Of a stretch of DNA of 64,000 nucleotides, positions 1 through 64,000 are shown in pieces (the first letter of the stretch is position 1; each line of letters starts with the position of its first letter). Position numbers and translations under genes: made by a program. Source of the DNA: Chloroflexota bacterium (GTDB lineage: Bacteria > Chloroflexota > Limnocylindria > P2-11E); NCBI GenBank assembly GCA_016194865.1, contig JACQAT010000015.1, positions 1 through 64,000 of the forward strand. The letters are read 5' to 3'. The notes below the pieces were generated by a model. The model worked only from the letters and a program-made list of their open reading frames with translations, did no database searches and was not told the origin of the DNA.

Positions 1-2
1 GG

Positions 3-599
3 CTCACCGCGATCTGGATGGGCAACTCCGATAACTCGGAGATGCAGGGCATCAGCTCGGCCTTGGGCCCAGGCGTGCTGTGGCGCGACTACATGAAGAC
101 GGTCGTCGGCGGCCTGCCGCCGGACGGCTTCCCGCGTCCCGACGGGATCGTCGATGCGGTCGTCTGCATCAACCCCTCGCTCACGGGCGGCCAGGGCTCG
201 GGCAAGCTGCCCGGCGCCGGATGCCCCGGCAGCTGGCGGAAGACGGAGCACTTCAAGGCCGGCACCCAGCCCACGAACAGTGGCGACTTCTTCGGGCCGG
301 GTGGCTGCATCAATCTCCGCGCGCCGTTCTCGGACTGGCAGAAGGACTACGTCGCGTGGGCACGCTCATACACGGGCTACGGCCGCTTCTCGTGGAGCTT
401 CTGCGGGATCGCGCCTCCGTCCCCGACGCCGTGCCCGAGCGGCGCGACCTGCACGCCGGCGCCCTGTCCGGCCGACACGACGTGCACGCCATCGCCGTCG
501 CCGAGCGGATCGGGAACACCGACCCCGCAGCCGTCGATCACCCCGCAGCCGACGCCACCGCCGCGACCGACGCCGCCGCCACCGACGAGGAAACCATGA
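3..599 (+). CDS. Class A penicillin-binding protein, C-terminal part (5' end outside window)
   Basis: The reading frame is open from the first bases, so the gene begins upstream of the window. The first visible residues, LTAIWMGNSDNSEM, match the stretch late in the transpeptidase domain of class A penicillin-binding proteins (usually T-x-V-W-V-G-N-S-D-N-S-P-M). This enzyme polymerises glycan strands and cross-links peptidoglycan outside the membrane. About 130 residues of transpeptidase end are followed by a proline, threonine and serine rich tail of about 55 residues with repeated PTP and PSP units, ending in TRKP. Such low-complexity tails are common in PBPs of high-GC Gram-positive and Chloroflexota-like bacteria. 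Paired cysteines are present in the end region. The catalytic serine lies outside the window. Confidence 0.85.
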   Translation, partial: LTAIWMGNSDNSEMQGISSALGPGVLWRDYMKTVVGGLPPDGFPRPDGIVDAVVCINPSLTGGQGSGKLPGAGCPGSWRKTEHFKAGTQPTNSGDFFGPGGCINLRAPFSDWQKDYVAWARSYTGYGRFSWSFCGIAPPSPTPCPSGATCTPAPCPADTTCTPSPSPSGSGTPTPQPSITPQPTPPPRPTPPPPTRKP

Positions 600-623
600 G
601 GGGCCGCGCCTAGACTCGACGAG

Positions 624-1598
624 GTGCAGGCCGCGTCCGTCGATCGCTCGTTCTACGCGCCGGTCGAAGCGGAGCTCGACGAGCTTCGCCGCCGTTTGGC
701 GACGGTCGGCGACGGCGGGCACCCGACGTTCCAGGCCGCGGTGCGCCACCTCTTCGGGTCGTCGGGAAAGCTGCTGCGGCCGACGCTGGTCTTCCTCTCC
801 GCGCGCTTCGGCCCGACGGACGATCGCGAGACCGTCATCAACCTCGCGCAGTCGCTCGAGCTCGTGCATACCGCATCGCTCGTGCACGACGACATCGTCG
901 ATCGCGCGGAGCTGCGACGGAACGTCCCGACCGTCAACGCGACCTGGAACGACGACGTCGCGCTGATCGTCGGGGACTACCTGTTCGCCAAGGCGTACGC
1001 ATTGGCCGCCGTGCTTCCCAAGCCGGAGGTCATCGCGATGGTCGCGCAGACCGTCTTCGCGCTGTGCGACGGAGAGCTCGGCGAGGTCACGGCGGCGCCC
1101 CAGCTCCCCAGCGAGGCCGCGTATTTCGAGCGCATCGAGCTGAAGACCGCGTCCCTCTACGCGGCGTGCTGCCAGGGCAGCGCGCTCCTCGCCGACGCGG
1201 AGCCCGAGCACGTCGCCGCGCTCGGCGCGTACGGGACCAACCTCGGGCTCGCGTTCCAGATCACCGACGACGTCCTCGACCTGGTGGGCGACGAGACGGA
1301 GTTCGGCAAGGCCGTCGGCCAGGATCTCGCGGAGGGGATGGCCACGCTGCCGATGATCTACGCCGCCTCGAACGGCGATCGCGATCTCGCCGCGCGCATC
1401 GTCGCGCCCGGGAAGAGCGACGATGAGGTGCGCGAGCTGCTGCGCACGATCCGCGCGTCCGGTGGCGTCGAGCGGGCGCGCGCGAAGGCGCTCGAGCTGC
1501 ATGACGCCGCGACGCGTGCGTTGACCGGCTTGCCCGCGCGTCCCGAGCGGGACGCGCTCCGCGATCTCGCGGACTTCGTGGTGAGCCGGGTCCGCTAG
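624..1598 (+). CDS. Polyprenyl (long-chain) diphosphate synthase
   Basis: A trans-prenyltransferase of 324 residues that condenses isopentenyl diphosphate onto an allylic diphosphate to make the long prenyl chain used for quinone side chains or lipid carriers. It carries the GKLLRP motif at about residues 48-53, the first aspartate-rich motif DDIVD at 89-93 and the second DDVLD at 215-219, all in the usual spacing; full length for the family. Small residues precede the first aspartate motif, which in this family suits long-chain products (inference). The start is GTG at 624; a TAGACT box at 611-616 lies close enough that the transcript may be leaderless. Its TAG stop shares the palindrome CTAG with the stop of the convergent ricT gene. 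Confidence 0.9.
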   Translation: MQAASVDRSFYAPVEAELDELRRRLATVGDGGHPTFQAAVRHLFGSSGKLLRPTLVFLSARFGPTDDRETVINLAQSLELVHTASLVHDDIVDRAELRRNVPTVNATWNDDVALIVGDYLFAKAYALAAVLPKPEVIAMVAQTVFALCDGELGEVTAAPQLPSEAAYFERIELKTASLYAACCQGSALLADAEPEHVAALGAYGTNLGLAFQITDDVLDLVGDETEFGKAVGQDLAEGMATLPMIYAASNGDRDLAARIVAPGKSDDEVRELLRTIRASGGVERARAKALELHDAATRALTGLPARPERDALRDLADFVVSRVR

Positions 1599-2623
1599 GT
1601 CTCGGGTGCGTGCGGCGGTCCGCCGCTCGCGCGATCCGCGCCGCCGCGCCGTCCACGCCTGCGTCGCTTCCGCCTCGGCTGACCCGGTGCGCCGCCCTGC
1701 TGCGGGATGGGCGTCGGCCGCTCGGGCCGCGGGACCTCGTCGCTGTACGCCCCGACCCCGCGGGTGTGCGCCCCGACGCGATCGAAGGTCACGCCGAGCT
1801 CCTGGGCGGTGAACGTCGCGCGGCTGCCGTCGAGCATGCCGACGACGACCGCCTCCTTCGTCATGGACACGCCCTGGGTCTGGGCGCAGCCGCCGGTGCC
1901 GCACGAGCCGCTGACGCATGACGGGATGTGGAAGGTGTCGCCGAGCTTCGGCAGCTTGCCCTTCACCTCCTGGTACGTCTCGAGCTCGTAGATGAGGCAG
2001 CACTTGAGGCGGCCGCAGACGCCGGTGAGCTTGCTCTGGTTGAGCGGGAGGTCCTGCTCTTTGGCCATGCGGATCGAGATGTTCGAGAACTTGTCGAGCC
2101 AGCTCGAGCAGCAGAGCTCGCGCCCGCACGTGCCGACGCCGGTCATGACCTTCGTCTCGTCGCGCGCCGCGAGCTTGCGCAGCTCGATGCGCGTCCCGAA
2201 GTGCGCGGAGAGATCGCTGGACCACTGCGAGAGATCCGGGCGCCCCTCGCTCGAATAGAAGATCGTCAGGCTGCCGCCGTCGAACTGCCAATCCGCGCCG
2301 AGGATCTTGATCGGCAGGCGTCGCGTGCGCGCGAGATCCGCCGCCGCGGCCGACGTGTCCGCCTCCATCCGCTTGCGCTTCTGCATCTCGAACTTATCGC
2401 TGGCGGTCGCGCGGCGGACGATGCGGCCGAGCGGCAGGTCGACCTGCACCAGCGGCGAGTCGCTCGGCAGCAGCTGCACGCGGGCGGCGTCCTGGCCGAG
2501 GTCGGTCTCCACGATGACCCACTCATTGACCTGGAAGGCGGCGAGCTCGCCCGGATCGAAGAAGTACATGCGCCCGGCGGTCACGAACCGCGCGCCGACG
2601 ACCGTGTGTGCGGTGGCGGTCAC
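1595..2623 (-). CDS. ricT: PSP1 domain protein RicT (YaaT family)
   Basis: A 342-residue protein with the PSP1 C-terminal domain. The family signatures are clear: CGRELCC at residues 166-172 and CGRLKCC at 203-209, with further cysteines near 240 (CVSGSCGTGGC). In Bacillus subtilis RicT belongs to the RicAFT complex, which carries iron-sulfur clusters and affects RNase Y and developmental phosphorelays; the cysteines are those implicated in cluster binding. The C-terminus is a basic tail of arginine-rich repeats (RRKRRRRGRRGG), suggesting nucleic acid contact. It lies 28 bp downstream of holB on the same strand, as in the B. subtilis tmk-yaaQ-yaaR-holB-yaaT cluster. Partners tmk and darA are about 9 kb away here. 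Confidence 0.9.
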   Translation of the reverse strand: MTATAHTVVGARFVTAGRMYFFDPGELAAFQVNEWVIVETDLGQDAARVQLLPSDSPLVQVDLPLGRIVRRATASDKFEMQKRKRMEADTSAAAADLARTRRLPIKILGADWQFDGGSLTIFYSSEGRPDLSQWSSDLSAHFGTRIELRKLAARDETKVMTGVGTCGRELCCSSWLDKFSNISIRMAKEQDLPLNQSKLTGVCGRLKCCLIYELETYQEVKGKLPKLGDTFHIPSCVSGSCGTGGCAQTQGVSMTKEAVVVGMLDGSRATFTAQELGVTFDRVGAHTRGVGAYSDEVPRPERPTPIPQQGGAPGQPRRKRRRRGRRGGADRASGGPPHAPET

Positions 2624-2651
2624 GACGCGGCCTTCGGTCCGGCGTAGGTGG

Positions 2652-3698
2652 TCACAGCACCGCTGCGCGGTGCCGCGACCGTCCTGCTACTTCGCCCGCG
2701 GCTGCGTAGTAGGGGAGCTTGAGGGCGAACAGCTCGAGCAGCGCGCGCGCGTTCGCGCTCCACTCGGTCACGTCACGCGCGAGGCGCACCGTGAGCGAGG
2801 CGGTATCCACGAGCTCGCGCGATCCCACGGCGCCCGCGATGCGCCTGACGTCCTCGGCGCGCTCCGGCCGCATCGCGCGATCGGTCACCTGCTGCGACAC
2901 GAGCGCCGCATCGCGCAGGAGCTCGCTCCACTCGACCATCCGCCGCTCGATCTCGAGCATCCGCCTGCGCGTGTCCGGGTCGTCGGCGAGATCCGCGGCC
3001 CACGCGAAGCGATCGGTGAGGCCGCTCTCCATGAGCTTGAAGAGCTCGTTCTCGAGCGCCTTTCGCTCGCTGCGCGCCGTCTCCTCGCTGGCGAGCGTGA
3101 TCGCGAGCCCCGGCCGGCCCGCGCCGGCGGCCGCATGCTTCTCGGCGCCCTTGCCGAAGCGCTTCGCGAGCGCGGCGGCGATCTCCGCGGTCGGCACGAG
3201 CCGGAACGGGAGCGCCTGGATGCGGGAGCGCACGGTGTGGAGCAGCCGCTCGGGGCTCGGCGTGAGCAATAGGAGCATCGCGTGCCGCGGCGGCTCTTCG
3301 AGGGTCTTGAGCAGCGCGACCTCCGCGTGCTCGCCCAGATCCGCGGCGTCGTCGACGCTGGCGACCCGCCACCGTCCTTCGAGCGGCCGCAGCGAGAGGT
3401 CGGCCTGCATCGCGCGCACCTGCTCGATGGAGATGTCGCGCTTCGGCTCGATGCGGCTCACGACGAGCACGTCCGGATGCGCGCCACGCTCGATCAGCTG
3501 GCAGCTGCGGCACCGGCCGCATCCCCCCGGGACCGCCGGCTCGGTCGCGCAGTTCAGTGTCTGCGCGAGCCGGACCGCGACGGTCCGCTTGCCGATCGAG
3601 CGAGGGCCGCTGAGTCCGTACGCGTGGGCGACGTCGCCACGGAGTGCCCGTTCCCCGAGGGTCTCGAGGAGGCGCCGCTGCCCGATGACGTCACGCAT
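2652..3698 (-). CDS. holB: DNA polymerase III delta-prime subunit
   Basis: A clamp-loader subunit of 348 residues. The N-terminus has a P-loop of the form GPRSIGKRT at 31-39 and a zinc-binding group of cysteines (C50, C60, C63, C66) in the order seen in delta-prime and gamma/tau subunits. The SRIQ motif (sensor 1 region, about residues 158-161) follows. Delta-prime does not hydrolyse ATP but supplies the arginine finger to the neighbouring subunit; the S-R-I-Q stretch fits that role. The gene begins 13 bp after the end of arsM on the same strand and is followed by ricT, a conserved pairing in Gram-positive genomes. The start is the ATG at 3698. Confidence 0.88.
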   Translation of the reverse strand: MRDVIGQRRLLETLGERALRGDVAHAYGLSGPRSIGKRTVAVRLAQTLNCATEPAVPGGCGRCRSCQLIERGAHPDVLVVSRIEPKRDISIEQVRAMQADLSLRPLEGRWRVASVDDAADLGEHAEVALLKTLEEPPRHAMLLLLTPSPERLLHTVRSRIQALPFRLVPTAEIAAALAKRFGKGAEKHAAAGAGRPGLAITLASEETARSERKALENELFKLMESGLTDRFAWAADLADDPDTRRRMLEIERRMVEWSELLRDAALVSQQVTDRAMRPERAEDVRRIAGAVGSRELVDTASLTVRLARDVTEWSANARALLELFALKLPYYAAAGEVAGRSRHRAAVL

Positions 3699-3711
3699 CG
3701 AGAAGGCGAGT

Positions 3712-4467
3712 CTAGACGGCTGGCCGCACCGCGCGGATGTAGGCGCTGGCGATGGCGCCGTCGACTCCCTCGAGCTTCACCTCGTGGTCGATCTCGATGC
3801 TGATGTCCCGGAATCCCGCGGCGCGCAGGTGGCCGTCGTACTCGTCGATCGGGATCGTGCCGGCCACGCACCCGGCCCACGCGTCGAGCTGGCTCTTGAC
3901 CGCGGCCGGGAGCTCCTCGATCGCGACCATGTCCGAGACCGCGATCCGTCCGCCGGGACGGAGCACGCGGAACGCCTCGCGAAGGACGCTGCGCTTGTCG
4001 GAGCTCAGATTGATGACGCAGTTCGAGATGACGACGTCGACCGCCGCGTCGGGCAGCGGGATCGCTTCGATCGTCCCCTTCAGGAAGGTGGCGTTCGCGA
4101 CACCGGAGCGCTCCTGATTGCGCTTCGCGACCGCGAGCATCTCGTCGGTCATGTCGACGCCGTAGGCGTGGCCACCGGGCGCGACGCGCTTGGCGGACGC
4201 GAGCACGTCGAGGCCCGCGCCGCTGCCGAGGTCGAGGACGCGCTCGCCCGGCTGGAGCGCCGCGAGCACCGTCGGGACTCCGCAGCCAAGGCTCTCGCCG
4301 GCGTTGAGGCCGATCCCAGCGACATCCGGGTCGGTCGTGGCGTCGCCGCCGCAGCAGTCCGACGCGCAGCAGCTCATGGAAGCGCCGGTCATCTCCAGCG
4401 CCTTGCCCGCGTATCGCGCGCGAACCGCCTCGGTAATGGTGTCGGTCTCGGTTGTCGAGTCAGCCAT
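3712..4467 (-). CDS. arsM: Arsenite S-adenosylmethionine methyltransferase
   Basis: ArsM uses S-adenosylmethionine to methylate arsenite to methylated, partly volatile forms. The chosen start at 4467 gives MADSTTETD and a 251-residue protein; an open frame reaches 4530 but that would run through the promoter and operator. The nucleotide-binding motif DLGSGAGLD sits at 79-87. The three conserved arsenic-binding cysteines of the family are matched by C62 (LGCG), C150 (SNCVINLS) and C200 (GCVAG). An extra cysteine cluster near the N-terminus (C33, C34, C38, C39) could also hold the metalloid. It is divergent from an ArsR-type regulator with a shared intergenic dyad. Confidence 0.93.
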   Translation of the reverse strand: MADSTTETDTITEAVRARYAGKALEMTGASMSCCASDCCGGDATTDPDVAGIGLNAGESLGCGVPTVLAALQPGERVLDLGSGAGLDVLASAKRVAPGGHAYGVDMTDEMLAVAKRNQERSGVANATFLKGTIEAIPLPDAAVDVVISNCVINLSSDKRSVLREAFRVLRPGGRIAVSDMVAIEELPAAVKSQLDAWAGCVAGTIPIDEYDGHLRAAGFRDISIEIDHEVKLEGVDGAIASAYIRAVRPAV

Positions 4468-4503
4468 CTCGTCCTCCGGACTTCCTTCGTACCCATAGAC
4501 GGG

Positions 4504-4535
4504 CGTCGATGGGACACTAGCGCGACCCATCGACG
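4504..4535. promoter_or_regulatory. Perfect 10-bp dyad, candidate ArsR operator
   Basis: The arms CGTCGATGGG (4504-4513) and CCCATCGACG (4526-4535) are exact reverse complements separated by 12 bp. The dyad lies in the short intergenic region between divergent arsM and arsR. It covers the spacer and the start-proximal side of the arsM promoter (TTGACA, 18-bp spacer, TAGTGT; minus strand 4543-4514). Binding there would block polymerase, the known mode of ArsR repressors. The assignment to ArsR is inference from position. Confidence 0.6.
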
Positions 4536-4543
4536 GATGTCAA
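4514..4543 (-). promoter_or_regulatory. arsM promoter
   Basis: On the minus strand TTGACA (4543-4538) is followed after 18 bp by TAGTGT (4519-4514), a good sigma-70-type pair. The start codon of arsM at 4467 then has a leader of about 40 bases. The promoter is interleaved with the 10-bp dyad at 4504-4535. Confidence 0.55.
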
Positions 4544-4564
4544 TACGTCTGTTACGCTCTTCGC

Positions 4565-4906
4565 ATGGCCGCCGTCGAGCTCCCCGAGCGCACCCGCGGC
4601 ACCTGCTGCGTCCCGAAACGGCGCGTGCGCGCGGAGAAGATCGCCGACCTCGCCGAGGTCCTGAAGGCGCTCGCCGACCCGACGCGGCTCGAGATGGTCA
4701 CCATCCTCCGGGCCGCGAAGGATCCGGTCTGCATCTGCGATTTCACCGCGACCTTCGACCTGCAGCAGCCCACGGTGTCGCATCACATGGCAAAGCTCCG
4801 TGCGGCCGGGATCGTGGAGAGCACGAAGCGCGGCATCTGGTCCTTCTACAGCCTGCGAACGGACCTTCCCGCGTCCGTCAGGCGCGTGATCGACGCGCTC
4901 TCGTGA
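4565..4906 (+). CDS. arsR: ArsR/SmtB family metalloid-responsive repressor
   Basis: A 113-residue winged-helix regulator. The helix-turn-helix runs through QQPTVSHHMAKLRAAGIV (about 68-85), close to the ArsR consensus. The VCICDF motif with C56 and C58 is in the position of the ELCVCDL arsenite-binding motif at helix alpha-3, and an N-terminal C14-C15 pair could supply further ligands. It should repress arsM and itself and release DNA on binding As(III) or Sb(III). It is divergent from arsM. A TACGCT box at 4553-4558 places the predicted transcription start at the ATG, so the mRNA may be leaderless. Its 3' end overlaps the convergent glycosyltransferase gene by 29 bp. Confidence 0.92.
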   Translation: MAAVELPERTRGTCCVPKRRVRAEKIADLAEVLKALADPTRLEMVTILRAAKDPVCICDFTATFDLQQPTVSHHMAKLRAAGIVESTKRGIWSFYSLRTDLPASVRRVIDALS

Positions 4907-5978
4907 TCGCCGTCTCGTAGGCCCGCTCGGTCCGCTCCGCGACCGCGGGCCAGGTCCAGCGCTCGAGCGTCCGTTCCCGTCCCGCCGCCGCCATCGCGCG
5001 CGCCCGCGCCGGATCGGCCAACAGCTCGAGGATCGCGCGCGCGATCGCGGCGGGCTCGTTCGCGCAGTGCAGCCCATCGATGCCGTCGCGCACGACCTCG
5101 CGCAGCGGCGGGATGTCGCCCGCGATGACCGGACAGCCGGCGAGCCATGCCTCGAGATAGGTGAACCCGAACGTCTCGTGGTCCGACGGCATCGCGAATA
5201 CCGTCGCGCGCGCGTATGCCTGCGCCTTCTCGCTCTCGCTCACGACGCCGGGCTCGCTCCACCGAGCGTCGCTCAATGGCGCGGGCCCGAGGAACCGTCG
5301 CTGGCCGATGACGACGAACCGGGCGTCCGGCCTTTCGCGCCAGATCAGCGGAGCCGCGCAGCGCAGCGCGTCGTAGCCCTTGTAGCGCTCCTTCCGTCCG
5401 ACGAAGAGCACCGTCGCCGGCTCGCGCGCGACGGCGGGCGGCGCTGCGGGCATGATGCCGATGCCGGTCACGTGCGTCCGCGTCACGCCGGCTGTCGCGT
5501 ACCAGCCCGCTTCGCTCTCCGTCAGCGCGAGCACCGCGTCGTCGCGCCGGTAACGGGCGATGTCGCCCGAGCCCGCTCCGCTGAACGGCTGCCCGGGATG
5601 CACCAGGGGCGTCTCCACGAAGGCCGCGCCCGCCGCACGCGTGGCGCGCTCGAGCGGTCCGACCCACTCCCGGGCGATCGAGTGCACGACGTCCGCACCG
5701 CGAAAGAACGGAGCGAAGCGCTCCGCGGAGATGAGCGCCGTCGGCAGCAGCCCGTCGGCAGCGGCGAACGGCGTCGCGAGGAAGGTCGCCCGAGCACCCG
5801 CGATGTCCGTCTGAAGATCTCCCGGGCCGACCGGGATGCCGGGCCTCGGCCAGGCCGGCTTCAGCGCGACGAGTGACACATCGTGACCGCGCGCGGCGAG
5901 CGCCGCCGCGAGCGCGCGGGCGAGCGCCTCGGATCCGCCGACGGTGGAGAGCAGCTTCTTCGCGATGATGACGCGCAT
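4878..5978 (-). CDS. GT4-type glycosyltransferase (first paralog)
   Basis: A 366-residue GT-B fold glycosyltransferase. The N-terminal glycine-rich loop GGSEALARALAAALAARGHDV (split here as GGSEAL at 14-19, then GHDV) is typical of family 4 enzymes. RKERYKGY at 195-202 is in the donor-binding region, and MPSDHETFGFTYLEAW (about 270) carries the E-x7-E motif. It probably adds a sugar to an envelope polysaccharide or glycolipid; donor and acceptor cannot be read. It lies 9 bp downstream of a second family 4 gene that shares the RKERYKGY and HETFG motifs, so the two are an operon and likely a tandem duplication. Confidence 0.82.
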   Translation of the reverse strand: MRVIIAKKLLSTVGGSEALARALAAALAARGHDVSLVALKPAWPRPGIPVGPGDLQTDIAGARATFLATPFAAADGLLPTALISAERFAPFFRGADVVHSIAREWVGPLERATRAAGAAFVETPLVHPGQPFSGAGSGDIARYRRDDAVLALTESEAGWYATAGVTRTHVTGIGIMPAAPPAVAREPATVLFVGRKERYKGYDALRCAAPLIWRERPDARFVVIGQRRFLGPAPLSDARWSEPGVVSESEKAQAYARATVFAMPSDHETFGFTYLEAWLAGCPVIAGDIPPLREVVRDGIDGLHCANEPAAIARAILELLADPARARAMAAAGRERTLERWTWPAVAERTERAYETAITRARRSRA

Positions 5979-5987
5979 CGGGCCAAG

Positions 5988-7184
5988 CTACGCCAGGACC
6001 CGGTCCACCTCGTCGGGCGCCGGCGCGAGGGCCCCCTCGTAGACGGCCTCGACGCGATCGATGACCTGCTCCCAATCCCATCGCTCGCGTATGCGCGCGA
6101 AGCCGGTCTCGCCCATGCGCTTCGCCCGTTGCGGGTCGGCCAGCAGCCCGGTGATCGCGCCGGCGACGTCCTGGGGGCGCTGCTGCACGAGGATGCCGCC
6201 CTCGCCCTGCCCGATGACCTCGCGGAGCGGGGCGATATCGCAGCCGATCACCGGCTTCTGGTAGAGCCACGCTTCGAGGTAGCCGAGGCCGAAGGTCTCG
6301 TGCCGCGATGGCATGGCGAAGATCTGGCAGGCGTCCAGCGCGGATGCCTTGATCTCCGCGGACGCGCCCTCGATCTGGACGATCCGCTCGTCGCTGTAGC
6401 GCGCGAAGTCATCAAAGAACGTGGAGTAAAACCCTTGGATACCGATGAAGACGAAGCGTGCCTCGGGGTACCGGTCCCACACGCGCTCGGCCGCGTCCAG
6501 CAGATGGATGTAGCCCTTGTAGCGCTCCTTGCGTCCGATGTAGAGAACGATCGGGGCGTTCTCCGGGATGCGATAGGCGTGCCGGAAGGCGCTGCCGTCG
6601 CCGGCGCGTGTCGCGTTCGGGCCCATGCCCGTGACCATCACGCGCGACGGCTCGATCGTGTTGCGGATGTACCAATGGCGTTCCCATTCGGTCATGGTCG
6701 TGATCGCCGCGGCGCGGCGGTAGCGCGCGATGTCGGACGGGGCGTCGCCGCCGTGGAACTGGCCGGGGTGGGCGAGCGGCGTCAGCACGAGCGGGATGTC
6801 GAGCTCCGCGGCGACCGCCAGCGACGAGTCGAGGTACTCGCGTCCGATGTTGTGGATGAGCTGGCGGTCATTGGCGAAGCGCTCGAGCACGTCACCGCGC
6901 ATGAGGTCGACCAGCGTGGTCGCGTCGGCGGCCATGCCGAGCAGACCGCCACGCGGCTTCACCTGCACGACCTCCACGCCGCGGTCGACGAAGACGCGGC
7001 GGTCGTCGAAGACGCGCGGCGAGAAATCGTCGACCCGGTAGCGGAGCGACTCGTGATCCGGTGGCCACGCGCAGACGACGCGCACGTCGTGACCACGTTC
7101 GGCCAGGCGCGTCGCGAAGTGATAGCAGAGGCTCTCCGACCCACCGAGCGGCGAATAGCCGCGCTTGGTGAAGAGGATCCTCAT
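5988..7184 (-). CDS. GT4-type glycosyltransferase (second paralog)
   Basis: A 398-residue glycosyltransferase closely related to its downstream neighbour: GGSESLCYHFATRLAERGHD at the N-terminus, IGRKERYKGY in the middle and MPSRHETFGLGYLEAW with the E-x7-E donor motif toward the C-terminus. Both share a segment of the form PLxHPGQFxGGDxxSDIARYRR, which is not a general GT4 motif and suggests a common acceptor or origin. No membrane segments are seen, so it probably acts at the cytoplasmic membrane face. The next gene on this strand, an HNH protein, ends 33 bp upstream. Confidence 0.82.
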   Translation of the reverse strand: MRILFTKRGYSPLGGSESLCYHFATRLAERGHDVRVVCAWPPDHESLRYRVDDFSPRVFDDRRVFVDRGVEVVQVKPRGGLLGMAADATTLVDLMRGDVLERFANDRQLIHNIGREYLDSSLAVAAELDIPLVLTPLAHPGQFHGGDAPSDIARYRRAAAITTMTEWERHWYIRNTIEPSRVMVTGMGPNATRAGDGSAFRHAYRIPENAPIVLYIGRKERYKGYIHLLDAAERVWDRYPEARFVFIGIQGFYSTFFDDFARYSDERIVQIEGASAEIKASALDACQIFAMPSRHETFGLGYLEAWLYQKPVIGCDIAPLREVIGQGEGGILVQQRPQDVAGAITGLLADPQRAKRMGETGFARIRERWDWEQVIDRVEAVYEGALAPAPDEVDRVLA

Positions 7185-7216
7185 CGCCGACCGCTACGAC
7201 GCAAGGTGAGTGCCAG

Positions 7217-7753
7217 CTATGAAGCGGCGGCCGCCGAGTCGTCGACCCCCAGGAACTTGAACCACTTGCGCTCGCCGCCACGGATGTACGAGGAGAACAG
7301 ATAGCTCGGCGTGGCCGGTGGTCGGAACGGTTGACGGAGGAGCTTCATGCTCGACTCGGAGACGGTGCGCCCGCCCTTGCGATGGTTGCAGCCCTTGCAT
7401 GCCGCGACGACGTTCTCCCAGGTGTGTTGGCCGCCCCGGTGACGGGGCGTCACATGGTCCAGCGTCAGGTCATGACCACGACGCCCGCAGTACTGGCAGG
7501 TGTGGTCATCCCGGACGAGGACCTCCTTGCGCGTCATCTTGACCACCGGACGCGGCCGCTTGATGTGGTAGGCGAGCCGGATGACCGAGGGCGAGGCGAA
7601 CGACGTGCGCTCGCTCGTGACGATGCCGCCGTTGTTCTCGACGACGACGGCCTTCTCCTTGGAAAGGAGCACGACCGCACGACGGACGTTGCAGACGTTG
7701 AGCGGCTGGTAGTCCAGATTCAGCACGAGAACGTTGGCATCGACGACGCTCAT
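7217..7753 (-). CDS. HNH endonuclease family protein
   Basis: A 178-residue protein with a complete HNH module: C86-x2-C89, the D99-H100 pair ([13 protein letters not shown]), N114 (WENVVAAC), and C119-x2-C122 followed by H124 (CKGCNHRKG). The two CxxC pairs hold a structural zinc and the His/Asn/His set forms the metal-dependent nuclease site. This length and the N-terminal [11 protein letters not shown] match a widespread small HNH family found in Actinobacteria, Cyanobacteria and Chloroflexota, usually unlinked to restriction systems and of unknown role. A TAGAAT box (7768-7763 on the minus strand) and a CGGAGG ribosome site precede the ATG. It is divergent from pdxS. Confidence 0.88.
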
Positions 7754-7795
7754 GTGCCTCCGATTCTAGGCGGAAGCGGTACGATTGCCGTACAG

Positions 7796-8719
7796 ATGGC
7801 CTCTTCCAACGGACACACCCCCCGCGGCGTCACCGGGACCTGGACGGTCAAGGCCGGCCATGCCCAGATGCTCCGCGGCGGCGTGATCATGGACGTCGTC
7901 ACGGCCGAGCACGCCCGGATCGCCGAGGAATCCCGCGCCTGAGCGGTCATGGCGCTCGAGCGCGTGCCCTCCGACATCCGCAAGGAGGGCGGCGTCGCGC
8001 GCATGAGCGACCCCGGGCTGATCGACGAGATCATGGCCGCCGTCACCATCCCGGTGATGGCCAAGGCCCGCATCGGGCACTTCGTCGAGGCGCAGGTCCT
8101 CCAGGCGCTCGGCGTCGATTACATCGACGAGAGCGAGGTGCTCACGCCGGCCGACGAGGCTTTCCACATCGACAAGAAGCCGTTCGAGGTGCCCTTTGTG
8201 TGCGGCGCGCGCGAGCTCGGTGAGGCCCTGCGGCGCATCAGCGAGGGCGCCGCGATGATCCGCAGCAAGGGCGAGGCGGGCACCGGCAACATCGTCGAGG
8301 CCGTGCGTCACATCCGCGCCATCACGGCGGGGATCCGCGAGCTCGCGACGCTCGACGAGGGCGGCCTCGCCGCGAAGGCGCAGGAGTACCGCGTCGACGT
8401 CGCGCTGGTGAAGTCGGTCGCCAAGGAGCAGAAGCTGCCGGTCGTGCTGTTCTGCGCCGGTGGCATCGCGACCCCCGCGGACGCGGCGCTGATGATGCAG
8501 CTCGGCGCCGAGGGCAACTTCGTCGGCAGCGGCATCTTCAAGGCGTCCGAGGATCCGAAGGACCAGCTCAAGCGCGCCAAGGCGATCGTCGAAGCGACGA
8601 CGCACTACACCGACGCCAAGCTCATCGCCGAGGTCTCGCGCGGCCTCGGCGCCGCGATGCGCGGCCTGACCCTGGAGGCGATCCCGGCCGGCGAGCGCCT
8701 CGCCGTCCGTGGCTGGTAG
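7796..8719 (+). pseudogene. pdxS: Pyridoxal 5'-phosphate synthase PdxS, interrupted by an in-frame TGA at codon 49
   Basis: PdxS builds pyridoxal 5'-phosphate from ribose 5-phosphate, glyceraldehyde 3-phosphate and ammonia supplied by PdxT. From ATG 7796 the frame reads GGVIMDVV (the conserved Asp), then AEESRA, TGA (7940-7942), [13 protein letters not shown], and continues unbroken to TAG 8719 with [33 protein letters not shown] and [17 protein letters not shown]. Family members have [16 protein letters not shown] here, with Cys or Val where the TGA stands and Gly where this gene has Arg. Frame is kept on both sides, so this is a nonsense substitution, not an indel. Restart at ATG 7949 would lose the essential N-terminal Asp. 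Possible causes are a sequencing error, a real mutation, or recoding; no SECIS-like hairpin is seen. Confidence 0.85.
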
Positions 8720-9316
8720 CTGACCGCAGGCAGCAAGCGCCCGCGTCGGCCCGGCGTCCTCGCGCTGCAGGGCGACTTCCGCGAGCACCTCGAGCGCTTC
8801 CGCGAGCTCGGCGCCGAGCCCGTCGACGTCCGCCGCCCGGCGCAGCTCGACCTCGTCGATGCCCTCGTGATCCCCGGTGGCGAGAGCACGACCATCGGCA
8901 AGCTCGCCGCGCACTACGGGATCATCGAGAAGCTCCGGGAGCGCAGCGCCGCGGGCATGCCGGTGTGGGGGACCTGCGGCGGCGCGATCTTCATCGCTCG
9001 CGACGTGCCGCTCCACCCGCATCCGCTCGCGGAGCTGATGGACCTCACCGTCGAGCGCAACGCGTTCGGCCGTCAGGTCGATTCGTTCGAGGCCGATCTC
9101 GACGTCCCGGCACTCGGCGCGCGGCCGTTCCACGCCATCTTCATCCGCGCGCCGCGCATCGCGCGCGTCGGGCCCGATGTCGAGGTCCTCGCGACGCTCG
9201 ATGACGGCTCGATCGTCGCGGCGAAGCAGGGCCGGCTCCTCGCCACCGCGTTCCACCCCGAGCTCACTGGCGATCCGCGCTTCCACGAGCTGTTCCTCGG
9301 TTTCGGAGCGGGATAG
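8720..9316 (+). CDS. pdxT: Pyridoxal 5'-phosphate synthase glutaminase subunit PdxT (CTG start)
   Basis: PdxT is the class I glutaminase that releases ammonia and channels it to PdxS. Recognisable parts are RPGVLALQGDFREHLERF at the N-terminus, VIPGGESTTIGKL, the nucleophile loop VWGTCGGAIFIA, ERNAFGRQVDSFE, and the His-Glu pair in AFHPELTGD near the end. With 198 residues it is normal length. The family N-terminus extends almost to the upstream TAG of pdxS and there is no ATG, GTG or TTG between them; the only plausible initiator is the CTG at 8720, directly after that stop and in the same frame as pdxS. No clear ribosome site is visible, so translation is probably coupled to pdxS. The TAG overlaps the GTG start of the next gene. 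Confidence 0.88.
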   Translation: MTAGSKRPRRPGVLALQGDFREHLERFRELGAEPVDVRRPAQLDLVDALVIPGGESTTIGKLAAHYGIIEKLRERSAAGMPVWGTCGGAIFIARDVPLHPHPLAELMDLTVERNAFGRQVDSFEADLDVPALGARPFHAIFIRAPRIARVGPDVEVLATLDDGSIVAAKQGRLLATAFHPELTGDPRFHELFLGFGAG

Positions 9317-10302
9317 TGGCGGTGCGCGCGGCGCTGCCCACCGATCTCCGGCGTGCGGTCGCCTTCTTCGATCAGGCGCTCGCGCATCCCGACTCGATCG
9401 TGGGCTCGGTCCTGCCCGCGCCGCTCGTCGCCGGCGCGGTCGCCGGCTGGACCACGCTCATTCCGAGCGTGATCGGGCTGCGCAGCCGGGTGCGCCTCTA
9501 TCTGGAGGAGCACCGCGACCGCCTTCGCGCGGCGGCCCTCGTCTACTCCGGAAGTCGCCCGGAATGGGTCGTCCTGATGCTCGCGGGGCTGCCGGACCCC
9601 GAGGGGCACGACGCGGCATTCCGCCTGCTCTCCTTCGTGTCCATGCGGGCGGCACATCACGGGCAGCTGCGCCTGTTCGGCGCGGTGCCCGATGAGAGCC
9701 GGGCTCGGGAGACCTTCTTCCAGGCCGGGTTCTATTCGTACACGCGTGAGACCTGGTACTTCGCGCCGCAGGCGGCGCTCCCCGAGCCCGACCGCGCGGT
9801 CGAGGGCCACGTCGCGCGCGGGCGTGACGCGCACGACATGTTCCGCTTCTACGTGATGACCACGCCGCACTCGGTCCAGCGCGCCGAGCAGCTCACCGTC
9901 GAGGACTTCGACGTGGGCCGGCGTGCCGGCGCGTTCGATCCGCCTCACCTCATTGGCGGGAACCCGCTCGCGATGAAGCGGCAGGCCACGATGCTCGTCA
10001 CGGACAACGGCCGGCCGCGGGCCTTCGCGGTCAGCTTCCGCGGGACCGAGCGCCACCCCCACGTGTGCAAGGTCCGCATCGCCGAGGGTGACGTCGATCT
10101 CGCGCGCCAGCTCATCCGCGGCGCCACGATCGACCTGCCCCTGGGACGCCCGGTCACCGCGCCCGTGCGCTCGTACGAGGATCACGTCGCGCGGGCGCTC
10201 CTCGCGGAGGGATTCGGCGAGGCGTCCACCTCTATGCTGTTCGTGAAAGAGCTCGCGGTCAGGATCGAAGAGCCGGCCCTGGCGCCGGCGGCGGTGAGAT
10301 GA
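9316..10302 (+). CDS. GNAT-like protein of unknown substrate
   Basis: A 328-residue cytoplasmic protein starting at GTG 9316, overlapping the pdxT stop by one base. The N-terminus MAVRAALPTDLRRAVAFFD resembles the opening of GNAT N-acetyltransferases (R-x-A-x-x-D-L), and segments such as MRAAHHGQLRLFGAVPDESRARETFFQAGF fit the acetyl-CoA binding half, where small loops precede an F-x-x-x-G-F strand. A second half (from about residue 165) may be a degenerate second GNAT domain. No catalytic role can be assigned. The next gene starts 4 bp before its end, so it is part of the run pdxS to darA. Confidence 0.5.
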   Translation: MAVRAALPTDLRRAVAFFDQALAHPDSIVGSVLPAPLVAGAVAGWTTLIPSVIGLRSRVRLYLEEHRDRLRAAALVYSGSRPEWVVLMLAGLPDPEGHDAAFRLLSFVSMRAAHHGQLRLFGAVPDESRARETFFQAGFYSYTRETWYFAPQAALPEPDRAVEGHVARGRDAHDMFRFYVMTTPHSVQRAEQLTVEDFDVGRRAGAFDPPHLIGGNPLAMKRQATMLVTDNGRPRAFAVSFRGTERHPHVCKVRIAEGDVDLARQLIRGATIDLPLGRPVTAPVRSYEDHVARALLAEGFGEASTSMLFVKELAVRIEEPALAPAAVR

Positions 10303-11825
10303 CGACCGAACGGCTGGCGACCGACGACCTCGGCGCGCTGTTGCGCGCCCTTCCCCCTGACCTCATGCAGCGTGTCCTCGCGCTCGAGGGGCTCGATGGC
10401 CTGCTCGAGATCGTCATGGACCTCGGCCGTCCGCCAGAGGCGCGCTTCGCGGGCCGCGAGGAGATCCTCGCGCAGCGCGAGGTCACCGCGGAGGATCTCG
10501 CCTACGCGATCTCGCGCATCGGCCAGTTCGGCGGGGACAACCGCGCCGGGATCGAGCGCACGCTCCACCGCATCAGCGCCTTGCGCAATCGCGCGGGCAA
10601 GGTCGTCGGGCTCACGCTGCGCGTCGGACGCGCCGTGTACGGGACGATGGAGATCATCCGCGACGTCGTCGAGGCCGGCCGCAGCATCCTGTTGCTGGGG
10701 CGCCCCGGAGTGGGAAAGACGACGCTCCTGCGTGAGGTCGCGCGCGTCCTCGCCGACGATCTCGGGAAGCGCGTCGTCATCGTCGACACGTCGAACGAGA
10801 TCGCGGGCGACGGCGACATCCCGCACCCGGGCATCGGTCGCGCGCGCCGCATGCAGGTCGCGACACCGGCGTTGCAGCACTCGGTGATGATCGAGGCGGT
10901 CGAGAACCACATGCCGGAAGTGGTCGTCATCGACGAGATCGGCACCGAGCAGGAGGCGGGCGCGGCACGCACGATCGCCGAGCGCGGCGTGCAGCTCGTC
11001 GCGACCGCGCACGGCAACACGCTCGAGAACCTGATGCTCAACCCGACGCTCGCGGATCTCGTCGGCGGCATCCAGACCGTGACGCTCGGCGACGAGGAGG
11101 CGCGCCGCCGCGGTACGCAGAAGTCCGTCCTCGAGCGCAAGGGCCCGCCGACGTTCCAGGTTCTCGTCGAGATCCAGGCATACCAGCGCGTCGCGCTGTA
11201 CCACGACGTCGCGGCCACGGTGGATGCGATCCTGCTCGGGCTGCCGGTCGCGCCCGAGACGCGAGCGCGCGACGAGAGCGGTCAGGTGCAGGTCACCACG
11301 GGCGCTCCGACGAAGGAGCCGGCGAAGGCGCTCGAGCGCCGCAGCACGCCGCGCATCCCCGACGCGCGCACCCGCGAGACCGTCAAGGTCTACCCGTTCG
11401 GCCTGTCCTGGAGCCGCCTCGAGGACGCCGCGCGCGGCCTTGGCCTCTCGATCGCCATCGTGCGCGAGCCCGAGGACGCCGACGTCGTCCTCACGCTGAA
11501 GAACTACTACCGCCGCAAGACGCCGCGGCTGCGCAATGCCGAGTCCGCCGGCGTGCCGGTCTACGTGGCGCGCAGCAACTCCTCGTCCCAGATCGCGAGC
11601 GCGCTCAACAGCGTGTTCGAGATGCGGCGTGGCCCGGAGGAGGACGCGCTCGCCGAGGCGCGCGAGGCGATCGACGACGTCGTCGGCGGCGAGCAGCAGG
11701 ACGTCGAGCTCCAGCCGCAGAACGCCCACGTGCGGAAGATGCAGCACGAGCTCGCCGAGCGGGCGAGCCTGACCTCGCGCAGCACCGGCCACGAGCCCTA
11801 CCGCCGCGTCCAGATCTCCCGTTGA
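10299..11825 (+). CDS. SpoIIIAA-like AAA ATPase with C-terminal R3H domain
   Basis: A 508-residue protein of the Ycf45/R3H family. The N-terminal domain (about 1-120) is followed by a P-loop GRPGVGKTT at 134-142 and a Walker B stretch VVVIDEIGTEQEA near 207. Segments ERGVQLVATAHGNTLENL and LGDEEARRRGTQKSVLERKGPPTF are typical of SpoIIIAA-like ATPases. After an acidic linker the end (about 480-508) reads HELAERASLTSRSTGHEPYRRVQI, an R3H-type single-stranded nucleic-acid binding module. It probably couples ATP hydrolysis to nucleic acid binding, but no process is established. It overlaps the tmk start (TTGA), a pairing that suggests a role linked to nucleotide or DNA metabolism. Confidence 0.8.
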   Translation: MTTERLATDDLGALLRALPPDLMQRVLALEGLDGLLEIVMDLGRPPEARFAGREEILAQREVTAEDLAYAISRIGQFGGDNRAGIERTLHRISALRNRAGKVVGLTLRVGRAVYGTMEIIRDVVEAGRSILLLGRPGVGKTTLLREVARVLADDLGKRVVIVDTSNEIAGDGDIPHPGIGRARRMQVATPALQHSVMIEAVENHMPEVVVIDEIGTEQEAGAARTIAERGVQLVATAHGNTLENLMLNPTLADLVGGIQTVTLGDEEARRRGTQKSVLERKGPPTFQVLVEIQAYQRVALYHDVAATVDAILLGLPVAPETRARDESGQVQVTTGAPTKEPAKALERRSTPRIPDARTRETVKVYPFGLSWSRLEDAARGLGLSIAIVREPEDADVVLTLKNYYRRKTPRLRNAESAGVPVYVARSNSSSQIASALNSVFEMRRGPEEDALAEAREAIDDVVGGEQQDVELQPQNAHVRKMQHELAERASLTSRSTGHEPYRRVQISR

Positions 11826-12466
11826 CGCGCGGCCTCTTCATCACCTTCGAGGGCGGCGAGGCGTCGGGCAAGTCCGTCCAGGCGCAGGCGCTGATCGCCT
11901 GGCTCCGCGCCCGTGACCGCACCGCGCTGCTGGTCCACGAGCCGGGCTCGACGCCGCTCGGCGAGCGTGTGCGCGACATCGTGCTGCACGCGAAGGACGT
12001 CCCGTTGACCCCGCAGGCGCAGGCGCTGCTGTTCAGCACCGCGCGCGCGCAGCTCGTGCACGACGTCATCGCGCCCGCGCTCGCCGCGGGGACGGCCGTC
12101 GTCGCGGACCGCTTCTATCACTCGACCCTCGTGTATCAGGGGTACGTGCAGGACGCCGACCCGCGTGGCTTGCGCGCGATCACCGACTTCGCGGTGGGCG
12201 AGACGCGGCCCGATCGCACGTTCGTGCTCGACGTGCCGGTCGCGACCGCGCTCGAGCGGCGCGCGCATGAGACGGGACGGCCGTGGGACCGCTTCGAAGC
12301 GGGGAAGGTGGACTTCCACGAGAAGGTGCGCGAGGGGTACCTCGCCCTCGCGAGGGAGGATCCGGGTCACCTCATCGTCGTGAACGGGGACCGCGATCAG
12401 CTCGCCATCGAGGCGGACATCCGGCGGTCGATGGAAGAGCTCCTCGGCGTACCATCCCGCCCGTGA
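11822..12466 (+). CDS. tmk: Thymidylate kinase
   Basis: Tmk phosphorylates dTMP to dTDP. The P-loop FEGGEASGKSVQ at 9-20 is a variant of the usual FEGxDGxGKST, with Glu-Ala in place of Asp-Gly. The DRFYHST motif near residue 96 corresponds to the DR(Y/F) motif, and TPLGERVRDIVL to the substrate loop. It has the normal 214 residues. The start is TTG at 11822, overlapping the stop of the AAA/R3H gene; its own stop overlaps the GTG of darA, so translation is coupled along the operon. The tmk-darA order is shared with Bacillus (tmk-yaaQ). Confidence 0.9.
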   Translation: MTRGLFITFEGGEASGKSVQAQALIAWLRARDRTALLVHEPGSTPLGERVRDIVLHAKDVPLTPQAQALLFSTARAQLVHDVIAPALAAGTAVVADRFYHSTLVYQGYVQDADPRGLRAITDFAVGETRPDRTFVLDVPVATALERRAHETGRPWDRFEAGKVDFHEKVREGYLALAREDPGHLIVVNGDRDQLAIEADIRRSMEELLGVPSRP

Positions 12467-12792
12467 AGCTCGTCTTCGCGATCGTCCACTCGGAGGACGC
12501 GAGCTCGCTCGTCGACGCGCTCACCGACAAGGAGTACCGCGTCACCCGGCTTCATTCGACGGGCGGATTCCTCAAGCAGAGCAACGCTTCCGTCGTCGTC
12601 GGTGTCGAGGAGGCTCAGGTCGAGGACGTGCTCTCGGTCATCCGCGAGACGTGCCACGCGCGCAGCCAGTACATCAACCCGATGCCTCCGATCATGGAGC
12701 CGGGCGAGTTCTACATGCCCTACCCCGTGGAGGTCACCTTCGGCGGCGCGACGGTCTTCGTGCTCGACGTCGCCCGCTACGAACGGATCTAG
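12463..12792 (+). CDS. darA: Cyclic-di-AMP receptor, DarA/YaaQ (PII-like)
   Basis: A 109-residue PII-like protein. The sequence MKLVFAIVHSEDASSLVDAL, then RVTRLHSTGGFLKQSNASVVVGVEE and the YMPYPVEVTFGGATVFVLDVARYERI end match the YaaQ/PstA/DarA family, whose trimers bind c-di-AMP between subunits; the loop TGGFLKQ contacts the ligand in known structures. Downstream targets of these receptors are unknown. The start is GTG at 12463, overlapping tmk by four bases (GTGA), which removes the need for the much longer open frame beginning inside tmk. The gene ends just before a convergent short ORF. Confidence 0.9.
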   Translation: MKLVFAIVHSEDASSLVDALTDKEYRVTRLHSTGGFLKQSNASVVVGVEEAQVEDVLSVIRETCHARSQYINPMPPIMEPGEFYMPYPVEVTFGGATVFVLDVARYERI

Positions 12793-12963
12793 CTAGAACA
12801 AGCTCCCCGTCGCCACCCGGATGACGATCGGTCCGAGCACGATCACGAAGATCGGCACGAGGATGAAGCCGGCGGTCGGCAGCAGCATCGTGATCGGCGC
12901 GCGCAGCGCCGCCTCCTGCAGAAGCGCCCGGCCGTGCACTCCGTCGGTGGTGATGCCGTCCAT
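12793..12963 (-). pseudogene. Short ORF resembling the C-terminal end of a TadC-type protein
   Basis: Fifty-six codons from ATG 12963. The last 40 residues, from LRAPITMLLPTAGFILVPIF onward and ending IVLGPIVIRVATGSLF, form one membrane segment and resemble the end of TadC proteins (KAPVKMLFPLVFxIFPALFIVILGP), including the two TadC-type proteins elsewhere in this window. No T2SSF domain precedes it, and the ATG lacks a well-spaced ribosome site. It may be a remnant of a lost Tad gene, or a genuine small membrane protein. An overlapping minus-strand frame upstream (from 13154) has some protein-like character but no recognisable match. Convergent with darA; the stops are adjacent. Confidence 0.35.
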
Positions 12964-13086
12964 ACCTCGGTAAGCTCGCGCCTGACGCCGGGCCAGGCCT
13001 CGCGAACGAACGCATCCCTGAGCTTCGCGGGCAGTCCATCGAACGAAACCGGCGCCCACAGGTCGAGGGCGCCGGAGGCCTCAGGC

Positions 13087-13198
13087 GACCGATCGGATAC
13101 TGGCTTCATTACGGACGCTCGAGCAGCCAAGAGTTTTCCCTTCTCGCAGTTCAAGTTGGCTGTTCCACGCCGCTCAGGGTAGCCAACCGGTATCGGTC
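13087..13198 (+). promoter_or_regulatory. Candidate structured leader with mutually exclusive hairpins
   Basis: This non-coding stretch contains GACCGAT (13087-13093) complementary to ATCGGTC (13192-13198), which could close a domain of about 110 nt. Inside, CAGCCAA (13124-13130) pairs with TTGGCTG (13156-13162), but TTGGCT can equally pair with AGCCAA at 13181-13186, giving two exclusive hairpins. It resembles the layout of a switching leader but matches no riboswitch class I can recall. It lies upstream of the small peptide ORF at 13290. Confidence 0.3.
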
Positions 13199-13230
13199 CG
13201 TTGATCTGACGCGCGGCCCCTTAAGTCCGG

Positions 13231-13279
13231 CCTCCCTCCAGCCGATTCAGCGATCAGATAGCTCTCGCTGAAGGGAGGG
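13231..13279 (+). promoter_or_regulatory. Hairpin sequestering the ribosome site of the 25-residue ORF
   Basis: TTCAGCG (13246-13252) pairs with CGCTGAA (13266-13272). The flanking CCTCCCT (13231-13237) can pair with AGGGAGG (13272-13278), which is the ribosome-binding sequence for the ATG at 13290. In the closed form the site would be hidden, so expression of the small ORF is probably controlled at this hairpin. Confidence 0.5.
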
Positions 13280-13289
13280 TGATTTAGAT

Positions 13290-13367
13290 ATGCGTCGGAT
13301 CGTGATGGCGCTCGCTGCTCTCGCTGCGCTTGTTCTCGGCGGCGGGGCTGGCGCGTCGGGCTTCTAA
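13290..13367 (+). CDS. 25-residue hydrophobic, signal-peptide-like small protein
   Basis: ATG 13290 to TAA 13367, preceded by a strong GGGAGGG ribosome site 10 bp upstream. The product is MRRIVMALAALAALVLGGGA followed by GASGF: two arginines, a hydrophobic core of about 14 residues, then small glycine and alanine residues. This has the build of a Sec signal peptide with a plausible cleavage site after GAGA or ASG, leaving almost no mature part, or of a single-span membrane peptide. It is followed after 43 bp by an intrinsic terminator and then by an HD-GYP membrane protein. Possible roles are a leader peptide, a secreted signal peptide or a membrane microprotein; I do not recognise a family. 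Confidence 0.5.
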   Translation: MRRIVMALAALAALVLGGGAGASGF

Positions 13368-13410
13368 CTTAGAACTCTTTCGCAGCCTCTAGAGGCGCAT
13401 GAAAAGCGCG

Positions 13411-13446
13411 CAGAACGAGGGCCTCCGGGCCCTCGTTCTGTTTGTC
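13411..13446 (+). terminator. Intrinsic terminator after the small ORF
   Basis: CAGAACGAGGGCC (13411-13423) pairs perfectly with GGCCCTCGTTCTG (13428-13440): 13 bp with a TCCG tetraloop, followed directly by TTTGTCC. It separates the small ORF from the HD-GYP gene, whose GTG start at 13481 is 40 bp further on. It could be a plain terminator or an attenuator for the downstream genes. Confidence 0.75.
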
Positions 13447-13480
13447 CGCCTCGGCGGTCACGCACCCCTATCCTCGCGCC

Positions 13481-14839
13481 GTGACGGTATCCGCGATCCC
13501 TCGCGAGCTTCGCCCCCTCGTGATCGGCGTGATCGTCGTTGGCGCGGGGGTGCTCGTGCGAGTCTCTTCCCCGGCCCCGGCCTCCCTCGACTGGTCGCAC
13601 TTCATCTTGTGGACGCTGATCACGCTGACGGCGGCGGCTTTCCCGGTACGCCTGGAAGGCGGCGTGATCATGCACACGACGACCGCGTCCATCGTCGCGG
13701 CGACTTTCGATTCGTCGCTGCCGCAACCGTTCGGTGCGTGCTGGGTCGCCCTCATCGGGACTCTGGAGCTACGCGACATCCGAAGAGAGCTGCCTTGGTA
13801 CGGGACGCTCTACAACCGCTTCAGCTATGTCCTCTCGGCGTTTGCCGCGTGGCTCGCGCTTGAGGCGACCCGGGACGCGATTGGGGGCAGCCCCTTCGCA
13901 TCGGCTGTCGCGATCATTTCCGTCGGCCTCACGTTCGGTGTGGTCAACCTTCTGCTGGCCGTGTCGGTGGCGAGCATCCGGACGCACACCCCGATGGCCC
14001 GGGTGTGGGCGGTCAGCATCGGGAACGTGCTGCCAGGCCTCATCGCACTCGTCCCACTGGGCTGGCTCATGGCACAGGTCGCGGATCGGGTCGGCATCTG
14101 GGCGGCGCTCCTGTTCATGGCGCCATTGCTCCTCGCGCGCTACTCGTTCACGAAATACGCGGAGACCCGGAGCCTCTTCTTCGGCACCGTGAGCGCGCTG
14201 TCGCAGGCCATCGACGCGAAGGACGGCTTCACCCGCGGTCACGCGGACCGCGTCTCGCGCATCGCGGGGGCGATCGCGCGTCAGATGTCGCTGTCCGAGC
14301 GTGTCATCGAGCAGATCGAGCTCGCCGGACTTCTCCATGACATCGGCAAGATCGGCGTCGAGGATCGCGTGCTCATGAAGCCGATGCGCCTCGATCCCGA
14401 CGAGACCGAGCTCATGCGCCGCCATCCGATCTACGGCGCCGCCATCCTCGAGCCGTCGGCCGCGCTGCGTCCGCTCGTCCCCTACGTCCTGCACCACCAT
14501 GAGAACTTCAATGGCACCGGATATCCCGAGGGCCTCGCCGGTGAGTCCATCCCGCTCGGCTCGCGGATCATCATCGTCGCCGACGCGTACGAGGCGATGA
14601 CGTCCGACCGCATCTACCGCAAGGCGATCGGCCACGACCGCGCGATGGACGAGCTGAGCAGGTACAAGGGCATGCAGTTCGATCCCAGGGTCGTGCGCGC
14701 CCTCGAGCAGCTCATCGCCAAGCAGGGCGCGCAGGCCTTCGAGGTCAGCGACCTGCCCCCGATCAACTACGAGACGCTCGCCGAGCTCCGCAAGCGCCTC
14801 GCGCGTGACCCGGTCACGCGCGACGCACATGCTGGTTAG
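13481..14839 (+). CDS. Membrane-bound HD-GYP domain protein (c-di-GMP phosphodiesterase type)
   Basis: The N-terminal half (about 1-225) has six or seven membrane segments and resembles the membrane sensor part of MASE-type proteins. The C-terminal half is an HD-GYP domain: GHADRVSRIAG, HDIGKIG with the metal-binding HD at 286-287, RHPIYGAAIL, and HHHENFNGTGYPEG carrying the GYP triad. Such domains hydrolyse c-di-GMP to GMP or pGpG. The start is the GTG at 13481, not the TTG at 13442, which falls in the terminator tail. The gene overlaps the DUF5317 gene. A possible ligand is the 25-residue peptide encoded just upstream (speculative). Confidence 0.9.
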   Translation: MTVSAIPRELRPLVIGVIVVGAGVLVRVSSPAPASLDWSHFILWTLITLTAAAFPVRLEGGVIMHTTTASIVAATFDSSLPQPFGACWVALIGTLELRDIRRELPWYGTLYNRFSYVLSAFAAWLALEATRDAIGGSPFASAVAIISVGLTFGVVNLLLAVSVASIRTHTPMARVWAVSIGNVLPGLIALVPLGWLMAQVADRVGIWAALLFMAPLLLARYSFTKYAETRSLFFGTVSALSQAIDAKDGFTRGHADRVSRIAGAIARQMSLSERVIEQIELAGLLHDIGKIGVEDRVLMKPMRLDPDETELMRRHPIYGAAILEPSAALRPLVPYVLHHHENFNGTGYPEGLAGESIPLGSRIIIVADAYEAMTSDRIYRKAIGHDRAMDELSRYKGMQFDPRVVRALEQLIAKQGAQAFEVSDLPPINYETLAELRKRLARDPVTRDAHAG

Positions 14840-15314
14840 CGGAGTCGCCCTCGGACTGTTCGCGGGAGTCGCCTTCGGTGGCGACATTCGCCGTCTGGCG
14901 CGCCTCGAGCTGCGCTGGACTCCCGTCCTCTTCGGCGCGCTGGCGATCCGGCTCGTGGGGCTCTTCGTTCCGTTCTCGCTCTGGCTCTATGTCGCCGCGC
15001 TGCTCGCGACGGCCGCCGCCGCCGCGCTCAACCGGCACCTCCCTGGCGCGCTCCTCATCGCGGCAGGCTCGCTGCTCAATGCCGTCGTCGTCGTCCTGAA
15101 CGGCGGAATGCCCATCGACCCGCGCGCCGCGGAGGCGGCGTCGCTCACGTATCCGACTGATGGCTTACATGTCCCCCTGGGCGCTCGCGCGCTGCTGCCA
15201 TTCCTGACCGACGTCATCCCGGTGCCGATCGTTCGTGGCGTGTACAGCGTGGGCGATGTGCTGATCGCGATCGGCGGCTTCTGGCTTCCGTTCGCCTGGC
15301 TGCGCCGAACGTGA
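14829..15314 (+). CDS. DUF5317 family membrane protein
   Basis: About 161 residues from ATG 14829 (a GTG at 14805 is an alternative, deeper inside the HD-GYP gene). Four or five hydrophobic segments surround the family signature VLNGGMPIDPRAAEAA. DUF5317 proteins are small multi-pass membrane proteins of unknown function found mainly in Chloroflexota and Firmicutes, often next to HD-domain signalling proteins, as here. The gene overlaps the preceding HD-GYP gene and its stop overlaps the GTG of the MFS transporter (GTGA), so the three are translated as a unit. Confidence 0.75.
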   Translation: MLVSGVALGLFAGVAFGGDIRRLARLELRWTPVLFGALAIRLVGLFVPFSLWLYVAALLATAAAAALNRHLPGALLIAAGSLLNAVVVVLNGGMPIDPRAAEAASLTYPTDGLHVPLGARALLPFLTDVIPVPIVRGVYSVGDVLIAIGGFWLPFAWLRRT

Positions 15315-16537
15315 GCGCCCAGGCCGGGGCGCTCGCCACGCTTCGCTCGCCGACCTTCGCCACGTTCTGGCTCGCGCAGGCGATCAGCCGCTTCGGCGAC
15401 CCGATCACGCTCATCGCGCTCGCCGCCGCGAGCTTCCGGCTCACGGGCTCGGCGTTCGTGACGAGCCTCGCCGTGCTCGTCGCGACCGTGCCGCAGGCGA
15501 CCTTCGGCTTCTTCGGCGGCGCGATCGCGGATGCGCTCGGCCATCGCCGCGCGATGGTCGCGTGCGACCTGCTTCGCGCGGGGTTGATCGCGCTCGTGCC
15601 GACCGCGCTCGACCCCGATCTTCCGCTCGCGCTCCCCTATGGACTTGTCGTGGCCGCCGCCGTCTGCGCCGCCGTCTTCAATCCGGCGCGCCTCGCGCTC
15701 GTGCCGGCGATCACGCCGCCGGAGCGCCTCGCCGCGAGCAACGCGGTCGTCTTCGCGACGGATCGGACGGTCGAGATCCTCGGCGCGCTCGCCGCCGGGC
15801 TGCTCGTGGCCGTCGTCGGTGACAACGCGTTCTACGTCGATGCGCTCACCTTCGCGATCTCGGCCCTGCTGCTCACACGGCTCTCGGTCCGCGAGAGCGC
15901 ACCGCGACCGCTGTCATTCACGCGCACCTGGCGCGACGCGATGGCCGGCATCGATTTCATCCGACGCTCGACCGTGCTCTCGACGAATACGGCGTTCTCG
16001 CTGCTCGCGCAGCTCTCGATGCCCGTCTTCAATGGGCTCACGCCGGTGCTCGTGTTCCGGCGGTTCGCGGATCTCGATGCCGACATCGGCGCGGCGCAAT
16101 TTGGCGAAGCGGAAGCGGCGTTCGCGGTCGGCGCGGTGGCGGGAGGCCTGTTGCTACCGCGTCTGCTCGGCCGTGTGCGCAAGGGGCGTCTCGTGATCGG
16201 CGGGCTCGCGCTGTTCGGTCTGGCCCTCGTGCTCGTCGCGTGGTCGCCGACTTTCGAGCTCTTCCTCGCGCTGCTCATCGTCGCCGGCATCCTCAACGTG
16301 GTGTTCTTCGTGCCGAACGTGACGATCGCCCAGGAGGTCACCCCGCCGGCGCTGCGCGGGCGGGTCTTTGGGGCCCGGCTCAGCCTGCTGAGCCTCTCCT
16401 GGCTGCCTGTGATCATGTTCGGAGGCGCCCTTGCTGACCGCTTTCCGGTGTCCCTGCTGATCGGCGCGGCCGGCGCCTTCACCCTTGTGATCGCGCTGGC
16501 GGCCACGCAGATCTCGGCTATCAGTGAGGTCGAATAG
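15311..16537 (+). CDS. Major facilitator superfamily transporter
   Basis: A 408-residue protein with about 12 membrane segments. The A-like loop between segments 2 and 3 reads GGAIADALGHRRAMVACDLLRA, matching G-x-L-x-D-R-x-G-R-R-x-x-x (MFS motif A), and a second copy appears in the second half (GRVRKGRLVIGGLALFG). The type with a long N-terminal LRSPTFATFWLAQAISRFGDPI belongs to the MFS_3 / drug efflux group. Substrate unknown. It starts with GTG 15311, coupled to DUF5317. No terminator is obvious after it; a new promoter follows. Confidence 0.85.
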   Translation: MSAQAGALATLRSPTFATFWLAQAISRFGDPITLIALAAASFRLTGSAFVTSLAVLVATVPQATFGFFGGAIADALGHRRAMVACDLLRAGLIALVPTALDPDLPLALPYGLVVAAAVCAAVFNPARLALVPAITPPERLAASNAVVFATDRTVEILGALAAGLLVAVVGDNAFYVDALTFAISALLLTRLSVRESAPRPLSFTRTWRDAMAGIDFIRRSTVLSTNTAFSLLAQLSMPVFNGLTPVLVFRRFADLDADIGAAQFGEAEAAFAVGAVAGGLLLPRLLGRVRKGRLVIGGLALFGLALVLVAWSPTFELFLALLIVAGILNVVFFVPNVTIAQEVTPPALRGRVFGARLSLLSLSWLPVIMFGGALADRFPVSLLIGAAGAFTLVIALAATQISAISEVE

Positions 16538-16549
16538 CCAACCCTCGAC

Positions 16550-16577
16550 TTGACATGTACGCTCGGCGTCACACAAT
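16550..16577 (+). promoter_or_regulatory. Promoter for the NtrC-type regulator
   Basis: TTGACA (16550-16555), 16-bp spacer, CACAAT (16572-16577). An almost identical pair stands before the MerR gene at 18380-18408. The ATG at 16654 follows a leader of about 70 bases with a GAGAAGGAA ribosome site. Confidence 0.55.
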
Positions 16578-16653
16578 CTCGTCCGCCGAGGCCACACGTG
16601 GGGAGTCCGGGACCGCACAGGGCGAATTCTGAGAAGGAACCGTACAAAGACAG

Positions 16654-18048
<1,395 letters not shown>

Positions 18049-18075
18049 GAGCCGATAGGAATGGGGCGGTAGGGC

Positions 18076-18324
18076 ATGGCGACGCGGAAGGCGGCCGCTA
18101 CGGGCGCGGTCGTCCGGCTCATCGACGCGACGGGATCATCGGCCGCGGGCTGGAAGTCAGCGGTCGCGGACGCCGTGAAGGGCGTCGCGAAGGACGCCCC
18201 GGACCCGATCGGCGTCGAGGTGGTCCGCCAGTGGGCAGACCTCAAGGCGGGGAAGATCGCCACCTATCGTGTGGCCGTCCGTGTCGCCTACCGGCAGCGC
18301 CTTTCATCAAGAACGCTTTCCTGA
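18076..18324 (+). CDS. Dodecin-like flavin-binding protein
   Basis: An 82-residue protein. The core from RLIDATGSSAAGWKSAVADA to AGKIATYRVAVRVAYRQRL follows the dodecin pattern (a beta strand, one helix opened by GTS-S-W/SAVxxAV, then E-V and a G-K-I-x-x-Y-x-V-x-x-x-V-x-F hairpin). Dodecins form hollow 12-mers that store flavins. The N-terminus is about ten residues longer than usual and the last residues differ from the family. The ATG at 18076 has a weak GGGGCGGTAGGG site. It may be co-transcribed with the NtrC-type gene, 27 bp upstream. Confidence 0.65.
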   Translation: MATRKAAATGAVVRLIDATGSSAAGWKSAVADAVKGVAKDAPDPIGVEVVRQWADLKAGKIATYRVAVRVAYRQRLSSRTLS

Positions 18325-18331
18325 TCCGAAA

Positions 18332-18348
18332 TCGGCCGCCCTGGCCGA
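18332..18348 (+). terminator. Weak terminator-like hairpin after dodecin gene
   Basis: TCGGCC (18332-18337) and GGCCGA (18343-18348) form a perfect 6-bp stem with a 5-base loop, eight bases after the dodecin stop. There is no T-run, so termination is uncertain. Confidence 0.3.
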
Positions 18349-18379
18349 CCGTCACAGAATGGGCCACCTGTAACGTTCC

Positions 18380-18408
18380 TTGACACGCGGGCGGCCCCTC
18401 GACACAAT
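18380..18408 (+). promoter_or_regulatory. Promoter for the MerR-family gene
   Basis: TTGACA (18380-18385), 17-bp spacer, CACAAT (18403-18408). It has the same boxes as the promoter at 16550-16577, so these are probably recognised by the same housekeeping sigma factor. The start codon GTG 18447 follows an AGGAAG ribosome site. Confidence 0.6.
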
Positions 18409-18446
18409 CGCCCCCTCACCGCGCCAAGCCAGGGGGAGCACAGGAA

Positions 18447-19031
18447 GTGGCCGAGCAGGAAGGGCGGGACATCCTCGCCCGGGTCCTCGTCGCGAACGAT
18501 GGAGAGGTGATCTCGCGGCTGCGGCTTTCGGCCGCGGAGGCCGCGCGCGTCTGCAACGTGACCCCCCGGCAGCTCATCTACTGGACGAAAAAGGGCCTCG
18601 TGAAGCCCTCGACCGAGGACGAGCACGACTACGACGTGTTCGCCATGGAGAAGGTCATCCGGATCCGCCAGGCGCTCGAGAAGGGCTACTCGCTCGAGAA
18701 GGCCGCGGCGGTCGTCCAGCGCGACCTCGCGGCGCTCTCGGCCGAGGTCGCCCGCCTCGAGGCGATGGCACCCCAGGAGCTCGAGCATGAGCTTCGCCGC
18801 CGTCTCGAGCGGCTGGAGGAGCAGGTCGCCGCGCTGCGCAGCTCGCTCCCGGCATCGCTGAACATCGCCCGGCTGCGCAGGGCGGTCGTCGAGCTCGGCC
18901 GGCTCGAGAACCAGGGGATGCTCCAGGCCCAGAGCGGCGGCGAGAGCACGAAGACCGCCGTCCTGCGGATCGGGCGTGCGGTCGAGGAGCTCGAGCACCT
19001 CCTGCGCGAGGTCCAGCCCGCCTCGGTCTAG
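18447..19031 (+). CDS. MerR-family transcriptional regulator
   Basis: A 194-residue protein with a winged helix-turn-helix (about residues 23-90): LSAAEAARVCNVTPRQLIYW, then TKKGLVKPS and the VIRIRQALEKGYSLEKAA helix, as in MerR. The rest is a long coiled coil (VQRDLAALSAEVARLEAMA and ERLEEQVAALRSSL) for dimerisation, and a C-terminal segment without metal-binding cysteines, so it is not a classical metal sensor. It starts at GTG 18447 from its own promoter and lies just before murT with 9 bp between, so it could regulate murT-gatD. Confidence 0.8.
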   Translation: MAEQEGRDILARVLVANDGEVISRLRLSAAEAARVCNVTPRQLIYWTKKGLVKPSTEDEHDYDVFAMEKVIRIRQALEKGYSLEKAAAVVQRDLAALSAEVARLEAMAPQELEHELRRRLERLEEQVAALRSSLPASLNIARLRRAVVELGRLENQGMLQAQSGGESTKTAVLRIGRAVEELEHLLREVQPASV

Positions 19032-19040
19032 CGTGCGCTG

Positions 19041-20390
19041 ATGCGCACGACGCTCGCGGTCCTCGCCGCGCGTTTGACCCGCGCACTCCTCGTTGCCGGC
19101 GGTCGTGGCGCGACCGCGCTCCCCGGCGTCGTCGGCCTCGCGATCGACCCCGCGCTCGTGACGCGCCTCTCGCGCTCGCTCCGTCGCGGCGTCGCGTGCG
19201 TCACCGGCACGAATGGCAAGACGACCACGACGCGGATGCTGTCCGACATCGTCCGCGCGGCCGGCTGGACGCCCGTCCACAACCGCAGCGGCTCGAACCT
19301 CGAGCGCGGGCTCGCCGCGGCCCTGGTGAGCGCGCGCGGGGACGTGGGCCTGTTCGAGCTCGATGAGGCATCGGTCCCACGCGTGCTCGCGCGCGTCGCG
19401 CCGCGCGTGCTCGTCGTGACGAACCTGTTCCGCGATCAGCTCGACCGCTACTTCGAGATCGACGCGCTGCAGAAGCGCATCGGGAGCGCGATCGCCGCGC
19501 TGCCAAGCGGTACGACGCTCGTGCTCAACGCCGACGATCCGCTCGTCGCGCACCTGGGCGACAGCCACAGCGGCAAGATGTTCTTCTTCGGCGTCGACGA
19601 CCCGCGCGTCGGCGGCACGACCGCGCAGGCGATCAGCGACGCGACCCGCTGCCCGCGCTGCCGCTCGCCGCTGCGCTACACGCGGGTCGTGCTCGCGCAC
19701 ATCGGCGACTGGCGCTGCCCGTCGTGCGGCTTCGCGCGGCCGGCGCGCGACATCGCCGCGAGCGAGGTCGCGCTCGGTCCGGACGGGAGCACGCTGCGCG
19801 TGAGCGCGATCACCGAGCCGGTGCTCGTGCCGCTCCCCGGCCTGTACAACGCGTACAACGCGCTCGCCGCGCTGGCCGGCGCGCGCGCTCTCGACATCCC
19901 CCTCGCCGACGCCGCGGCGGCGCTCGCGTCGTTCAAGCCCGCGTTCGGACGGCTCGAGCGTGTCCCGGCGGAGGGCCGGACGCTGCGGCTCGTCCTCGTG
20001 AAGAACCCCGCCGGCTTCAACGCGGCCATCGGGGCACTGACGGAGACGGGCCGCCATCCGCGCCTGCTCGCGGCGCTCAGCGACCTCGACGCCGACGGGC
20101 GTGACGTGTCCTGGATCTGGGACGCCGATTTCGAGACGCTCGCGCAGGCGACGACGCACGCGGTCGTCACGGGGCTGCGCGCGCGAGACCTCGCGCTGCG
20201 CTTCAAGTACGCCGGTCTTGAGCTCACGCGCCTCGAGGTGGTCGAGAGCTGGCGCGGCGCGCTCGAGCGCGCGATCGCGCTCACGCCTGTCGGTGAGGAG
20301 CTCGCCGTGATCGCGACCTACACCGCGATGCTCGCGCTGCGGCGCGCGCTCGCGCAGGCCGGCCACGTCGCGCCGTTCTGGGAGGATTGA
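19041..20390 (+). CDS. murT: Lipid II isoglutaminyl synthase, MurT subunit
   Basis: MurT with GatD amidates the alpha-carboxyl of the second-position D-glutamate in lipid II, making D-isoglutamine. It resembles Mur ligases: the ATP loop VTGTNGKTTTTRML spans 54-67 and the central domain includes NRSGSNLERG and LFRDQLDRYFE. The zinc ribbon typical of MurT is at C204-x2-C207 and C226-x2-C229 (CPRCRSP ... CPSCG). The C-terminal DUF1727 region holds the catalytic triad residues and the GatD contact. The 449-residue length is normal. MurT/GatD is found in Gram-positive and Chloroflexota genomes, supporting the assignment of the window. gatD follows after 4 bp. Confidence 0.93.
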   Translation: MRTTLAVLAARLTRALLVAGGRGATALPGVVGLAIDPALVTRLSRSLRRGVACVTGTNGKTTTTRMLSDIVRAAGWTPVHNRSGSNLERGLAAALVSARGDVGLFELDEASVPRVLARVAPRVLVVTNLFRDQLDRYFEIDALQKRIGSAIAALPSGTTLVLNADDPLVAHLGDSHSGKMFFFGVDDPRVGGTTAQAISDATRCPRCRSPLRYTRVVLAHIGDWRCPSCGFARPARDIAASEVALGPDGSTLRVSAITEPVLVPLPGLYNAYNALAALAGARALDIPLADAAAALASFKPAFGRLERVPAEGRTLRLVLVKNPAGFNAAIGALTETGRHPRLLAALSDLDADGRDVSWIWDADFETLAQATTHAVVTGLRARDLALRFKYAGLELTRLEVVESWRGALERAIALTPVGEELAVIATYTAMLALRRALAQAGHVAPFWED

Positions 20391-20394
20391 GGGG

Positions 20395-21120
20395 ATGGAC
20401 CTGCGCATCGCGCACCTCTACCCCGACCTCATGAGCATCTACGGCGACCGTGGCAACGTGATCGCGCTCGAGCAGCGCGCGCGCTGGCGCGGCATCGCCG
20501 TGGAGACACGCGCATACACCGCCGGCGACGCCTTCGACGCGGACTGGCCGGACCTGTGGTTCTTCGGCGGCGGCCAGGACCAGGGGCAGGACGTCGTCGG
20601 CGCCGATCTCCAGGGCCCGAACGGCGGCGCGGTGCGCCGCTCGATCGCGGGCGGCGCGGCCGCGCTGACGATCTGCGGCGGCTACCAGCTCTTCGGCCAC
20701 GAGTACGTGCCCGAGAGCGCGCCGGCGATCCCCGGCCTCGGCGTCATCGACGTGACCACGCGGGCGGGGAAGACGCGCTTCGTCGGGAATTTGGTCGCCG
20801 ACGCCGAGGGCGGCACGCTCGTCGGCTTCGAGAACCACAGCGGCTACACCTACCTCGGCGCGAAGGCGAAGCCGCTCGCGCGCGTGCGCATCGGCCACGG
20901 CAACAACGGCGAGGACGGCACCGAGGGCGCGATCCAGGGTCACCTCATCGGCTGCTACGTGCATGGCTCGCTCTTGCCGAAGAATTCATGGCTCGCCGAT
21001 CTCCTCACGACCTGGGCGCTCGAGCGCCGCCACGGACACCTGGCCCTCACGCCGCTCGACGATGCCGTCGAGACGCGCGCGCGCGACGCCGCGATCGAGG
21101 TGGCGAAGGCGCGGCCCTGA
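20395..21120 (+). CDS. gatD: Lipid II isoglutaminyl synthase, GatD glutaminase subunit
   Basis: GatD is the class I glutaminase partner of MurT, releasing ammonia from glutamine for lipid II amidation. It is a CobB/CobQ-like amidotransferase of 241 residues: FFGGGQDQGQDVV near 57, the nucleophile loop LTICGGYQLFGHEY with C94, GFENHSGYTYLG, and the histidine H190 in GCYVHGSLLPKN. These positions agree closely with the Cys94/His189 pair known in Staphylococcus aureus GatD. Four base pairs separate it from murT. Confidence 0.93.
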   Translation: MDLRIAHLYPDLMSIYGDRGNVIALEQRARWRGIAVETRAYTAGDAFDADWPDLWFFGGGQDQGQDVVGADLQGPNGGAVRRSIAGGAAALTICGGYQLFGHEYVPESAPAIPGLGVIDVTTRAGKTRFVGNLVADAEGGTLVGFENHSGYTYLGAKAKPLARVRIGHGNNGEDGTEGAIQGHLIGCYVHGSLLPKNSWLADLLTTWALERRHGHLALTPLDDAVETRARDAAIEVAKARP

Positions 21121-21133
21121 TGGCCGGCTAGTA

Positions 21134-21173
21134 CCGCGGTCCATACCGGAGGTCCGCTGGGTCGGGACCGCGG
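21134..21173 (+). terminator. Inverted repeat between gatD and the hydrolase gene
   Basis: CCGCGGTCC (21134-21142) and GGACCGCGG (21165-21173) are perfect 9-bp arms with a 22-base loop, 13 bp after the gatD stop. No T-run follows, so it could be a terminator helper, a processing site or a protein-binding dyad. Confidence 0.35.
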
Positions 21174-21194
21174 CGCGCGTTGAGATGGCCCGCG

Positions 21195-22157
21195 ATGCCT
21201 CGGCACGGTCTGTCATGGGCTTCCTGGCTGCTCGGTCTCGTGGTCCTCGTGTCATTCGCGCCCCTCGTCGCGCTCGCGGGCGACGACACGCCGCGCTCGA
21301 CGATCTCGCGTCCGGTCCCGAATGCTCCGAAGCGGGAGCTCATCCTTCTCGTTGGCGGCCTCGATTCGTACGCGAGCGACTCCGCGTGGGATCCCGTGAT
21401 CGCCCGCTTCTCCGGCGACCCGCGCTACGAGGTCCGCCGCTTCGGCGCGCTCGAGGAGCATCCGTACCGGACCAACGGCTCGGTCGAGGCGAATGCGCGG
21501 GAGCTGGTCTCGGAGATCCGCGACCTCTCGCCGCGATACAGCGCGATCCACATGATCAGTCACTCGATGGGCGGGCCGGTGGTCGACCGCGCGTTCGCGA
21601 ACGGGCTGTCGCGCTCCGATGGCGTACGCACGTACGTCGCGCTGTCCGCTCCGCACAGCGGATCCACGAGCGCCAGGGTCGCGGAGGCGCTCGTCGTCGC
21701 GTCCGGCGATGCGCGGCCCGAGGTCCACGCGCTGTGGTCGTGGGCGCACGATCCGCACAGCGACGCCGTGCGCGAGCTCGCCCATCTGAAGGCTGCGGAG
21801 CCGCCGAACGGTGTCACGCGTCTCGATCTGCGACTCGCGACCGATGCGGTCGTGCTCCACGACGACGCCCGAGCGCCCGGCGTCGACTCCCGGACCCTGC
21901 TGCCGCGCCGCGCCGGCGAGGTGATCGAGGGGCACGGCACGATCCTCAGCGATCCGCGCGCGCTCGACCTGGCGAAGCGGACGATCGCGACCGGTGTGCC
22001 GCCGAAGGACGACCGTGGGCTGCTGTTGACGGTCGCGGCGCGCGTCGTCGACGCGCTCGTCGCGCAATACGCGCTCGCGATGTGCCTCTGCCTGGCGGTG
22101 CTGACCCTGTACTGCGCTCGTTCCCTTCGCCCCTGGCGTCCGCTGCTGCGCCGTTGA
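21195..22157 (+). CDS. Secreted or membrane-anchored alpha/beta hydrolase, lipase-like
   Basis: About 320 residues from ATG 21195 (a TTG at 21180 is possible). A signal-anchor segment at the N-terminus (SWLLGLVVLVSFAPLVALAG) is followed by a hydrolase fold: LILLVGGLDSYAS for the oxyanion strand and the nucleophile elbow MISHSMGGP, a G/S-x-S-x-G motif as in triacylglycerol lipases and PGAP1-like esterases. A second hydrophobic segment near the C-terminus (LAMCLCLAVLTLY) could anchor it. The substrate is unknown. Its stop overlaps the TTG of the TadE gene, placing it in the same operon as the first Tad locus. Confidence 0.65.
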   Translation: MPRHGLSWASWLLGLVVLVSFAPLVALAGDDTPRSTISRPVPNAPKRELILLVGGLDSYASDSAWDPVIARFSGDPRYEVRRFGALEEHPYRTNGSVEANARELVSEIRDLSPRYSAIHMISHSMGGPVVDRAFANGLSRSDGVRTYVALSAPHSGSTSARVAEALVVASGDARPEVHALWSWAHDPHSDAVRELAHLKAAEPPNGVTRLDLRLATDAVVLHDDARAPGVDSRTLLPRRAGEVIEGHGTILSDPRALDLAKRTIATGVPPKDDRGLLLTVAARVVDALVAQYALAMCLCLAVLTLYCARSLRPWRPLLRR

Positions 22158-22546
22158 GCGAGCGCGGCCAGGCGCTCATCGAATTCGCCCTCGTCCTGCC
22201 GCTGCTGCTCGTGCTCGCGCTCGGCATCGTCGAGCTGACTGAGATCGGCATCGCGCGACTGACGCTCGAGCACGCGGCAGCGGAGGCGGCGCGCACCGGA
22301 GCGCTCACGAACGACGATCTGCTGATCCGCGAGACGGTCAGCGGTGCGACCTCGCCGCTCGATCCCGCGGCCGTCGCCGTCACGATCGTGCCCCCGGCGG
22401 ACGCGCCTGGTCGCTCCGGCGACCCGCGCGGCACGCTCGTGCGCGTCGATCTCGGCTACGACGTCGCGATCCCGCTGGCGTTCGCCGGCCTGCCGCGCGT
22501 ACACGTTCGAGGGAGCGCCGCGAGACGGATCGAGTGGACGCCATGA
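22154..22546 (+). CDS. TadE-like pilus assembly protein
   Basis: A 130-residue protein starting at TTG 22154, overlapping the preceding stop (TTGA). It begins SERGQALIEFALVLPLLLVL, the classical TadE N-terminus: an RGQA-x-x-E-F-A processing-type site before one hydrophobic segment. TadE proteins are minor pseudopilins of the Flp/Tad pilus, cleaved by the prepilin peptidase and needed for pilus formation. First structural component of the Tad locus at 22154-26485; overlaps the next gene by four bases (ATGA). Confidence 0.82.
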   Translation: MSERGQALIEFALVLPLLLVLALGIVELTEIGIARLTLEHAAAEAARTGALTNDDLLIRETVSGATSPLDPAAVAVTIVPPADAPGRSGDPRGTLVRVDLGYDVAIPLAFAGLPRVHVRGSAARRIEWTP

Positions 22547-22968
22547 AAGACCGGCGCGGCGAGCGCGGTCAGGCGCTGGTGGTGAGCGTCCTCCTGATCG
22601 GGGTCGGCGCGGTCGCCGTGGCCGGCTTGCTGGAGACGCAGAGCCGGCTCCTCGCGCGCGTCCGCCTGGATCGCGCCGGCGAGGCCGCCGCGCAGGCAGC
22701 GGGCGCGGTGGCCGCCGACGAGCAGCTCGCGTTCGTGCGCGGCCGCGCCAAGCCGCCCCTGCCGGACGAGGAGCAGGCCTTCGCGCGCTCCGTGACGGTG
22801 CGCGAGCACGCGCTCACGAGCGCGCAGGAGCTGGCGCGCGCGAACGATGCGCCACCGCCTGACTCCATGGAGGTGCGCGACACGGGCCGGGAGCTCGTCG
22901 TGGAGGTCGCGCTCGGAGGGCGCTCGCATCGCGTGGCCGTCCCGAAGGTACCGTGCTGCCCTCGCTGA
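22543..22968 (+). CDS. TadE/TadG-like pilus-associated protein
   Basis: A 141-residue protein from ATG 22543. It begins MKDRRGERGQALVVSVLLIG, with one hydrophobic segment after an RGQA site, resembling TadG-like (Flp pilus-assembly) N-termini. The remainder is charged, alanine-rich, without the von Willebrand domain of full TadG, and ends in a CC motif. It probably acts as a minor pilin or as a membrane-linked assembly protein. It overlaps the TadE gene and the CpaB-like gene. Confidence 0.6.
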   Translation: MKDRRGERGQALVVSVLLIGVGAVAVAGLLETQSRLLARVRLDRAGEAAAQAAGAVAADEQLAFVRGRAKPPLPDEEQAFARSVTVREHALTSAQELARANDAPPPDSMEVRDTGRELVVEVALGGRSHRVAVPKVPCCPR

Positions 22969-23369
22969 CCACACGAGCCCGGCTCGACCGCGGCCGGCGC
23001 GCGCTGCTCGTCTCCGGCGGGCTTCTCCTCGTCCTCGCGCTGGTGACCGCACGTGTCGGTGCCACCGGGGCACCGCCTGATCGCCCGGCGCTCGCCGAGC
23101 GGCTCGCGCCATCGACCTGGGCCATCGCGGTGCCCACGGCATGGTTCGCGGCTCCGCTCGCCGGGCTGCGGGCGGGGGATCGCGTCGACGTGCTCGCGAT
23201 CAAGCCCGGCGAACGCGCGGTCGGCTCGGCCATCGCGTTCGATCTCGAGGTCATGAGCGCCGACGATCGTCTCGTCGTCCTCGGCGCGGGCGCGACCGAC
23301 GTGACCGCGCTGGCCGTCGCACGCGCGAGCGGTCAGCTGATCGTCCCCCTGCTGCGTTCCGCCAAATGA
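22953..23369 (+). CDS. CpaB/RcpC-like SAF-domain protein
   Basis: A 138-residue protein from GTG 22953, with one N-terminal membrane segment (ALLVSGGLLLVLALVTARVG). The region from AERLAPSTWAIAVPTAWFAA through GDRVDVLAIKPGERAVG matches the core of CpaB, where a SAF-like domain lies outside the membrane and V-D-V-x-A is conserved. CpaB proteins stabilise the outer part of the Tad secretion channel. It is shorter than usual (CpaB is about 250-300 residues), lacking the first half of the SAF domain, so it may be a minimal or divergent form. Confidence 0.6.
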   Translation: MLPSLTTRARLDRGRRALLVSGGLLLVLALVTARVGATGAPPDRPALAERLAPSTWAIAVPTAWFAAPLAGLRAGDRVDVLAIKPGERAVGSAIAFDLEVMSADDRLVVLGAGATDVTALAVARASGQLIVPLLRSAK

Positions 23370-23388
23370 TGCACGTTCGCTTCTCCCA

Positions 23389-24324
23389 ATGACCCGGGTG
23401 GCCTTGTGCGGCGGTCCCGAGCTCGCGCGAGCCGCGTCGATCCTCGACCTTACCGTGGGAGAGCCTTCGCCCGACCTCGTCTTCGTCGATCTGCGCGATC
23501 CGAGCGCGCTCGCGTCCGCGGCCCTGATCCCGCTCTCCGTTCCCCGCATCGTCATCGCCGGGGACGGCCAGCGCGAGCTGGTCAGCGCGCTTGGGATCGC
23601 CGCCGAGCGCGTCGCGGGAGACGCGGAGGCGTCCTCCCTTGGACCGCTCGTGCGCGCGCTCATTCCGGAACGCGTGCGCCCCGCGACGCGCACCGTCGTC
23701 ATCACCGGGATCCGCGGCGGTACCGGCCGCACGTTGCTCGCGACCAATCTCGCCGCGCGGATCGCTCGTCGCCTGCCCGTGTGGCTGGTCGACGCGACGG
23801 GCAGCGGCGCGTGCGGCTGGTGGCTGCGCGTCGAGCCGCACTCATGGAGCGAGCTCGACAGCCTGGGCGCGGAGCTTTCCGCCGAGCAGCTCATGCTCGT
23901 CGCGGCGGCGCCGCTGCCCGACCTTCGCGTCGTCGGTGGCGGTCCACGTGCGCCGCGCGGCGCGACGGTGGGCGCGGTGCTGGATGCGATCGGCACGCTG
24001 GGTGAGGTCGCGATCGTTGACGCGCCCCCGCTCGCGGAACCCTTGAGCCGCACGCTCTGCGCGCGCGCGGACCGCGTCCTGCTCGTGAGCTACGACGACC
24101 CCGCCTCGACCTCCCTGTTGAACGCCGAGGGCCCGGATCCGTCGTGGTGGCTCATCGCCTCGCAGTCCCGCGCCGCGCGCATCGCGGGCGTGTCGCCGTT
24201 CCGCGCGCTGCCGCGCGACGAGCGCGCGGTCGAGCTCGCGATCGGCGCGCGCGATCTCGCCGGCGGCTCCCTCGGTCGCGCGTACGACGATCTCGCCGAG
24301 CTGCTGTCGATCGACGCGTCGTGA
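23389..24324 (+). CDS. CpaE-like P-loop ATPase, divergent
   Basis: A 311-residue protein with a MinD/ParA-type deviant Walker A, ITGIRGGTGRTLLATNLAAR (about 105-124), in which the signature lysine of KGGxGKT is replaced by Arg-Gly-Gly-Thr-Gly-Arg. No clear receiver domain lies ahead of it. CpaE-type ATPases place the Tad machinery at a cell site. The position between CpaB and CpaF in the locus supports that role. A lost lysine and weak Walker B suggest it binds DNA or partners without full ATPase activity (inference). It overlaps the CpaF gene by four bases (GTGA). Confidence 0.6.
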   Translation: MTRVALCGGPELARAASILDLTVGEPSPDLVFVDLRDPSALASAALIPLSVPRIVIAGDGQRELVSALGIAAERVAGDAEASSLGPLVRALIPERVRPATRTVVITGIRGGTGRTLLATNLAARIARRLPVWLVDATGSGACGWWLRVEPHSWSELDSLGAELSAEQLMLVAAAPLPDLRVVGGGPRAPRGATVGAVLDAIGTLGEVAIVDAPPLAEPLSRTLCARADRVLLVSYDDPASTSLLNAEGPDPSWWLIASQSRAARIAGVSPFRALPRDERAVELAIGARDLAGGSLGRAYDDLAELLSIDAS

Positions 24325-25427
24325 ACGTCAGGACCCGCGTCGAGCGCGCGGTCATCGAGCGCCTCCGCGAGACGCCCGACGGACGCCCGAGGCGGGAGCA
24401 GCTCGGGCCGGCGCTGCGCGACGCGCTCACCAGCGAGCGGATCGTCGTTCCGGCCATCGAGCTCCGCGCCCTGGAGGGCTGGCTCGACGACCGGCTCTTC
24501 GGCCTTGGTGAGCTGGCGCCGCTGCTTCGCGACGATCGCGTGAGCGAGGTCATGGTCAACGGCACGCGTGGCGTGTGGATCGAGCGGGACGGCCGCCTCG
24601 AGCCGACAGCGATCCGTTTCGTCGATCCCGACGAGATCCTCGTGCTGGCGGAGCGCCTCGTCGCGCCGCTCGGCCGTCGGATCGACCTCGCGAATCCAAT
24701 GGTCGATGCGCGGTTGCCGGATGGCTCGCGGGTCCACGCCGTCATCCCGCCGATCTCGCTGTTCGGTCCGGTGCTCACCATTCGCCGCTTCGCCGCGCGG
24801 CCGCTGACGCCCGACGATCTCGTGCGTAACGGCACGTGTACGGCCGAGATGGCGGCGTTCCTCACCGACGCGGTCCGGCAGCGCCGCAGCATCCTCGTGT
24901 CCGGCGGCACCTCGAGCGGGAAGACGACCACGCTGAACGCGCTCGCGTTCGCCATCGGGCCCGATGAGCGGATCGTGACGATCGAGGATTCCGCCGAGCT
25001 CCGCCTGCCGCAGGCGAATCTCGTGGCGCTCGAGACGCGGCCACCGAGCGTCGAGGGCCTCGGCGCGGTCGACGTCCGCACGCTGCTCCGCAACGCGCTG
25101 CGCATGCGGCCGGATCGAATCATCGTCGGCGAGGTCCGCGGCGGCGAGACGCTCGACATGCTGCAGGCCATGAATACCGGGCATCGCGGCTCCCTCACGA
25201 CCGCGCACGCGAACGGCCCGTACCACGCGCTCCTTCGCCTGGAGACGATGGCGCTCATGGCGGGTGTCGATCTTCCGCTGGCCGCGGTGAGGGAGCAGAT
25301 CCGGCGTGGCATCGATCTCGTGGTGCACCAGGAGCGCGACGGCGACGGCCGCCGTCGCATCACGCACGTCGCGGAGATCGACCCCGAGGGATCCGCGGAC
25401 TATCAGCTTCGCGAGCGCGTCCTCTGA
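24321..25427 (+). CDS. CpaF/TadA secretion ATPase (first Tad locus)
   Basis: A 368-residue type II/IV secretion ATPase starting at GTG 24321. Landmarks are VSEVMVNGTRGVWIERDG, RVHAVIPPISLFGPVLTIRRF, Walker A GGTSSGKTT near residue 195, the Asp box ERIVTIEDSAELRLP, Walker B MRPDRIIVGEVRGGE and the His box TGHRGSLTTAHANG. These are diagnostic of TadA/CpaF, which powers Flp pilus assembly from the cytoplasm. It is shorter than the second-locus copy because it lacks the long proline-rich N-terminus. Its stop overlaps the CTG that opens the next gene. Confidence 0.92.
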   Translation: MNVRTRVERAVIERLRETPDGRPRREQLGPALRDALTSERIVVPAIELRALEGWLDDRLFGLGELAPLLRDDRVSEVMVNGTRGVWIERDGRLEPTAIRFVDPDEILVLAERLVAPLGRRIDLANPMVDARLPDGSRVHAVIPPISLFGPVLTIRRFAARPLTPDDLVRNGTCTAEMAAFLTDAVRQRRSILVSGGTSSGKTTTLNALAFAIGPDERIVTIEDSAELRLPQANLVALETRPPSVEGLGAVDVRTLLRNALRMRPDRIIVGEVRGGETLDMLQAMNTGHRGSLTTAHANGPYHALLRLETMALMAGVDLPLAAVREQIRRGIDLVVHQERDGDGRRRITHVAEIDPEGSADYQLRERVL

Positions 25428-26485
25428 CGACCGCGCTGCTCGCGATCGCGATCGTTCTCATCGCGCTCGGCGTCTCCGCGCCGTATCTGCCACGAGCGAT
25501 GGCGCACGTACGTGAGGTCCGCGACGGGCAGGCGCGGCGCGCGGCGTTCCCCGCGCTCGTCGACGCGATCGGCAGCGCGCTCGGAAGCGGGCTCTCGCTC
25601 GAGCTCGCCTTCGCCGAGGTCGCGCCGGCCCTACCAGTGCCGCTCGATCAGGGCGCGCGGCGCGTGGCGGGCGCACTCCGCCTTGGGCTGTCGCTCTCCG
25701 AGGCGCTGCGTGGCCTCGACGCCTGCACCTCGAGTGAGGACGTCGCGCCGTTCGCCGTCGTCCTGACGTCATTCACGCGCAGTGGAGGTCGCGTCGGTCG
25801 GAGCCTCGCACGCGTGGCCGCGTTGCTGCGCGGTCGCATCGCACTCGACGAGGAGCGCCGCGCGCTGACCGCCCAGGGGCGCGCCTCGGCGCTGGTCCTC
25901 GTCGCCCTCGCGCCGCTCGGCGCGACGTTCTTCGCGCTCGCGATGCCCGACTACCTGTCGCTGCTGTTCCTCCGCGTTCCCGTCCTCGCGCTCGTCGCGA
26001 TCGTGCTCGAGATCGGTGGCGCGCTATGGCTCGCGCGGATCGTTCGGGTCCGCACGCAGGTCGACGAGCTGGCGTCGCTCATCGATGCCGTCGTCGTCGG
26101 GCTCGATGCCGGCCTCACCTTCGAGCAGTCGCTGGCGGCGCTCGTCGCGCGAGCGCCTCGCCTGCGCGGCCTTCCGGCGGCGCGCCGGCTGCTGGCCGAT
26201 CTCCGCTTGGGTCGCGGCCCGCGCACGGCATTCTCCGGGTTCGCCGCGCAGGGCCCGGACGAAGCGCGCATCGCCGGACTCGTGGAAGCCGCGTCGCGCC
26301 TCGGCGCTCCGCTGGCCGATCTGCTCGTCGTGCAGGCCGACGCGCTGCGCGCGACGGAGCGGCGCAACGCCGAGACGCGGGCTCGCCGCCTGCCCATCTT
26401 GATGCTGTTCCCGCTGACGTTCTGTGTATTGCCCGCTCTGCTGATCGTTTTTCTCGGCCCGCCACTGCTCTCGTTGCTGAATTGA
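25424..26485 (+). CDS. Fused TadB-TadC-type inner-membrane protein (CTG start)
   Basis: A 353-residue protein with two T2SSF-type domains in one chain: the first around residues 40-175 (FPALVDAIGSALGSGLSLEL and SEDVAPFAVVLTSFTRSGGRVG) and the second around 215-340 (DELASLIDAVVVGLDAGLTFEQ and ARRLPILMLFPLTFCVLPAL). Tad systems normally have separate TadB and TadC proteins. The frame opens with CTG 25424 (overlapping the CpaF stop as CTGA), giving the expected N-terminal membrane helix TALLAIAIVLIALGVSAPYL; the next ATG at 25499 would lose it. Membrane platform of the first Tad locus. It is followed by the VapBC pair. Confidence 0.75.
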   Translation: MTTALLAIAIVLIALGVSAPYLPRAMAHVREVRDGQARRAAFPALVDAIGSALGSGLSLELAFAEVAPALPVPLDQGARRVAGALRLGLSLSEALRGLDACTSSEDVAPFAVVLTSFTRSGGRVGRSLARVAALLRGRIALDEERRALTAQGRASALVLVALAPLGATFFALAMPDYLSLLFLRVPVLALVAIVLEIGGALWLARIVRVRTQVDELASLIDAVVVGLDAGLTFEQSLAALVARAPRLRGLPAARRLLADLRLGRGPRTAFSGFAAQGPDEARIAGLVEAASRLGAPLADLLVVQADALRATERRNAETRARRLPILMLFPLTFCVLPALLIVFLGPPLLSLLN

Positions 26486-26506
26486 CGAATGGGCTAATCT
26501 GTGTGT

Positions 26507-26746
26507 ATGCGTCTGCACATAGCGCTGGAGGACCGGCTCGTCGCACAGCTGGATCGCCGTATCGGACGACGCCAGCGCAGTGCGTTCATCGCGGAGCTCG
26601 TCCGACGAGCCCTCGAGGATCGGCGGCGGTGGGACGACATCCTGAGCTCCCTCGGCGCGGTCGCGGACACCGGGCATCCGTGGGACGCCGATCCATCGGC
26701 CTGGGTACACGGTCAGCGTCGGTCCGACACGCGTCGCGCGGGGTAG
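26507..26746 (+). CDS. Ribbon-helix-helix antitoxin of a VapBC-like pair
   Basis: A 79-residue protein from ATG 26507. MRLHIALEDRLVAQLDRRIG followed by QRSAFIAELVRRALEDR matches ribbon-helix-helix DNA-binding antitoxins (one short strand, two helices). The tail RRRWDDILSSLGAVADTGHPWD is the part that would wrap the toxin. It sits 5 bp before a PIN-domain gene, the usual order of VapB and VapC, and should repress its own operon. No antitoxin family more precise than RHH can be named. Confidence 0.75.
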   Translation: MRLHIALEDRLVAQLDRRIGRRQRSAFIAELVRRALEDRRRWDDILSSLGAVADTGHPWDADPSAWVHGQRRSDTRRAG

Positions 26747-26751
26747 CGCGG

Positions 26752-27141
26752 GTGCCCGCGCTCTTGCTCGATACGACGGTGCTCATCGATGTCCTTCGCG
26801 GGCGTCCGGCGGCCGATCAGCTGCGGGCGCTCGTAAGGGACGAACCCCCGTACGTCTGCGCGATCAATGTCGAAGAGCTGTGGCGCGGCGCGCGACCGAA
26901 TGACGCATCCGCCGTGCGGCGCCTCCTCCGCGGCATGCGCGTCGTACCACTCGGCGTTGAAGAAGGCGAGATCGCCGGGACATGGCGGCACGACTTTGCC
27001 TCGAGGGGCGTGACCCTCAGCCAGGCCGACTGCCTCGTAGCCGCTGCCGCTGCGAGCGTCGGAGCGCGTCTCGCGACTGGGAACCCAAAGGACTATCCGA
27101 TGTCCGGGGTCGTCGTCGAGCATTGGCCGGTGGGTCGCTGA
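26752..27141 (+). CDS. PIN-domain ribonuclease toxin, VapC-like
   Basis: A 129-residue PIN-domain protein from GTG 26752. The acidic metal-binding residues appear in order: Asp in LLLDTTVLIDVLRG, Glu in AINVEELWRGAR, Asp in LSQADCLVAAAA, and Asp in TGNPKDYPMS. VapC toxins cleave RNA such as initiator tRNA or rRNA loops. The GTG start gives normal length, whereas a longer frame read from 26026 lies inside the TadC-like gene. Its stop overlaps a CTG of the following membrane protein gene. Confidence 0.85.
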   Translation: MPALLLDTTVLIDVLRGRPAADQLRALVRDEPPYVCAINVEELWRGARPNDASAVRRLLRGMRVVPLGVEEGEIAGTWRHDFASRGVTLSQADCLVAAAAASVGARLATGNPKDYPMSGVVVEHWPVGR

Positions 27142-28094
27142 CGCGCCTTTGGCTCGCGCTCGCCGCGGCGTACAACGTCGCGCTCGGCGCGTGGATCGTG
27201 GTCTGGCCGAACGCGTTCTTCGAGCTGATGTCCCTCGCCCCGCCGCGCTATCCCGGCATCTGGCAGTGCCTCGGCATGGTGCTCGGGCTGTACGGCCTGC
27301 TCTACGCGTACGCCTCTCTGCATCCCGATCGCGCGAGGCCGATCGTCGTTGTCGGTCTGCTTGGGAAGGTGCTCGGCCCGATCGGCTGGATCGTGACCGT
27401 CTCGACCGGAGAGCTGCCGGTGCGCACGTTCCCGCTCATCGTGTTCGACGACCTCGTCTGGTGGGTGCCCTTCGGCCTGATCCTGATCGACGGCAGCGCG
27501 ATCGCGCGCCTCATCCGTGACCGCGCGCCCTCCATCTGTGGCGCGCTGAACCTCATCGGCGTGATCGGGCTGGTGCTCTTCCTCCAGCCCGGAGTCGATC
27601 CCGCGCGTGACCTGGCAGCGCGCGCCGCCTATATCGGCGAGCACCTGGGCGCGTGGCGTAGTGGCTGGCTGATCTGGATGGCGGCCGCGCTGTCGCTGCT
27701 CGGCCTCATCGCCTGGTGGAGCGCGCGGCTGCGGCCGGGACGCCTCGTGGCCGTCGCGCTCGCCCTCGCGATCGCCGGCGTCGCGGTCGACATCGCGACC
27801 GACTCGCTCTACGTGAGCTGGCTCCCGGAGCGCGCCGAGCTGATGCCGGCGCTCTCCGTCGTCAGCGCCACGATCGCGAACGGCCTCTACACCGTCGCAG
27901 GCGCGCTGCTCACGCTGCGGACGACCTCGCTCGCGGGTTGGATGCTCATCTGGACCTGGGGCGTGTGGTCCGCGGGCGCGCTCCTCGCGCTCGGCGGGAT
28001 GCTGGCGAGCGGTCCGCTCACGGTGGCCGGCACGGTGTTGCTGTTCGCGCTGTTCTGCCCGTGGTGCTTCGTGGTGGCACCGCGCCTGCGATGA
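27123..28094 (+). CDS. Multi-pass membrane protein of unknown function
   Basis: About 318-323 residues and roughly nine hydrophobic segments, for example LTRLWLALAAAYNVALGAWI, GMVLGLYGLLYAYASLH and TWGVWSAGALLALGGMLAS. The start is either TTG 27123 (giving MAGGSLTRLW) or CTG 27138, which overlaps the VapC stop as CTGA. No catalytic motif or transporter family is recognisable. The repeated WP, PGIW and WVPFG turns resemble small sensor or DoxX-like membrane proteins, but this is only a resemblance. It overlaps the next gene by four bases and is likely co-expressed with it. Confidence 0.6.
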   Translation: MAGGSLTRLWLALAAAYNVALGAWIVVWPNAFFELMSLAPPRYPGIWQCLGMVLGLYGLLYAYASLHPDRARPIVVVGLLGKVLGPIGWIVTVSTGELPVRTFPLIVFDDLVWWVPFGLILIDGSAIARLIRDRAPSICGALNLIGVIGLVLFLQPGVDPARDLAARAAYIGEHLGAWRSGWLIWMAAALSLLGLIAWWSARLRPGRLVAVALALAIAGVAVDIATDSLYVSWLPERAELMPALSVVSATIANGLYTVAGALLTLRTTSLAGWMLIWTWGVWSAGALLALGGMLASGPLTVAGTVLLFALFCPWCFVVAPRLR

Positions 28095-29089
28095 CTCGCG
28101 TGCTCGTGCTCGGCGCAGGCGGCTTCTTCGGCGGACTGATCCTGCGCGAGCTTCGCGCGATGGGGCACGCCGGCATCGTCATCGGCCGCGACCCGCGATC
28201 CCAGCTGCGCCTGGACGCCAACGACCGCGCGGCGCTCGTCGCGACGCTGCGGCGCGGCGACCTCGTCCTCGACGCCGCCGGGACGTTCGCCACGCGGACC
28301 AGCGCGCTCGTCGAGGCCGCGATCGAGACCGGCGCGGATGTGATCGACATAGCCGATGACCTCGGCTACGCCGAACGCGTGCGCGCGCTCGAGCCGCGCA
28401 TCGCCTCGGCCGCCATCCGCGTGCTGAACGGCTCAAGCGCGGTCTCGGCGGTCGCCGCGGCGCTCGTTCGCCGCAGCGGCATCACCGAACCACTGCGGGT
28501 GAGCGCGCTGCTCGCCCCGGCCTCGGCGGAGACCGCCAGCGACGCGACGATCCACGCGGTCCTCGGTGGCCTCGGGTCCCACATCCGTGTCTGGCGGTCG
28601 GGCACGTGGTGGACCGCGCGGTGCTGGCGGGAGGCGCGGCGGTTCGGACCGCTGGGCCGCGGACACCTCGTGGAGTCGGCGCTCTCGCTCTCGCTGCCCG
28701 CGATCTGGCCCGGTCTGCGGGCCGCCGAGCTGTGGGTCGACCCGAACGTCCCGCTCGGATCCTCGCTCCTCGCGCTCGCGGCGCGCGCACGGCCCCTCGC
28801 GTCGCTGGTGCGGGCGAGCGCGCCCGCGGCGAAGCGCGTCGCGCGGCTGCTCGGCTCGCATCGAGGCCGCTTCGCCGTCGAGATCGAGGAGGCCGGCGGT
28901 CGCACCGTCCGCTACGAGCTGTCAGGGCCGGGCAGCCATCTCGTCGCTGTCACGCCCGCGTTGCTTGCCGCGCGCGAGATCCTCGCGGGCCGCTTCCCGG
29001 AGCGCGGGCTGATCGCCGCCGACCGCCAGCTCCCCGGCGACTGGCTCGAGTGGCTCGGCGCGCGTGACATCGCGCTCCGCGCGACCTAG
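28091..29089 (+). CDS. Saccharopine dehydrogenase-like NAD(P)-binding protein
   Basis: A 332-residue protein from ATG 28091. The N-terminus MTRVLVLGAGGFFGGLILREL has a Rossmann GxGxxG nucleotide loop, followed by the paired-residue sequence LDANDRAALVATLRRGDLVLDAAGTFATRTSALVEAAIETGADVIDIADD that defines the saccharopine dehydrogenase NADP-binding family. The reaction is not known; many members are oxidoreductases acting on amino acids or membrane lipids. It overlaps the preceding membrane protein gene (ATGA). Confidence 0.65.
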   Translation: MTRVLVLGAGGFFGGLILRELRAMGHAGIVIGRDPRSQLRLDANDRAALVATLRRGDLVLDAAGTFATRTSALVEAAIETGADVIDIADDLGYAERVRALEPRIASAAIRVLNGSSAVSAVAAALVRRSGITEPLRVSALLAPASAETASDATIHAVLGGLGSHIRVWRSGTWWTARCWREARRFGPLGRGHLVESALSLSLPAIWPGLRAAELWVDPNVPLGSSLLALAARARPLASLVRASAPAAKRVARLLGSHRGRFAVEIEEAGGRTVRYELSGPGSHLVAVTPALLAAREILAGRFPERGLIAADRQLPGDWLEWLGARDIALRAT

Positions 29090-29120
29090 GTAGCATCGCC
29101 CGCGTATCGGAGGTACGTCG

Positions 29121-29593
29121 GTGGACTCATCGCTGCTGGTCGTCATCTTCCTCGTGCTCCACGTGCTCGGCGCGATCGCCGGGTTCGGGCCCGTGTTCGC
29201 GTTCGGGATCCTCGGACCCATGGCCGGCAGGGCCGGCCCGAACGGCGGAGCCGCATTGCTCGAGGCGACCATCGCGATCGAGAAGCGGGCCGTGATCCCC
29301 GCCGCCATCGCGCAGCCGATCACCGGTCTGATCCTGATCTTCATCACGTCCTACAACGTGAATTTCTTCAGCCACTACTGGCTCTGGATCTCGATCCTGC
29401 TCTACGCGATCGCCTTCTACCTCGCGATCTTCGTCCAGGCGCCGACGGTCGAGCGCATGTGCACCTCGCGAAGTCGGGACCGCCGACGCCCGAGATGGCG
29501 ACCCTCGCGAAGCGGTCCCAGACCCTGGGTCCGATCACGACCGCCCTGCTCGTCGTGATCATCGTGCTGATGGTGGCGAAGCCGGGCGGTTGA
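29121..29593 (+). pseudogene. DUF2269-like membrane protein, frameshifted near its 3' end
   Basis: Starts at GTG 29121 after a GGAGG ribosome site. Four hydrophobic segments are present: LLVVIFLVLHVLGAIAGFGP, an internal GLILIFITSYNV segment, WLWISILLYAIAFYLAIFV and, in another frame, ITTALLVVIIVLMVAKPGG. The frame read from the start changes to nonsense after VERM (about 29458), whereas the alternative frame continues HLAKSGPPTPEMATLAKRSQ, a family-like sequence, to TGA 29593. One missing G between the ATG codon and the next GTG explains the shift. Either a real frameshift or a sequencing error. DUF2269 proteins are small integral membrane proteins of unknown role. Confidence 0.7.
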
Positions 29594-29600
29594 GCGATCG

Positions 29601-30485
29601 TCAGGCGATCGGCAGAACGGTCGAGCCGGATGGGGCGGCGACCCGACCAGGATGGAAGAGCGAAGCGAGCAGCTCGACGCCGTCGACCACGCGTGGGCCC
29701 GGACGGCTGAAGTACGCATTCCCGTCGACCGCGTAGGCGCGTCTCGCGCGGACGGCCGCGAGATCGTCCCAGCCGGGCCGCGCTCGAAGTGCGACTGAGT
29801 CCTCGACCGCGCGTGAGGCATCGAAGCCGCAGGGCATCGCGATGAGGATCTCGGGCGCCGCCCGAAGGACGTCGTCCCAGGAGACCTCCACCGATCGCTT
29901 CCCTGGTGATGCGAGGACGTCCACGCCGCCGGCGATGCGGACCTGCTCCGGTACCCAGTGGCCGGCGTTGAACAAGGGATCCAGCCATTCGAGGCACGCG
30001 ACGCGTGGGCGCTCGAGGCCACGGACGGCGTCCGCGACACGTTCAAGCCGCGCGCGCAGCGAACGAAGCAGCTCGTCCGTCTCGAGGCGCGCGCCCAGGG
30101 AATCGCCCACGCGGGCGATGTCCGCGAGCACGCCCTCGAGCGAGTCGCCGTCGAGGGGGACCACGGGAACGCCTCCGGGGAGCTGTCCCACCGTGACCGC
30201 GCAGACAGCGCAGATCGTTTGGCCGAGCAGCAGATCCGGCTTCGCGGCCGCGAGCGCGCCGGCGTCGAGATGGAACGTGCTGCCGCCCTGCGCGGCGGCT
30301 TCGCGGACGAGGCGGTCGATCTCGGCGATGGAGCTTCCCTCAGGGATCGTCGAGCTCGTGATGCGCGGCAGGTCGAGCGCGCTCGCCGGGTGATCCGAGT
30401 CGTGGGTCGCGGCCACGAGATCGTCGCCGCGCCCGAGCGCGTAGACGATCTCGGTGGCCGCCGGCACGAGCGACACGATGCGCAC
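29601..30485 (-). CDS. BtuF-like cobalamin/metal-complex binding protein
   Basis: A 294-residue protein from GTG 30485 (the upstream 40 residues in the open frame are unlike the family). VRIVSLVPAATEIVYALGRG is the standard start of TroA/BtuF helical-backbone receptors, and PAASALDLPRITSSTIPEG, LGQTICAVCAVT and AYFSRPGPRVVDGVELLA support it. There is no signal peptide, which is common in cytosolic or atypical BtuF-like proteins annotated as cobalamin-binding. No transport subunits are near. It ends 8 bp from the convergent DUF2269-like gene. Confidence 0.75.
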   Translation of the reverse strand: MRIVSLVPAATEIVYALGRGDDLVAATHDSDHPASALDLPRITSSTIPEGSSIAEIDRLVREAAAQGGSTFHLDAGALAAAKPDLLLGQTICAVCAVTVGQLPGGVPVVPLDGDSLEGVLADIARVGDSLGARLETDELLRSLRARLERVADAVRGLERPRVACLEWLDPLFNAGHWVPEQVRIAGGVDVLASPGKRSVEVSWDDVLRAAPEILIAMPCGFDASRAVEDSVALRARPGWDDLAAVRARRAYAVDGNAYFSRPGPRVVDGVELLASLFHPGRVAAPSGSTVLPIA

Positions 30486-30505
30486 GAGCCGACCAGCGCT
30501 TGCTG

Positions 30506-30922
30506 CTAGGCCCTGACCACGTAGGTGTTGGCCATCTTGTCGTGCCAACCCTGCTTGTTCGCGTCGAACGCGACCCAGATGACGCCGATGAAGAGGACGA
30601 AGCACGAGATCAGCAGGCCGATGTAGCGCACGAGCGCCCCGACCAGGTCCAGCTGGGTGCCGTCGGTCTTCACGACGCGGATCTTGAGGACCCTCATGCC
30701 GAGGGTCTGGCCGTTGCCGTACGAGGACCAGAAGTAGAGGTAGTACGCGAGGCCGATGAGCAGATTGAGACCGCTGCCACGGTAGGGGTCGCCTCCGAAG
30801 AGGATCCCGCCGACGATCGAGTTGATGATCGCGAGCAGGATGCCGTCGATGAAGATCGCCGCGAAGCGCGCCCAGAATCCGACCTTGTCCGTGGTGGGGA
30901 ATGTCGTAGCGACCGCTGCCAT
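30506..30922 (-). CDS. RDD family membrane protein
   Basis: A 138-residue protein from ATG 30922, with an upstream GGAGGAGGG ribosome site and a TATGCT box near 30953-30948. FWARFAAIFIDGILLAIINS has the R-x-x-A-x-x-x-D of RDD proteins, followed by YYLYFWSSYGNGQTLGMRVL and VRYIGLLISCFVLFIGVIWV: three membrane segments. RDD proteins include Na+/H+ antiporter-like proteins, but most have unknown roles. It is divergent from the prepilin peptidase gene. Confidence 0.82.
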   Translation of the reverse strand: MAAVATTFPTTDKVGFWARFAAIFIDGILLAIINSIVGGILFGGDPYRGSGLNLLIGLAYYLYFWSSYGNGQTLGMRVLKIRVVKTDGTQLDLVGALVRYIGLLISCFVLFIGVIWVAFDANKQGWHDKMANTYVVRA

Positions 30923-30963
30923 ATGTGCCCTCCTCCGTTCGCGCGGAAGCATAGGCTTGCTGC

Positions 30964-31464
30964 GTGAACGCGCTTCACATCGTCGAGAACGCGCTGCTCG
31001 TCGCATTCGTCGTCACGGTGATGGTCACCGACTGGCGCTGGCGGCGGATCCCGAATCTCGTGACCTACCCGGCGATGGTCGCCGGGCTGGCGCTTGGCGC
31101 CATGGAGGGCCTCGGCGCGCCCTTCCAGAGCGGGTTCCTCGACCACCTCACCGGTCTCGCGCTCGCGTTCATCGTCTCCTATCCGTTCTACGCGGGTGGG
31201 GGGATGAAGGCGGGCGACGCGAAGCTCCTCATGAGCGTGGGCGCGCTGCGGGGCGCCCTGTTCCTGCTGCCGGCGGCGTTCTACGGCGCGCTCATCGGCG
31301 GCGTGGTCGCGCTGATCTTCCTCGTGGCGCGCCGCCTCGCGCCGGTGCGTCCGGGTGAGGGACCGCGCACGATGCGCGGTCTGCTGCACACCTGGATCCC
31401 GTACGGTGTCGCGCTCGGCGCGGGTGCCCTCGTCGCGCTGCTGGTCGAGCTCACCGCGCCGTGA
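30964..31464 (+). CDS. Prepilin peptidase TadV/CpaA (A24 family)
   Basis: A 166-residue integral-membrane aspartic peptidase. The first catalytic Asp is in VMVTDWRWRRIPNLVT and the second in GGGMKAGDAKLLMSVG (the GxGD motif, here A-G-D). It has four or five hydrophobic segments. It removes the leader peptide of Flp and TadE-type pilins and opens the second Tad locus. It starts at GTG 30964 and stands apart from the CpaE gene by 57 bp, which has its own promoter. Confidence 0.85.
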   Translation: MNALHIVENALLVAFVVTVMVTDWRWRRIPNLVTYPAMVAGLALGAMEGLGAPFQSGFLDHLTGLALAFIVSYPFYAGGGMKAGDAKLLMSVGALRGALFLLPAAFYGALIGGVVALIFLVARRLAPVRPGEGPRTMRGLLHTWIPYGVALGAGALVALLVELTAP

Positions 31465-31504
31465 CCAGCGTCACGAAACGCGACGATTGACTGATAGCGC
31501 GCCA

Positions 31505-31510
31505 TATACT
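31505..31510 (+). promoter_or_regulatory. -10 box before cpaE
   Basis: TATACT, 11 bp before the ATG at 31522. The transcript would have a leader of about five bases, suggesting leaderless or near-leaderless initiation. No -35 box at normal spacing is clear. Confidence 0.45.
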
Positions 31511-31521
31511 CGGCCAGCCGA

Positions 31522-32793
31522 ATGCCTGATCCAGAGAAGATCCGCATCCTCATCGTCGACGACATCGCCGACACGCGAGAGAACCTTGCCAAGCTGATCG
31601 GGTTCGAGCCCGATCTCGAGATCGCGGGGATGGCATCCGGCGGTCAGATGGCCATCGACCTCGCGAAACGCGAACGGCCGAACGTCATCCTCATGGATAT
31701 CAACATGCCGGACATGGATGGCATCACGGCGACCGAGATCATCGCGAACACCGTCCCCGAATCGCCGATCATCATGATGAGCATCCAGGGCGAACAGGAC
31801 TACCTGCGCCGCTCGATGCTCGCGGGCGCGCGCGAGTTCCTGGTCAAGCCGATCTCCACGGACGAGCTCGTCAACGCGATCCGTCACGTCCACGAGCTCG
31901 AGAAGGTCAAGCGCGCGCGCTACACGCAGCCCGCGCCGGTGCAGTCAGCGGGCGGTGGCGGCACGGTCATGAGTCTGCTCTCACGCGAGAAGGGGAAGAT
32001 CATCTCGTTCTTCTCGCCGAAGGGTGGTGTCGGTCGCACGACGATCGCGACGAACCTCGCGGTCGCGCTGCATCAAGCGACCGGCAAGCCCGTCGTGCTC
32101 GTCGACGGCAGCCTTCCGTTCGGCGACGTCGCGGTGATCCTCAACATGAGTCCCAAGGCGAAGACCATCGCGGACCTTGTCGGCTCGTTCGACAACGCCG
32201 ACGCCGAAGTGCTGGAGACGGTGCTCGTCTCGCATTCGACGGGCATCAAGGTGCTGCTCGCGCCACCGACGCCGGAAGCGGCCGAGCTCATCACCGGCGC
32301 GAATATGAAGCACGTCCTCGAGGTGCTGCGCGAGAGCTACGCGTACGTGATCGTCGACACGTGGCCGTCGTTCCTCGAGGTCGTCCTGACGATGCTGGAC
32401 GTCGCGGACGTGATCATCACGCTCATGACGCTCGAGATCACGAGCCTCAAGAACGTGCGCGTCTTCATGGAGATCACGGAGAAGCTCGGGTACGACGAGA
32501 AGGTGCAGCTGGTCGCGAACCGCAATGACAGCTCCGGCGGCATCAAGCCGTCTGACGTCGAGGCCAGCCTCGGCCGCAAGATCCCGCACACGATCGTGTC
32601 GGACGGGCGGACCCTGGTGCTCGCGGTGAACCGTGGCGTGCCGTTCGTGATCAGTCACCGCGACAGCCAGGTGTCGAAGGACATCTTCACCCTGGCGGCC
32701 AGGCTCTCCGGCGACGAGGAGCAGGCCGCCAACGCGGCCCCCGCGAAGCCCGCCCAGAAGCAAGGGCTTCGTCTCTTCGGCGGGGCGCGCTGA
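31522..32793 (+). CDS. cpaE: CpaE-like protein with receiver and MinD-type ATPase domains (second Tad locus)
   Basis: A 423-residue protein. The first 125 residues are a receiver domain with the D13-D14 acidic pair and candidate phosphoacceptor D59 (VILMDINMPDMDG) and lysine at KPIS. After a linker of poly-glycine and QPAPVQ, a MinD/ParA ATPase begins: SFFSPKGGVGRTTIATNLA with an intact KGGVGRT loop (Arg in place of the second Lys). CpaE proteins position Tad pili at a cell pole. The ATG at 31522 follows only a short leader. Confidence 0.9.
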   Translation: MPDPEKIRILIVDDIADTRENLAKLIGFEPDLEIAGMASGGQMAIDLAKRERPNVILMDINMPDMDGITATEIIANTVPESPIIMMSIQGEQDYLRRSMLAGAREFLVKPISTDELVNAIRHVHELEKVKRARYTQPAPVQSAGGGGTVMSLLSREKGKIISFFSPKGGVGRTTIATNLAVALHQATGKPVVLVDGSLPFGDVAVILNMSPKAKTIADLVGSFDNADAEVLETVLVSHSTGIKVLLAPPTPEAAELITGANMKHVLEVLRESYAYVIVDTWPSFLEVVLTMLDVADVIITLMTLEITSLKNVRVFMEITEKLGYDEKVQLVANRNDSSGGIKPSDVEASLGRKIPHTIVSDGRTLVLAVNRGVPFVISHRDSQVSKDIFTLAARLSGDEEQAANAAPAKPAQKQGLRLFGGAR

Positions 32794-32900
32794 CCCCGTT
32801 CTGACCCATCCGAGCGGCGCCCGTGGGTCGTATGCTCGACCTGGGAGCAGGCGCCTGCCGCACCACATAACAGGGGCCAGAAGGCGGGGTTAGAAGAGCG

Positions 32901-34322
32901 ATGTCGCTGCTCAAGCGGATCGAAGGATCCCGTCCACAGAACACGCCGCCTGGCGCCGCGCCCGTCGCCCCGCCCCCCACGGAGGGCGGCCAGCAGCCAC
33001 CACCGCCACCGCCGCAGGGCCCGCTCTCGCAGACCGCGACGCCCGTCCGCGACGCCATGCGCGACGTCCGGAGCGCGCTGCAGACCAAGATCATCAACAA
33101 CCTCGACCCGCGCATCGATCTCACGGACGTGAAGGCGGTGCGCGCCAGCATCGAGGAGATGTTCAATCGCTTCCTCGAAGACGAGGCCGTCGTCATCACG
33201 CGCGTCGAGCGCCAGCGGATGCTCGATGGGATCCTCGACGAGATCCTCGGCTTCGGTCCGATCCAGCCGTTGCTCGGCGACGACACCGTCACCGAGGTGA
33301 TGGTCAACGGCCCGTATCGCGTGTACGTCGAGCGCAAGGGCAAGCTGCAGCTGTCGGACGTCACGTTCCTGAATGACGAGCACGTCATGCGCGTGATCGA
33401 GCGGATCATCGCGCCGATCGGTCGCCGCGTCGACGAATCGAAGCCCTACGAGGACGCGCGTCTGCCGGACGGCTCGCGCGTGAACATCATCATCCCGCCG
33501 CTCGCGCTCAACGGCCCCGTGGTCACGATCCGAAAGTTCCCGAAGTACCGGATCCAGGTCGCGGACTACGTGAAGTTCGGCACCGCGACCGAAGAGATGA
33601 TGGAGTTCATGCGGGCGTGCGTCGAAGCGCGGCTCAACATGTTCATCTCGGGCGGTACGGGGTCCGGCAAGACCACGCTGCTCAACATCCTCTCGAGCTT
33701 CATCCCCGAGGATGAGCGGATCATCACGATCGAGGACGCCGCGGAGCTGCGGCTCGTCCAGGACCACGTGGTCCGGCTCGAGTCGCGCGCGGCCAACATC
33801 GAGGGCAAGGGCGCGGTCACGATCATGGATCTCGTCAAGAACTCGCTCCGTATGCGCCCGGAGCGCATCGTCGTCGGTGAGATCCGCGGCGGCGAGGCGC
33901 TCTCGATGCTCCAGGCGATGAACACCGGCCACGATGGCTCGCTGTCCACGGGTCACGCGAACGCGCCCCGCGACATGCTCTCGCGTCTCGAGACGATGTG
34001 CCTCATGGCCGGCGTCGACCTTCCGGCGCGCGCCATCAAGGAGCAGATCGCGAGCGCCCTCGACGTGATCGTCCAGATCTCCCGACTCAAAGATGGATCG
34101 CGCAAGATCACGCACATCACCGAGGTCCAGGGCATGGAGGGCGACGCGATCGTTCTCCAGGACGTGTTCATCTTCGAGCAGACCGCGTTCATCGACGGAA
34201 AGGTCGTCGGCAAGCTCCGCCCGACCGGCATCCGTCCGAAGTTCAGCGAGAAGTTCGAGGCCGCCGGCATCCGCCTCCCACAGGGCGTGTTCGGCGACAT
34301 GTCGGGGATCTCGCTCCGCTAG
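32901..34322 (+). CDS. cpaF: CpaF/TadA secretion ATPase (second Tad locus)
   Basis: A 473-residue secretion ATPase. A proline-rich N-terminal stretch ([20 protein letters not shown] and PPPPPPQGP) is followed by a helical domain, then [20 protein letters not shown], Walker [10 protein letters not shown] near residue 250, [15 protein letters not shown], Walker [16 protein letters not shown] and the [19 protein letters not shown] His box. It assembles hexamers that extend and retract Flp pili. The 108-bp gap after cpaE includes a TATGCT box at 32831-32836 and the dyad GACCCA/TGGGTC (32803-32808 and 32824-32829). Confidence 0.95.
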
Positions 34323-34330
34323 GCGGATCC

Positions 34331-35311
34331 ATGGAGCAATACGTGTTGCCCGGAGCGCTCGGGCTCGGCATCCTGCTCATCTTCTGGGGCTGGTCCGCGC
34401 ATCTGGGCGGCAACGAGTCGGTCGAGGCGCGCATGGCGCGCTACGCCGGCGGCGTCGAGGTGCAGAAGAAGGAGCAGACCAAGAAGAAGAAGAAGAAGAA
34501 GAGCGAAAAGAGCGCGCGCAAAGAGGTCGACCCCTTCGCGACGCTGTCAGGCGATGTCGAGGACAAGCGTCGCACGGTCAAGATCCAGCGCGATCTCGCG
34601 CGCGCGAACCTCAAGCTCCATGTGGCGGAGTACTACTACATCCGCTTCGGCGCGGCGATCGGCCTTGGACTGCTCTTGGGCGTGCTTCGCGATCCGCTCT
34701 CCGGCTTCTTCGGCGTGATCATCGGCTACATGCTGCCGCGCATCTGGGTCGGACGGCGGATCTCCGGACGTCTCGGCGCCTTCAACAAGCAGCTCCCCGA
34801 CACGATCGTGCTGCTCTCGAACTCGCTGCGCGCGGGATCGAGCTTCCTCCAATCCATCGAGCTCGTCTCGCGCGAGGGAGCTCCCCCGATCAGCGAGGAG
34901 ATGGGCCGCGTGGTCCGCGAGGTCAACCTTGGGCTGGGGATGGAGGAGGCGCTCAGCAACCTCGTCCGCCGGATCAAGAGCGAGGACCTCGACCTCATGG
35001 TGACCGCGATCAGCATCCAGCAGCAGGTCGGTGGCAATCTCGCCGAGATCCTCGACACGATCGCCTTCACCATCCGCGAGCGCGTGCGCATCAAGGGTGA
35101 GATCAGCACGCTCACCGCGCAGGGACGCATGTCCGGGTACCTCGTCGCGCTGCTGCCCGTCGGTCTGGCGTTCGTCCTCAACCTGATCAACCCGGCGTTC
35201 ATGCAGCCGCTCTTCACGCAAACGATCGGGAGGATCCTCGTCGGCGTCGGCCTCGTCTTCATGGTGATCGGCTTCTTCGCGATCCAGAAGATCACGAACA
35301 TCAAGGTGTAG
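34331..35311 (+). CDS. tadB: TadB-type inner-membrane platform protein
   Basis: A 326-residue protein from ATG 34331. A lead membrane segment (LPGALGLGILLIFWGWSAH) is followed by a poly-lysine stretch of about 25 residues (KKEQTKKKKKKKSEKSARKE), then two more membrane segments and a T2SSF domain with PDTIVLLSNSLRAGSSFLQSIELVSREG and EDLDLMVTAISIQQQVGGNLAEIL. The very basic insert is unusual and probably contacts acidic partners or phospholipids. With TadC it forms the membrane platform that connects the CpaF motor to the pilus. Confidence 0.9.
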   Translation: MEQYVLPGALGLGILLIFWGWSAHLGGNESVEARMARYAGGVEVQKKEQTKKKKKKKSEKSARKEVDPFATLSGDVEDKRRTVKIQRDLARANLKLHVAEYYYIRFGAAIGLGLLLGVLRDPLSGFFGVIIGYMLPRIWVGRRISGRLGAFNKQLPDTIVLLSNSLRAGSSFLQSIELVSREGAPPISEEMGRVVREVNLGLGMEEALSNLVRRIKSEDLDLMVTAISIQQQVGGNLAEILDTIAFTIRERVRIKGEISTLTAQGRMSGYLVALLPVGLAFVLNLINPAFMQPLFTQTIGRILVGVGLVFMVIGFFAIQKITNIKV

Positions 35312-35319
35312 GAGGCACG

Positions 35320-36237
35320 GTGGAGGCACTCGGGTTCTCGCTCCTCGCGTTCCTCGCCGTGCTGCTGATCGTCGGCTCGTTCGTGATCGGCAGCCAGCTG
35401 GATCCGGTGCAGGCGCGCCTGCAGCAGATCGCGGTGCGGCCGCGCTCGCTCGAGGAGCTCGAGCTCCAGCGCCCGCTGTCGGAGCGCCTGTTCAAGCCGA
35501 TCATCAACGGCTTCTCCCGGCTCGTCGGTCGCTTCTACCCGGCGAATACGGTCGATTCGCTTCGACTCAAGCTCAAGCGGGCCGGCATGGAGTCCACGAG
35601 CGTCGAGTTCTTCCTCGGCGTCAAGGGCTTCGCCGCGATCGTGGGGCTGTTCGCCGGCTCCGCGCTCCTCAACCTCATGACGAGCGACACGACGCCGACG
35701 ATCTTCGGCGCGATCGGCGGTCTGATCGTCGGCTTCATGGCGCCGGACTTCGTGATCGGCAGCCGGGCCGGCGGCCGCAACACGAAGGTGCTGGAAGCGC
35801 TGCCGGACGCGCTCGACCTGCTGACCATCTCCGTCGAGGCCGGCCTCGGCTTCGACGCGGCGATCGTGAAGGTCACGGAGAAGCTGAAGGGGCCGCTGTC
35901 AGATGAGTTCAAGCGCGCGGCCCAGGAGCAGCGCGTCGGCAAGTCGCGTCAGGAGACCTTGCGCGGCATCGGCGAGCGCGTCGACGTGAAGGAGCTCCAG
36001 AACTTCATCTCGGCCATCATCCAGGCCGACCAGCTCGGCGTGTCGATGTCGAAGGTGCTGCGCATCCAGTCGGAGCAGCTGCGCGGCGCGCGCCGCCAGC
36101 GCGCCGAGGAGAAGGCGGCGCGTGCCCCCATCCTCATCATGCTGCCGACCATCGGCTGCATCTTCCCGTCGCTGTTCATCGTGATCCTCGCGCCCGCGGC
36201 GCTCAGCGCGATGGCCTCCTGCAGCGGCGGCGTCTGA
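35320..36237 (+). CDS. tadC: TadC-type inner-membrane platform protein
   Basis: A 305-residue protein starting with GTG 35320. Membrane segments near the N-terminus (GFSLLAFLAVLLIVGSFVIG) and a T2SSF domain with ALPDALDLLTISVEAGLGFD, ELQNFISAIIQADQLGVSMS and the terminal RAPILIMLPTIGCIFPSLFIVIL. A near-identical end motif occurs in the TadC parts elsewhere in this window. It completes the second Tad locus. Its stop overlaps the CTG of the DUF192 gene. Confidence 0.9.
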   Translation: MEALGFSLLAFLAVLLIVGSFVIGSQLDPVQARLQQIAVRPRSLEELELQRPLSERLFKPIINGFSRLVGRFYPANTVDSLRLKLKRAGMESTSVEFFLGVKGFAAIVGLFAGSALLNLMTSDTTPTIFGAIGGLIVGFMAPDFVIGSRAGGRNTKVLEALPDALDLLTISVEAGLGFDAAIVKVTEKLKGPLSDEFKRAAQEQRVGKSRQETLRGIGERVDVKELQNFISAIIQADQLGVSMSKVLRIQSEQLRGARRQRAEEKAARAPILIMLPTIGCIFPSLFIVILAPAALSAMASCSGGV

Positions 36238-36578
36238 GAGCGCGGAACGCCACGCGGGGGACGATCCTCGCGAGCGAGTGCCGCGTCGCCGACAGCTTCC
36301 TCTCGCGCGGTCTGGGTCTGATCCCGCGTTCGTCCCTGCGTGACGGTGAGGGCCTGCTCATCACGCGGACGTCGACCATCACGATGTTCTTCATGCGCTT
36401 CGCCATCGACGCGGTGTTCCTCACGAAGGACGGTCATGTCACGCGGATCGCTCCCCGGCTCCGGCCATGGTCGCCCGTCGCCGGTGCCCGCGGGGCCGCA
36501 TCGGTGCTCGAGCTGCCGCCCGGTACGGCCGCGCGGACGGCGACGCAAGTGGGGGACGACATCACTCTCGAAGCCTAG
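36234..36578 (+). CDS. DUF192 family protein (CTG start)
   Basis: The frame opens with CTG 36234, which overlaps the tadC stop as CTGA, and gives LRARNATRGTILASECRVAD, then SFLSRGLGLIPRSSLRDGEG, MFFMRFAIDAVFLTKDGHVT and an ending of ELPPGTAARTATQVGDDITL: all typical of DUF192, whose MFFMRFPID motif and the LELPAGT segment are well conserved. The next available ATG at 36384 would remove a third of the domain. DUF192 proteins are often found beside Tad loci; function unknown. About 114 residues. Confidence 0.8.
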   Translation: MRARNATRGTILASECRVADSFLSRGLGLIPRSSLRDGEGLLITRTSTITMFFMRFAIDAVFLTKDGHVTRIAPRLRPWSPVAGARGAASVLELPPGTAARTATQVGDDITLEA

Positions 36579-36755
36579 TGTCGCGTCCCGGCAGTCATGC
36601 GCATCTCCATCGGCCCGGCACCGCCGATGCCCGCGTCGCCTTCGTCCGCGCGCTCGGTCATGCACCTGCGGGTGCACTCCCTCGCGTGCTCCTCGGCTCC
36701 TTGGCCTCGGCGGCCCGGGCCGCGGATCTGCGCACGCCTGCCGGGACGCGACACT
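36577..36755. repeat. 179-bp element with perfect 18-bp terminal inverted repeats
   Basis: AGTGTCGCGTCCCGGCAG (36577-36594) recurs in reverse complement at 36738-36755, with partial complementarity continuing inward for about 14 more bases. The left arm overlaps the TAG stop of the DUF192 gene and the right arm ends one base before the GTG of comF, so the whole intergenic region is this element. Inside are further small hairpins, including TGCACC and GGGTGCA around 36661-36676. It has the size and layout of a MITE, although no target-site duplication is obvious; the alternative is one very large RNA hairpin. Confidence 0.6.
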
Positions 36756-36756
36756 C

Positions 36757-37383
36757 GTGACCCTGCTCGGCGTGACCCGCGACCTGCTCATCCCGGCGCG
36801 GTGCGCCGGCTGTCGGGCACCCGGCGCCTGGCTCTGCACGCGCTGCCGCGACGAATGCGAGCCCGCGGTCGTGCGCCCGGCCCCGGGTCTCGTCGTGCGT
36901 GGGGCCGGCGCGTACGGAGGGGCGCTGCGCGACGCGATCCACCGCTTCAAGTACGGAGCGGAGCCCGGGCTCGCGCACGAGCTCGGCGGGCTGCTGGCGG
37001 ACCAGGTGGCGCGCGATCTCGCGACCGGCGCGGTCATCGACGCGCTCGTGCCTGTACCGCTGCACCCCGGCAAGCGTCTGGCGCGCGGCTACGACCAGGC
37101 CGCAATGCTCGCCGAGGTCGCCAGTGTGACGACGGGCGTCGCGTTCCGGCCCGCACTCCATCGGATCGCGAGCGGCCCCGCGCAGGTCGAGCTCGGACGT
37201 GAGGCGCGTGCCGGCAACGTGCGCGGGGCGTTCGTGAGCGAGGCCGCATCGCTGCGCGGGCTCCGTGTGGCGCTCGTCGACGATGTCGCGACCACGTGCG
37301 CCACGCTGCTCGCCTGTGCCCGCGCCTGTCGTGTCGCGGGCGCACGCGCGGTCCGCGCCTACGTGCTCGCGCTGGACGAATAG
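36757..37383 (+). CDS. ComF family phosphoribosyltransferase-like protein
   Basis: A 208-residue protein from GTG 36757. A CxxC zinc ribbon near the N-terminus (CAGCRAPGAWLCTRCRDEC) is followed by the phosphoribosyl-diphosphate site: VALVDDVATTCATLLACARA, and earlier PVPLHPGKRLARGYDQAAML. In naturally competent bacteria ComF supports DNA uptake. The start is immediately downstream of a 179-bp inverted-repeat element, which may have supplied the current leader. Confidence 0.85.
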   Translation: MTLLGVTRDLLIPARCAGCRAPGAWLCTRCRDECEPAVVRPAPGLVVRGAGAYGGALRDAIHRFKYGAEPGLAHELGGLLADQVARDLATGAVIDALVPVPLHPGKRLARGYDQAAMLAEVASVTTGVAFRPALHRIASGPAQVELGREARAGNVRGAFVSEAASLRGLRVALVDDVATTCATLLACARACRVAGARAVRAYVLALDE

Positions 37384-37400
37384 CCCGTACTGTCCTGCCC

Positions 37401-38795
37401 GTGCGCTGGCTCGTCCGCGGCCTGCTCCTCCTCTCGCTCGCGTTCGCGAACCTCAACGACATCTGGTCGCCGGACGTCGTCCCGAACGCGCTCTTCGCCT
37501 GGACCGTGCTGCGGCAGGGCAACGTCGACTACGACGAGTTCACCGGTCCGAGCGGCTCCGGGCTCCTCGATCGCGAGGCGTACTTCTTCCGCGCCTGCGG
37601 CCGCAGCACGGCGACGGAGCAGCCGAAGGCCGTGCGCAGCGTCGGCGGACCGCCGGCCGCGGGTCCGAACGATCACGTGTGCTCCGTGTTCCCGCCCGGC
37701 ATGGCCATCGTGGCGTTGCCGTTCTTCGCGCCGGTGGTGCTGAGCGGCGCCTCCCCGGTCGACGTTGCGTTGCTCGTTCGCGTCGGACACCTGGTCGCCG
37801 CGGTCGTCGAGACCATCGCGGCGCTCCTGCTGTGGTCCGTGTTCCGTCGTTTCACCACCGCCCGCTGGTCGCTCGCGCTCGTGCTGCTGTACGTGCTCGC
37901 GACGAGCGTGCGCACCGTGGCCGCGCAGGCGCTATGGCAGCACGCCGGCGTCCATCTCGCGCTCGCGGTCGCGCTCTGGCTCGTGCTCGAGGAGCGCCTG
38001 ATCTCGTTGCGGCGCGAGCTGCTCGCCGGCCTCGCGCTTGGCCTCGGCGGCGTCGTCCGTCAGACCACCGTCATCGCATCCGCGGGTCTCGTGCTGGGCC
38101 GACCCCGGGCGTCGCTGGCGGTCGCCGCCGGCACCGTCGTCGGCCTGCTGCCGCTCCTGGCCTACGACGCGATCGCGTTCGGCGATGCGCTGGAGCATGG
38201 CTACGGCACGAAGCCGTTCGACACACCGCTCTGGACCGGGCTGTACGGCCTGCTGCTGTCGCCCAGCCGCGGCATGCTCGTCTACATGCCGTACCTCGTC
38301 GCCGCGCTCGTCGCCCTCGTGCTCGCGTGGCGCCGCGCGGGCCACGTCGCGCGGCGGCTGCGCGGGCTGTCGCTCGCGTGGCTCGCGACGCTGCTGCTGT
38401 ACGCGACGTACGCGGAGTGGTGGGGTGGGCGCGTCTTCGGAGCGCGCTTCCTCGACGACCTCGCGCCGGTGCTGTTCGCCGCGCTCGCGTGGGGGATCGG
38501 ATCCGGCTTGCTCGCGCGACCCCCATCCCGCGCGCTGTTCTGGATCGGCGCCGCATGGTCGCTCCTGCTCTTCCAGGTCGCCGCGTTCGTCTACGACCAG
38601 CGCTGGGACACGGAGCCCGTGAACGTGAACTTCGCGCCCGCGCGGCTGCTCGATTGGGCCGACCCGCAGTGGCTGTCCGTCCTGGGCGACGTCCCGCGCT
38701 ACGGCGCGCGCGTCGTGGCGGCGGCCGCGCTCACGCTGCTCATCGTGGCGCTCCTGATCCGCATCGAGACGAAGACAGTGAGACCATCGACCTAG
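37401..38795 (+). CDS. Multi-pass membrane protein, glycosyltransferase-like (GT-C fold)
   Basis: A 464-residue protein from GTG 37401. About ten membrane segments. An early loop has the acidic pair after the first helix (ANLNDIWSPDVVPNALFAWT), and LLSPSRGMLVYMPYLVAALVALVLAW and YAEWWGGRVFGARFLDDLAP, which recall the lumenal/periplasmic motifs of GT-C glycosyltransferases and related polyprenol-dependent enzymes. Substrate unknown. Its stop shares the TAGTG overlap with the next gene. Confidence 0.55.
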   Translation: MRWLVRGLLLLSLAFANLNDIWSPDVVPNALFAWTVLRQGNVDYDEFTGPSGSGLLDREAYFFRACGRSTATEQPKAVRSVGGPPAAGPNDHVCSVFPPGMAIVALPFFAPVVLSGASPVDVALLVRVGHLVAAVVETIAALLLWSVFRRFTTARWSLALVLLYVLATSVRTVAAQALWQHAGVHLALAVALWLVLEERLISLRRELLAGLALGLGGVVRQTTVIASAGLVLGRPRASLAVAAGTVVGLLPLLAYDAIAFGDALEHGYGTKPFDTPLWTGLYGLLLSPSRGMLVYMPYLVAALVALVLAWRRAGHVARRLRGLSLAWLATLLLYATYAEWWGGRVFGARFLDDLAPVLFAALAWGIGSGLLARPPSRALFWIGAAWSLLLFQVAAFVYDQRWDTEPVNVNFAPARLLDWADPQWLSVLGDVPRYGARVVAAAALTLLIVALLIRIETKTVRPST

Positions 38796-39904
38796 TGTCA
38801 CCAGTGACGACCGCGTTCGTGATGTTCTTCGGAAGAGGCGGCGGCTCCGAGGTCGAAGAGCGGCTCGATGCCGTGCGCATCGCGATCGGCTCGAGCGTGC
38901 TGAAGCGCGCCGCGCGTGCCGGCTTCACACCGCTCGTCGCGGTGACGGCGGACGCGAGCGCGACGCAGGCCTTCCGCGACAGCGGCGCCACGACCGTCAC
39001 GCCCGAGCGCGGGACGTTCCACTTCGGGACCGAGCTCAAGCGCGTCGCCGGGCGGTTCGGCGTCGAGCGGATGTGCGCCATGGGCGCGGGCGCGGGCGCG
39101 CTGCTCACCGAGGACGACCTGCTGGGCATCCGGCGCGATCTCGAGGGCAGCGAGGCGCTCGTGCTCTCGAACAACTACTACAGCGCGGACCTCGTCGCGT
39201 TCACGCCCGCGAGCGCGCTCGACGCGATCGCGCTGCCCGCGACCGACAACCCGCTTCCGCGCCTGCTCCACCAGCAGGGCGGACTGCCGACGCGCCAGCT
39301 CACGCGCTCTGCGGCGACGCTGCTCGACGTCGACACGCCCGCCGACGCGACCGTGCTGGTGCGCCATCCCAGCTGCCCCGGTGATCTGCGCGGCATCCCG
39401 ACGTGGGAGGCCGAGCTCGGCGCGCGGATCGACGCGCTCATGCGTCTGGTGACGACCCCCGACAAGGAGCTGCTCGTCGCGGGCCGCGTCGGCGCGCCGG
39501 TGTGGACCTTCCTCGAGACGCAGACGGCCTGTCGTGTACGGATGCTTGCCGAGGAGCGCGGCATGCAGGCCGCCGGCCGCGACGCGAGAGGCGAGGCTCG
39601 CACCGCGCTCGGCTTCCTCTACGCGGAGGTCGGACCGGAGCGGTTCTTCGAGCGCATGGGCGAGCTCGGCGATGGGATGCTCTTCGACTCGCGCGTCCTG
39701 TTCGCGCATCTCGGGTGGCATCCCGGTCCCGCGGATCGCTTCGCCTCGGATCTGTTCTCACATGAGACGATCGCTCACGCCGACGTGCGCGCGTTCACGA
39801 AGAGCGCGGCGACCGCAGGCATCCCGCTGCTGCTCGGCGGCCAGACGCTCGTCTCCGGCGTGCTCTGGACGATGGTCGAGGCCGCGTGGGTGGGTCACCC
39901 ATAG
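38795..39904 (+). CDS. MobA-like NTP-transferase family protein of unknown substrate
   Basis: A 369-residue protein from GTG 38795. The N-terminus MFFGRGGGSEVEERLDAVRI with SSVLKRAARAGFTPLVAVTAD resembles the nucleotidyltransferase strand (G-x-G-S-x-x-x-x) of CofC/MobA-like proteins, followed by ALVLSNNYYSADLVAFTPAS and DNPLPRLLHQQGGL. The second half (PTWEAELGARIDALMRL onward, then a region ending LLGGQTLVSGVLWTM) is not recognised. It is the first of a pair with a PHP-type phosphatase, overlapping by 19 bp, so the two may act on the same compound. Confidence 0.55.
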   Translation: MSPVTTAFVMFFGRGGGSEVEERLDAVRIAIGSSVLKRAARAGFTPLVAVTADASATQAFRDSGATTVTPERGTFHFGTELKRVAGRFGVERMCAMGAGAGALLTEDDLLGIRRDLEGSEALVLSNNYYSADLVAFTPASALDAIALPATDNPLPRLLHQQGGLPTRQLTRSAATLLDVDTPADATVLVRHPSCPGDLRGIPTWEAELGARIDALMRLVTTPDKELLVAGRVGAPVWTFLETQTACRVRMLAEERGMQAAGRDARGEARTALGFLYAEVGPERFFERMGELGDGMLFDSRVLFAHLGWHPGPADRFASDLFSHETIAHADVRAFTKSAATAGIPLLLGGQTLVSGVLWTMVEAAWVGHP

Positions 39905-40671
39905 CCGAGCTGCGCCTCTTCGACCACCACATCCACACGCGGGTCTCGGACGGCACCGTCTCGCTCGCGGATCGCGCGAAGACGGTCGCGGTCCGGCCGC
40001 ACGGCGTCTCCGATCACTACCCCTTTCGTGACCACCTGCGCGGCGATGACGACGTGCTGCGCTACATCGACGACGCGGCGAAGCTTGGCCTGCGCGTCGG
40101 CCTGGAGTACGACCTGGGCATCGCACCGCCGCTCCTGCCGAGCACGAAGCGCGCGCTGCACTACCTCATCGGCTCGGTGCACCAGGTCGAGCGGGACGGG
40201 AAGCGGATCGGCTACGACGTCGCGGGCGCGTTCCTGAAGGGACGGACCGGTCCGGTGTACTCAGAGCGTGACCGGTTCGGCGACCCGGACACGGCGCGCC
40301 ACATCCTCGAGCGCCACCTCGACCTTGTGCGCGAGGGGATCGAGGAGATCGGGATCGACATCGTCGGCCATCCGACGTTCACGCCCCTCGCCGCGCTCGG
40401 CGACCCGGAGGCCGCGTATCCCGTGGACTGGCAGGAGCGCTTCATCGAGCTGTGTGTCCGGTCGGATGTCGCGATCGAGGTGAACGAGGCCTATGGCGTG
40501 CCGCACCGCGCGTTCCTCATTCGTGCCCGCGAGCGCGGCGCCCGCTTCTCGGTGGGGTCCGACACGCACTTCGAGCTCAAGCCGCTGGATCGGACGGCGC
40601 GGATGATCGACGAGGCGGGGCTGTCGCACGATCGCTTCCTCGACGGCCGTCGCGTGCGGAGCTTCGCCTAG
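39886..40671 (+). CDS. PHP-domain phosphoesterase
   Basis: A 261-residue PHP-family protein from GTG 39886. The N-terminal metal-binding HxH is in DHHIHTRVSDGTVSL, a His at DHYPFRDH, and the terminal GSDTHFELKPLD with the D-x-H pair. PHP proteins include histidinol phosphatases and polymerase-associated phosphoesterases. Metal ligands appear complete. It overlaps the MobA-like gene and ends 7 bp before the end of a convergent small membrane protein gene. Confidence 0.75.
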   Translation: MGGSPIAELRLFDHHIHTRVSDGTVSLADRAKTVAVRPHGVSDHYPFRDHLRGDDDVLRYIDDAAKLGLRVGLEYDLGIAPPLLPSTKRALHYLIGSVHQVERDGKRIGYDVAGAFLKGRTGPVYSERDRFGDPDTARHILERHLDLVREGIEEIGIDIVGHPTFTPLAALGDPEAAYPVDWQERFIELCVRSDVAIEVNEAYGVPHRAFLIRARERGARFSVGSDTHFELKPLDRTARMIDEAGLSHDRFLDGRRVRSFA

Positions 40672-40678
40672 CTCGGAC

Positions 40679-40852
40679 CTAGCTCGGGACGCGATCCTCG
40701 GCAAGCAGCTCGTACACCAGCGCGATGATGGCGAGCAGCAGCAACAGGTGGAGGGCGTTGCCGCCGAAATTGATCGCCAGGCCCATGAACCACACGGCCA
40801 CCGCGACCCAGCCGATCGTCCAACGAAGCCGATGGGCGGCGCTCACGCTCAT
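40679..40852 (-). CDS. Small lmo0937-like membrane protein
   Basis: A 57-residue protein from ATG 40852. MSVSAAHRLRWTIGWVAVAV, then WFMGLAINFGGNALHLLLLL and AIIALVYELLAEDRVPS. Two hydrophobic segments with a W-x-x-G turn and H-L-L-L-x-x-A-I-I-x-L-V motif agree with the lmo0937/DUF5670 small proteins, which are widespread and of unknown function. The ATG sits in the region that also holds the prs promoter. Confidence 0.65.
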   Translation of the reverse strand: MSVSAAHRLRWTIGWVAVAVWFMGLAINFGGNALHLLLLLAIIALVYELLAEDRVPS

Positions 40853-40883
40853 GGGGCCCTCATGAGAGCGAGACTACCGCCGG

Positions 40884-40889
40884 TATACT
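40884..40889 (+). promoter_or_regulatory. -10 box before prs
   Basis: TATACT, 46 bp before the GTG at 40935, preceded by CCGG. A GCAGGGGAG ribosome site stands before the GTG. No clear -35 box; lies between divergent genes. Confidence 0.45.
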
Positions 40890-40934
40890 TCGTGTGCAGG
40901 GACCGCTCTGCGAAACACGCGCAGGGGAGTAGCC

Positions 40935-41924
40935 GTGTTCCGGGGTCTTTCCGTCTACACCGGCAACGCTCACCCACGATTCGCGGCCGATATCTGCCGT
41001 CAGCTCGAGATCCCGCTCGGGCAGGCCGACGTGTTCAAATTCGCGAACGACGAGATCTTCGTGAAGATCAACGAGAACGCGCGCGAGCACGACGTGTTCG
41101 TCGTCCAGTCGCTCTGCGGGCCGTCGGTGAGCGACGCGATCATGGAGCTCCTCATCATGCTCGACGCGTTCAAGCGCGCGTCCGCCGGACGGATCACCGC
41201 CGTCATGCCGCAGTTCGCCTACGGCCGGAGCGACAAGAAGGACCAGCCCCGCGTGCCGATCACCGCGCGGCTTCTGGCCGACATCATCGGCGTGGCCGGC
41301 GCCGACCGGTTCCTCACGATGGACATGCACCAGATGCAGATCCAGGGCTTCTTCAGCATCCCCGGCGACGAGCTGTCCGCGCGGACGCTGCTGGTCGAGT
41401 ACTTCCGGCCGATCGTCGCCAAGGATCCCGATGACACGTTCCTCGTCGTGCCCGACCTCGGCTACGCGAACGCGGGACGCAAGATCGCGGAGGCGCTCGA
41501 GATCCCGCTCATCTTCATGCAGAAGACCCACCGCGACAACAGCGGCAAGAGCGAGATCGTCGGCGTCATCGGCGAGATCGACCGTCATCGCGCGATCGTG
41601 ATCGACGACGAGATCGACCGCGGGACGACCGTCCTCAACACCGTGGGCATCCTTCAGGAGCGCGGCGTCCACGAGATCTACGCGGGCTGCACGCACGCGA
41701 CGCTCTCGGGCGACGCGGCCGAGCGCCTGTGCGAGAGCGGGATCCGCGAGCTGGTCACGACGGACACCGTGCCGCTTCGCCCCTCCGCATTGCGCCAGGA
41801 GAAGATCCGCGTCCTCACCGTCGCGCCGCTGTTCGCCGAGGCCATCAAGCGCATCCACGACGGCGAGTCCGTCGGCGCGCTGTTCAACCCGCCGAGCGTG
41901 CAGCTGCCGCTTCAAGTCTCGTGA
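40935..41924 (+). CDS. prs: Ribose-phosphate pyrophosphokinase
   Basis: Makes phosphoribosyl pyrophosphate from ribose 5-phosphate and ATP for nucleotide, histidine and tryptophan synthesis. It has 329 residues: GLSVYTGNAHPRFAADICRQ, RITAVMPQFAYGRSDKKDQPR (the flexible loop and ATP site), MDMHQMQIQGFF and the ribose-5-phosphate loop IDDEIDRGTTVLNTVG (about 219-234). Start at GTG 40935. It precedes secA by 28 bp. Confidence 0.93.
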   Translation: MFRGLSVYTGNAHPRFAADICRQLEIPLGQADVFKFANDEIFVKINENAREHDVFVVQSLCGPSVSDAIMELLIMLDAFKRASAGRITAVMPQFAYGRSDKKDQPRVPITARLLADIIGVAGADRFLTMDMHQMQIQGFFSIPGDELSARTLLVEYFRPIVAKDPDDTFLVVPDLGYANAGRKIAEALEIPLIFMQKTHRDNSGKSEIVGVIGEIDRHRAIVIDDEIDRGTTVLNTVGILQERGVHEIYAGCTHATLSGDAAERLCESGIRELVTTDTVPLRPSALRQEKIRVLTVAPLFAEAIKRIHDGESVGALFNPPSVQLPLQVS

Positions 41925-41952
41925 CTCGAGCGAGGAGCAGTTCATAGCCAGC

Positions 41953-44548
<2,596 letters not shown>

Positions 44549-44559
<11 letters not shown>

Positions 44560-45367
44560 CGTGATCACCATCGGCCTCGATCCGAACATCCACCTCGGGC
44601 CGTTGACGCTCGCGTGGCACGGCATCTTCACCGCCGTGGGCATCTTCTTCGGCGTGTGGCTGCCGGTGCGCCTGCTGCACGATCGCGTGCCGGAGGACCG
44701 CATCTATCACGTGGCGACGTGGGGCGTGGTCGCCGGGATCATCGGCGCGCGCCTCTTCCACGTGATCGATCGCTGGGACTTCTACGCGACGCATCCCGAG
44801 CTCATCCCCGCGATCTGGACCGGCGGCATCGCCGTGTGGGGCTCCGTGTTCGGTGGTCTGCTCGGCGGCTTCATCGCGGCCAGGCGGGTCGGATTCCCGA
44901 TCGGCGGGGGCGCCGACGCCGCGGCGCCGGGCATCGCACTCGGCTTCGCCATCGGACGGATCGGCGACATCATCAATGGCGAGCATCACTCGATCGCCTG
45001 CAGCGGGCTGCCATGGTGCGTCGGCTACTCGTTCCCCGCGGAGGATGGCGGCCTCGGCCAGATCGGCCCCGTGCATCCCGCGGTCGCGTACGAGCTCATC
45101 TACGACGCCGCGCTCGTGGGCCTATCGCTGTTGCTGCGCCGCTTCTTCGCCGGCCGTGTCCCGGAGGGCCGGATCTTCTGGATCTGGACGATCCTCTACG
45201 GATTCGGGCGGTTCCTCATCTCGTTCCTGCGCATCGACGATCCCGCGCCCCTCCTCAACCTGAGGCAGGACCAGATCATCGGCCTCATCGCGATGATCGC
45301 CGGCGTCGTGATGCTCGCGTACATTTCATCGCGCTCGCGCGCGACACGCGTGCGGCTGCCCGCGTAG
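44549..45367 (+). CDS. lgt: Prolipoprotein diacylglyceryl transferase
   Basis: Transfers a diacylglyceryl group from phosphatidylglycerol to the lipobox cysteine of lipoprotein precursors. It has seven membrane segments in 272 residues. The family motif GGIAVWGSVFGGLLGGFIAA and the GRIGDIINGEHHS stretch (H near the active site), IGPVHPAVAYELIYD and SFLRIDDPAP are all there. It starts with ATG 44549, overlapping secA by 11 bp. A second lgt copy follows immediately. Confidence 0.93.
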
Positions 45368-45382
45368 TCGGCCACGCCGGCT

Positions 45383-46173
45383 GTGATCGACATCCCGTTC
45401 GACCCGAACCTGAGCATCGGCGGGATGCGGCTCGCATGGCATTCGATCTTCTCGTTCCTCGCGCTGCTCGTCGGCAGTCGGGTCAGCTTCCGTCTCGCGC
45501 GATGGCTCGTCCGCGACGACCGGATCTATCTCTTTGCCCTGGCGGTGATCGCCGGCGGCCTCGCGAGCGCGCGGCTCGCGCACGTCGCGGACAACTGGGC
45601 CCAGTACGCCGGGCGGCCACTCGAGATCGCGGCGTTCTGGAACGGTGGCATCGCGGTCACCGGCGCGCCCATCGGCTCCGCGCTCGCGGGGCTGGCCGCC
45701 GCCCGCGCGCTGCGGCTGCCGGTCGGCTTCATGTTCGACATCGCGACACTGGGGATCGTCGTCGGCGAGGCGATCGGCCGGATCGGCGACATCATCAACG
45801 GCGAGCATCACGCGGTCGCCTGCTCCGGCCTTCCCTGGTGCGTGCGCTACACCCATCCCGCCACGCTGGGGCAGCCCGATCCGGTCCATCCCGTCGTCGT
45901 CTACGACGCGCTCATCGACGTGGCGCTGTTCGTCGTGCTGCTGCGCGTCTGGTATCGCGTCCGGGGCGCCCGCCGGAGGCGCGCATCTTCTGGCTGTACC
46001 TCTGCCTGTACGGCGCGTTCCGCTTCCTGACCTCGTTCCTGCGCGCCGACCCGGTCGTGCTGGCGGGCCTGCAGGAGGCGCAGCTCCTCGGTCTCGCGTA
46101 CGTCGTCATCGGCGCGCCGGTGCTGTGGTGGTTGTGGCGGCAGGACGCCCGGCGTCCTACTACACTGTCGTAG
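45383..46173 (+). pseudogene. Second prolipoprotein diacylglyceryl transferase, frameshifted
   Basis: A tandem paralog of the upstream lgt. It keeps the key motifs: GMRLAWHSIFSFLALLVGSR, NGGIAVTGAPIGSALAGLAA, GEAIGRIGDIINGEHHAVACSGLPWC, and VHPVVVYDALIDVALF. The frame breaks at about 45962 in a GGGG run; one further G would restore VRGRPPEARIFWLYLCLYGA and FRFLTSFLRADPVVLAGLQE to a stop at 46173. So it is either an assembly or read error in a homopolymer, or a frameshifted pseudogene. Duplicated lgt genes are common in high-GC Gram-positives. Confidence 0.75.
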
Positions 46174-46175
46174 TA
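46158..46175. promoter_or_regulatory. BlaI-like dyad overlapping the promoter of the epimerase gene
   Basis: TACTACACTGTCGTAGTA (46158-46175) consists of TACTAC and GTAGTA arms six bases apart; the internal TACACT could be the -10 box and the ATG starts at 46176. TACTACA-type half-sites are used by BlaI/MecI-type repressors in actinobacteria. No blaI gene is in this window; identification is by pattern only. Confidence 0.4.
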
Positions 46176-47087
46176 ATGAAGTACGCGATCACCGGCGCGA
46201 ACGGCTTCGTCGGGAGAGCGCTCGTCGCGCTGCTCGTCCAGGACACGCCCGCGGGCGATGTGCGCGCCATCGTCAGGGACGAGGCGCGCGCGCGCGCCGA
46301 GCTCCCGCAGGCGGGCCTCGACCTTCGCGTCGCCGACATCACACGGCCTGACACGCTGCGCGGCGCGTTCGACGCGACCGATGTCGTCGTGCACACGGTC
46401 GCGATCCCGACGGAGCGCCACGGCTCGTTCGAGGACGTGAACGCGCGCGGCACCGAGGCCGTCGTGGCGGAGGCCGAGCGCGCCGGTGCCCGGCGCATCG
46501 TCCACGTGAGCGCGATCGGCGCCGATCCCGCGAGTCCCTATCCATTCCTAAAGAGCAAGGGCCGCGGTGAAGTCGCCGTCCGCGGCTCGCGCATCGCGCA
46601 CGTCGTGCTGCGCCCGTCGATCCTGTTCGGCGAGGGCGACGACTTCTTCCCGCGGCTCGGCTTCACCCTGATGTTCCCGGTGGTGCCGGTGCCCGGTGAC
46701 GGGAAGGCACGGTTCCAGCCGCTCCACGTCGGCGACCTCGCGCTCGCGATCCGCCGCGCGTCGCGGGACGAACATCTCGGCGGTGTGCACGAGCTCGGCG
46801 GACCGACGATCGCGACGTACGACGACCTGCTCGAGGAGACGATGCGTGGCTACGGCAGGCATCGGCCGACCCTGCACCTGCCCGTCGTCCTGATGAAGCC
46901 GCCGGCCCTGTTCATGGGCCTGCTGATGGCCGATCCACCGGTCAGCGTGCCCCAGCTCGACCTCCTGGCGGTCGACAACACGCCGCATCCCAACGCCATA
47001 GAGCAGGTGTTCCAAGTGACCCCGCGGCCTTTCGACCTCGGATATCTGAGAAAACTGCGCTACAAAACGGGGCAGAAACCCGCCTGA
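46176..47087 (+). CDS. NAD-dependent epimerase/dehydratase (NDUFA9-like)
   Basis: A 303-residue atypical short-chain dehydrogenase. MKYAITGANGFVGRALVALL with the Rossmann loop GxxGFVG, then DATDVVVHTVAI, RIVHVSAIGADPASPYPFLK and SKGRGEVAVRGS, VVLRPSILFGEGDDFFPR. The YxxxK pair is replaced by FLKSK, so sugar epimerase activity is doubtful; NDUFA9-like relatives bind NADPH or quinones. The gene starts at a possible leaderless promoter with a BlaI-like operator. Confidence 0.8.
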   Translation: MKYAITGANGFVGRALVALLVQDTPAGDVRAIVRDEARARAELPQAGLDLRVADITRPDTLRGAFDATDVVVHTVAIPTERHGSFEDVNARGTEAVVAEAERAGARRIVHVSAIGADPASPYPFLKSKGRGEVAVRGSRIAHVVLRPSILFGEGDDFFPRLGFTLMFPVVPVPGDGKARFQPLHVGDLALAIRRASRDEHLGGVHELGGPTIATYDDLLEETMRGYGRHRPTLHLPVVLMKPPALFMGLLMADPPVSVPQLDLLAVDNTPHPNAIEQVFQVTPRPFDLGYLRKLRYKTGQKPA

Positions 47088-47115
47088 GACCCTTCCCTCG
47101 GGGCCGCCTGCCGGG

Positions 47116-47121
47116 TATATT
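47116..47121 (+). promoter_or_regulatory. -10 box before the tandem RNA element
   Basis: TATATT, 20 bp upstream of the first repeat unit at 47136 and after GGG. Together with the following leader of about 180 bases it marks a transcript carrying the tandem element and the Cys-rich gene. Confidence 0.45.
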
Positions 47122-47135
47122 TCGTACGAAAACCG

Positions 47136-47220
47136 CTACAGCTCTGGCTGAGAGCCCAGGACCGAAAGGTCCGAGCTCTACAGCTCTGGCTGAGAGCGCA
47201 GGGCCGAGGGGCCCGAGCAA
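47136..47220 (+). promoter_or_regulatory. Tandem 42-nt structured RNA element in the leader of the Cys-rich gene
   Basis: Two copies of a 42-nt unit start at 47136 and 47178. The first 20 bases are identical. Each unit contains hairpin 1 (GCTCT, loop GGCTG, AGAGC) and hairpin 2 (GGACC-GAAA-GGTCC in the first copy, GGGCC-GAGG-GGCCC in the second). The stem of hairpin 2 has an A-T to G-C exchange on both strands, a compensatory change that supports real RNA structure. Then follow GAGCT or GAGCA and a third hairpin GCCGCG/CGCGGC (47256-47274). Likely a tandem sensing leader; the ligand is unknown. The GGCTGAGA within it recalls TPP riboswitches, but the rest does not fit. Confidence 0.6.
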
Positions 47221-47306
47221 TACAAGAACATCCCATGGGGAGCGCCTGTGTGGTCGCCGCGAGCCTTACGCGGCTGCCGAGTGGGCTAGAGAGGAACACC
47301 CTTCCA

Positions 47307-47507
47307 ATGAAGGAATGGATCGTCTGCGAGGACAACTGCCTGAAGTGCAGCTATGGCGCCACCCTCGATTGCGACGGTGACTGCCCGCGCTGCCCGCGGA
47401 ACACCTACTGCCCCTGTGTCACGTTCGTGAGCTTCGCCGCGGGCAAGCTCTCCCCGGTCGTCGCTCCGGTCACCACCTCGTTCGAGCGCCCGCGCAGCAA
47501 GCGCTAA
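47307..47507 (+). CDS. Eight-cysteine small protein, likely metal- or Fe-S-binding
   Basis: A 66-residue protein from ATG 47307 with a GAGAGGAAC ribosome site upstream. The cysteines form C8-x3-C12-x2-C15, then C22-x3-C26-x2-C29, then C35-x-C37 in the first 40 residues: MKEWIVCEDNCLKCSYGATL and DCDGDCPRCPRNTYCPC. The repeated CxxxCxxC could hold an iron-sulfur cluster or zinc. The tail (FVSFAAGKLSPVVAPVTTSF) is unstructured. Function unknown; the tandem RNA leader upstream suggests its expression responds to a small ligand or metal. Confidence 0.6.
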   Translation: MKEWIVCEDNCLKCSYGATLDCDGDCPRCPRNTYCPCVTFVSFAAGKLSPVVAPVTTSFERPRSKR

Positions 47508-47516
47508 CGCGGCCTT

Positions 47517-48612
47517 GTGACCGACCTCGCCGCTCTCGCGGCCGTGCGCGAGCGCATCGACCTGATGACGGTGTTCCTTTGACCTGCCATCTCTCTCTCA
47601 AGAGGTCGCGCGTCTAGAAGACGACGCATCGCGACCCGACCTCTGGAATGACCGATCGCGCGCCCAGGCGGTGCTCAAGCGCCTCAACCTGGTGCAGACG
47701 CGCCTCCGCCGCTGGCAGGAATTCCAAACGCGCGCCAACGACCTGAGCGAGCTGGCGCCGCTGACCGACAACGATCCGGCGATGAGCGCCGAGTTCGACA
47801 GCGAGCTGAGCAAGCTCGCGGAAGAGGTGCGCGTCGCCGCGCTCGAGGCGCAGCTCTCCGGCCCGTACGACGAGCGGTCCGCGGTGCTCGCGATCTCGGC
47901 CGGCGTCGGTGGCACCGATGCCGCGGATTGGGCCCAGATGCTCCTGCGCATGTATCTGCGCTGGGCCGAGCGCCATGGATTCAAGGCGGAGGTGCTCGAG
48001 TCGACACCCGGCGAGGAGGCCGGACTCAAGAGCGTGACCGTCTCGATCGAGGGTGACTATGCCTATGGCTACCTCCGGACAGAGCGCGGCACGCACCGGC
48101 TGGTGCGGATCTCGCCGTTCGACTTCCAGCGACGACGCCAGACCTCCTTCGCGCTCGTCGACCCGACCCCGCAGGTCGAGACCGAGACCGAGGTCGACAT
48201 CAAGCCCGACGAGCTGCGCATCGACACGTACCGCGCGACCGGCGCGGGCGGTCAGAACGTCAACAAGACCGAGACCGCCGTGCGGATCACCCACCTGCCG
48301 ACCGGTCTCGTCGCGTCCTCACAGAACGAGCGTTCGCAGCTCCAGAACCGGGATATCGCCATGCGCATCCTCCGCGCCCGGCTGCTCGAGCTGAAGATCC
48401 GCGAGCAGGAGGCCGAGCAGGCCAAGGAGCGGGGGATCATGCGCGCGGCCGATTGGGGCAGCCAGATCCGCTCGTATGTGCTGCATCCCTACACGATGGT
48501 CAAAGATCACCACACCCCTCATGGACGACATGCGTCGCGAAGCGGGCAAGCGGGCGGCGGACATGCTCGGCGACGGTCGGGCGAAGGCACGCCACGCGAC
48601 GGGCGGTCATGA
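47517..48612 (+). CDS. prfB: Peptide chain release factor 2, programmed +1 frameshift, abnormal 3' end
   Basis: RF2 reads UGA and UAA. GTG 47517 starts MTDLAALAAVRERIDLMTVF; CTT TGA C (47577-47583) is the classical RF2 autoregulatory shift site, after which the +1 frame continues LPSLSQEVARLEDDASRPDL and on. The SPF tripeptide (RISPFDFQ) and the GGQ loop (RATGAGGQNVNK) are present. The C-terminus is wrong: after SYVLHPYTMVKDHHT the frame runs on into an arginine/glycine-rich tail ending at 48612, overlapping the YtxH gene, while the conserved end (roughly TGxExxNxxAVLDGDLDxF) is missing. A deletion in the DNA or assembly is likely. Confidence 0.85.
47577..47583 (+). other. RF2 programmed +1 frameshift site
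   Basis: CTT TGA C at codons 21-22 of prfB, the conserved slippery site where slow UGA decoding lets the ribosome slip forward one base. It lets RF2 levels control their own synthesis. The Shine-Dalgarno-like stimulator of the Escherichia coli site is not conspicuous here. Confidence 0.85.
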
Positions 48613-48847
48613 CGGCGGCGCGCTCTTCTCCATGTTCGCCCTCGGGATCCTCGTCGGCGCGTTCGCCGGCGCCGCGGTCGCGCTGTTGATGACGCCCATG
48701 TCCGGCAACGAGGCGCGCAAGAAGCTCAGCGAGCGCGTCGACAGCATGCGAGGCGGAGAGCCGACCGGGGCCGCGTGGGAGACCACGAGCCCAGGCAACG
48801 GCACGCCGGCCGCGCCGCGTACGTACTCGCCGACCTCTCTCAGCTAA
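48521..48847 (+). CDS. YtxH-like membrane protein
   Basis: A 108-residue protein from ATG 48521. LFSMFALGILVGAFAGAAVALLMTPMSGNEARKKLSE has the YtxH pattern: one membrane segment rich in glycine and alanine, then TPxSGxEARKKL. Function unknown, stress-related in some bacteria. The start lacks a ribosome site and lies in the abnormal overlap with prfB, so an upstream deletion may have removed the original leader. Its stop overlaps the convergent fdhE stop. Confidence 0.65.
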   Translation: MDDMRREAGKRAADMLGDGRAKARHATGGHDGGALFSMFALGILVGAFAGAAVALLMTPMSGNEARKKLSERVDSMRGGEPTGAAWETTSPGNGTPAAPRTYSPTSLS

Positions 48848-49857
48848 CCCGCGCTCGGCGGCAGGACTCCACCCTCGCGCGCGAGACGCGGGATCCCGGC
48901 CGTCTCGACATCGACGTCACCCGGACGCCGGTAGCCCGCGTCCGTCGCGGCGACGTCCAATTCGACGGTCGCCACGTCCTCCGCGACCAGGCGCACCTTC
49001 GAGTGCGAGCTGAACGTGCCGATCGCCTTGAGGTAGCCGTGGCAGCGATCGCATACGTCAACTCTGACTTCTGGCGAACGACCGCCCTTCGGATCCGCAG
49101 GCTCCGGCTCTTCGAGACGTAGCGTTCCCAGGCTGCGGTGGTCGTCGTTGCCGCAATACGGGCAGAGCAGCACGAGCCACGACCAACCGACGCCGCAGCG
49201 CACGCATCGCAGGACACGTCGCTTCTCCGCGCCCACGAGCTCCGCGAGCGCGGGCCACGCGCCGCACACCGGGCAGTAGCCGCGCTCCCAGCGATCGATG
49301 TCGGTCAGCACGCTGAGCTGGTCGACCGCCTGCCACAACGCGGGCTGGATGGCGAGCTGGAGCAGCTGCGCGAACGCCGTGGCGTCGAGGTCGAGCTTGA
49401 ATGCCTCCTGCTCGATGGGCGTCGCGTCGCCGTGAAGGCGGGGCTCCGCCCCGCCGGGAACGTGGAGGCGGGGCTCGGCCCCGCCGTGATAAGAGAGCGC
49501 CGCGGTCAGCACGCGCGAGAGGTCGATCGGCGCGTGCGCGAGCCGCGTGGCGGTGTCGTGGGCCGCGCTGCCGAGCTCCGTCGTCTCGGCGAGGTTCGCG
49601 GCGACGCGCTTCAGCTCGTCGGCGACCTCCGCCGAATCGAGCGAGATGCTGGCCGCGCTCGTCAGCGGCACGCCGTCCGCGATCGCTGTGGCGGCATCCG
49701 CGGCGCTCAGCGCGATCGCGACATCGGGGGCGGGGCGCTCGCTCAGCGATCCCAGCCGCTCATCGTGGAATGCCGCGATGGGACCGAGGCCCGCGTCCTG
49801 ACTGGCGAGCTCTCGCCAGCGGGCGCGGGCCTCGTCGATCTCGAGCTGGGTCGGCAG
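48844..49857 (-). CDS. fdhE: Formate dehydrogenase accessory protein FdhE (CTG start)
   Basis: FdhE helps mature formate dehydrogenases. Two iron-binding zinc-ribbon-like groups are seen: CPVCGAWPALAELVGAEKRR, CVRCGVGWSWLVLLCPYCGN, and CDRCHGYLKAIG. The family N-terminus (QLEIDEARARWRELASQDAG) reaches back to CTG 49857, four codons after the TAG of nrfD and in the same frame, with no ATG, GTG or TTG available; the next GTG at 49671 would delete the N-terminal domain. The coding region also contains two tandem 30-bp hairpin repeats (49437-49485) that add GGAEPRLHVPGGAEPRLHGD. It sits downstream of fdnG, the Fe-S subunit and nrfD in one operon. Confidence 0.85.
   Translation of the reverse strand: MPTQLEIDEARARWRELASQDAGLGPIAAFHDERLGSLSERPAPDVAIALSAADAATAIADGVPLTSAASISLDSAEVADELKRVAANLAETTELGSAAHDTATRLAHAPIDLSRVLTAALSYHGGAEPRLHVPGGAEPRLHGDATPIEQEAFKLDLDATAFAQLLQLAIQPALWQAVDQLSVLTDIDRWERGYCPVCGAWPALAELVGAEKRRVLRCVRCGVGWSWLVLLCPYCGNDDHRSLGTLRLEEPEPADPKGGRSPEVRVDVCDRCHGYLKAIGTFSSHSKVRLVAEDVATVELDVAATDAGYRRPGDVDVETAGIPRLAREGGVLPPSAG
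49437..49485. repeat. Tandem hairpin repeats inside fdhE
   Basis: GGCGGGGCTCCGCCCCGCC (49437-49455) and GGCGGGGCTCGGCCCCGCC (49467-49485) are near-identical 8-bp-stem hairpins on a 30-bp period, in frame with fdhE. They encode a ten-residue unit twice. They look like a small repetitive element that has entered a coding region. Confidence 0.7.
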
Positions 49858-49866
49858 TGAGGGTCG

Positions 49867-50793
49867 CTAGCTCGCGGCGTATGCGATCGCGGAGAAGAAC
49901 ATCGCGTAGCGGAAGGCGAGGACGCCGACGAGCACCAGCGCCCCGATGAGGGTGAGCCGTTCCGGCCCGGGCATCATGCGTGGGCGCCCGACGACGACCA
50001 GTGGCACCAGGATCGCGAGCCCGACGGCGCCGATCCAGAAGGCCGGTCCGACGAGCATGCTCAGCGTGAGCGCCGCCAGCGATCCGTCGTTGGCGGCGGC
50101 GAGCCCCGCCAGGAAGAGCACGAGCAGCACCGCGGAGATCGCGGCGAACCAGAACAGTCCGGTCCGGACCGCGAGGGCGGTCTCCAGTGCCTTCGCCCGT
50201 CCCGCGACGATGGCGGCGACCGCCATGCCGGAGAGCTCGCTGAAGGCCACGAAGAGCGCGCCCATGAGGAACGTATCGCCCCAGACACCCTGGTTGGTGA
50301 CGTTGATGAGCACGCCGCTGTACGCACTGGTCGTGATCGCGAGGAGCTCGCCGATCGCGAGCCACACCTTGTTGCCCTCGAGCATGCCGACGAGCGGCAC
50401 GTTCCAGCCGCGCGTGCGGCGCAGCGAGTCGAGGAACGCGATCAGCGCGAAGCCGGCGAAGATCGTGATGACGTAGCCGCCGGAGCTCATCGGCGAATTC
50501 GTGTTGAGCATGAACGGTGACGGGCCGCGCTCGACCGCGCCAGGGCTGCGGAAGATCAGGTTGAGGAAGCGCTCCGGCTGTCCCAGGTCGATGATGAGCA
50601 GGATCGGCACGATGAGCATGAGCGGGAAGGGGATGAGACCGAGCCGATCCGCGACGACGCGGTCACGGGCGTCGCCCGCGAAGTGCATGAGCCCCATGAC
50701 CGAGTACGTGCCGGCCGCGACGCCGGCGATGAACAGCGCGATCGTGATGGGCCACTCCCATTCGGGCTGAAGGACGTAGGGGGTGATCGGCAT
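49867..50793 (-). CDS. nrfD: NrfD-type membrane anchor of formate dehydrogenase
   Basis: A 308-residue membrane protein with about eight segments (for example WPITIALFIAGVAAGTYSVM, VGPAFWIGAVGLAILVPLVV). NrfD-type subunits bind the quinone and take electrons from the iron-sulfur subunit on the outer membrane face. The order fdnG, iron-sulfur subunit, nrfD, fdhE fits a periplasmic formate dehydrogenase. Its TAG stop is followed in frame by fdhE. Confidence 0.9.
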   Translation of the reverse strand: MPITPYVLQPEWEWPITIALFIAGVAAGTYSVMGLMHFAGDARDRVVADRLGLIPFPLMLIVPILLIIDLGQPERFLNLIFRSPGAVERGPSPFMLNTNSPMSSGGYVITIFAGFALIAFLDSLRRTRGWNVPLVGMLEGNKVWLAIGELLAITTSAYSGVLINVTNQGVWGDTFLMGALFVAFSELSGMAVAAIVAGRAKALETALAVRTGLFWFAAISAVLLVLFLAGLAAANDGSLAALTLSMLVGPAFWIGAVGLAILVPLVVVGRPRMMPGPERLTLIGALVLVGVLAFRYAMFFSAIAYAAS

Positions 50794-50805
50794 CTCGTCC
50801 TCCTC

Positions 50806-51687
50806 CTATTCCGCTGCCGGCATGCCGGCGATGCGCCGGCGCCGGAAGGCCGCGAGCCCGGTGACGCCGAGGACCGCGGCCGAGATGAGCGCGACGCCGG
50901 CCGACGGCGCGAAGTTGCGCTGCGGCAGGCCCGGAGACGTCGGCAGCTTGTAGACCTCGGGCTTGTCCAAGAGAAGGTAAAAAACGTTGAGACCGCCGAG
51001 GACCTCCACGTCCCTGACCGCGGCGCCCTTGTTGGGGCCGGCGTTGATCGATCCGCTGTTGCCGAGGTCCCACCCATATACGTATGCGGAGCTCTGGCCG
51101 GCCGCGTGGAGCGACTTGACCCGGTCCGACGCCATCTTCTTCAGGTCGTCGACGTTGCCGAACGTGATCGACGAGGTGGGGCAGGCCTTCGCGCAGGCGG
51201 TGGTGTCCGACTGTTCGAGCCGGTCCTGGCAGAGGATGCATTTGTTGACGCGGCCCGTGCTCTTGTTGTGCTCGATCACGCCGAAGGGGCACGCGCCGAC
51301 GCAGTAGCGGCAGCCGATGCAGACGTCCTGGTGGATGTCGACCGACCCGAACTGCGTGCGGTAGAGCGCGCCGGTCGGGCAGACCTCGAGGCAGCCGGCC
51401 TGCTCGCAGTGCTTGCAGGAGTCCGACATCATCAGCCAGCGCGCGTCGCTGCGGTCGGCGGTCTTCGGGTCCGGCCCGATCTGCTCGATGAACTTCACGT
51501 GCCGCCAGTTCGTCGCGGAGAGGTGCCCGGTGTTGTCGTAGGAGTCTCCGGTGAACGCGGTGTGGTTCCGCACCGCGGCCTCGTTCTCCATGGGAAGCTC
51601 GTTCCATTGCTTGCACGCGACCTGGCAGGCCTTGCAGCCCGTGCAGATCGAGGTGTCGACGAACATGCCCTTGGCATTGGCGGTCAT
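50806..51687 (-). CDS. Formate dehydrogenase iron-sulfur subunit (4 x [4Fe-4S])
   Basis: A 293-residue protein from ATG 51687, overlapping the fdnG stop by four bases. Four cysteine clusters are visible: CTGCKACQVACKQWN, CKHCEQAGCLEVCPTGA, CIGCRYCVGACPFGV and CILCQDRLEQ with CAKACPT. Like FdnH/HybA it carries electrons from the catalytic subunit to the membrane. A C-terminal hydrophobic helix (SAGVALISAAVLGVTGLAAF) followed by RRRR anchors it in the membrane. It probably travels as a Tat hitchhiker with FdnG, since it lacks its own Tat signal. Confidence 0.92.
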   Translation of the reverse strand: MTANAKGMFVDTSICTGCKACQVACKQWNELPMENEAAVRNHTAFTGDSYDNTGHLSATNWRHVKFIEQIGPDPKTADRSDARWLMMSDSCKHCEQAGCLEVCPTGALYRTQFGSVDIHQDVCIGCRYCVGACPFGVIEHNKSTGRVNKCILCQDRLEQSDTTACAKACPTSSITFGNVDDLKKMASDRVKSLHAAGQSSAYVYGWDLGNSGSINAGPNKGAAVRDVEVLGGLNVFYLLLDKPEVYKLPTSPGLPQRNFAPSAGVALISAAVLGVTGLAAFRRRRIAGMPAAE

Positions 51688-54600
51688 GGTCGTGCACCAG
51701 CTTTCGCCGAGCGGCCTTTTTCGACGCGGCAGGTGTAGGCCTTGCCCTCGTGGATGGAAACGTTGGGGTCTCCGACGAGCGAGGTGACGTTGTTCGCGAT
51801 GTCGCCCGTCGCGATGCCCTGGTAGCCCCAGTGCCACGGCATGCCGACCTGGTGGACCGTCTTGCCGTCGATGAGGAACGGCCGCAGGCGCTTGGTGACG
51901 AGCGCGCGGGCCTCGGCCTCGCCGCGCTCGCTGATGACGCGGACCCAGTCGCCGTTGACGATGCCCTTTTCCTTCGCGAACTCCGGTGACATCTCGACGA
52001 AGAGGTCGGGCATGAGCTCCGCGAGCCACGGCAGCCAGCGCGTCATCACGCCGGAGAGGTGGTGCTCGGTCAGGCGGTAGGTGGTGATGACCGTCGGGAA
52101 CTGCTGGCCCTTGTACTCGTTGTACTTGTTCCCTTCGACCTCCCAGATCTTCGCCACCGGGTTGCGCTCCTGCTTGTACAGCAGGTTCGCGACGGGCGAC
52201 TCCCACGGCTCGTAGTGCGTGGGCAGCGGTCCCTCCACCGTCCCCTCGTAGGCGAAGAGCCAGCCCTTCCCGTCCTTCTTGAGGATGAACGGCGAGGCGC
52301 CGTCGTGGAACGCGAGGCCGACGCCTACCGGATTCGCCGCCGCGGTCGGCGCCTTCGTGGCGGTGAAGTCGACACTCTCGCCCGAGTCGTTCTTCCAGAC
52401 CTTGGCCACATCGTCCCAGTAGCTGTACTTCTTGCGGTCCGACCACGGCTTCCCGAGAGGGTCGGCCGAGGCGCGGTTGTACAGCTGGTGGCGGTTCGAC
52501 GGCCAGGCCCAGCCCCAGTTCGGGCTGACCCAGCCGTCATTCTTGCCGGGGGTCATGCGCGCGCGGTTCACGAGCTGACCCGCGACGGTCTGGATCATGC
52601 CGGTGTAGATCCACGCACCTGCTGCCGTGGTGCCGTCGTCCTTGAGCAGTACGAAGCTGGCGAGCGGCGCCTTCGTCTTGACGTCGTAGCCGTTGATCTC
52701 GGTGAAGATCTTGTACGCGGACGGCTCGTCCTTGGCCTTCCACTCGGCGACCTCGGCCGGGTCGGGCGCGTAGTTGAGGTTCATCTTCTGGATGCCGAGG
52801 TCGCGCTTGTTGGTCGAGCTCGCGTACCGCTTCTGCAGGCGGCGACCGAGGTCGTACCAGAAGTACAGGTCGCTGCGCGCGTCGCCCGGCGGGTCCGCGG
52901 CCTTGTCGTGCCACTGGACGGTCCGTTGGGTCTGCGTCATCGAGCCGTCCTTCTCGGCGATGTGCGCGGCCGGGAGGAAGAAGACCTCCGTCTTCACGTC
53001 GCCCGGCTTCGATCCGGCGACGTCCTTCCAGAACGCGGCCGACTCCGTCTCGTAGAAGTCGAGCACGACGAGCCATTCGAGATTGCGCATCGCCTTTCGC
53101 TGGAATTGCGAGTTGAGGCTCGTCGCGGGGTTCTGGCCCGTGAGGATCATCCCCTTGATCTTGCCCTCGCTCATCTCGACGAACACCGGCATGTGGCTGT
53201 GGTCGCCGGTGATCTTCGGCAGCGTGTCGTAGAGGTAGTCGTTGTCGGCCGTCGCGCTGTCTCCGAAGAAGGCCTTGAGCTGGCTGACGACGTAGGCGGG
53301 CGTGTTCGACCAGAACGACGTCGGCTGCGACTCGGTGAGGATGTACTGCAGCAGGTTGTCGTGCGTCTTCCCTGCGTCGGGGACGTTCAGGTAGCCGGGG
53401 TAGATGTTGTAGAGGCTGGCGATGTCCGTCGAGCCCTGGATGGTCGCGTGACCGCGCAGCGCCATGATCCCGCCGCCCGGGCGTCCGATGTTGCCGAGGA
53501 GGAGCTGAACGATGCCGGCCGCCCGGATGAGCTGGACGCCGGTGGTGTGCTGCGTCCAACCGACCGCGTAGACGAACGCACCCGTCTTGTCCTTGCCCGA
53601 GTTCGCGATGAGCGCGTCCGCGACCTTGATGAAGAGCTCCTTCGGGGTGCCGCAGATCTTCTCGACCATCTCGGGCGTGTAGCGCGCGTAGTGCCGCTTC
53701 AGGATCTGGAAGACGGTGTTCCTGTCCTGGAGCGTCTTGTCCTGCGTCGGCTGGCCAGGCAGGCGGTTCGCCAGCAATGCGGCGAAGTCGGCGCCCTTGA
53801 CCGTTCCCACCGCCGGGGGCGGCGGCTCGGGCACGCGTGCGGGCGCGGCAGTGGTCTGATACTGCCAGGTCGCGCGGTCGTAGGCGCGGGTCTGTGGGTT
53901 GTAGCCGGAGAAGAACCCGTCCTGACCCGGGTCGTCAGTGTCCTTGAATCCGCCGTTGATCAATGTGGCGGCGTTCGTGAAGTTGACGACGTAGTCCGAG
54001 AAGTACTTGTTGTTCGACAGGATGTAGTTCACGAGCCCGCCGAGGAACGCGATGTCCGTGCCCGAGCGCATCGGCACGTAGAGGTCGCACATCGCGCTCG
54101 TGCGCGTGAACCGCGGGTCGACGTGGATGAGCGTCGCGCCGCGCGCCTTCGCCTTCATCGGCCACTTGAAGCCGACCGGGTGGCACTCGGCCATGTTCGA
54201 GCCCATGAACACGATGACGTCGCTGTGCTGCAGGTCCATCTGGAACGTCGTGCTGCCGCCGCGACCGAAGCTGACCCCCAGACCGGGGACCGTCGCGGAG
54301 TGTCATATCCGGGCTTGGTTCTCGATCCGGACGACACCCATCATCCGGTTGACCTTCATGATCAGGTAGTTCTCTTCGTTGTCGTTCGTCGCGCCGCCGA
54401 GGGCGAAGATGCCGGTCGTCTGGTTGATGACCTTGCCCGCCGCGTTCTTCTCGACGAACGTGGCGTCGCGCGTCTTCGCGTACAGCTCGGTGATGCGGTC
54501 CATCGCCTTCTCGCGCGTCCAGGTCTCCTTGTCCCAGTCGGTCGCGCTGGGCGAGCGATGCATGACCTTGGTGACGCGCAGCGGGTTGACCGCGAGCTGG

Positions 54601-54905
54601 AACGTCGCGGCGCCCTTCGGGCAGAGGCTGCCCGTGGAGATGGGGCTGTCGGGGTTGCCCTCGATGTTCACGAGCTCGGTCGTGCCGGTCTGCGAGTTCT
54701 TCTTCGCCGAGACCAACGTGCCGCAGCCGACCGCGCAGTACGGGCAGATCGATGCGGTCTGCTTGGTGCCCTCGAGCTTGCGCCGCGCGGCGCCCTGGCT
54801 GGCGAACGCGAGGTTGAAGCCCAGACCGCCGAGGCCGGCTGCCGCGACCCCCGCCGAGCCGATGCCCGACAGCTTCAGGAACTCGCGACGTGAGGTGACC
54901 GTCAC
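51684..54905 (-). CDS. fdnG: Selenocysteine-containing formate dehydrogenase catalytic subunit, Tat-exported
   Basis: A molybdopterin oxidoreductase of 1073 residues that oxidises formate to CO2. From GTG 54905 (ribosome site GGGAGGAA) it reads MTVTSRREFLKLSGIGSAGV, a twin-arginine signal, then the [4Fe-4S] motif CPYCAVGCGTLVSA with a later LCPKGAA. At codon 201 an in-frame TGA (54305-54303) lies in ENQARI-TGA-HSATVPGLGVSFGRGG, exactly where Escherichia coli FdnG has selenocysteine 196 (NQARV-U-HGPTV). The downstream GSNMAECHPVGFKWPMKAKA and DPRFTRTSAMCDLYVPMRSGTD complete the match. Both frames join across the TGA without shift, so this is one selenoprotein gene, not two. Confidence 0.95.
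54273..54291 (-). promoter_or_regulatory. Bacterial SECIS hairpin in fdnG
   Basis: After the TGA, GGTCCCC (54291-54285) pairs with GGGGGTC (54279-54273) over seven base pairs (including G-U), around an apical loop GGTCT (54284-54280). The loop starts 18 nucleotides after the UGA, the same distance and the same GGUCU as in Escherichia coli fdhF. SelB recognises such a hairpin to insert selenocysteine. Confidence 0.85.
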
Positions 54906-54967
54906 CGCATTCCTCCCTCTCCACGACAGGACCTGCTGTGTTGCGGGCGAGGATACGCGCGCCGATT

Positions 54968-56305
54968 TCAATGTGAGGCGTGGATGTTCCGCGCTTCGAG
55001 AAGGAGCGAATCCCGAGCGTTGAGGTCGGGATTGTCCAGGACGCGCTCGAACAGCTCGCGGATGATCCGGCCGACCTCCGTACCGGGCTCCAGGCCAAGC
55101 TCGCGCATCACGTCGTTGCCGTCGATCTCCAGGTCGCGCGGCGAGAAGGCCGTGGCGCGCTGGATCTCCTCCTCGACCCGCTGCCAGAGGTCCTCGAGCG
55201 CGTACAACCGCGGCGAGCGGATGCCGGATCCGATGTTGTCCGCCCGCCGCAGGGCGAAGAGCGCCGGAATGTTCTCGAGGCCGATCTTGCGGATGAAGCG
55301 CCGGACCGCGCTGCCGCTCCAGTCCTCCTGGTACCAGAACATGTGGTTCCGGATCAGGTGCGTCACCTGCGCGATGAGGTCCTTCGAGAACTTCCAGCGC
55401 CGGAGGATGAGGCGCGTCTTGTGCTCGCCGACGAACTCGTGCTGGTGGAAGTGACCGTCGGCGAAGGTGTCGGGCTTTCCCACGTCGTGGAAGAGGCCCG
55501 CCAGCCGTAGGACGAGATCGTCGCGCGGCGTCGCGTCGACCGTGACAAGCGAGTGCTCGAACACGTCCTGGGCGACGGCCTTGTCCTGCGGGATCGTCCT
55601 GCAGATCTCGAGCTCCGGGCAGATCACCGCGAGCAGGCCCAGGTCCGAGAGCAGGCGAAACCCGATCGAGGGACGCTCCGCACCGAGGATCTTCACGAGC
55701 TCCTGCTGGATGCGCTCCCCCGACAGCTCCGCGGCCAGCGCGGACTTGCGCGTGATCGCCTCGGCCGTCCGCGGCTCGATCGAGAAGCCGAGCAGCGTCG
55801 CGAACCGCACCGCGCGCAGCATGCGCAGCGCGTCCTCCGCGAAGCGCTCGTCCGGGTCCCCGACCGCGCGCACGACCTTGTTCGCGAGGTCGCGCTTGCC
55901 ACCGTACGGATCGACGAGCTCGCCCTCGCTGCCGTTCAGCGGTCGCCAGGCCATCGCGTTCATCGTGAAGTCGCGCCGCGACAGATCGGCCTCGAGCGAC
56001 TCGGTGAAGGCGACGTGCTCGGGCCGGCGGTGATCGGCGTAGTCGGCCTCGAGGCGGTACGTCGTCACCTCGATCTCGCGCTCGTCCGCGCGCACGACCA
56101 CCGTGCCGAAGCGGTTCGTGTACAGCGAGCTGCGAAAGAGCTGCTGGACCTCCTTGGGCTTCGCGTCCGTGGCGACGTCCCAGTCCTCTGGCTCGACGCC
56201 GCGCAGCGCGTCACGCACGCAGCCGCCCACGACGTAGGCCTCGTGGCCCGCGCTCTGGAGCTTCGCGACGACCGCGTTGACGTCGGCCGGGATCTCGAGG
56301 CGCAC
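54968..56305 (-). CDS. cca: CCA-adding tRNA nucleotidyltransferase with HD domain
   Basis: A 445-residue class II nucleotidyltransferase that adds or repairs the 3' CCA of tRNA. HEAYVVGGCVRDALRGVEPE and DWDVATDAKPKEV are the head-domain signature, with the metal-binding acidic pair at EDWDV; then RRDFTMNAMAW and GDPDERFAEDALRMLRAVRF. The C-terminal half has an HD phosphohydrolase motif (LAGLFHDVGKPDTF). Its start at 56305 lies 9 bp from the next gene on the same strand. Confidence 0.9.
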   Translation of the reverse strand: MRLEIPADVNAVVAKLQSAGHEAYVVGGCVRDALRGVEPEDWDVATDAKPKEVQQLFRSSLYTNRFGTVVVRADEREIEVTTYRLEADYADHRRPEHVAFTESLEADLSRRDFTMNAMAWRPLNGSEGELVDPYGGKRDLANKVVRAVGDPDERFAEDALRMLRAVRFATLLGFSIEPRTAEAITRKSALAAELSGERIQQELVKILGAERPSIGFRLLSDLGLLAVICPELEICRTIPQDKAVAQDVFEHSLVTVDATPRDDLVLRLAGLFHDVGKPDTFADGHFHQHEFVGEHKTRLILRRWKFSKDLIAQVTHLIRNHMFWYQEDWSGSAVRRFIRKIGLENIPALFALRRADNIGSGIRSPRLYALEDLWQRVEEEIQRATAFSPRDLEIDGNDVMRELGLEPGTEVGRIIRELFERVLDNPDLNARDSLLLEARNIHASH

Positions 56306-56314
56306 GCGCGAAGT

Positions 56315-57229
56315 CTAGTTAGCGGTCACCGTGAAGCGGGCGGCTGCGCTCGACCCGGTCGGCGTCGTCGCGGTGATCTCCCACGTGCCCGGATCGACGA
56401 AGTAGGTGTGCTGGTAGACGGTGCGTCCATCGGGACGCACGACGTCGATGAAGCGCAGGTCGAGGGTCTCGCCGGTCGCGACGTTCCTCCGCGAGAAGCT
56501 CGCGTACGGGCCGCCCAGGCCGACGAACGTGCAGCGGACGATCGTGCGGATCGGCGCGGGCGACGGCGCGCAGGTGGAGACGGTCACCGACGGGTCCGGC
56601 GTCGGCGGATTGAAGGGCGGACGCGTGACGCGGCCGAGCGGATCCGAGCCGTTCGGCGGCAGCGGGATCTGGACCGCGAGCTTGTCGCCGTTGTCGCGCG
56701 TCGCGAGCACGATCCATTCCGGCGACGCGCCGCTCGGGATGCGAAAGTCCGTGCGCGCCTCGCCCGCGCTGTTCGCCACGAGCGTCGCGGGCTGGAGGTT
56801 CACGCCCAGCGGGGAGATCGCGACCTTCACCGTCTCGTTCGCCTTGTGGCCGACGACCACGATCGTGAACGGCGCGTCGCGATCCGGATCGCTCGGCACG
56901 AAGCGGATGTCGAAGTGATCGGCGCGCACGCTGTCGCTCGAGCCGTCGCCATATTCGACGCAGATCTGCCGTGCCTGGCTCACGCGCCCGACGAGGATGT
57001 TCGAGGTCTCTTCTCGTATGCACTGTTTGGTCTGCTCGCGCAGCACGAACGGCGTGCCGGCGACGAACACCGCGACCACGAGGAGCGCGAACCCGCCGAG
57101 TGCCTGCCGTGAACCGAGCTTCGAGAGGAGATCCGGCGTGCGCGCGCGCAGCGCGCGCCGGATGAGGATGACGCCGGGGATGACGAGCGCGACGGCGGCG
57201 ATGATCGCGACGGCGAGCACGAGGTCCAC
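56315..57229 (-). CDS. Membrane-anchored protein with an Ig-like extracytoplasmic domain, unknown
   Basis: A 304-residue protein with an N-terminal segment pair (VLAVAIIAAVALVIPGVILI and ALGGFALLVVAVFVAGTPFV) and a long extracytoplasmic part. Two cysteines frame a loop (CIREETSNILVGRVSQARQI). The C-terminal 90 residues (APIRTIVRCTFVGLGGPYAS, TYFVDPGTWEITATTPTGSS, RFTVTAN) look like a beta-sandwich with a Y-F-V-D-P-G-T-W-x-I motif, typical of Ig-like or carbohydrate-binding folds. No family name can be given. It lies between cca and livF on the same strand, 10 bp from each. Confidence 0.5.
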   Translation of the reverse strand: MDLVLAVAIIAAVALVIPGVILIRRALRARTPDLLSKLGSRQALGGFALLVVAVFVAGTPFVLREQTKQCIREETSNILVGRVSQARQICVEYGDGSSDSVRADHFDIRFVPSDPDRDAPFTIVVVGHKANETVKVAISPLGVNLQPATLVANSAGEARTDFRIPSGASPEWIVLATRDNGDKLAVQIPLPPNGSDPLGRVTRPPFNPPTPDPSVTVSTCAPSPAPIRTIVRCTFVGLGGPYASFSRRNVATGETLDLRFIDVVRPDGRTVYQHTYFVDPGTWEITATTPTGSSAAARFTVTAN

Positions 57230-57239
57230 GCCGTCGAGG

Positions 57240-57950
57240 CTATCCCTCTCCGAGGTAGGCCTTCCGCACCATCTCGTTGCTCGCCAGCGCCTTCGCGGAG
57301 TCGGCGAGCACGATGGACCCGGTCTGCAGCACGTAGCCGCGGTGCGCGACAGACAGCGCGACGAGCGCGTTCTGCTCGACCAGGAGCACCGTCGTTCCCT
57401 GCGTGTTGATGTCGCGGATGATCTTGAAGATGAGCTCGACGAGGATCGGCGCGAGCCCCATCGAAGGCTCGTCGAGGAGCAGGATGCGTGGCTTCGCCAT
57501 CAGCGCGCGGCCGATCGCGAGCATCTGCTGCTCGCCGCCCGACAGCGTCCCGCCCTTCTGGTCCACGCGCTCCTTGAGGCGGGGGAAGAGCTCGAAGACA
57601 CGATCGAAGTCGGCCGTGAGGTCCGTCTCGGTGCGCCCGTAGGCGCCCATCTCGAGGTTCTCGCGTACGGTCAGCCGGCCGAAGATGCGCCTGCCCTCAG
57701 GCGATTGCGCGACACCGAGCGCCGTGATCTCGTGCGCGGGCTTGCCCGAGATGTCCTTGCCCTCGAGGGTCACCGTCCCCGAGCGCGGACGCAGCAGCCC
57801 CGAGATCGTGCGCAGCGTCGTCGATTTCCCGGCGCCGTTGCTGCCGATGAGCGTGACGATCTCGCCCTTGTCGACCGTGAGCGAGATCCCCTTCAGCGCC
57901 TGGATGCTGCCGTAGTAGGTGCTGACGTCGTGCAGCTCGAGGAGCGCCAT
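57240..57950 (-). CDS. livF: Branched-chain amino acid ABC transporter ATPase LivF
   Basis: A 236-residue ABC ATPase. Walker A GSNGAGKST near residue 36, signature LSGGEQQMLAIGRAL near 138, Walker B ILLLDEPSMGLAP and the His switch in LVEQNA. The first residues MALLELHDVSTYYGSIQALKG are LivF-like. Last gene of the livKHMGF operon; overlaps livG by one base. Confidence 0.93.
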   Translation of the reverse strand: MALLELHDVSTYYGSIQALKGISLTVDKGEIVTLIGSNGAGKSTTLRTISGLLRPRSGTVTLEGKDISGKPAHEITALGVAQSPEGRRIFGRLTVRENLEMGAYGRTETDLTADFDRVFELFPRLKERVDQKGGTLSGGEQQMLAIGRALMAKPRILLLDEPSMGLAPILVELIFKIIRDINTQGTTVLLVEQNALVALSVAHRGYVLQTGSIVLADSAKALASNEMVRKAYLGEG

Positions 57951-58744
57951 CAGCCGGCCGCCGGCTCCGACGTTCCCGCCGCTCCGCGGCCGAGGTACGC
58001 CTCGATGACCGCGGGGTCGCGCTGTACCTGGTGCGGCGTGCCCTCGGCGAGCTTGGCGCCATGGTTGAGCACGGTCACGCGCTCGCTGATCCCCATGACC
58101 ACGCTCATGTCGTGCTCGATGAGCAGCACGGTGAGCTTGAGCTCGTCGCGCAGCCGGCGGATGAAGCGCGTGAGCGCCGCGGTCTCCTGCGGGTTCATGC
58201 CCGCCGTGGGCTCATCGAGCAGGAGCAGCTGCGGGTCGGTCGCGATCGCGCGCGCGATCTCGAGCCGGCGCTGGTCGCCGTAGGGGAGATTCTTCGCGAA
58301 CTCCTCGGCCGACGCGGTCAGACCGACGTAGTCGAGGAGCTCGCGCGAGCGCGCTTCGGCCGCCTTCTCCTCGGCCCGCTCACGCCTGGTGTGCAGCCAC
58401 GCCTCGAACGGGGAGGCCTTCATGCGCGCGTGACGTCCGACCATCACGTTCTCGAGCGCGGTCATGTTCGCGAACAGCCGGATGTTCTGGAAGGTCCGCG
58501 CGATCCCAAGGGCCACGATCTGGTCCGAGCGCTTGCCGCCGATCGGGATCCCCCTGAAGGTGAGGGTGCCTCCCGTCGGTGTATAGAGCCCCGCGATGAT
58601 GTTGAAGAAGGTCGTCTTCCCCGCGCCGTTCGGGCCGATCAGGCTGACGATCGAGCCCTGCGGGATCGTGAAGTCCACCTTGTCGACCGCGACGAGGCCG
58701 CCGAAGCGCTTCGTCACCTGCTCCGCGACGAGGATGTCGGGCAC
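57950..58744 (-). CDS. livG: Branched-chain amino acid ABC transporter ATPase LivG
   Basis: A 264-residue ABC ATPase: VTKRFGGLVAVDKVDF, Walker A GPNGAGKTT, the LivG-specific NIRLFANMTALENVMVGRHA, the variant signature YGDQRRLEIARAIATDPQLL (without SGG, as in many LivG), LLLDEPTAGMNPQE and LIEHDMSVV. A charged segment follows. It overlaps livM and livF by single bases. Confidence 0.93.
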   Translation of the reverse strand: MPDILVAEQVTKRFGGLVAVDKVDFTIPQGSIVSLIGPNGAGKTTFFNIIAGLYTPTGGTLTFRGIPIGGKRSDQIVALGIARTFQNIRLFANMTALENVMVGRHARMKASPFEAWLHTRRERAEEKAAEARSRELLDYVGLTASAEEFAKNLPYGDQRRLEIARAIATDPQLLLLDEPTAGMNPQETAALTRFIRRLRDELKLTVLLIEHDMSVVMGISERVTVLNHGAKLAEGTPHQVQRDPAVIEAYLGRGAAGTSEPAAG

Positions 58745-59859
58745 TAGGTACGCCCCTTGTCGTAGAGGGTCTCGTGTGCCTGGTGCTCTTCGACGATGCT
58801 GTCGTCCCCCGCATGCAGCTCGGCCTTGCGCCGCCGGCTGGGGAAGAGGCCCTCGGGCCGCACGTTCATGAGCACGACGAGCGCGATCCCGAGGATCGCG
58901 AACTTGAACTGCACCACGTCGAAGGTCGACAGGGCGTTGATGCCGAGCAGGTCGCCGAGGCCGTGCACGCCGCCGCTGATCTTCTCCGCGAGCACGCGGT
59001 CGAAGCTGCCGAGGATGATGCCGCCGAGCACGACGCCCCAGATGTTCCCGATGCCGCCGAGGATGATCATGCAGAGCACGAACACCGACACCGAGAAGTC
59101 GAACTGCTCCGGCGAGATCTGCTGCAGGTAGCCCGCCCAGATGGCGCCGGCGAAGCCCGAGAACGAGGCGCCGAGCGAGAACGCGAAGAGCTTGGTCGTC
59201 ACGAGGTTCACGCCCATCGACGCCGCGGCGACCTCGTCCTCACGCATCGCCATCCAGGCGCGCCCGATGCGCGCATCTCGTAAGCGGGTCGTGAGGAAGA
59301 TCGAGAGCGCGGCGATCGCGATGATCAGGTAGTACCAGGGGAGCGAGTCGATGCCGAAGCGGAACTTCGCGTCGCCGAGCGCGAACTGCGGCGTCCCGAT
59401 CGGCGAGATGCCGAGGATGCCGTACGTGACGTCGGGCGTGTTGCGGATGACGAGCGGCACGATCTCGCCGAACCCGAGTGTCACGATCGCGAGATAGTCG
59501 CCGCGCAACCGCAGTGTCGGCGCGCCGAGGATCACGCCGAAGATCCCGGCGACGAGCGCCGCGACGATCATCGCGGGCCAGAAGTCGAGCTCGTGGTACG
59601 GCAGCTTCGACGCCTGCGACGTGAGGAAGCCGACCGTGTACGCCCCGATCGCGAAGAACGCGGCGTACCCGAGGTCGAGCAGCCCCGCGAATCCGACGAC
59701 GACGTTGAGGCCGAGCGCCAGGATGATGAACAGCGCGACGGGGATGGTCTTTCCGAGCAGGCCCAGGCCGAGCGTCTTGTCGATGAACGGGAAGGCGATG
59801 ACGAAGATGAGCGCCGCGAGGTAGATCGCCAGCCGGCGCTCGCGTCCCTCGCGCTTCAT
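58744..59859 (-). CDS. livM: Branched-chain amino acid ABC transporter permease LivM
   Basis: A 371-residue permease with about nine or ten membrane segments (for example ALIFVIAFPFIDKTLGLGLL, VALFIILALGLNVVVGFAGL). LIVALGLNxVVGxAGLLDLGYAAFFAIGAY is the hallmark. A charged C-terminal tail (RRRKAELHAGDDSIVEEHQA) is typical of LivM. Immediately downstream of livH. Confidence 0.93.
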   Translation of the reverse strand: MKREGRERRLAIYLAALIFVIAFPFIDKTLGLGLLGKTIPVALFIILALGLNVVVGFAGLLDLGYAAFFAIGAYTVGFLTSQASKLPYHELDFWPAMIVAALVAGIFGVILGAPTLRLRGDYLAIVTLGFGEIVPLVIRNTPDVTYGILGISPIGTPQFALGDAKFRFGIDSLPWYYLIIAIAALSIFLTTRLRDARIGRAWMAMREDEVAAASMGVNLVTTKLFAFSLGASFSGFAGAIWAGYLQQISPEQFDFSVSVFVLCMIILGGIGNIWGVVLGGIILGSFDRVLAEKISGGVHGLGDLLGINALSTFDVVQFKFAILGIALVVLMNVRPEGLFPSRRRKAELHAGDDSIVEEHQAHETLYDKGRT

Positions 59860-60777
59860 CTAGACCTCCTCGCCGAGCAGACCGAGCGGGCGGAACACCA
59901 GGATGATGACCAGGACCGAGAAGACCAGGACCTGCTCCCAGCGGGCGCCGACGTACTGCACCGTGAGCGCCCCGATGAGGCCGAGCACGAACCCACCGAG
60001 CATGGCGCCGGTCACGTTGCCGATCCCGCCGAGCACGGCGGCGGTGAAGGCCTTGAGCCCGGCGCTGAAGCCGAGATTGAAGACGGTGTTCTCGTTGAAG
60101 AGCCCGTAGATGAGGCCCGCGGCGCCCGCGAGCATCCCGCCGAGGAGGAAGGTGAAGGAGATCACCTGGTCGACGTTGATGCCCACGAGGCCCGCCATCT
60201 CGCGGTCCTGGGCGACGGCGCGCATCGCCTTGCCGATCTTGGTGCGCCGGATGAACAGCGTCAGCCCGATCATCAACGGGACCGCGATCCCGACGACGAA
60301 GATCTCCTTGAAGTTCAGCTGCACCAGCGTCTGCATCCCGAAGACGTCCCGCAGGATGTCGAAGTCCGGGATCAGCGTCGGGAAGCCCTGCGACGACGGG
60401 CCCTTCCAGACCTGCCCGATGTTCACGAGGATGAACGACATGCCGATGGCCGAGATGAGCGGCGCGAGGCGCGGCGCGTGCCGCAGCCGCCGGTAGGCGA
60501 TGCGCTCGATCGCGACGTTGAGGACGCCGCAGAACACGACCGACGCGACCAGGGCGACCACGATCGCGAGCACCGCCGGCGTCGTGGTGCTCGCGCCGAA
60601 GAGCGTGCTGAAGCCGAAGGCTCCGACGACCGTGAGCGAGACGAACGTTCCGAGCATGAACAGGTCGCCGTGCGCGAAGTTGATGAGTTCGATGATCCCG
60701 TAGACCAGCGTGTAGCCGAGCGCGATGAGCGCGATCACCGCGCCGTTCGCGATTCCGATGAAGATCGTCTGTATCAG
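59860..60777 (-). CDS. livH: Branched-chain amino acid ABC transporter permease LivH (non-canonical start)
   Basis: A permease of about 305 residues with eight or more segments; GIIELINFAHGDLFMLGTFV and GRAxGxIxGL-type KAMRAVAQDREMAGLVGINV are the LivH signatures. The family N-terminus (TIFIGIANGAVIALIALGYT) begins upstream of the first GTG at 60738. Between an in-frame TAG and that GTG only CTG 60777 or ACG 60786 can start the protein; GGAGG lies nine bases ahead of ACG, while CTG gives a more common N-terminus. First permease of the operon after livK and a hairpin. Confidence 0.85.
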   Translation of the reverse strand: MIQTIFIGIANGAVIALIALGYTLVYGIIELINFAHGDLFMLGTFVSLTVVGAFGFSTLFGASTTTPAVLAIVVALVASVVFCGVLNVAIERIAYRRLRHAPRLAPLISAIGMSFILVNIGQVWKGPSSQGFPTLIPDFDILRDVFGMQTLVQLNFKEIFVVGIAVPLMIGLTLFIRRTKIGKAMRAVAQDREMAGLVGINVDQVISFTFLLGGMLAGAAGLIYGLFNENTVFNLGFSAGLKAFTAAVLGGIGNVTGAMLGGFVLGLIGALTVQYVGARWEQVLVFSVLVIILVFRPLGLLGEEV

Positions 60778-60809
60778 GACTTCCGTGGCGCGCTACCTCC
60801 GGTCATCTG

Positions 60810-60845
60810 GAAAGGGACGGGCCCCTTGCGAGGCCCGTCCCTTTC
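60810..60845 (-). terminator. Terminator-like hairpin between livK and livH
   Basis: GAAAGGGACGGGCC (60810-60823) pairs with GGCCCGTCCCTTTC (60832-60845): 14 bp perfect, 8-base loop. It stands between the binding protein gene and the permease genes, a common place for partial termination that keeps binding-protein mRNA in excess. It lacks a strong U-run on the minus strand. Confidence 0.6.
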
Positions 60846-60876
60846 ATGTTGCTTCCTTGAACGACGCGTACCGGTG

Positions 60877-62103
60877 CTAGTTGAGCACCTTCGAGAAGAC
60901 CCACTTGCCACCCTGGACGACGACGCCCGTGTGCGCCGTGTTCGAGGTGTCACCGTTCGCGTCGAAGCTCCACTTGCCGAGGACGCCGTCGTAGTTCGTG
61001 CCGACCTTCTTGACCGCGTCGACCATGCCCGCACGGTCGCCGTTGGTCTCCTTGATCGCCTTGAGCATGACGTTCGCGGCCTCGTACCCGTAGATCGCGT
61101 ACGGCTGCGGGTCGCTGCCGTACTTGTCCTTGTACTTCTTGAGCCAGTCCGCCTGGATACCGGTGTACTTGTCGACGGAGACACCGCCGAACGTGGCGTA
61201 GACGCCCTCACCGGCGGCGCCCATCTGCTTGATCATCTCGTCGCACTGGATGCCGTCGGCGCCCATGAAGATGATCTTGGGGTCCACGGCGCGCAGGTTC
61301 TTCACCAGCACGGCCGGGTTGTTGTCGACGATGCCGCCGTAGTAGACGCCCTCGGCGCCCGCGGCCTTGATCTTGGTGACGAGCGCGTTGAAGTTGTCCG
61401 CCTTCGGAGCGCCCTCACGTCCGACGACGGTGAGGCCGGCCTTCGCGGCGTTGGCCTGGAACACGTCGGCGAGACCCTTTCCGTAGAGGTCGGTGTCGTC
61501 GACGATGAAGACCTTCTTCGCGTTGAGCGCGGCCATCCAGTTCGCGCCGACGAGACCCTGGATGTTGTCGTTCGGGATCACGCGGAAGTAGTTGCGCTTG
61601 CCGGCCCCGTAGTAGACGGAGTCCTTGCTCTTGTCGACGGTCAGGTCCGTCGCGGTGTTCGCCGGCGAGATCATGGGGATCCCGGCCTTGTTCATGATGG
61701 GGATCGAGATGCGCGCGGCGCCCGAGTTGAACGTCCCGAGGTAGCCGACGGTCTTTGAGTCCTCGGCTGCCTTGCGGCCGTTCTCGGCCTCCTGTGCCGC
61801 GTCCCACGACTGCTTCGCCGCGGTCGCGTCGTCGAGCGATTCGTACTCGACCGTGATGCTGCCGATCTTCGCGCCCGTGCCGTCCTTGCCGCCGTTCTCG
61901 TCGATCGCCATCTTGATGCCGTTGACGACGGTCAGGGTCTGCGCGCGCGAGGGACCGGTGAGCGGCAGGCTGGAATAGATCTTGACGGTCTTCGCCGCCG
62001 TCCCGCCGCCGCCTGTGGTACCCCCGGTGCCGCCCGAGCAGGCTCCAGCCACGAGGCTGAGACCGACCAGGACCGCGCCGAGGCCGAACGTACGCCTCTG
62101 CAT
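60877..62103 (-). CDS. livK: Branched-chain amino acid ABC transporter substrate-binding lipoprotein
   Basis: A 408-residue periplasmic-type binding protein (type 1 fold). ATG 62103 with a GGGAGG site starts MQRRTFGLGAVLVGLSLVAG, then the lipobox AGAC, a glycine/threonine-rich linker and IYSSLPLTGPSRAQTLTVVN, GLVGANWMAALNAKKVFIVD, VYYGGIVDNNPAVLVKNLRA, QPYAIYGYEAANVMLKAIKE. The longer open frame starting at 62751 is not the gene. It captures branched-chain or related amino acids for the LivHMGF permease. A TATGCT box at 62166-62161 could be its promoter. Confidence 0.93.
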   Translation of the reverse strand: MQRRTFGLGAVLVGLSLVAGACSGGTGGTTGGGGTAAKTVKIYSSLPLTGPSRAQTLTVVNGIKMAIDENGGKDGTGAKIGSITVEYESLDDATAAKQSWDAAQEAENGRKAAEDSKTVGYLGTFNSGAARISIPIMNKAGIPMISPANTATDLTVDKSKDSVYYGAGKRNYFRVIPNDNIQGLVGANWMAALNAKKVFIVDDTDLYGKGLADVFQANAAKAGLTVVGREGAPKADNFNALVTKIKAAGAEGVYYGGIVDNNPAVLVKNLRAVDPKIIFMGADGIQCDEMIKQMGAAGEGVYATFGGVSVDKYTGIQADWLKKYKDKYGSDPQPYAIYGYEAANVMLKAIKETNGDRAGMVDAVKKVGTNYDGVLGKWSFDANGDTSNTAHTGVVVQGGKWVFSKVLN

Positions 62104-62229
62104 AGGACCTCCCTTTGTTTCGATCGGGGTGTGCCAGCGGCCTCCCCCATGTAGGGCGCGAGCATAGACCAGCGCAGCGGAGGGCCGACAGTGCCGCGAA
62201 GGTCCCGAACACGCTGCTATGTTGGGTTC

Positions 62230-63363
62230 ATGGGAGCGCGGATTGGTCTGACCATCGCCCTGGCGTGCGTGCTCGCGGGCTGTGCCGCACCGCCGCCGCC
62301 CACCCCGATCGCCCGCACCGAAGCGCCGTTCACGCTTCCCGGCGGGCGCGTCCTCTACAGCAACGCCGGTACGGATCTCTGGACGAGCGCGCCTGACAAG
62401 ACCGACCGGCGGCAGCTGACCCGGGATGGCGCCGCGAGCGGCGACGGCTACGCGGGTGGGCGCTGGTCGCCGGACGGCAAGCTCGTCGCCGCGGAGCGCG
62501 TCATGGCGAAGGAGAACGGCAGCGCGCTCTGGCTGGTGAGCGTGCCGGACGGGAGCGCCGTACGCCTCACGCGGCCGGATACGTTCCTCGACGGATTCGC
62601 CTGGTCGCCCGACGGTCGCTCTCTCGCCTACGGCGAGCTCACCAGCGGTGGCACGCTCGCGGCGGGTGGATCGCTCGTCGGCGGCGTCGGCGACGTGAAG
62701 CTCTACGAGATCGCGACCAAGACGACCACGGTCGTCGGACCCGGCACGCATCCGACGTTCTCACCCGACGGGAAGCAGCTCGGCTGGGCGCATTCATCCG
62801 GCGCCATCGCGGCATACGACCTGAAGACCGCGACGACGACGTTCCTGGTGAACCTCGCCGACCTCACGCGCTACTCGACGGCGAACGCCCCGCGCGGCAT
62901 GGGTCTGCTGGGCGGACCCGTGTGGTCCGCGGACTCGCAGCGCATCGCGTACGCGGCCATCGAAAGAGGTCCGATCCTCGAGGCGCTCCAGATCGTCTAC
63001 GTGCAGGACGCGAAGCCGCTCGCGCCGCCGAAGCAGTGGGCCATCGGCAAGACCGGCGCGGTCCACCACGTCGCGGATCTCCGTTGGGCGCCGACCGGGT
63101 CGACGCTGGCCTATGCGATCATCAACGCCCAGCCGCACCACCACTGGATCGGCACCATCGATCCCGCGAAGGGCGAGCTCTCCCCGCTCTTCGATTCGGT
63201 GCGGCACTTCCTCGACTTCACCTGGTCGCCGGACGGCTCGCTGCTGCTGCTGCAGCTCGACGATGACGACGCGTGGGCGTTCATCGATCCCAGGAAGCCC
63301 GGCGTCGCGAAGCGGCTGGAGCCGGGTGGCTGGCGTCCCGACTGGTGCCGCTGCGCCACATGA
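62230..63363 (+). CDS. TolB-like beta-propeller lipoprotein
   Basis: A 377-residue lipoprotein from ATG 62230: MGARIGLTIALACVLAGCAA with the lipobox LAGC. Several WD40/PD40 blades follow with repeated W-S-P-D-G motifs (RWSPDGKLVAAERV, AWSPDGRSLAYGEL, TFSPDGKQLGWAHS, TWSPDGSLLLLQLD). TolB-like propellers bind proteins or carbohydrates; role unknown. A TATGTT box (62218-62223) seven bases before the ATG suggests a leaderless transcript. It ends overlapping the next gene by four bases. Confidence 0.8.
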   Translation: MGARIGLTIALACVLAGCAAPPPPTPIARTEAPFTLPGGRVLYSNAGTDLWTSAPDKTDRRQLTRDGAASGDGYAGGRWSPDGKLVAAERVMAKENGSALWLVSVPDGSAVRLTRPDTFLDGFAWSPDGRSLAYGELTSGGTLAAGGSLVGGVGDVKLYEIATKTTTVVGPGTHPTFSPDGKQLGWAHSSGAIAAYDLKTATTTFLVNLADLTRYSTANAPRGMGLLGGPVWSADSQRIAYAAIERGPILEALQIVYVQDAKPLAPPKQWAIGKTGAVHHVADLRWAPTGSTLAYAIINAQPHHHWIGTIDPAKGELSPLFDSVRHFLDFTWSPDGSLLLLQLDDDDAWAFIDPRKPGVAKRLEPGGWRPDWCRCAT

Positions 63364-64000
63364 AGCTCATCCGCGCCGCCGATCTCGCCCGCGCCTGCTC
63401 GATGAGCGAGGCGATCGACGCGGTCGCCGCGGGATTCGTCGCGCTGTCGAGCGGGACGGCGAACGTTCCGGTGCGCTCGAGCGTCCCGCTGCGGGGCGGC
63501 GGGGTCGCGCTCGCGATGCCGGCCTCGCTGGAGGGGTCGCCGTACTTCAGCGCGAAGATCGTCAGCGTCGCGCCCGGCAATCGCGCGCGCGGCCGATCGG
63601 TCATCAACGCTGCGGTCCTTCTCGGCGACAGCTCCACCGGCGAGACCCTCGCGATCCTCGACGGATCGGCGCTGACCGCGCTGCGCACCGGTGCCGGTGG
63701 CGGCGTCGCGGCGCGCGCCCTCAGCCGCGAGGACAGCGCGGTCGTCGCGCTCTTCGGCGCAGGGGCCCAGGCGCGAACGCAGCTGCTCGCGGTCGCGGCG
63801 GTCCGCCCGCTGCGCGAGGCGCGCGTGGTCGCGCGCGAGCCGGCGCATCTCGCCGCGTTCCTCGTGTGGGCCGCCGCGGAGCCGTCGCTCGCCGGGCTCG
63901 CGATCAGCGCGAGCGATCCGTCCCACGCGATCGTGGGCGCGGACATCGTGATCACCGCGACGACCAGCAGGACCCCCGTCTTCGACGGCGCGGCCCTCGC
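63360..64000 (+). CDS. Ornithine cyclodeaminase/mu-crystallin family protein (3' end outside window)
   Basis: The first 213 residues are present. MKLIRAADLARACSMSEAID, SSVPLRGGGVALAMPASLEG, VAPGNRARGRSVINAAVLLG, ALTALRTGAGGGVAARALSR (the R-T-x-A-x-x-x-A-A-x-x-L substrate motif) and the Rossmann loop ALFGAGAQARTQLLAVAAVR match the ornithine cyclodeaminase family, which includes alanine dehydrogenases and ketimine reductases. Substrate unknown. It starts at ATG 63360, overlapping the TolB-like gene, and runs off the window. Confidence 0.88.
   Translation, partial: MKLIRAADLARACSMSEAIDAVAAGFVALSSGTANVPVRSSVPLRGGGVALAMPASLEGSPYFSAKIVSVAPGNRARGRSVINAAVLLGDSSTGETLAILDGSALTALRTGAGGGVAARALSREDSAVVALFGAGAQARTQLLAVAAVRPLREARVVAREPAHLAAFLVWAAAEPSLAGLAISASDPSHAIVGADIVITATTSRTPVFDGAAL

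Follow-up and report, generated by a model that had tools for sequence, protein, structure and literature searches.

A REP-like palindromic element, very probably mobile-element-like DNA, in tandem within the leader of an eight-cysteine gene of a Chloroflexota bacterium

The window considered here is the whole 64,000-nucleotide stretch analysed, taken from contig JACQAT010000015.1 of a Chloroflexota genome that is 66% complete. According to sequence comparison in the window, positions 47136-47177 and 47178-47219 hold two direct repeats of 42 nt that follow each other without a gap (n=2). They are preceded by a promoter-like TATATT (47116-47121) and followed by a ribosome site, AGAGAGGA, at about 47288-47295, and a Cys-rich ORF (47307-47507), with prfB downstream. 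The TATATT box, the ribosome site and the ORF are all present as described in the original prediction. The features discussed below are as follows.

47116..47132, plus strand: native promoter, consisting of a conserved −10 region and a TTTCGTACGAAA(A) palindrome; present in relatives without the repeat
47136..47182, minus strand: unit 1, read on the minus strand as TGTAG-AGCTCGGACCTTTCGGTCCTGGGCTCTCAGCCAGAGC-TGTAG; direct repeat and covariance-model match of 43.4 bits
47178..47224, minus strand: unit 2, read on the minus strand as TGTAT-TGCTCGGGCCCCTCGGCCCTGCGCTCTCAGCCAGAGC-TGTAG; direct repeat and covariance-model match of 44.4 bits
47159..47172, unstranded: hairpin A of unit 1, GGACC gaaa GGTCC; based on the fold and on covariation over 34 copies
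47201..47214, unstranded: hairpin A of unit 2, GGGCC gagg GGCCC; compensatory with respect to unit 1, with covariation over 34 copies
47141..47224, unstranded: 84 bp inserted in comparison with the orthologous leaders in relatives; based on aligned leaders of about 25 family genomes
47307..47507, plus strand: gene of a 66-aa eight-cysteine protein, conserved across the class; it hosts the insertion and lies outside the element

The eight-cysteine gene is present in 87 of the 101 genomes searched. Seven relatives belonging to the same family and order have products with 83-94% identity to it, all eight cysteines being invariant, and two remoter class members keep the cysteine-bearing part at 47-58% identity. 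The cysteines follow the pattern C-x3-C-x2-C ... C-x3-C-x2-C ... C-x-C, and the protein has no Pfam or NCBIfam family match. The gene is genuine and highly conserved, and the repeat is no part of it. In relatives, the leader of the gene consists of the −10 region, a CGTACGAAAA block, GTGGGGAG and, in most of them, a CTAGAGAGGA ribosome site, with the repeats absent. The consensus fold of this native leader over 13 relatives is essentially structureless (−0.85 kcal/mol).

Several other features of the window deserve mention. The TTTCGTACGAAA palindrome (47119-47132) directly follows the −10 box and is the sole match of its kind in the window; most relatives keep its CGTACG(A/G)AAA part, as would be the case for an operator or an initially transcribed motif. 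At the start of prfB, CTTTGAC (47577-47583) looks like the classical +1 frameshift site of release factor 2 and is visible in relatives as well. A 126-nt repeat with 77% identity (44914-45039 and 45736-45861) lies within two neighbouring ORFs, which seem to encode prolipoprotein diacylglyceryl transferases that are paralogues of each other. As for the Twister-P5 candidate at 47509-47540 on the minus strand, it reaches 19.8 bits against a threshold of 37.6 and was taken as chance.

Comparison of the two units bears out what was originally claimed about their sequence. They agree at 36 of 42 positions (86%), and bases 1-20 are identical. Among the six differences is a compensatory A-T to G-C change in a 5-bp stem, altered on both sides: GGACC/GGTCC in unit 1 (47159-47163 / 47168-47172) corresponds to GGGCC/GGCCC in unit 2 (47201-47205 / 47210-47214). 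Given six randomly placed substitutions, the hairpin A stem would be kept with at least one double change at P ~0.02, a value that is weak taken alone because the stem was chosen post hoc; the compensatory change is firm because of the 34-copy alignment described below.

The repeat pair was originally regarded as a tandem riboswitch-like leader. Such an RNA, or another cis-regulatory leader RNA controlling the eight-cysteine gene, would agree with the location of the units between promoter and ribosome site, with the stable fold of the pair (z −5.0 against shuffled sequence) and with the compensatory pair between units; two small structured leader units are also what the tandem glycine and guanidine-II riboswitches have. 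In the minimum-energy fold, however, unit 1 pairs with unit 2 and two independent domains are not formed, and an Rfam scan of the window returned no match at gathering score. A third hairpin proposed after the units is not supported: the region 3' of the repeats folds no better than shuffled sequence (z −0.41), and no consensus structure is found in 13 relatives.

The comparison with relatives also speaks against this reading. In about 25 of them, the gene and its promoter are conserved but the units are absent from the orthologous leader. The window repeats appear as ~84 extra bases between CGCTACA and the next leader sequence, flanked by CTACA on the left (47136-47140) and ATACA on the right (47220-47224), and among the genomes examined this insertion is found only in the window genome. 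Three more places in the same genome carry the unit, namely the topA leader (C16:7545), the region after lysW (C5:3031) and the region after a response-regulator gene (C17:159655). In relatives, the topA leader has a terminator-like hairpin and then directly the ribosome site, while in the window genome ~41 bp flanked by TGTAG are added (copy at C16:7534-7579). Relative to the downstream gene, the topA-leader copy is opposite in orientation to the window copies. Overall, the units differ from tandem riboswitches in being lineage-specific insertions that occur in both orientations at unrelated genes, mostly after stop codons; structure conserved in leaders of the same or functionally related genes, which riboswitch membership calls for, was not found. 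A riboswitch or similar leader RNA is therefore considered very unlikely.

The distribution of the unit was assessed with several searches. At the DNA level, 60 relatives yielded one further match, in the window genome, and the rest were at chance level; a match at locus L004 from this search falls in apparent coding sequence. The first covariance model (R1), built from three units, found remote members at weak scores only, and for this reason a curated model (R2) was built from 16 units (alignment A3). Searching the class with R2 and accepting full-length or almost full-length copies that score at least 26.9 bits gave 34 copies in 13 genomes, all from one taxonomic family. Strong copies number 1-6 per genome, as counted in incomplete assemblies with strict filters, and direct-tandem copies also occur at three other loci (L157, L165 and L166). 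Class-search matches of ~21-28 bits outside the family were judged to be chance (partial, or one repeated locus).

Beyond the class, 400 genomes sampled across the phylum contained no R2 match above threshold outside the family. Exact patterns run against 84,980 genomes gave 0 matches and 1 match, the latter in an apparent planctomycete coding sequence. Viral contigs gave 0 matches, and phages and plasmids none. Weak copies may be missed in the large-genome scans, since these used stricter filters. The covariance-model search suggested in the original prediction thus does return covarying homologs (34 copies in one family), but without the expected tie to Cys-rich genes. It also bears on a tandem duplication that is local and nothing more, its hairpin arising by chance, the outcome named at the outset as fatal to a selected structure. 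Such a duplication would leave neighbouring copies that agree fully in their first half; the window genome and 12 others, however, contain further copies whose stems covary, which makes it extremely improbable.

Read on the minus strand, the element has the layout GTAG, T, S, CTC, 5-bp stem, 4-base loop, stem, TGNGS, TCTGCT, second hairpin, AGTAR. Hairpin A comprises two outer G-C pairs, a TC/TGN internal loop, the 5-bp compensatorily varying stem and the 4-base loop; it is followed by the variable hairpin B, and the unit ends in (G/C)AGTAR or GTAG. In the 16 curated copies, TA at positions 2-3 of the tag is invariant and G at position 4 nearly so. Tags in the 34 copies are mostly GTAG or ATAG, with a few GTAA, GTGG, GCAG and GTAT, the last being the form to which the 5' tag of unit 2 has degenerated.

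Standard pairs fill 96.6% of the pair cells when the 34 copies are aligned, and 52 cells are changed on both sides, compared with 17 in shuffles. Covariation scores 0.536 in this alignment, versus 0.136 in shuffles and <0.1 in slid controls; this alignment was fitted to the structure, and the curated gapless set yields the same covariation result. One of the two outer pairs changes from C-G to G-C in 8 copies. The stem is thus truly kept, either by selection or by the copying process, and covariation is silent on whether the folded form is DNA or RNA. With regard to the compensatory change between the window units, its interpretation as a maintained stem is supported, and its interpretation as a leader RNA tied to the Cys-rich gene is not.

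In 16 of the 32 non-window copies, the TAG or TAA of the element is the exact stop codon of the same-strand upstream gene. Among the non-coding GTAG sites of these loci, gene stops account for 12 of 82 (p 1e-4, with stops counted by a home-made gene caller). One of the 32 copies lies inside a called gene. The upstream genes include lysW, arginyl-tRNA synthetase (argS), glutamate synthase, a DUF3048 protein, a luciferase-like monooxygenase, a solute-binding protein and a response regulator, and have no functional theme.

At the lysW site, three of 25 genomes carry the element exactly between the stop TAG and lysX, the next gene downstream, whose name comes from Pfam; the C-terminus of lysW is intact in these (EDWGE, TAG), and the element follows directly. 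In the remaining genomes the sequence continues past the stop without the element, a few having an unrelated hairpin. Such a different G/C-rich hairpin (for instance, GGGGGGTCCGCCCCCC) is seen at the junction in L181, L194 and L199, so the junction may be a hotspot or favour hairpins. Two genera, g1 and g4, both have the lysW element (L180, L183 and L188) at this one site, and its hairpin B differs completely in sequence between them with pairing kept. Most g4 sister genomes are without it, which requires either long retention or repeated loss.

These observations can also be read as a dispersed family of structured 3'-UTR RNAs under selection, acting for example in mRNA stability, termination or next-gene coupling, with the window copy as a stray. 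Strong covariation within the family, the exact post-stop placement in excess over other non-coding GTAG sites, and the persistence of the lysW element in two genera, where hairpin B has been replaced entirely yet still pairs, are consistent with it. Presence is patchy between sister genomes, however, and tandem arrays, leader insertions and the antisense orientation in the window misfit a single RNA role. Moreover, single-strand DNA folding for transposition would keep stems too. Taken together, we regard selection on a 3'-UTR RNA as unlikely.

Among described kinds, the GTAG-tagged REP element is the closest. REP elements of this type comprise 24 families, including GTAG-23 in T. roseum, and are known in Chloroflexi; they carry a GTAG tag, form sub-families with compensatory stems and lie just downstream of genes, where their terminal TAG often supplies the stop codon, and dimers and clusters occur (Di Nocera et al. 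2013, PMC3733652). The GTAG-23 consensus is given in a figure only, and the element is likened to GTAG REPs by description: both are short imperfect palindromes that bear an unpaired GTAG at one end, show compensatory variation in the stem, form dimers and clusters, and lie outside genes, directly after them, with TAG as stop. In contrast to REPs, which usually exceed 100 copies, the element has 1-6 per (incomplete) genome; its TC/TGN internal loop is conserved, and TAR ends its second hairpin. The Y1 transposase (PF01797) was absent from the window genome and from all 28 family genomes, with 5 control genomes positive, and no RAYT was found in the family genomes. Because high copy number and the RAYT transposase are missing, the element is called REP-like and is not filed as a confirmed REP.

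Non-autonomous elements of the IS200/IS605 type are mini elements with subterminal hairpins that adjoin a fixed short target. Similarly, the element has two subterminal hairpins and a near-invariant short motif at its 5' junction, with no terminal inverted repeats seen and no clear target duplication. Unlike them, it has no Y1 (HUH) transposase in the family genomes, and the full element measures about 41-84 bp.

The window units are thus probably head-to-tail copies of a small dispersed REP-type palindromic element. Against this stand the low copy number, the missing Y1 transposase, the GTAT tag of unit 2 and the lysW element shared by g1 and g4 yet absent from most g4 sisters. In the proposed mechanism, the element would plausibly insert next to a TAG-containing target. 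As it ends in TAG again, the target would be regenerated and tandem arrays would arise, and since TAG in compact GC-rich genomes is mostly stop or intergenic, and tolerated there, surviving copies would be found at stop codons and in leaders. Insertion and regeneration of this kind would yield the tandems, the stop-codon placement and the TGTAG flanks of the window and topA leaders. Two units would then have entered the 5' leader of the eight-cysteine gene in the window lineage only. We infer mobility from presence and absence between species, and it may proceed by single-strand (HUH-type) chemistry. There is also a small chance that the REP-like family spreads to stop codons without RAYT/Y1, through an unrecognised enzyme or recombination capture, and that its hairpins are kept as RNA at gene 3' ends.

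Judged from sequence, the units are very probably mobile-element-like DNA, similar to bacterial REP sequences, and not a tandem riboswitch, and they are here called a new REP-like repeat family. A compensatory base pair in tandem leader units can accordingly stem from inserted palindromic DNA, with no riboswitch necessary. The finding also extends REP-like elements by a covarying family of low copy number that sits next to stop codons, in an uncultured bacterial family whose genomes did not yield the usual transposase, and how such elements move without RAYT becomes a testable question.
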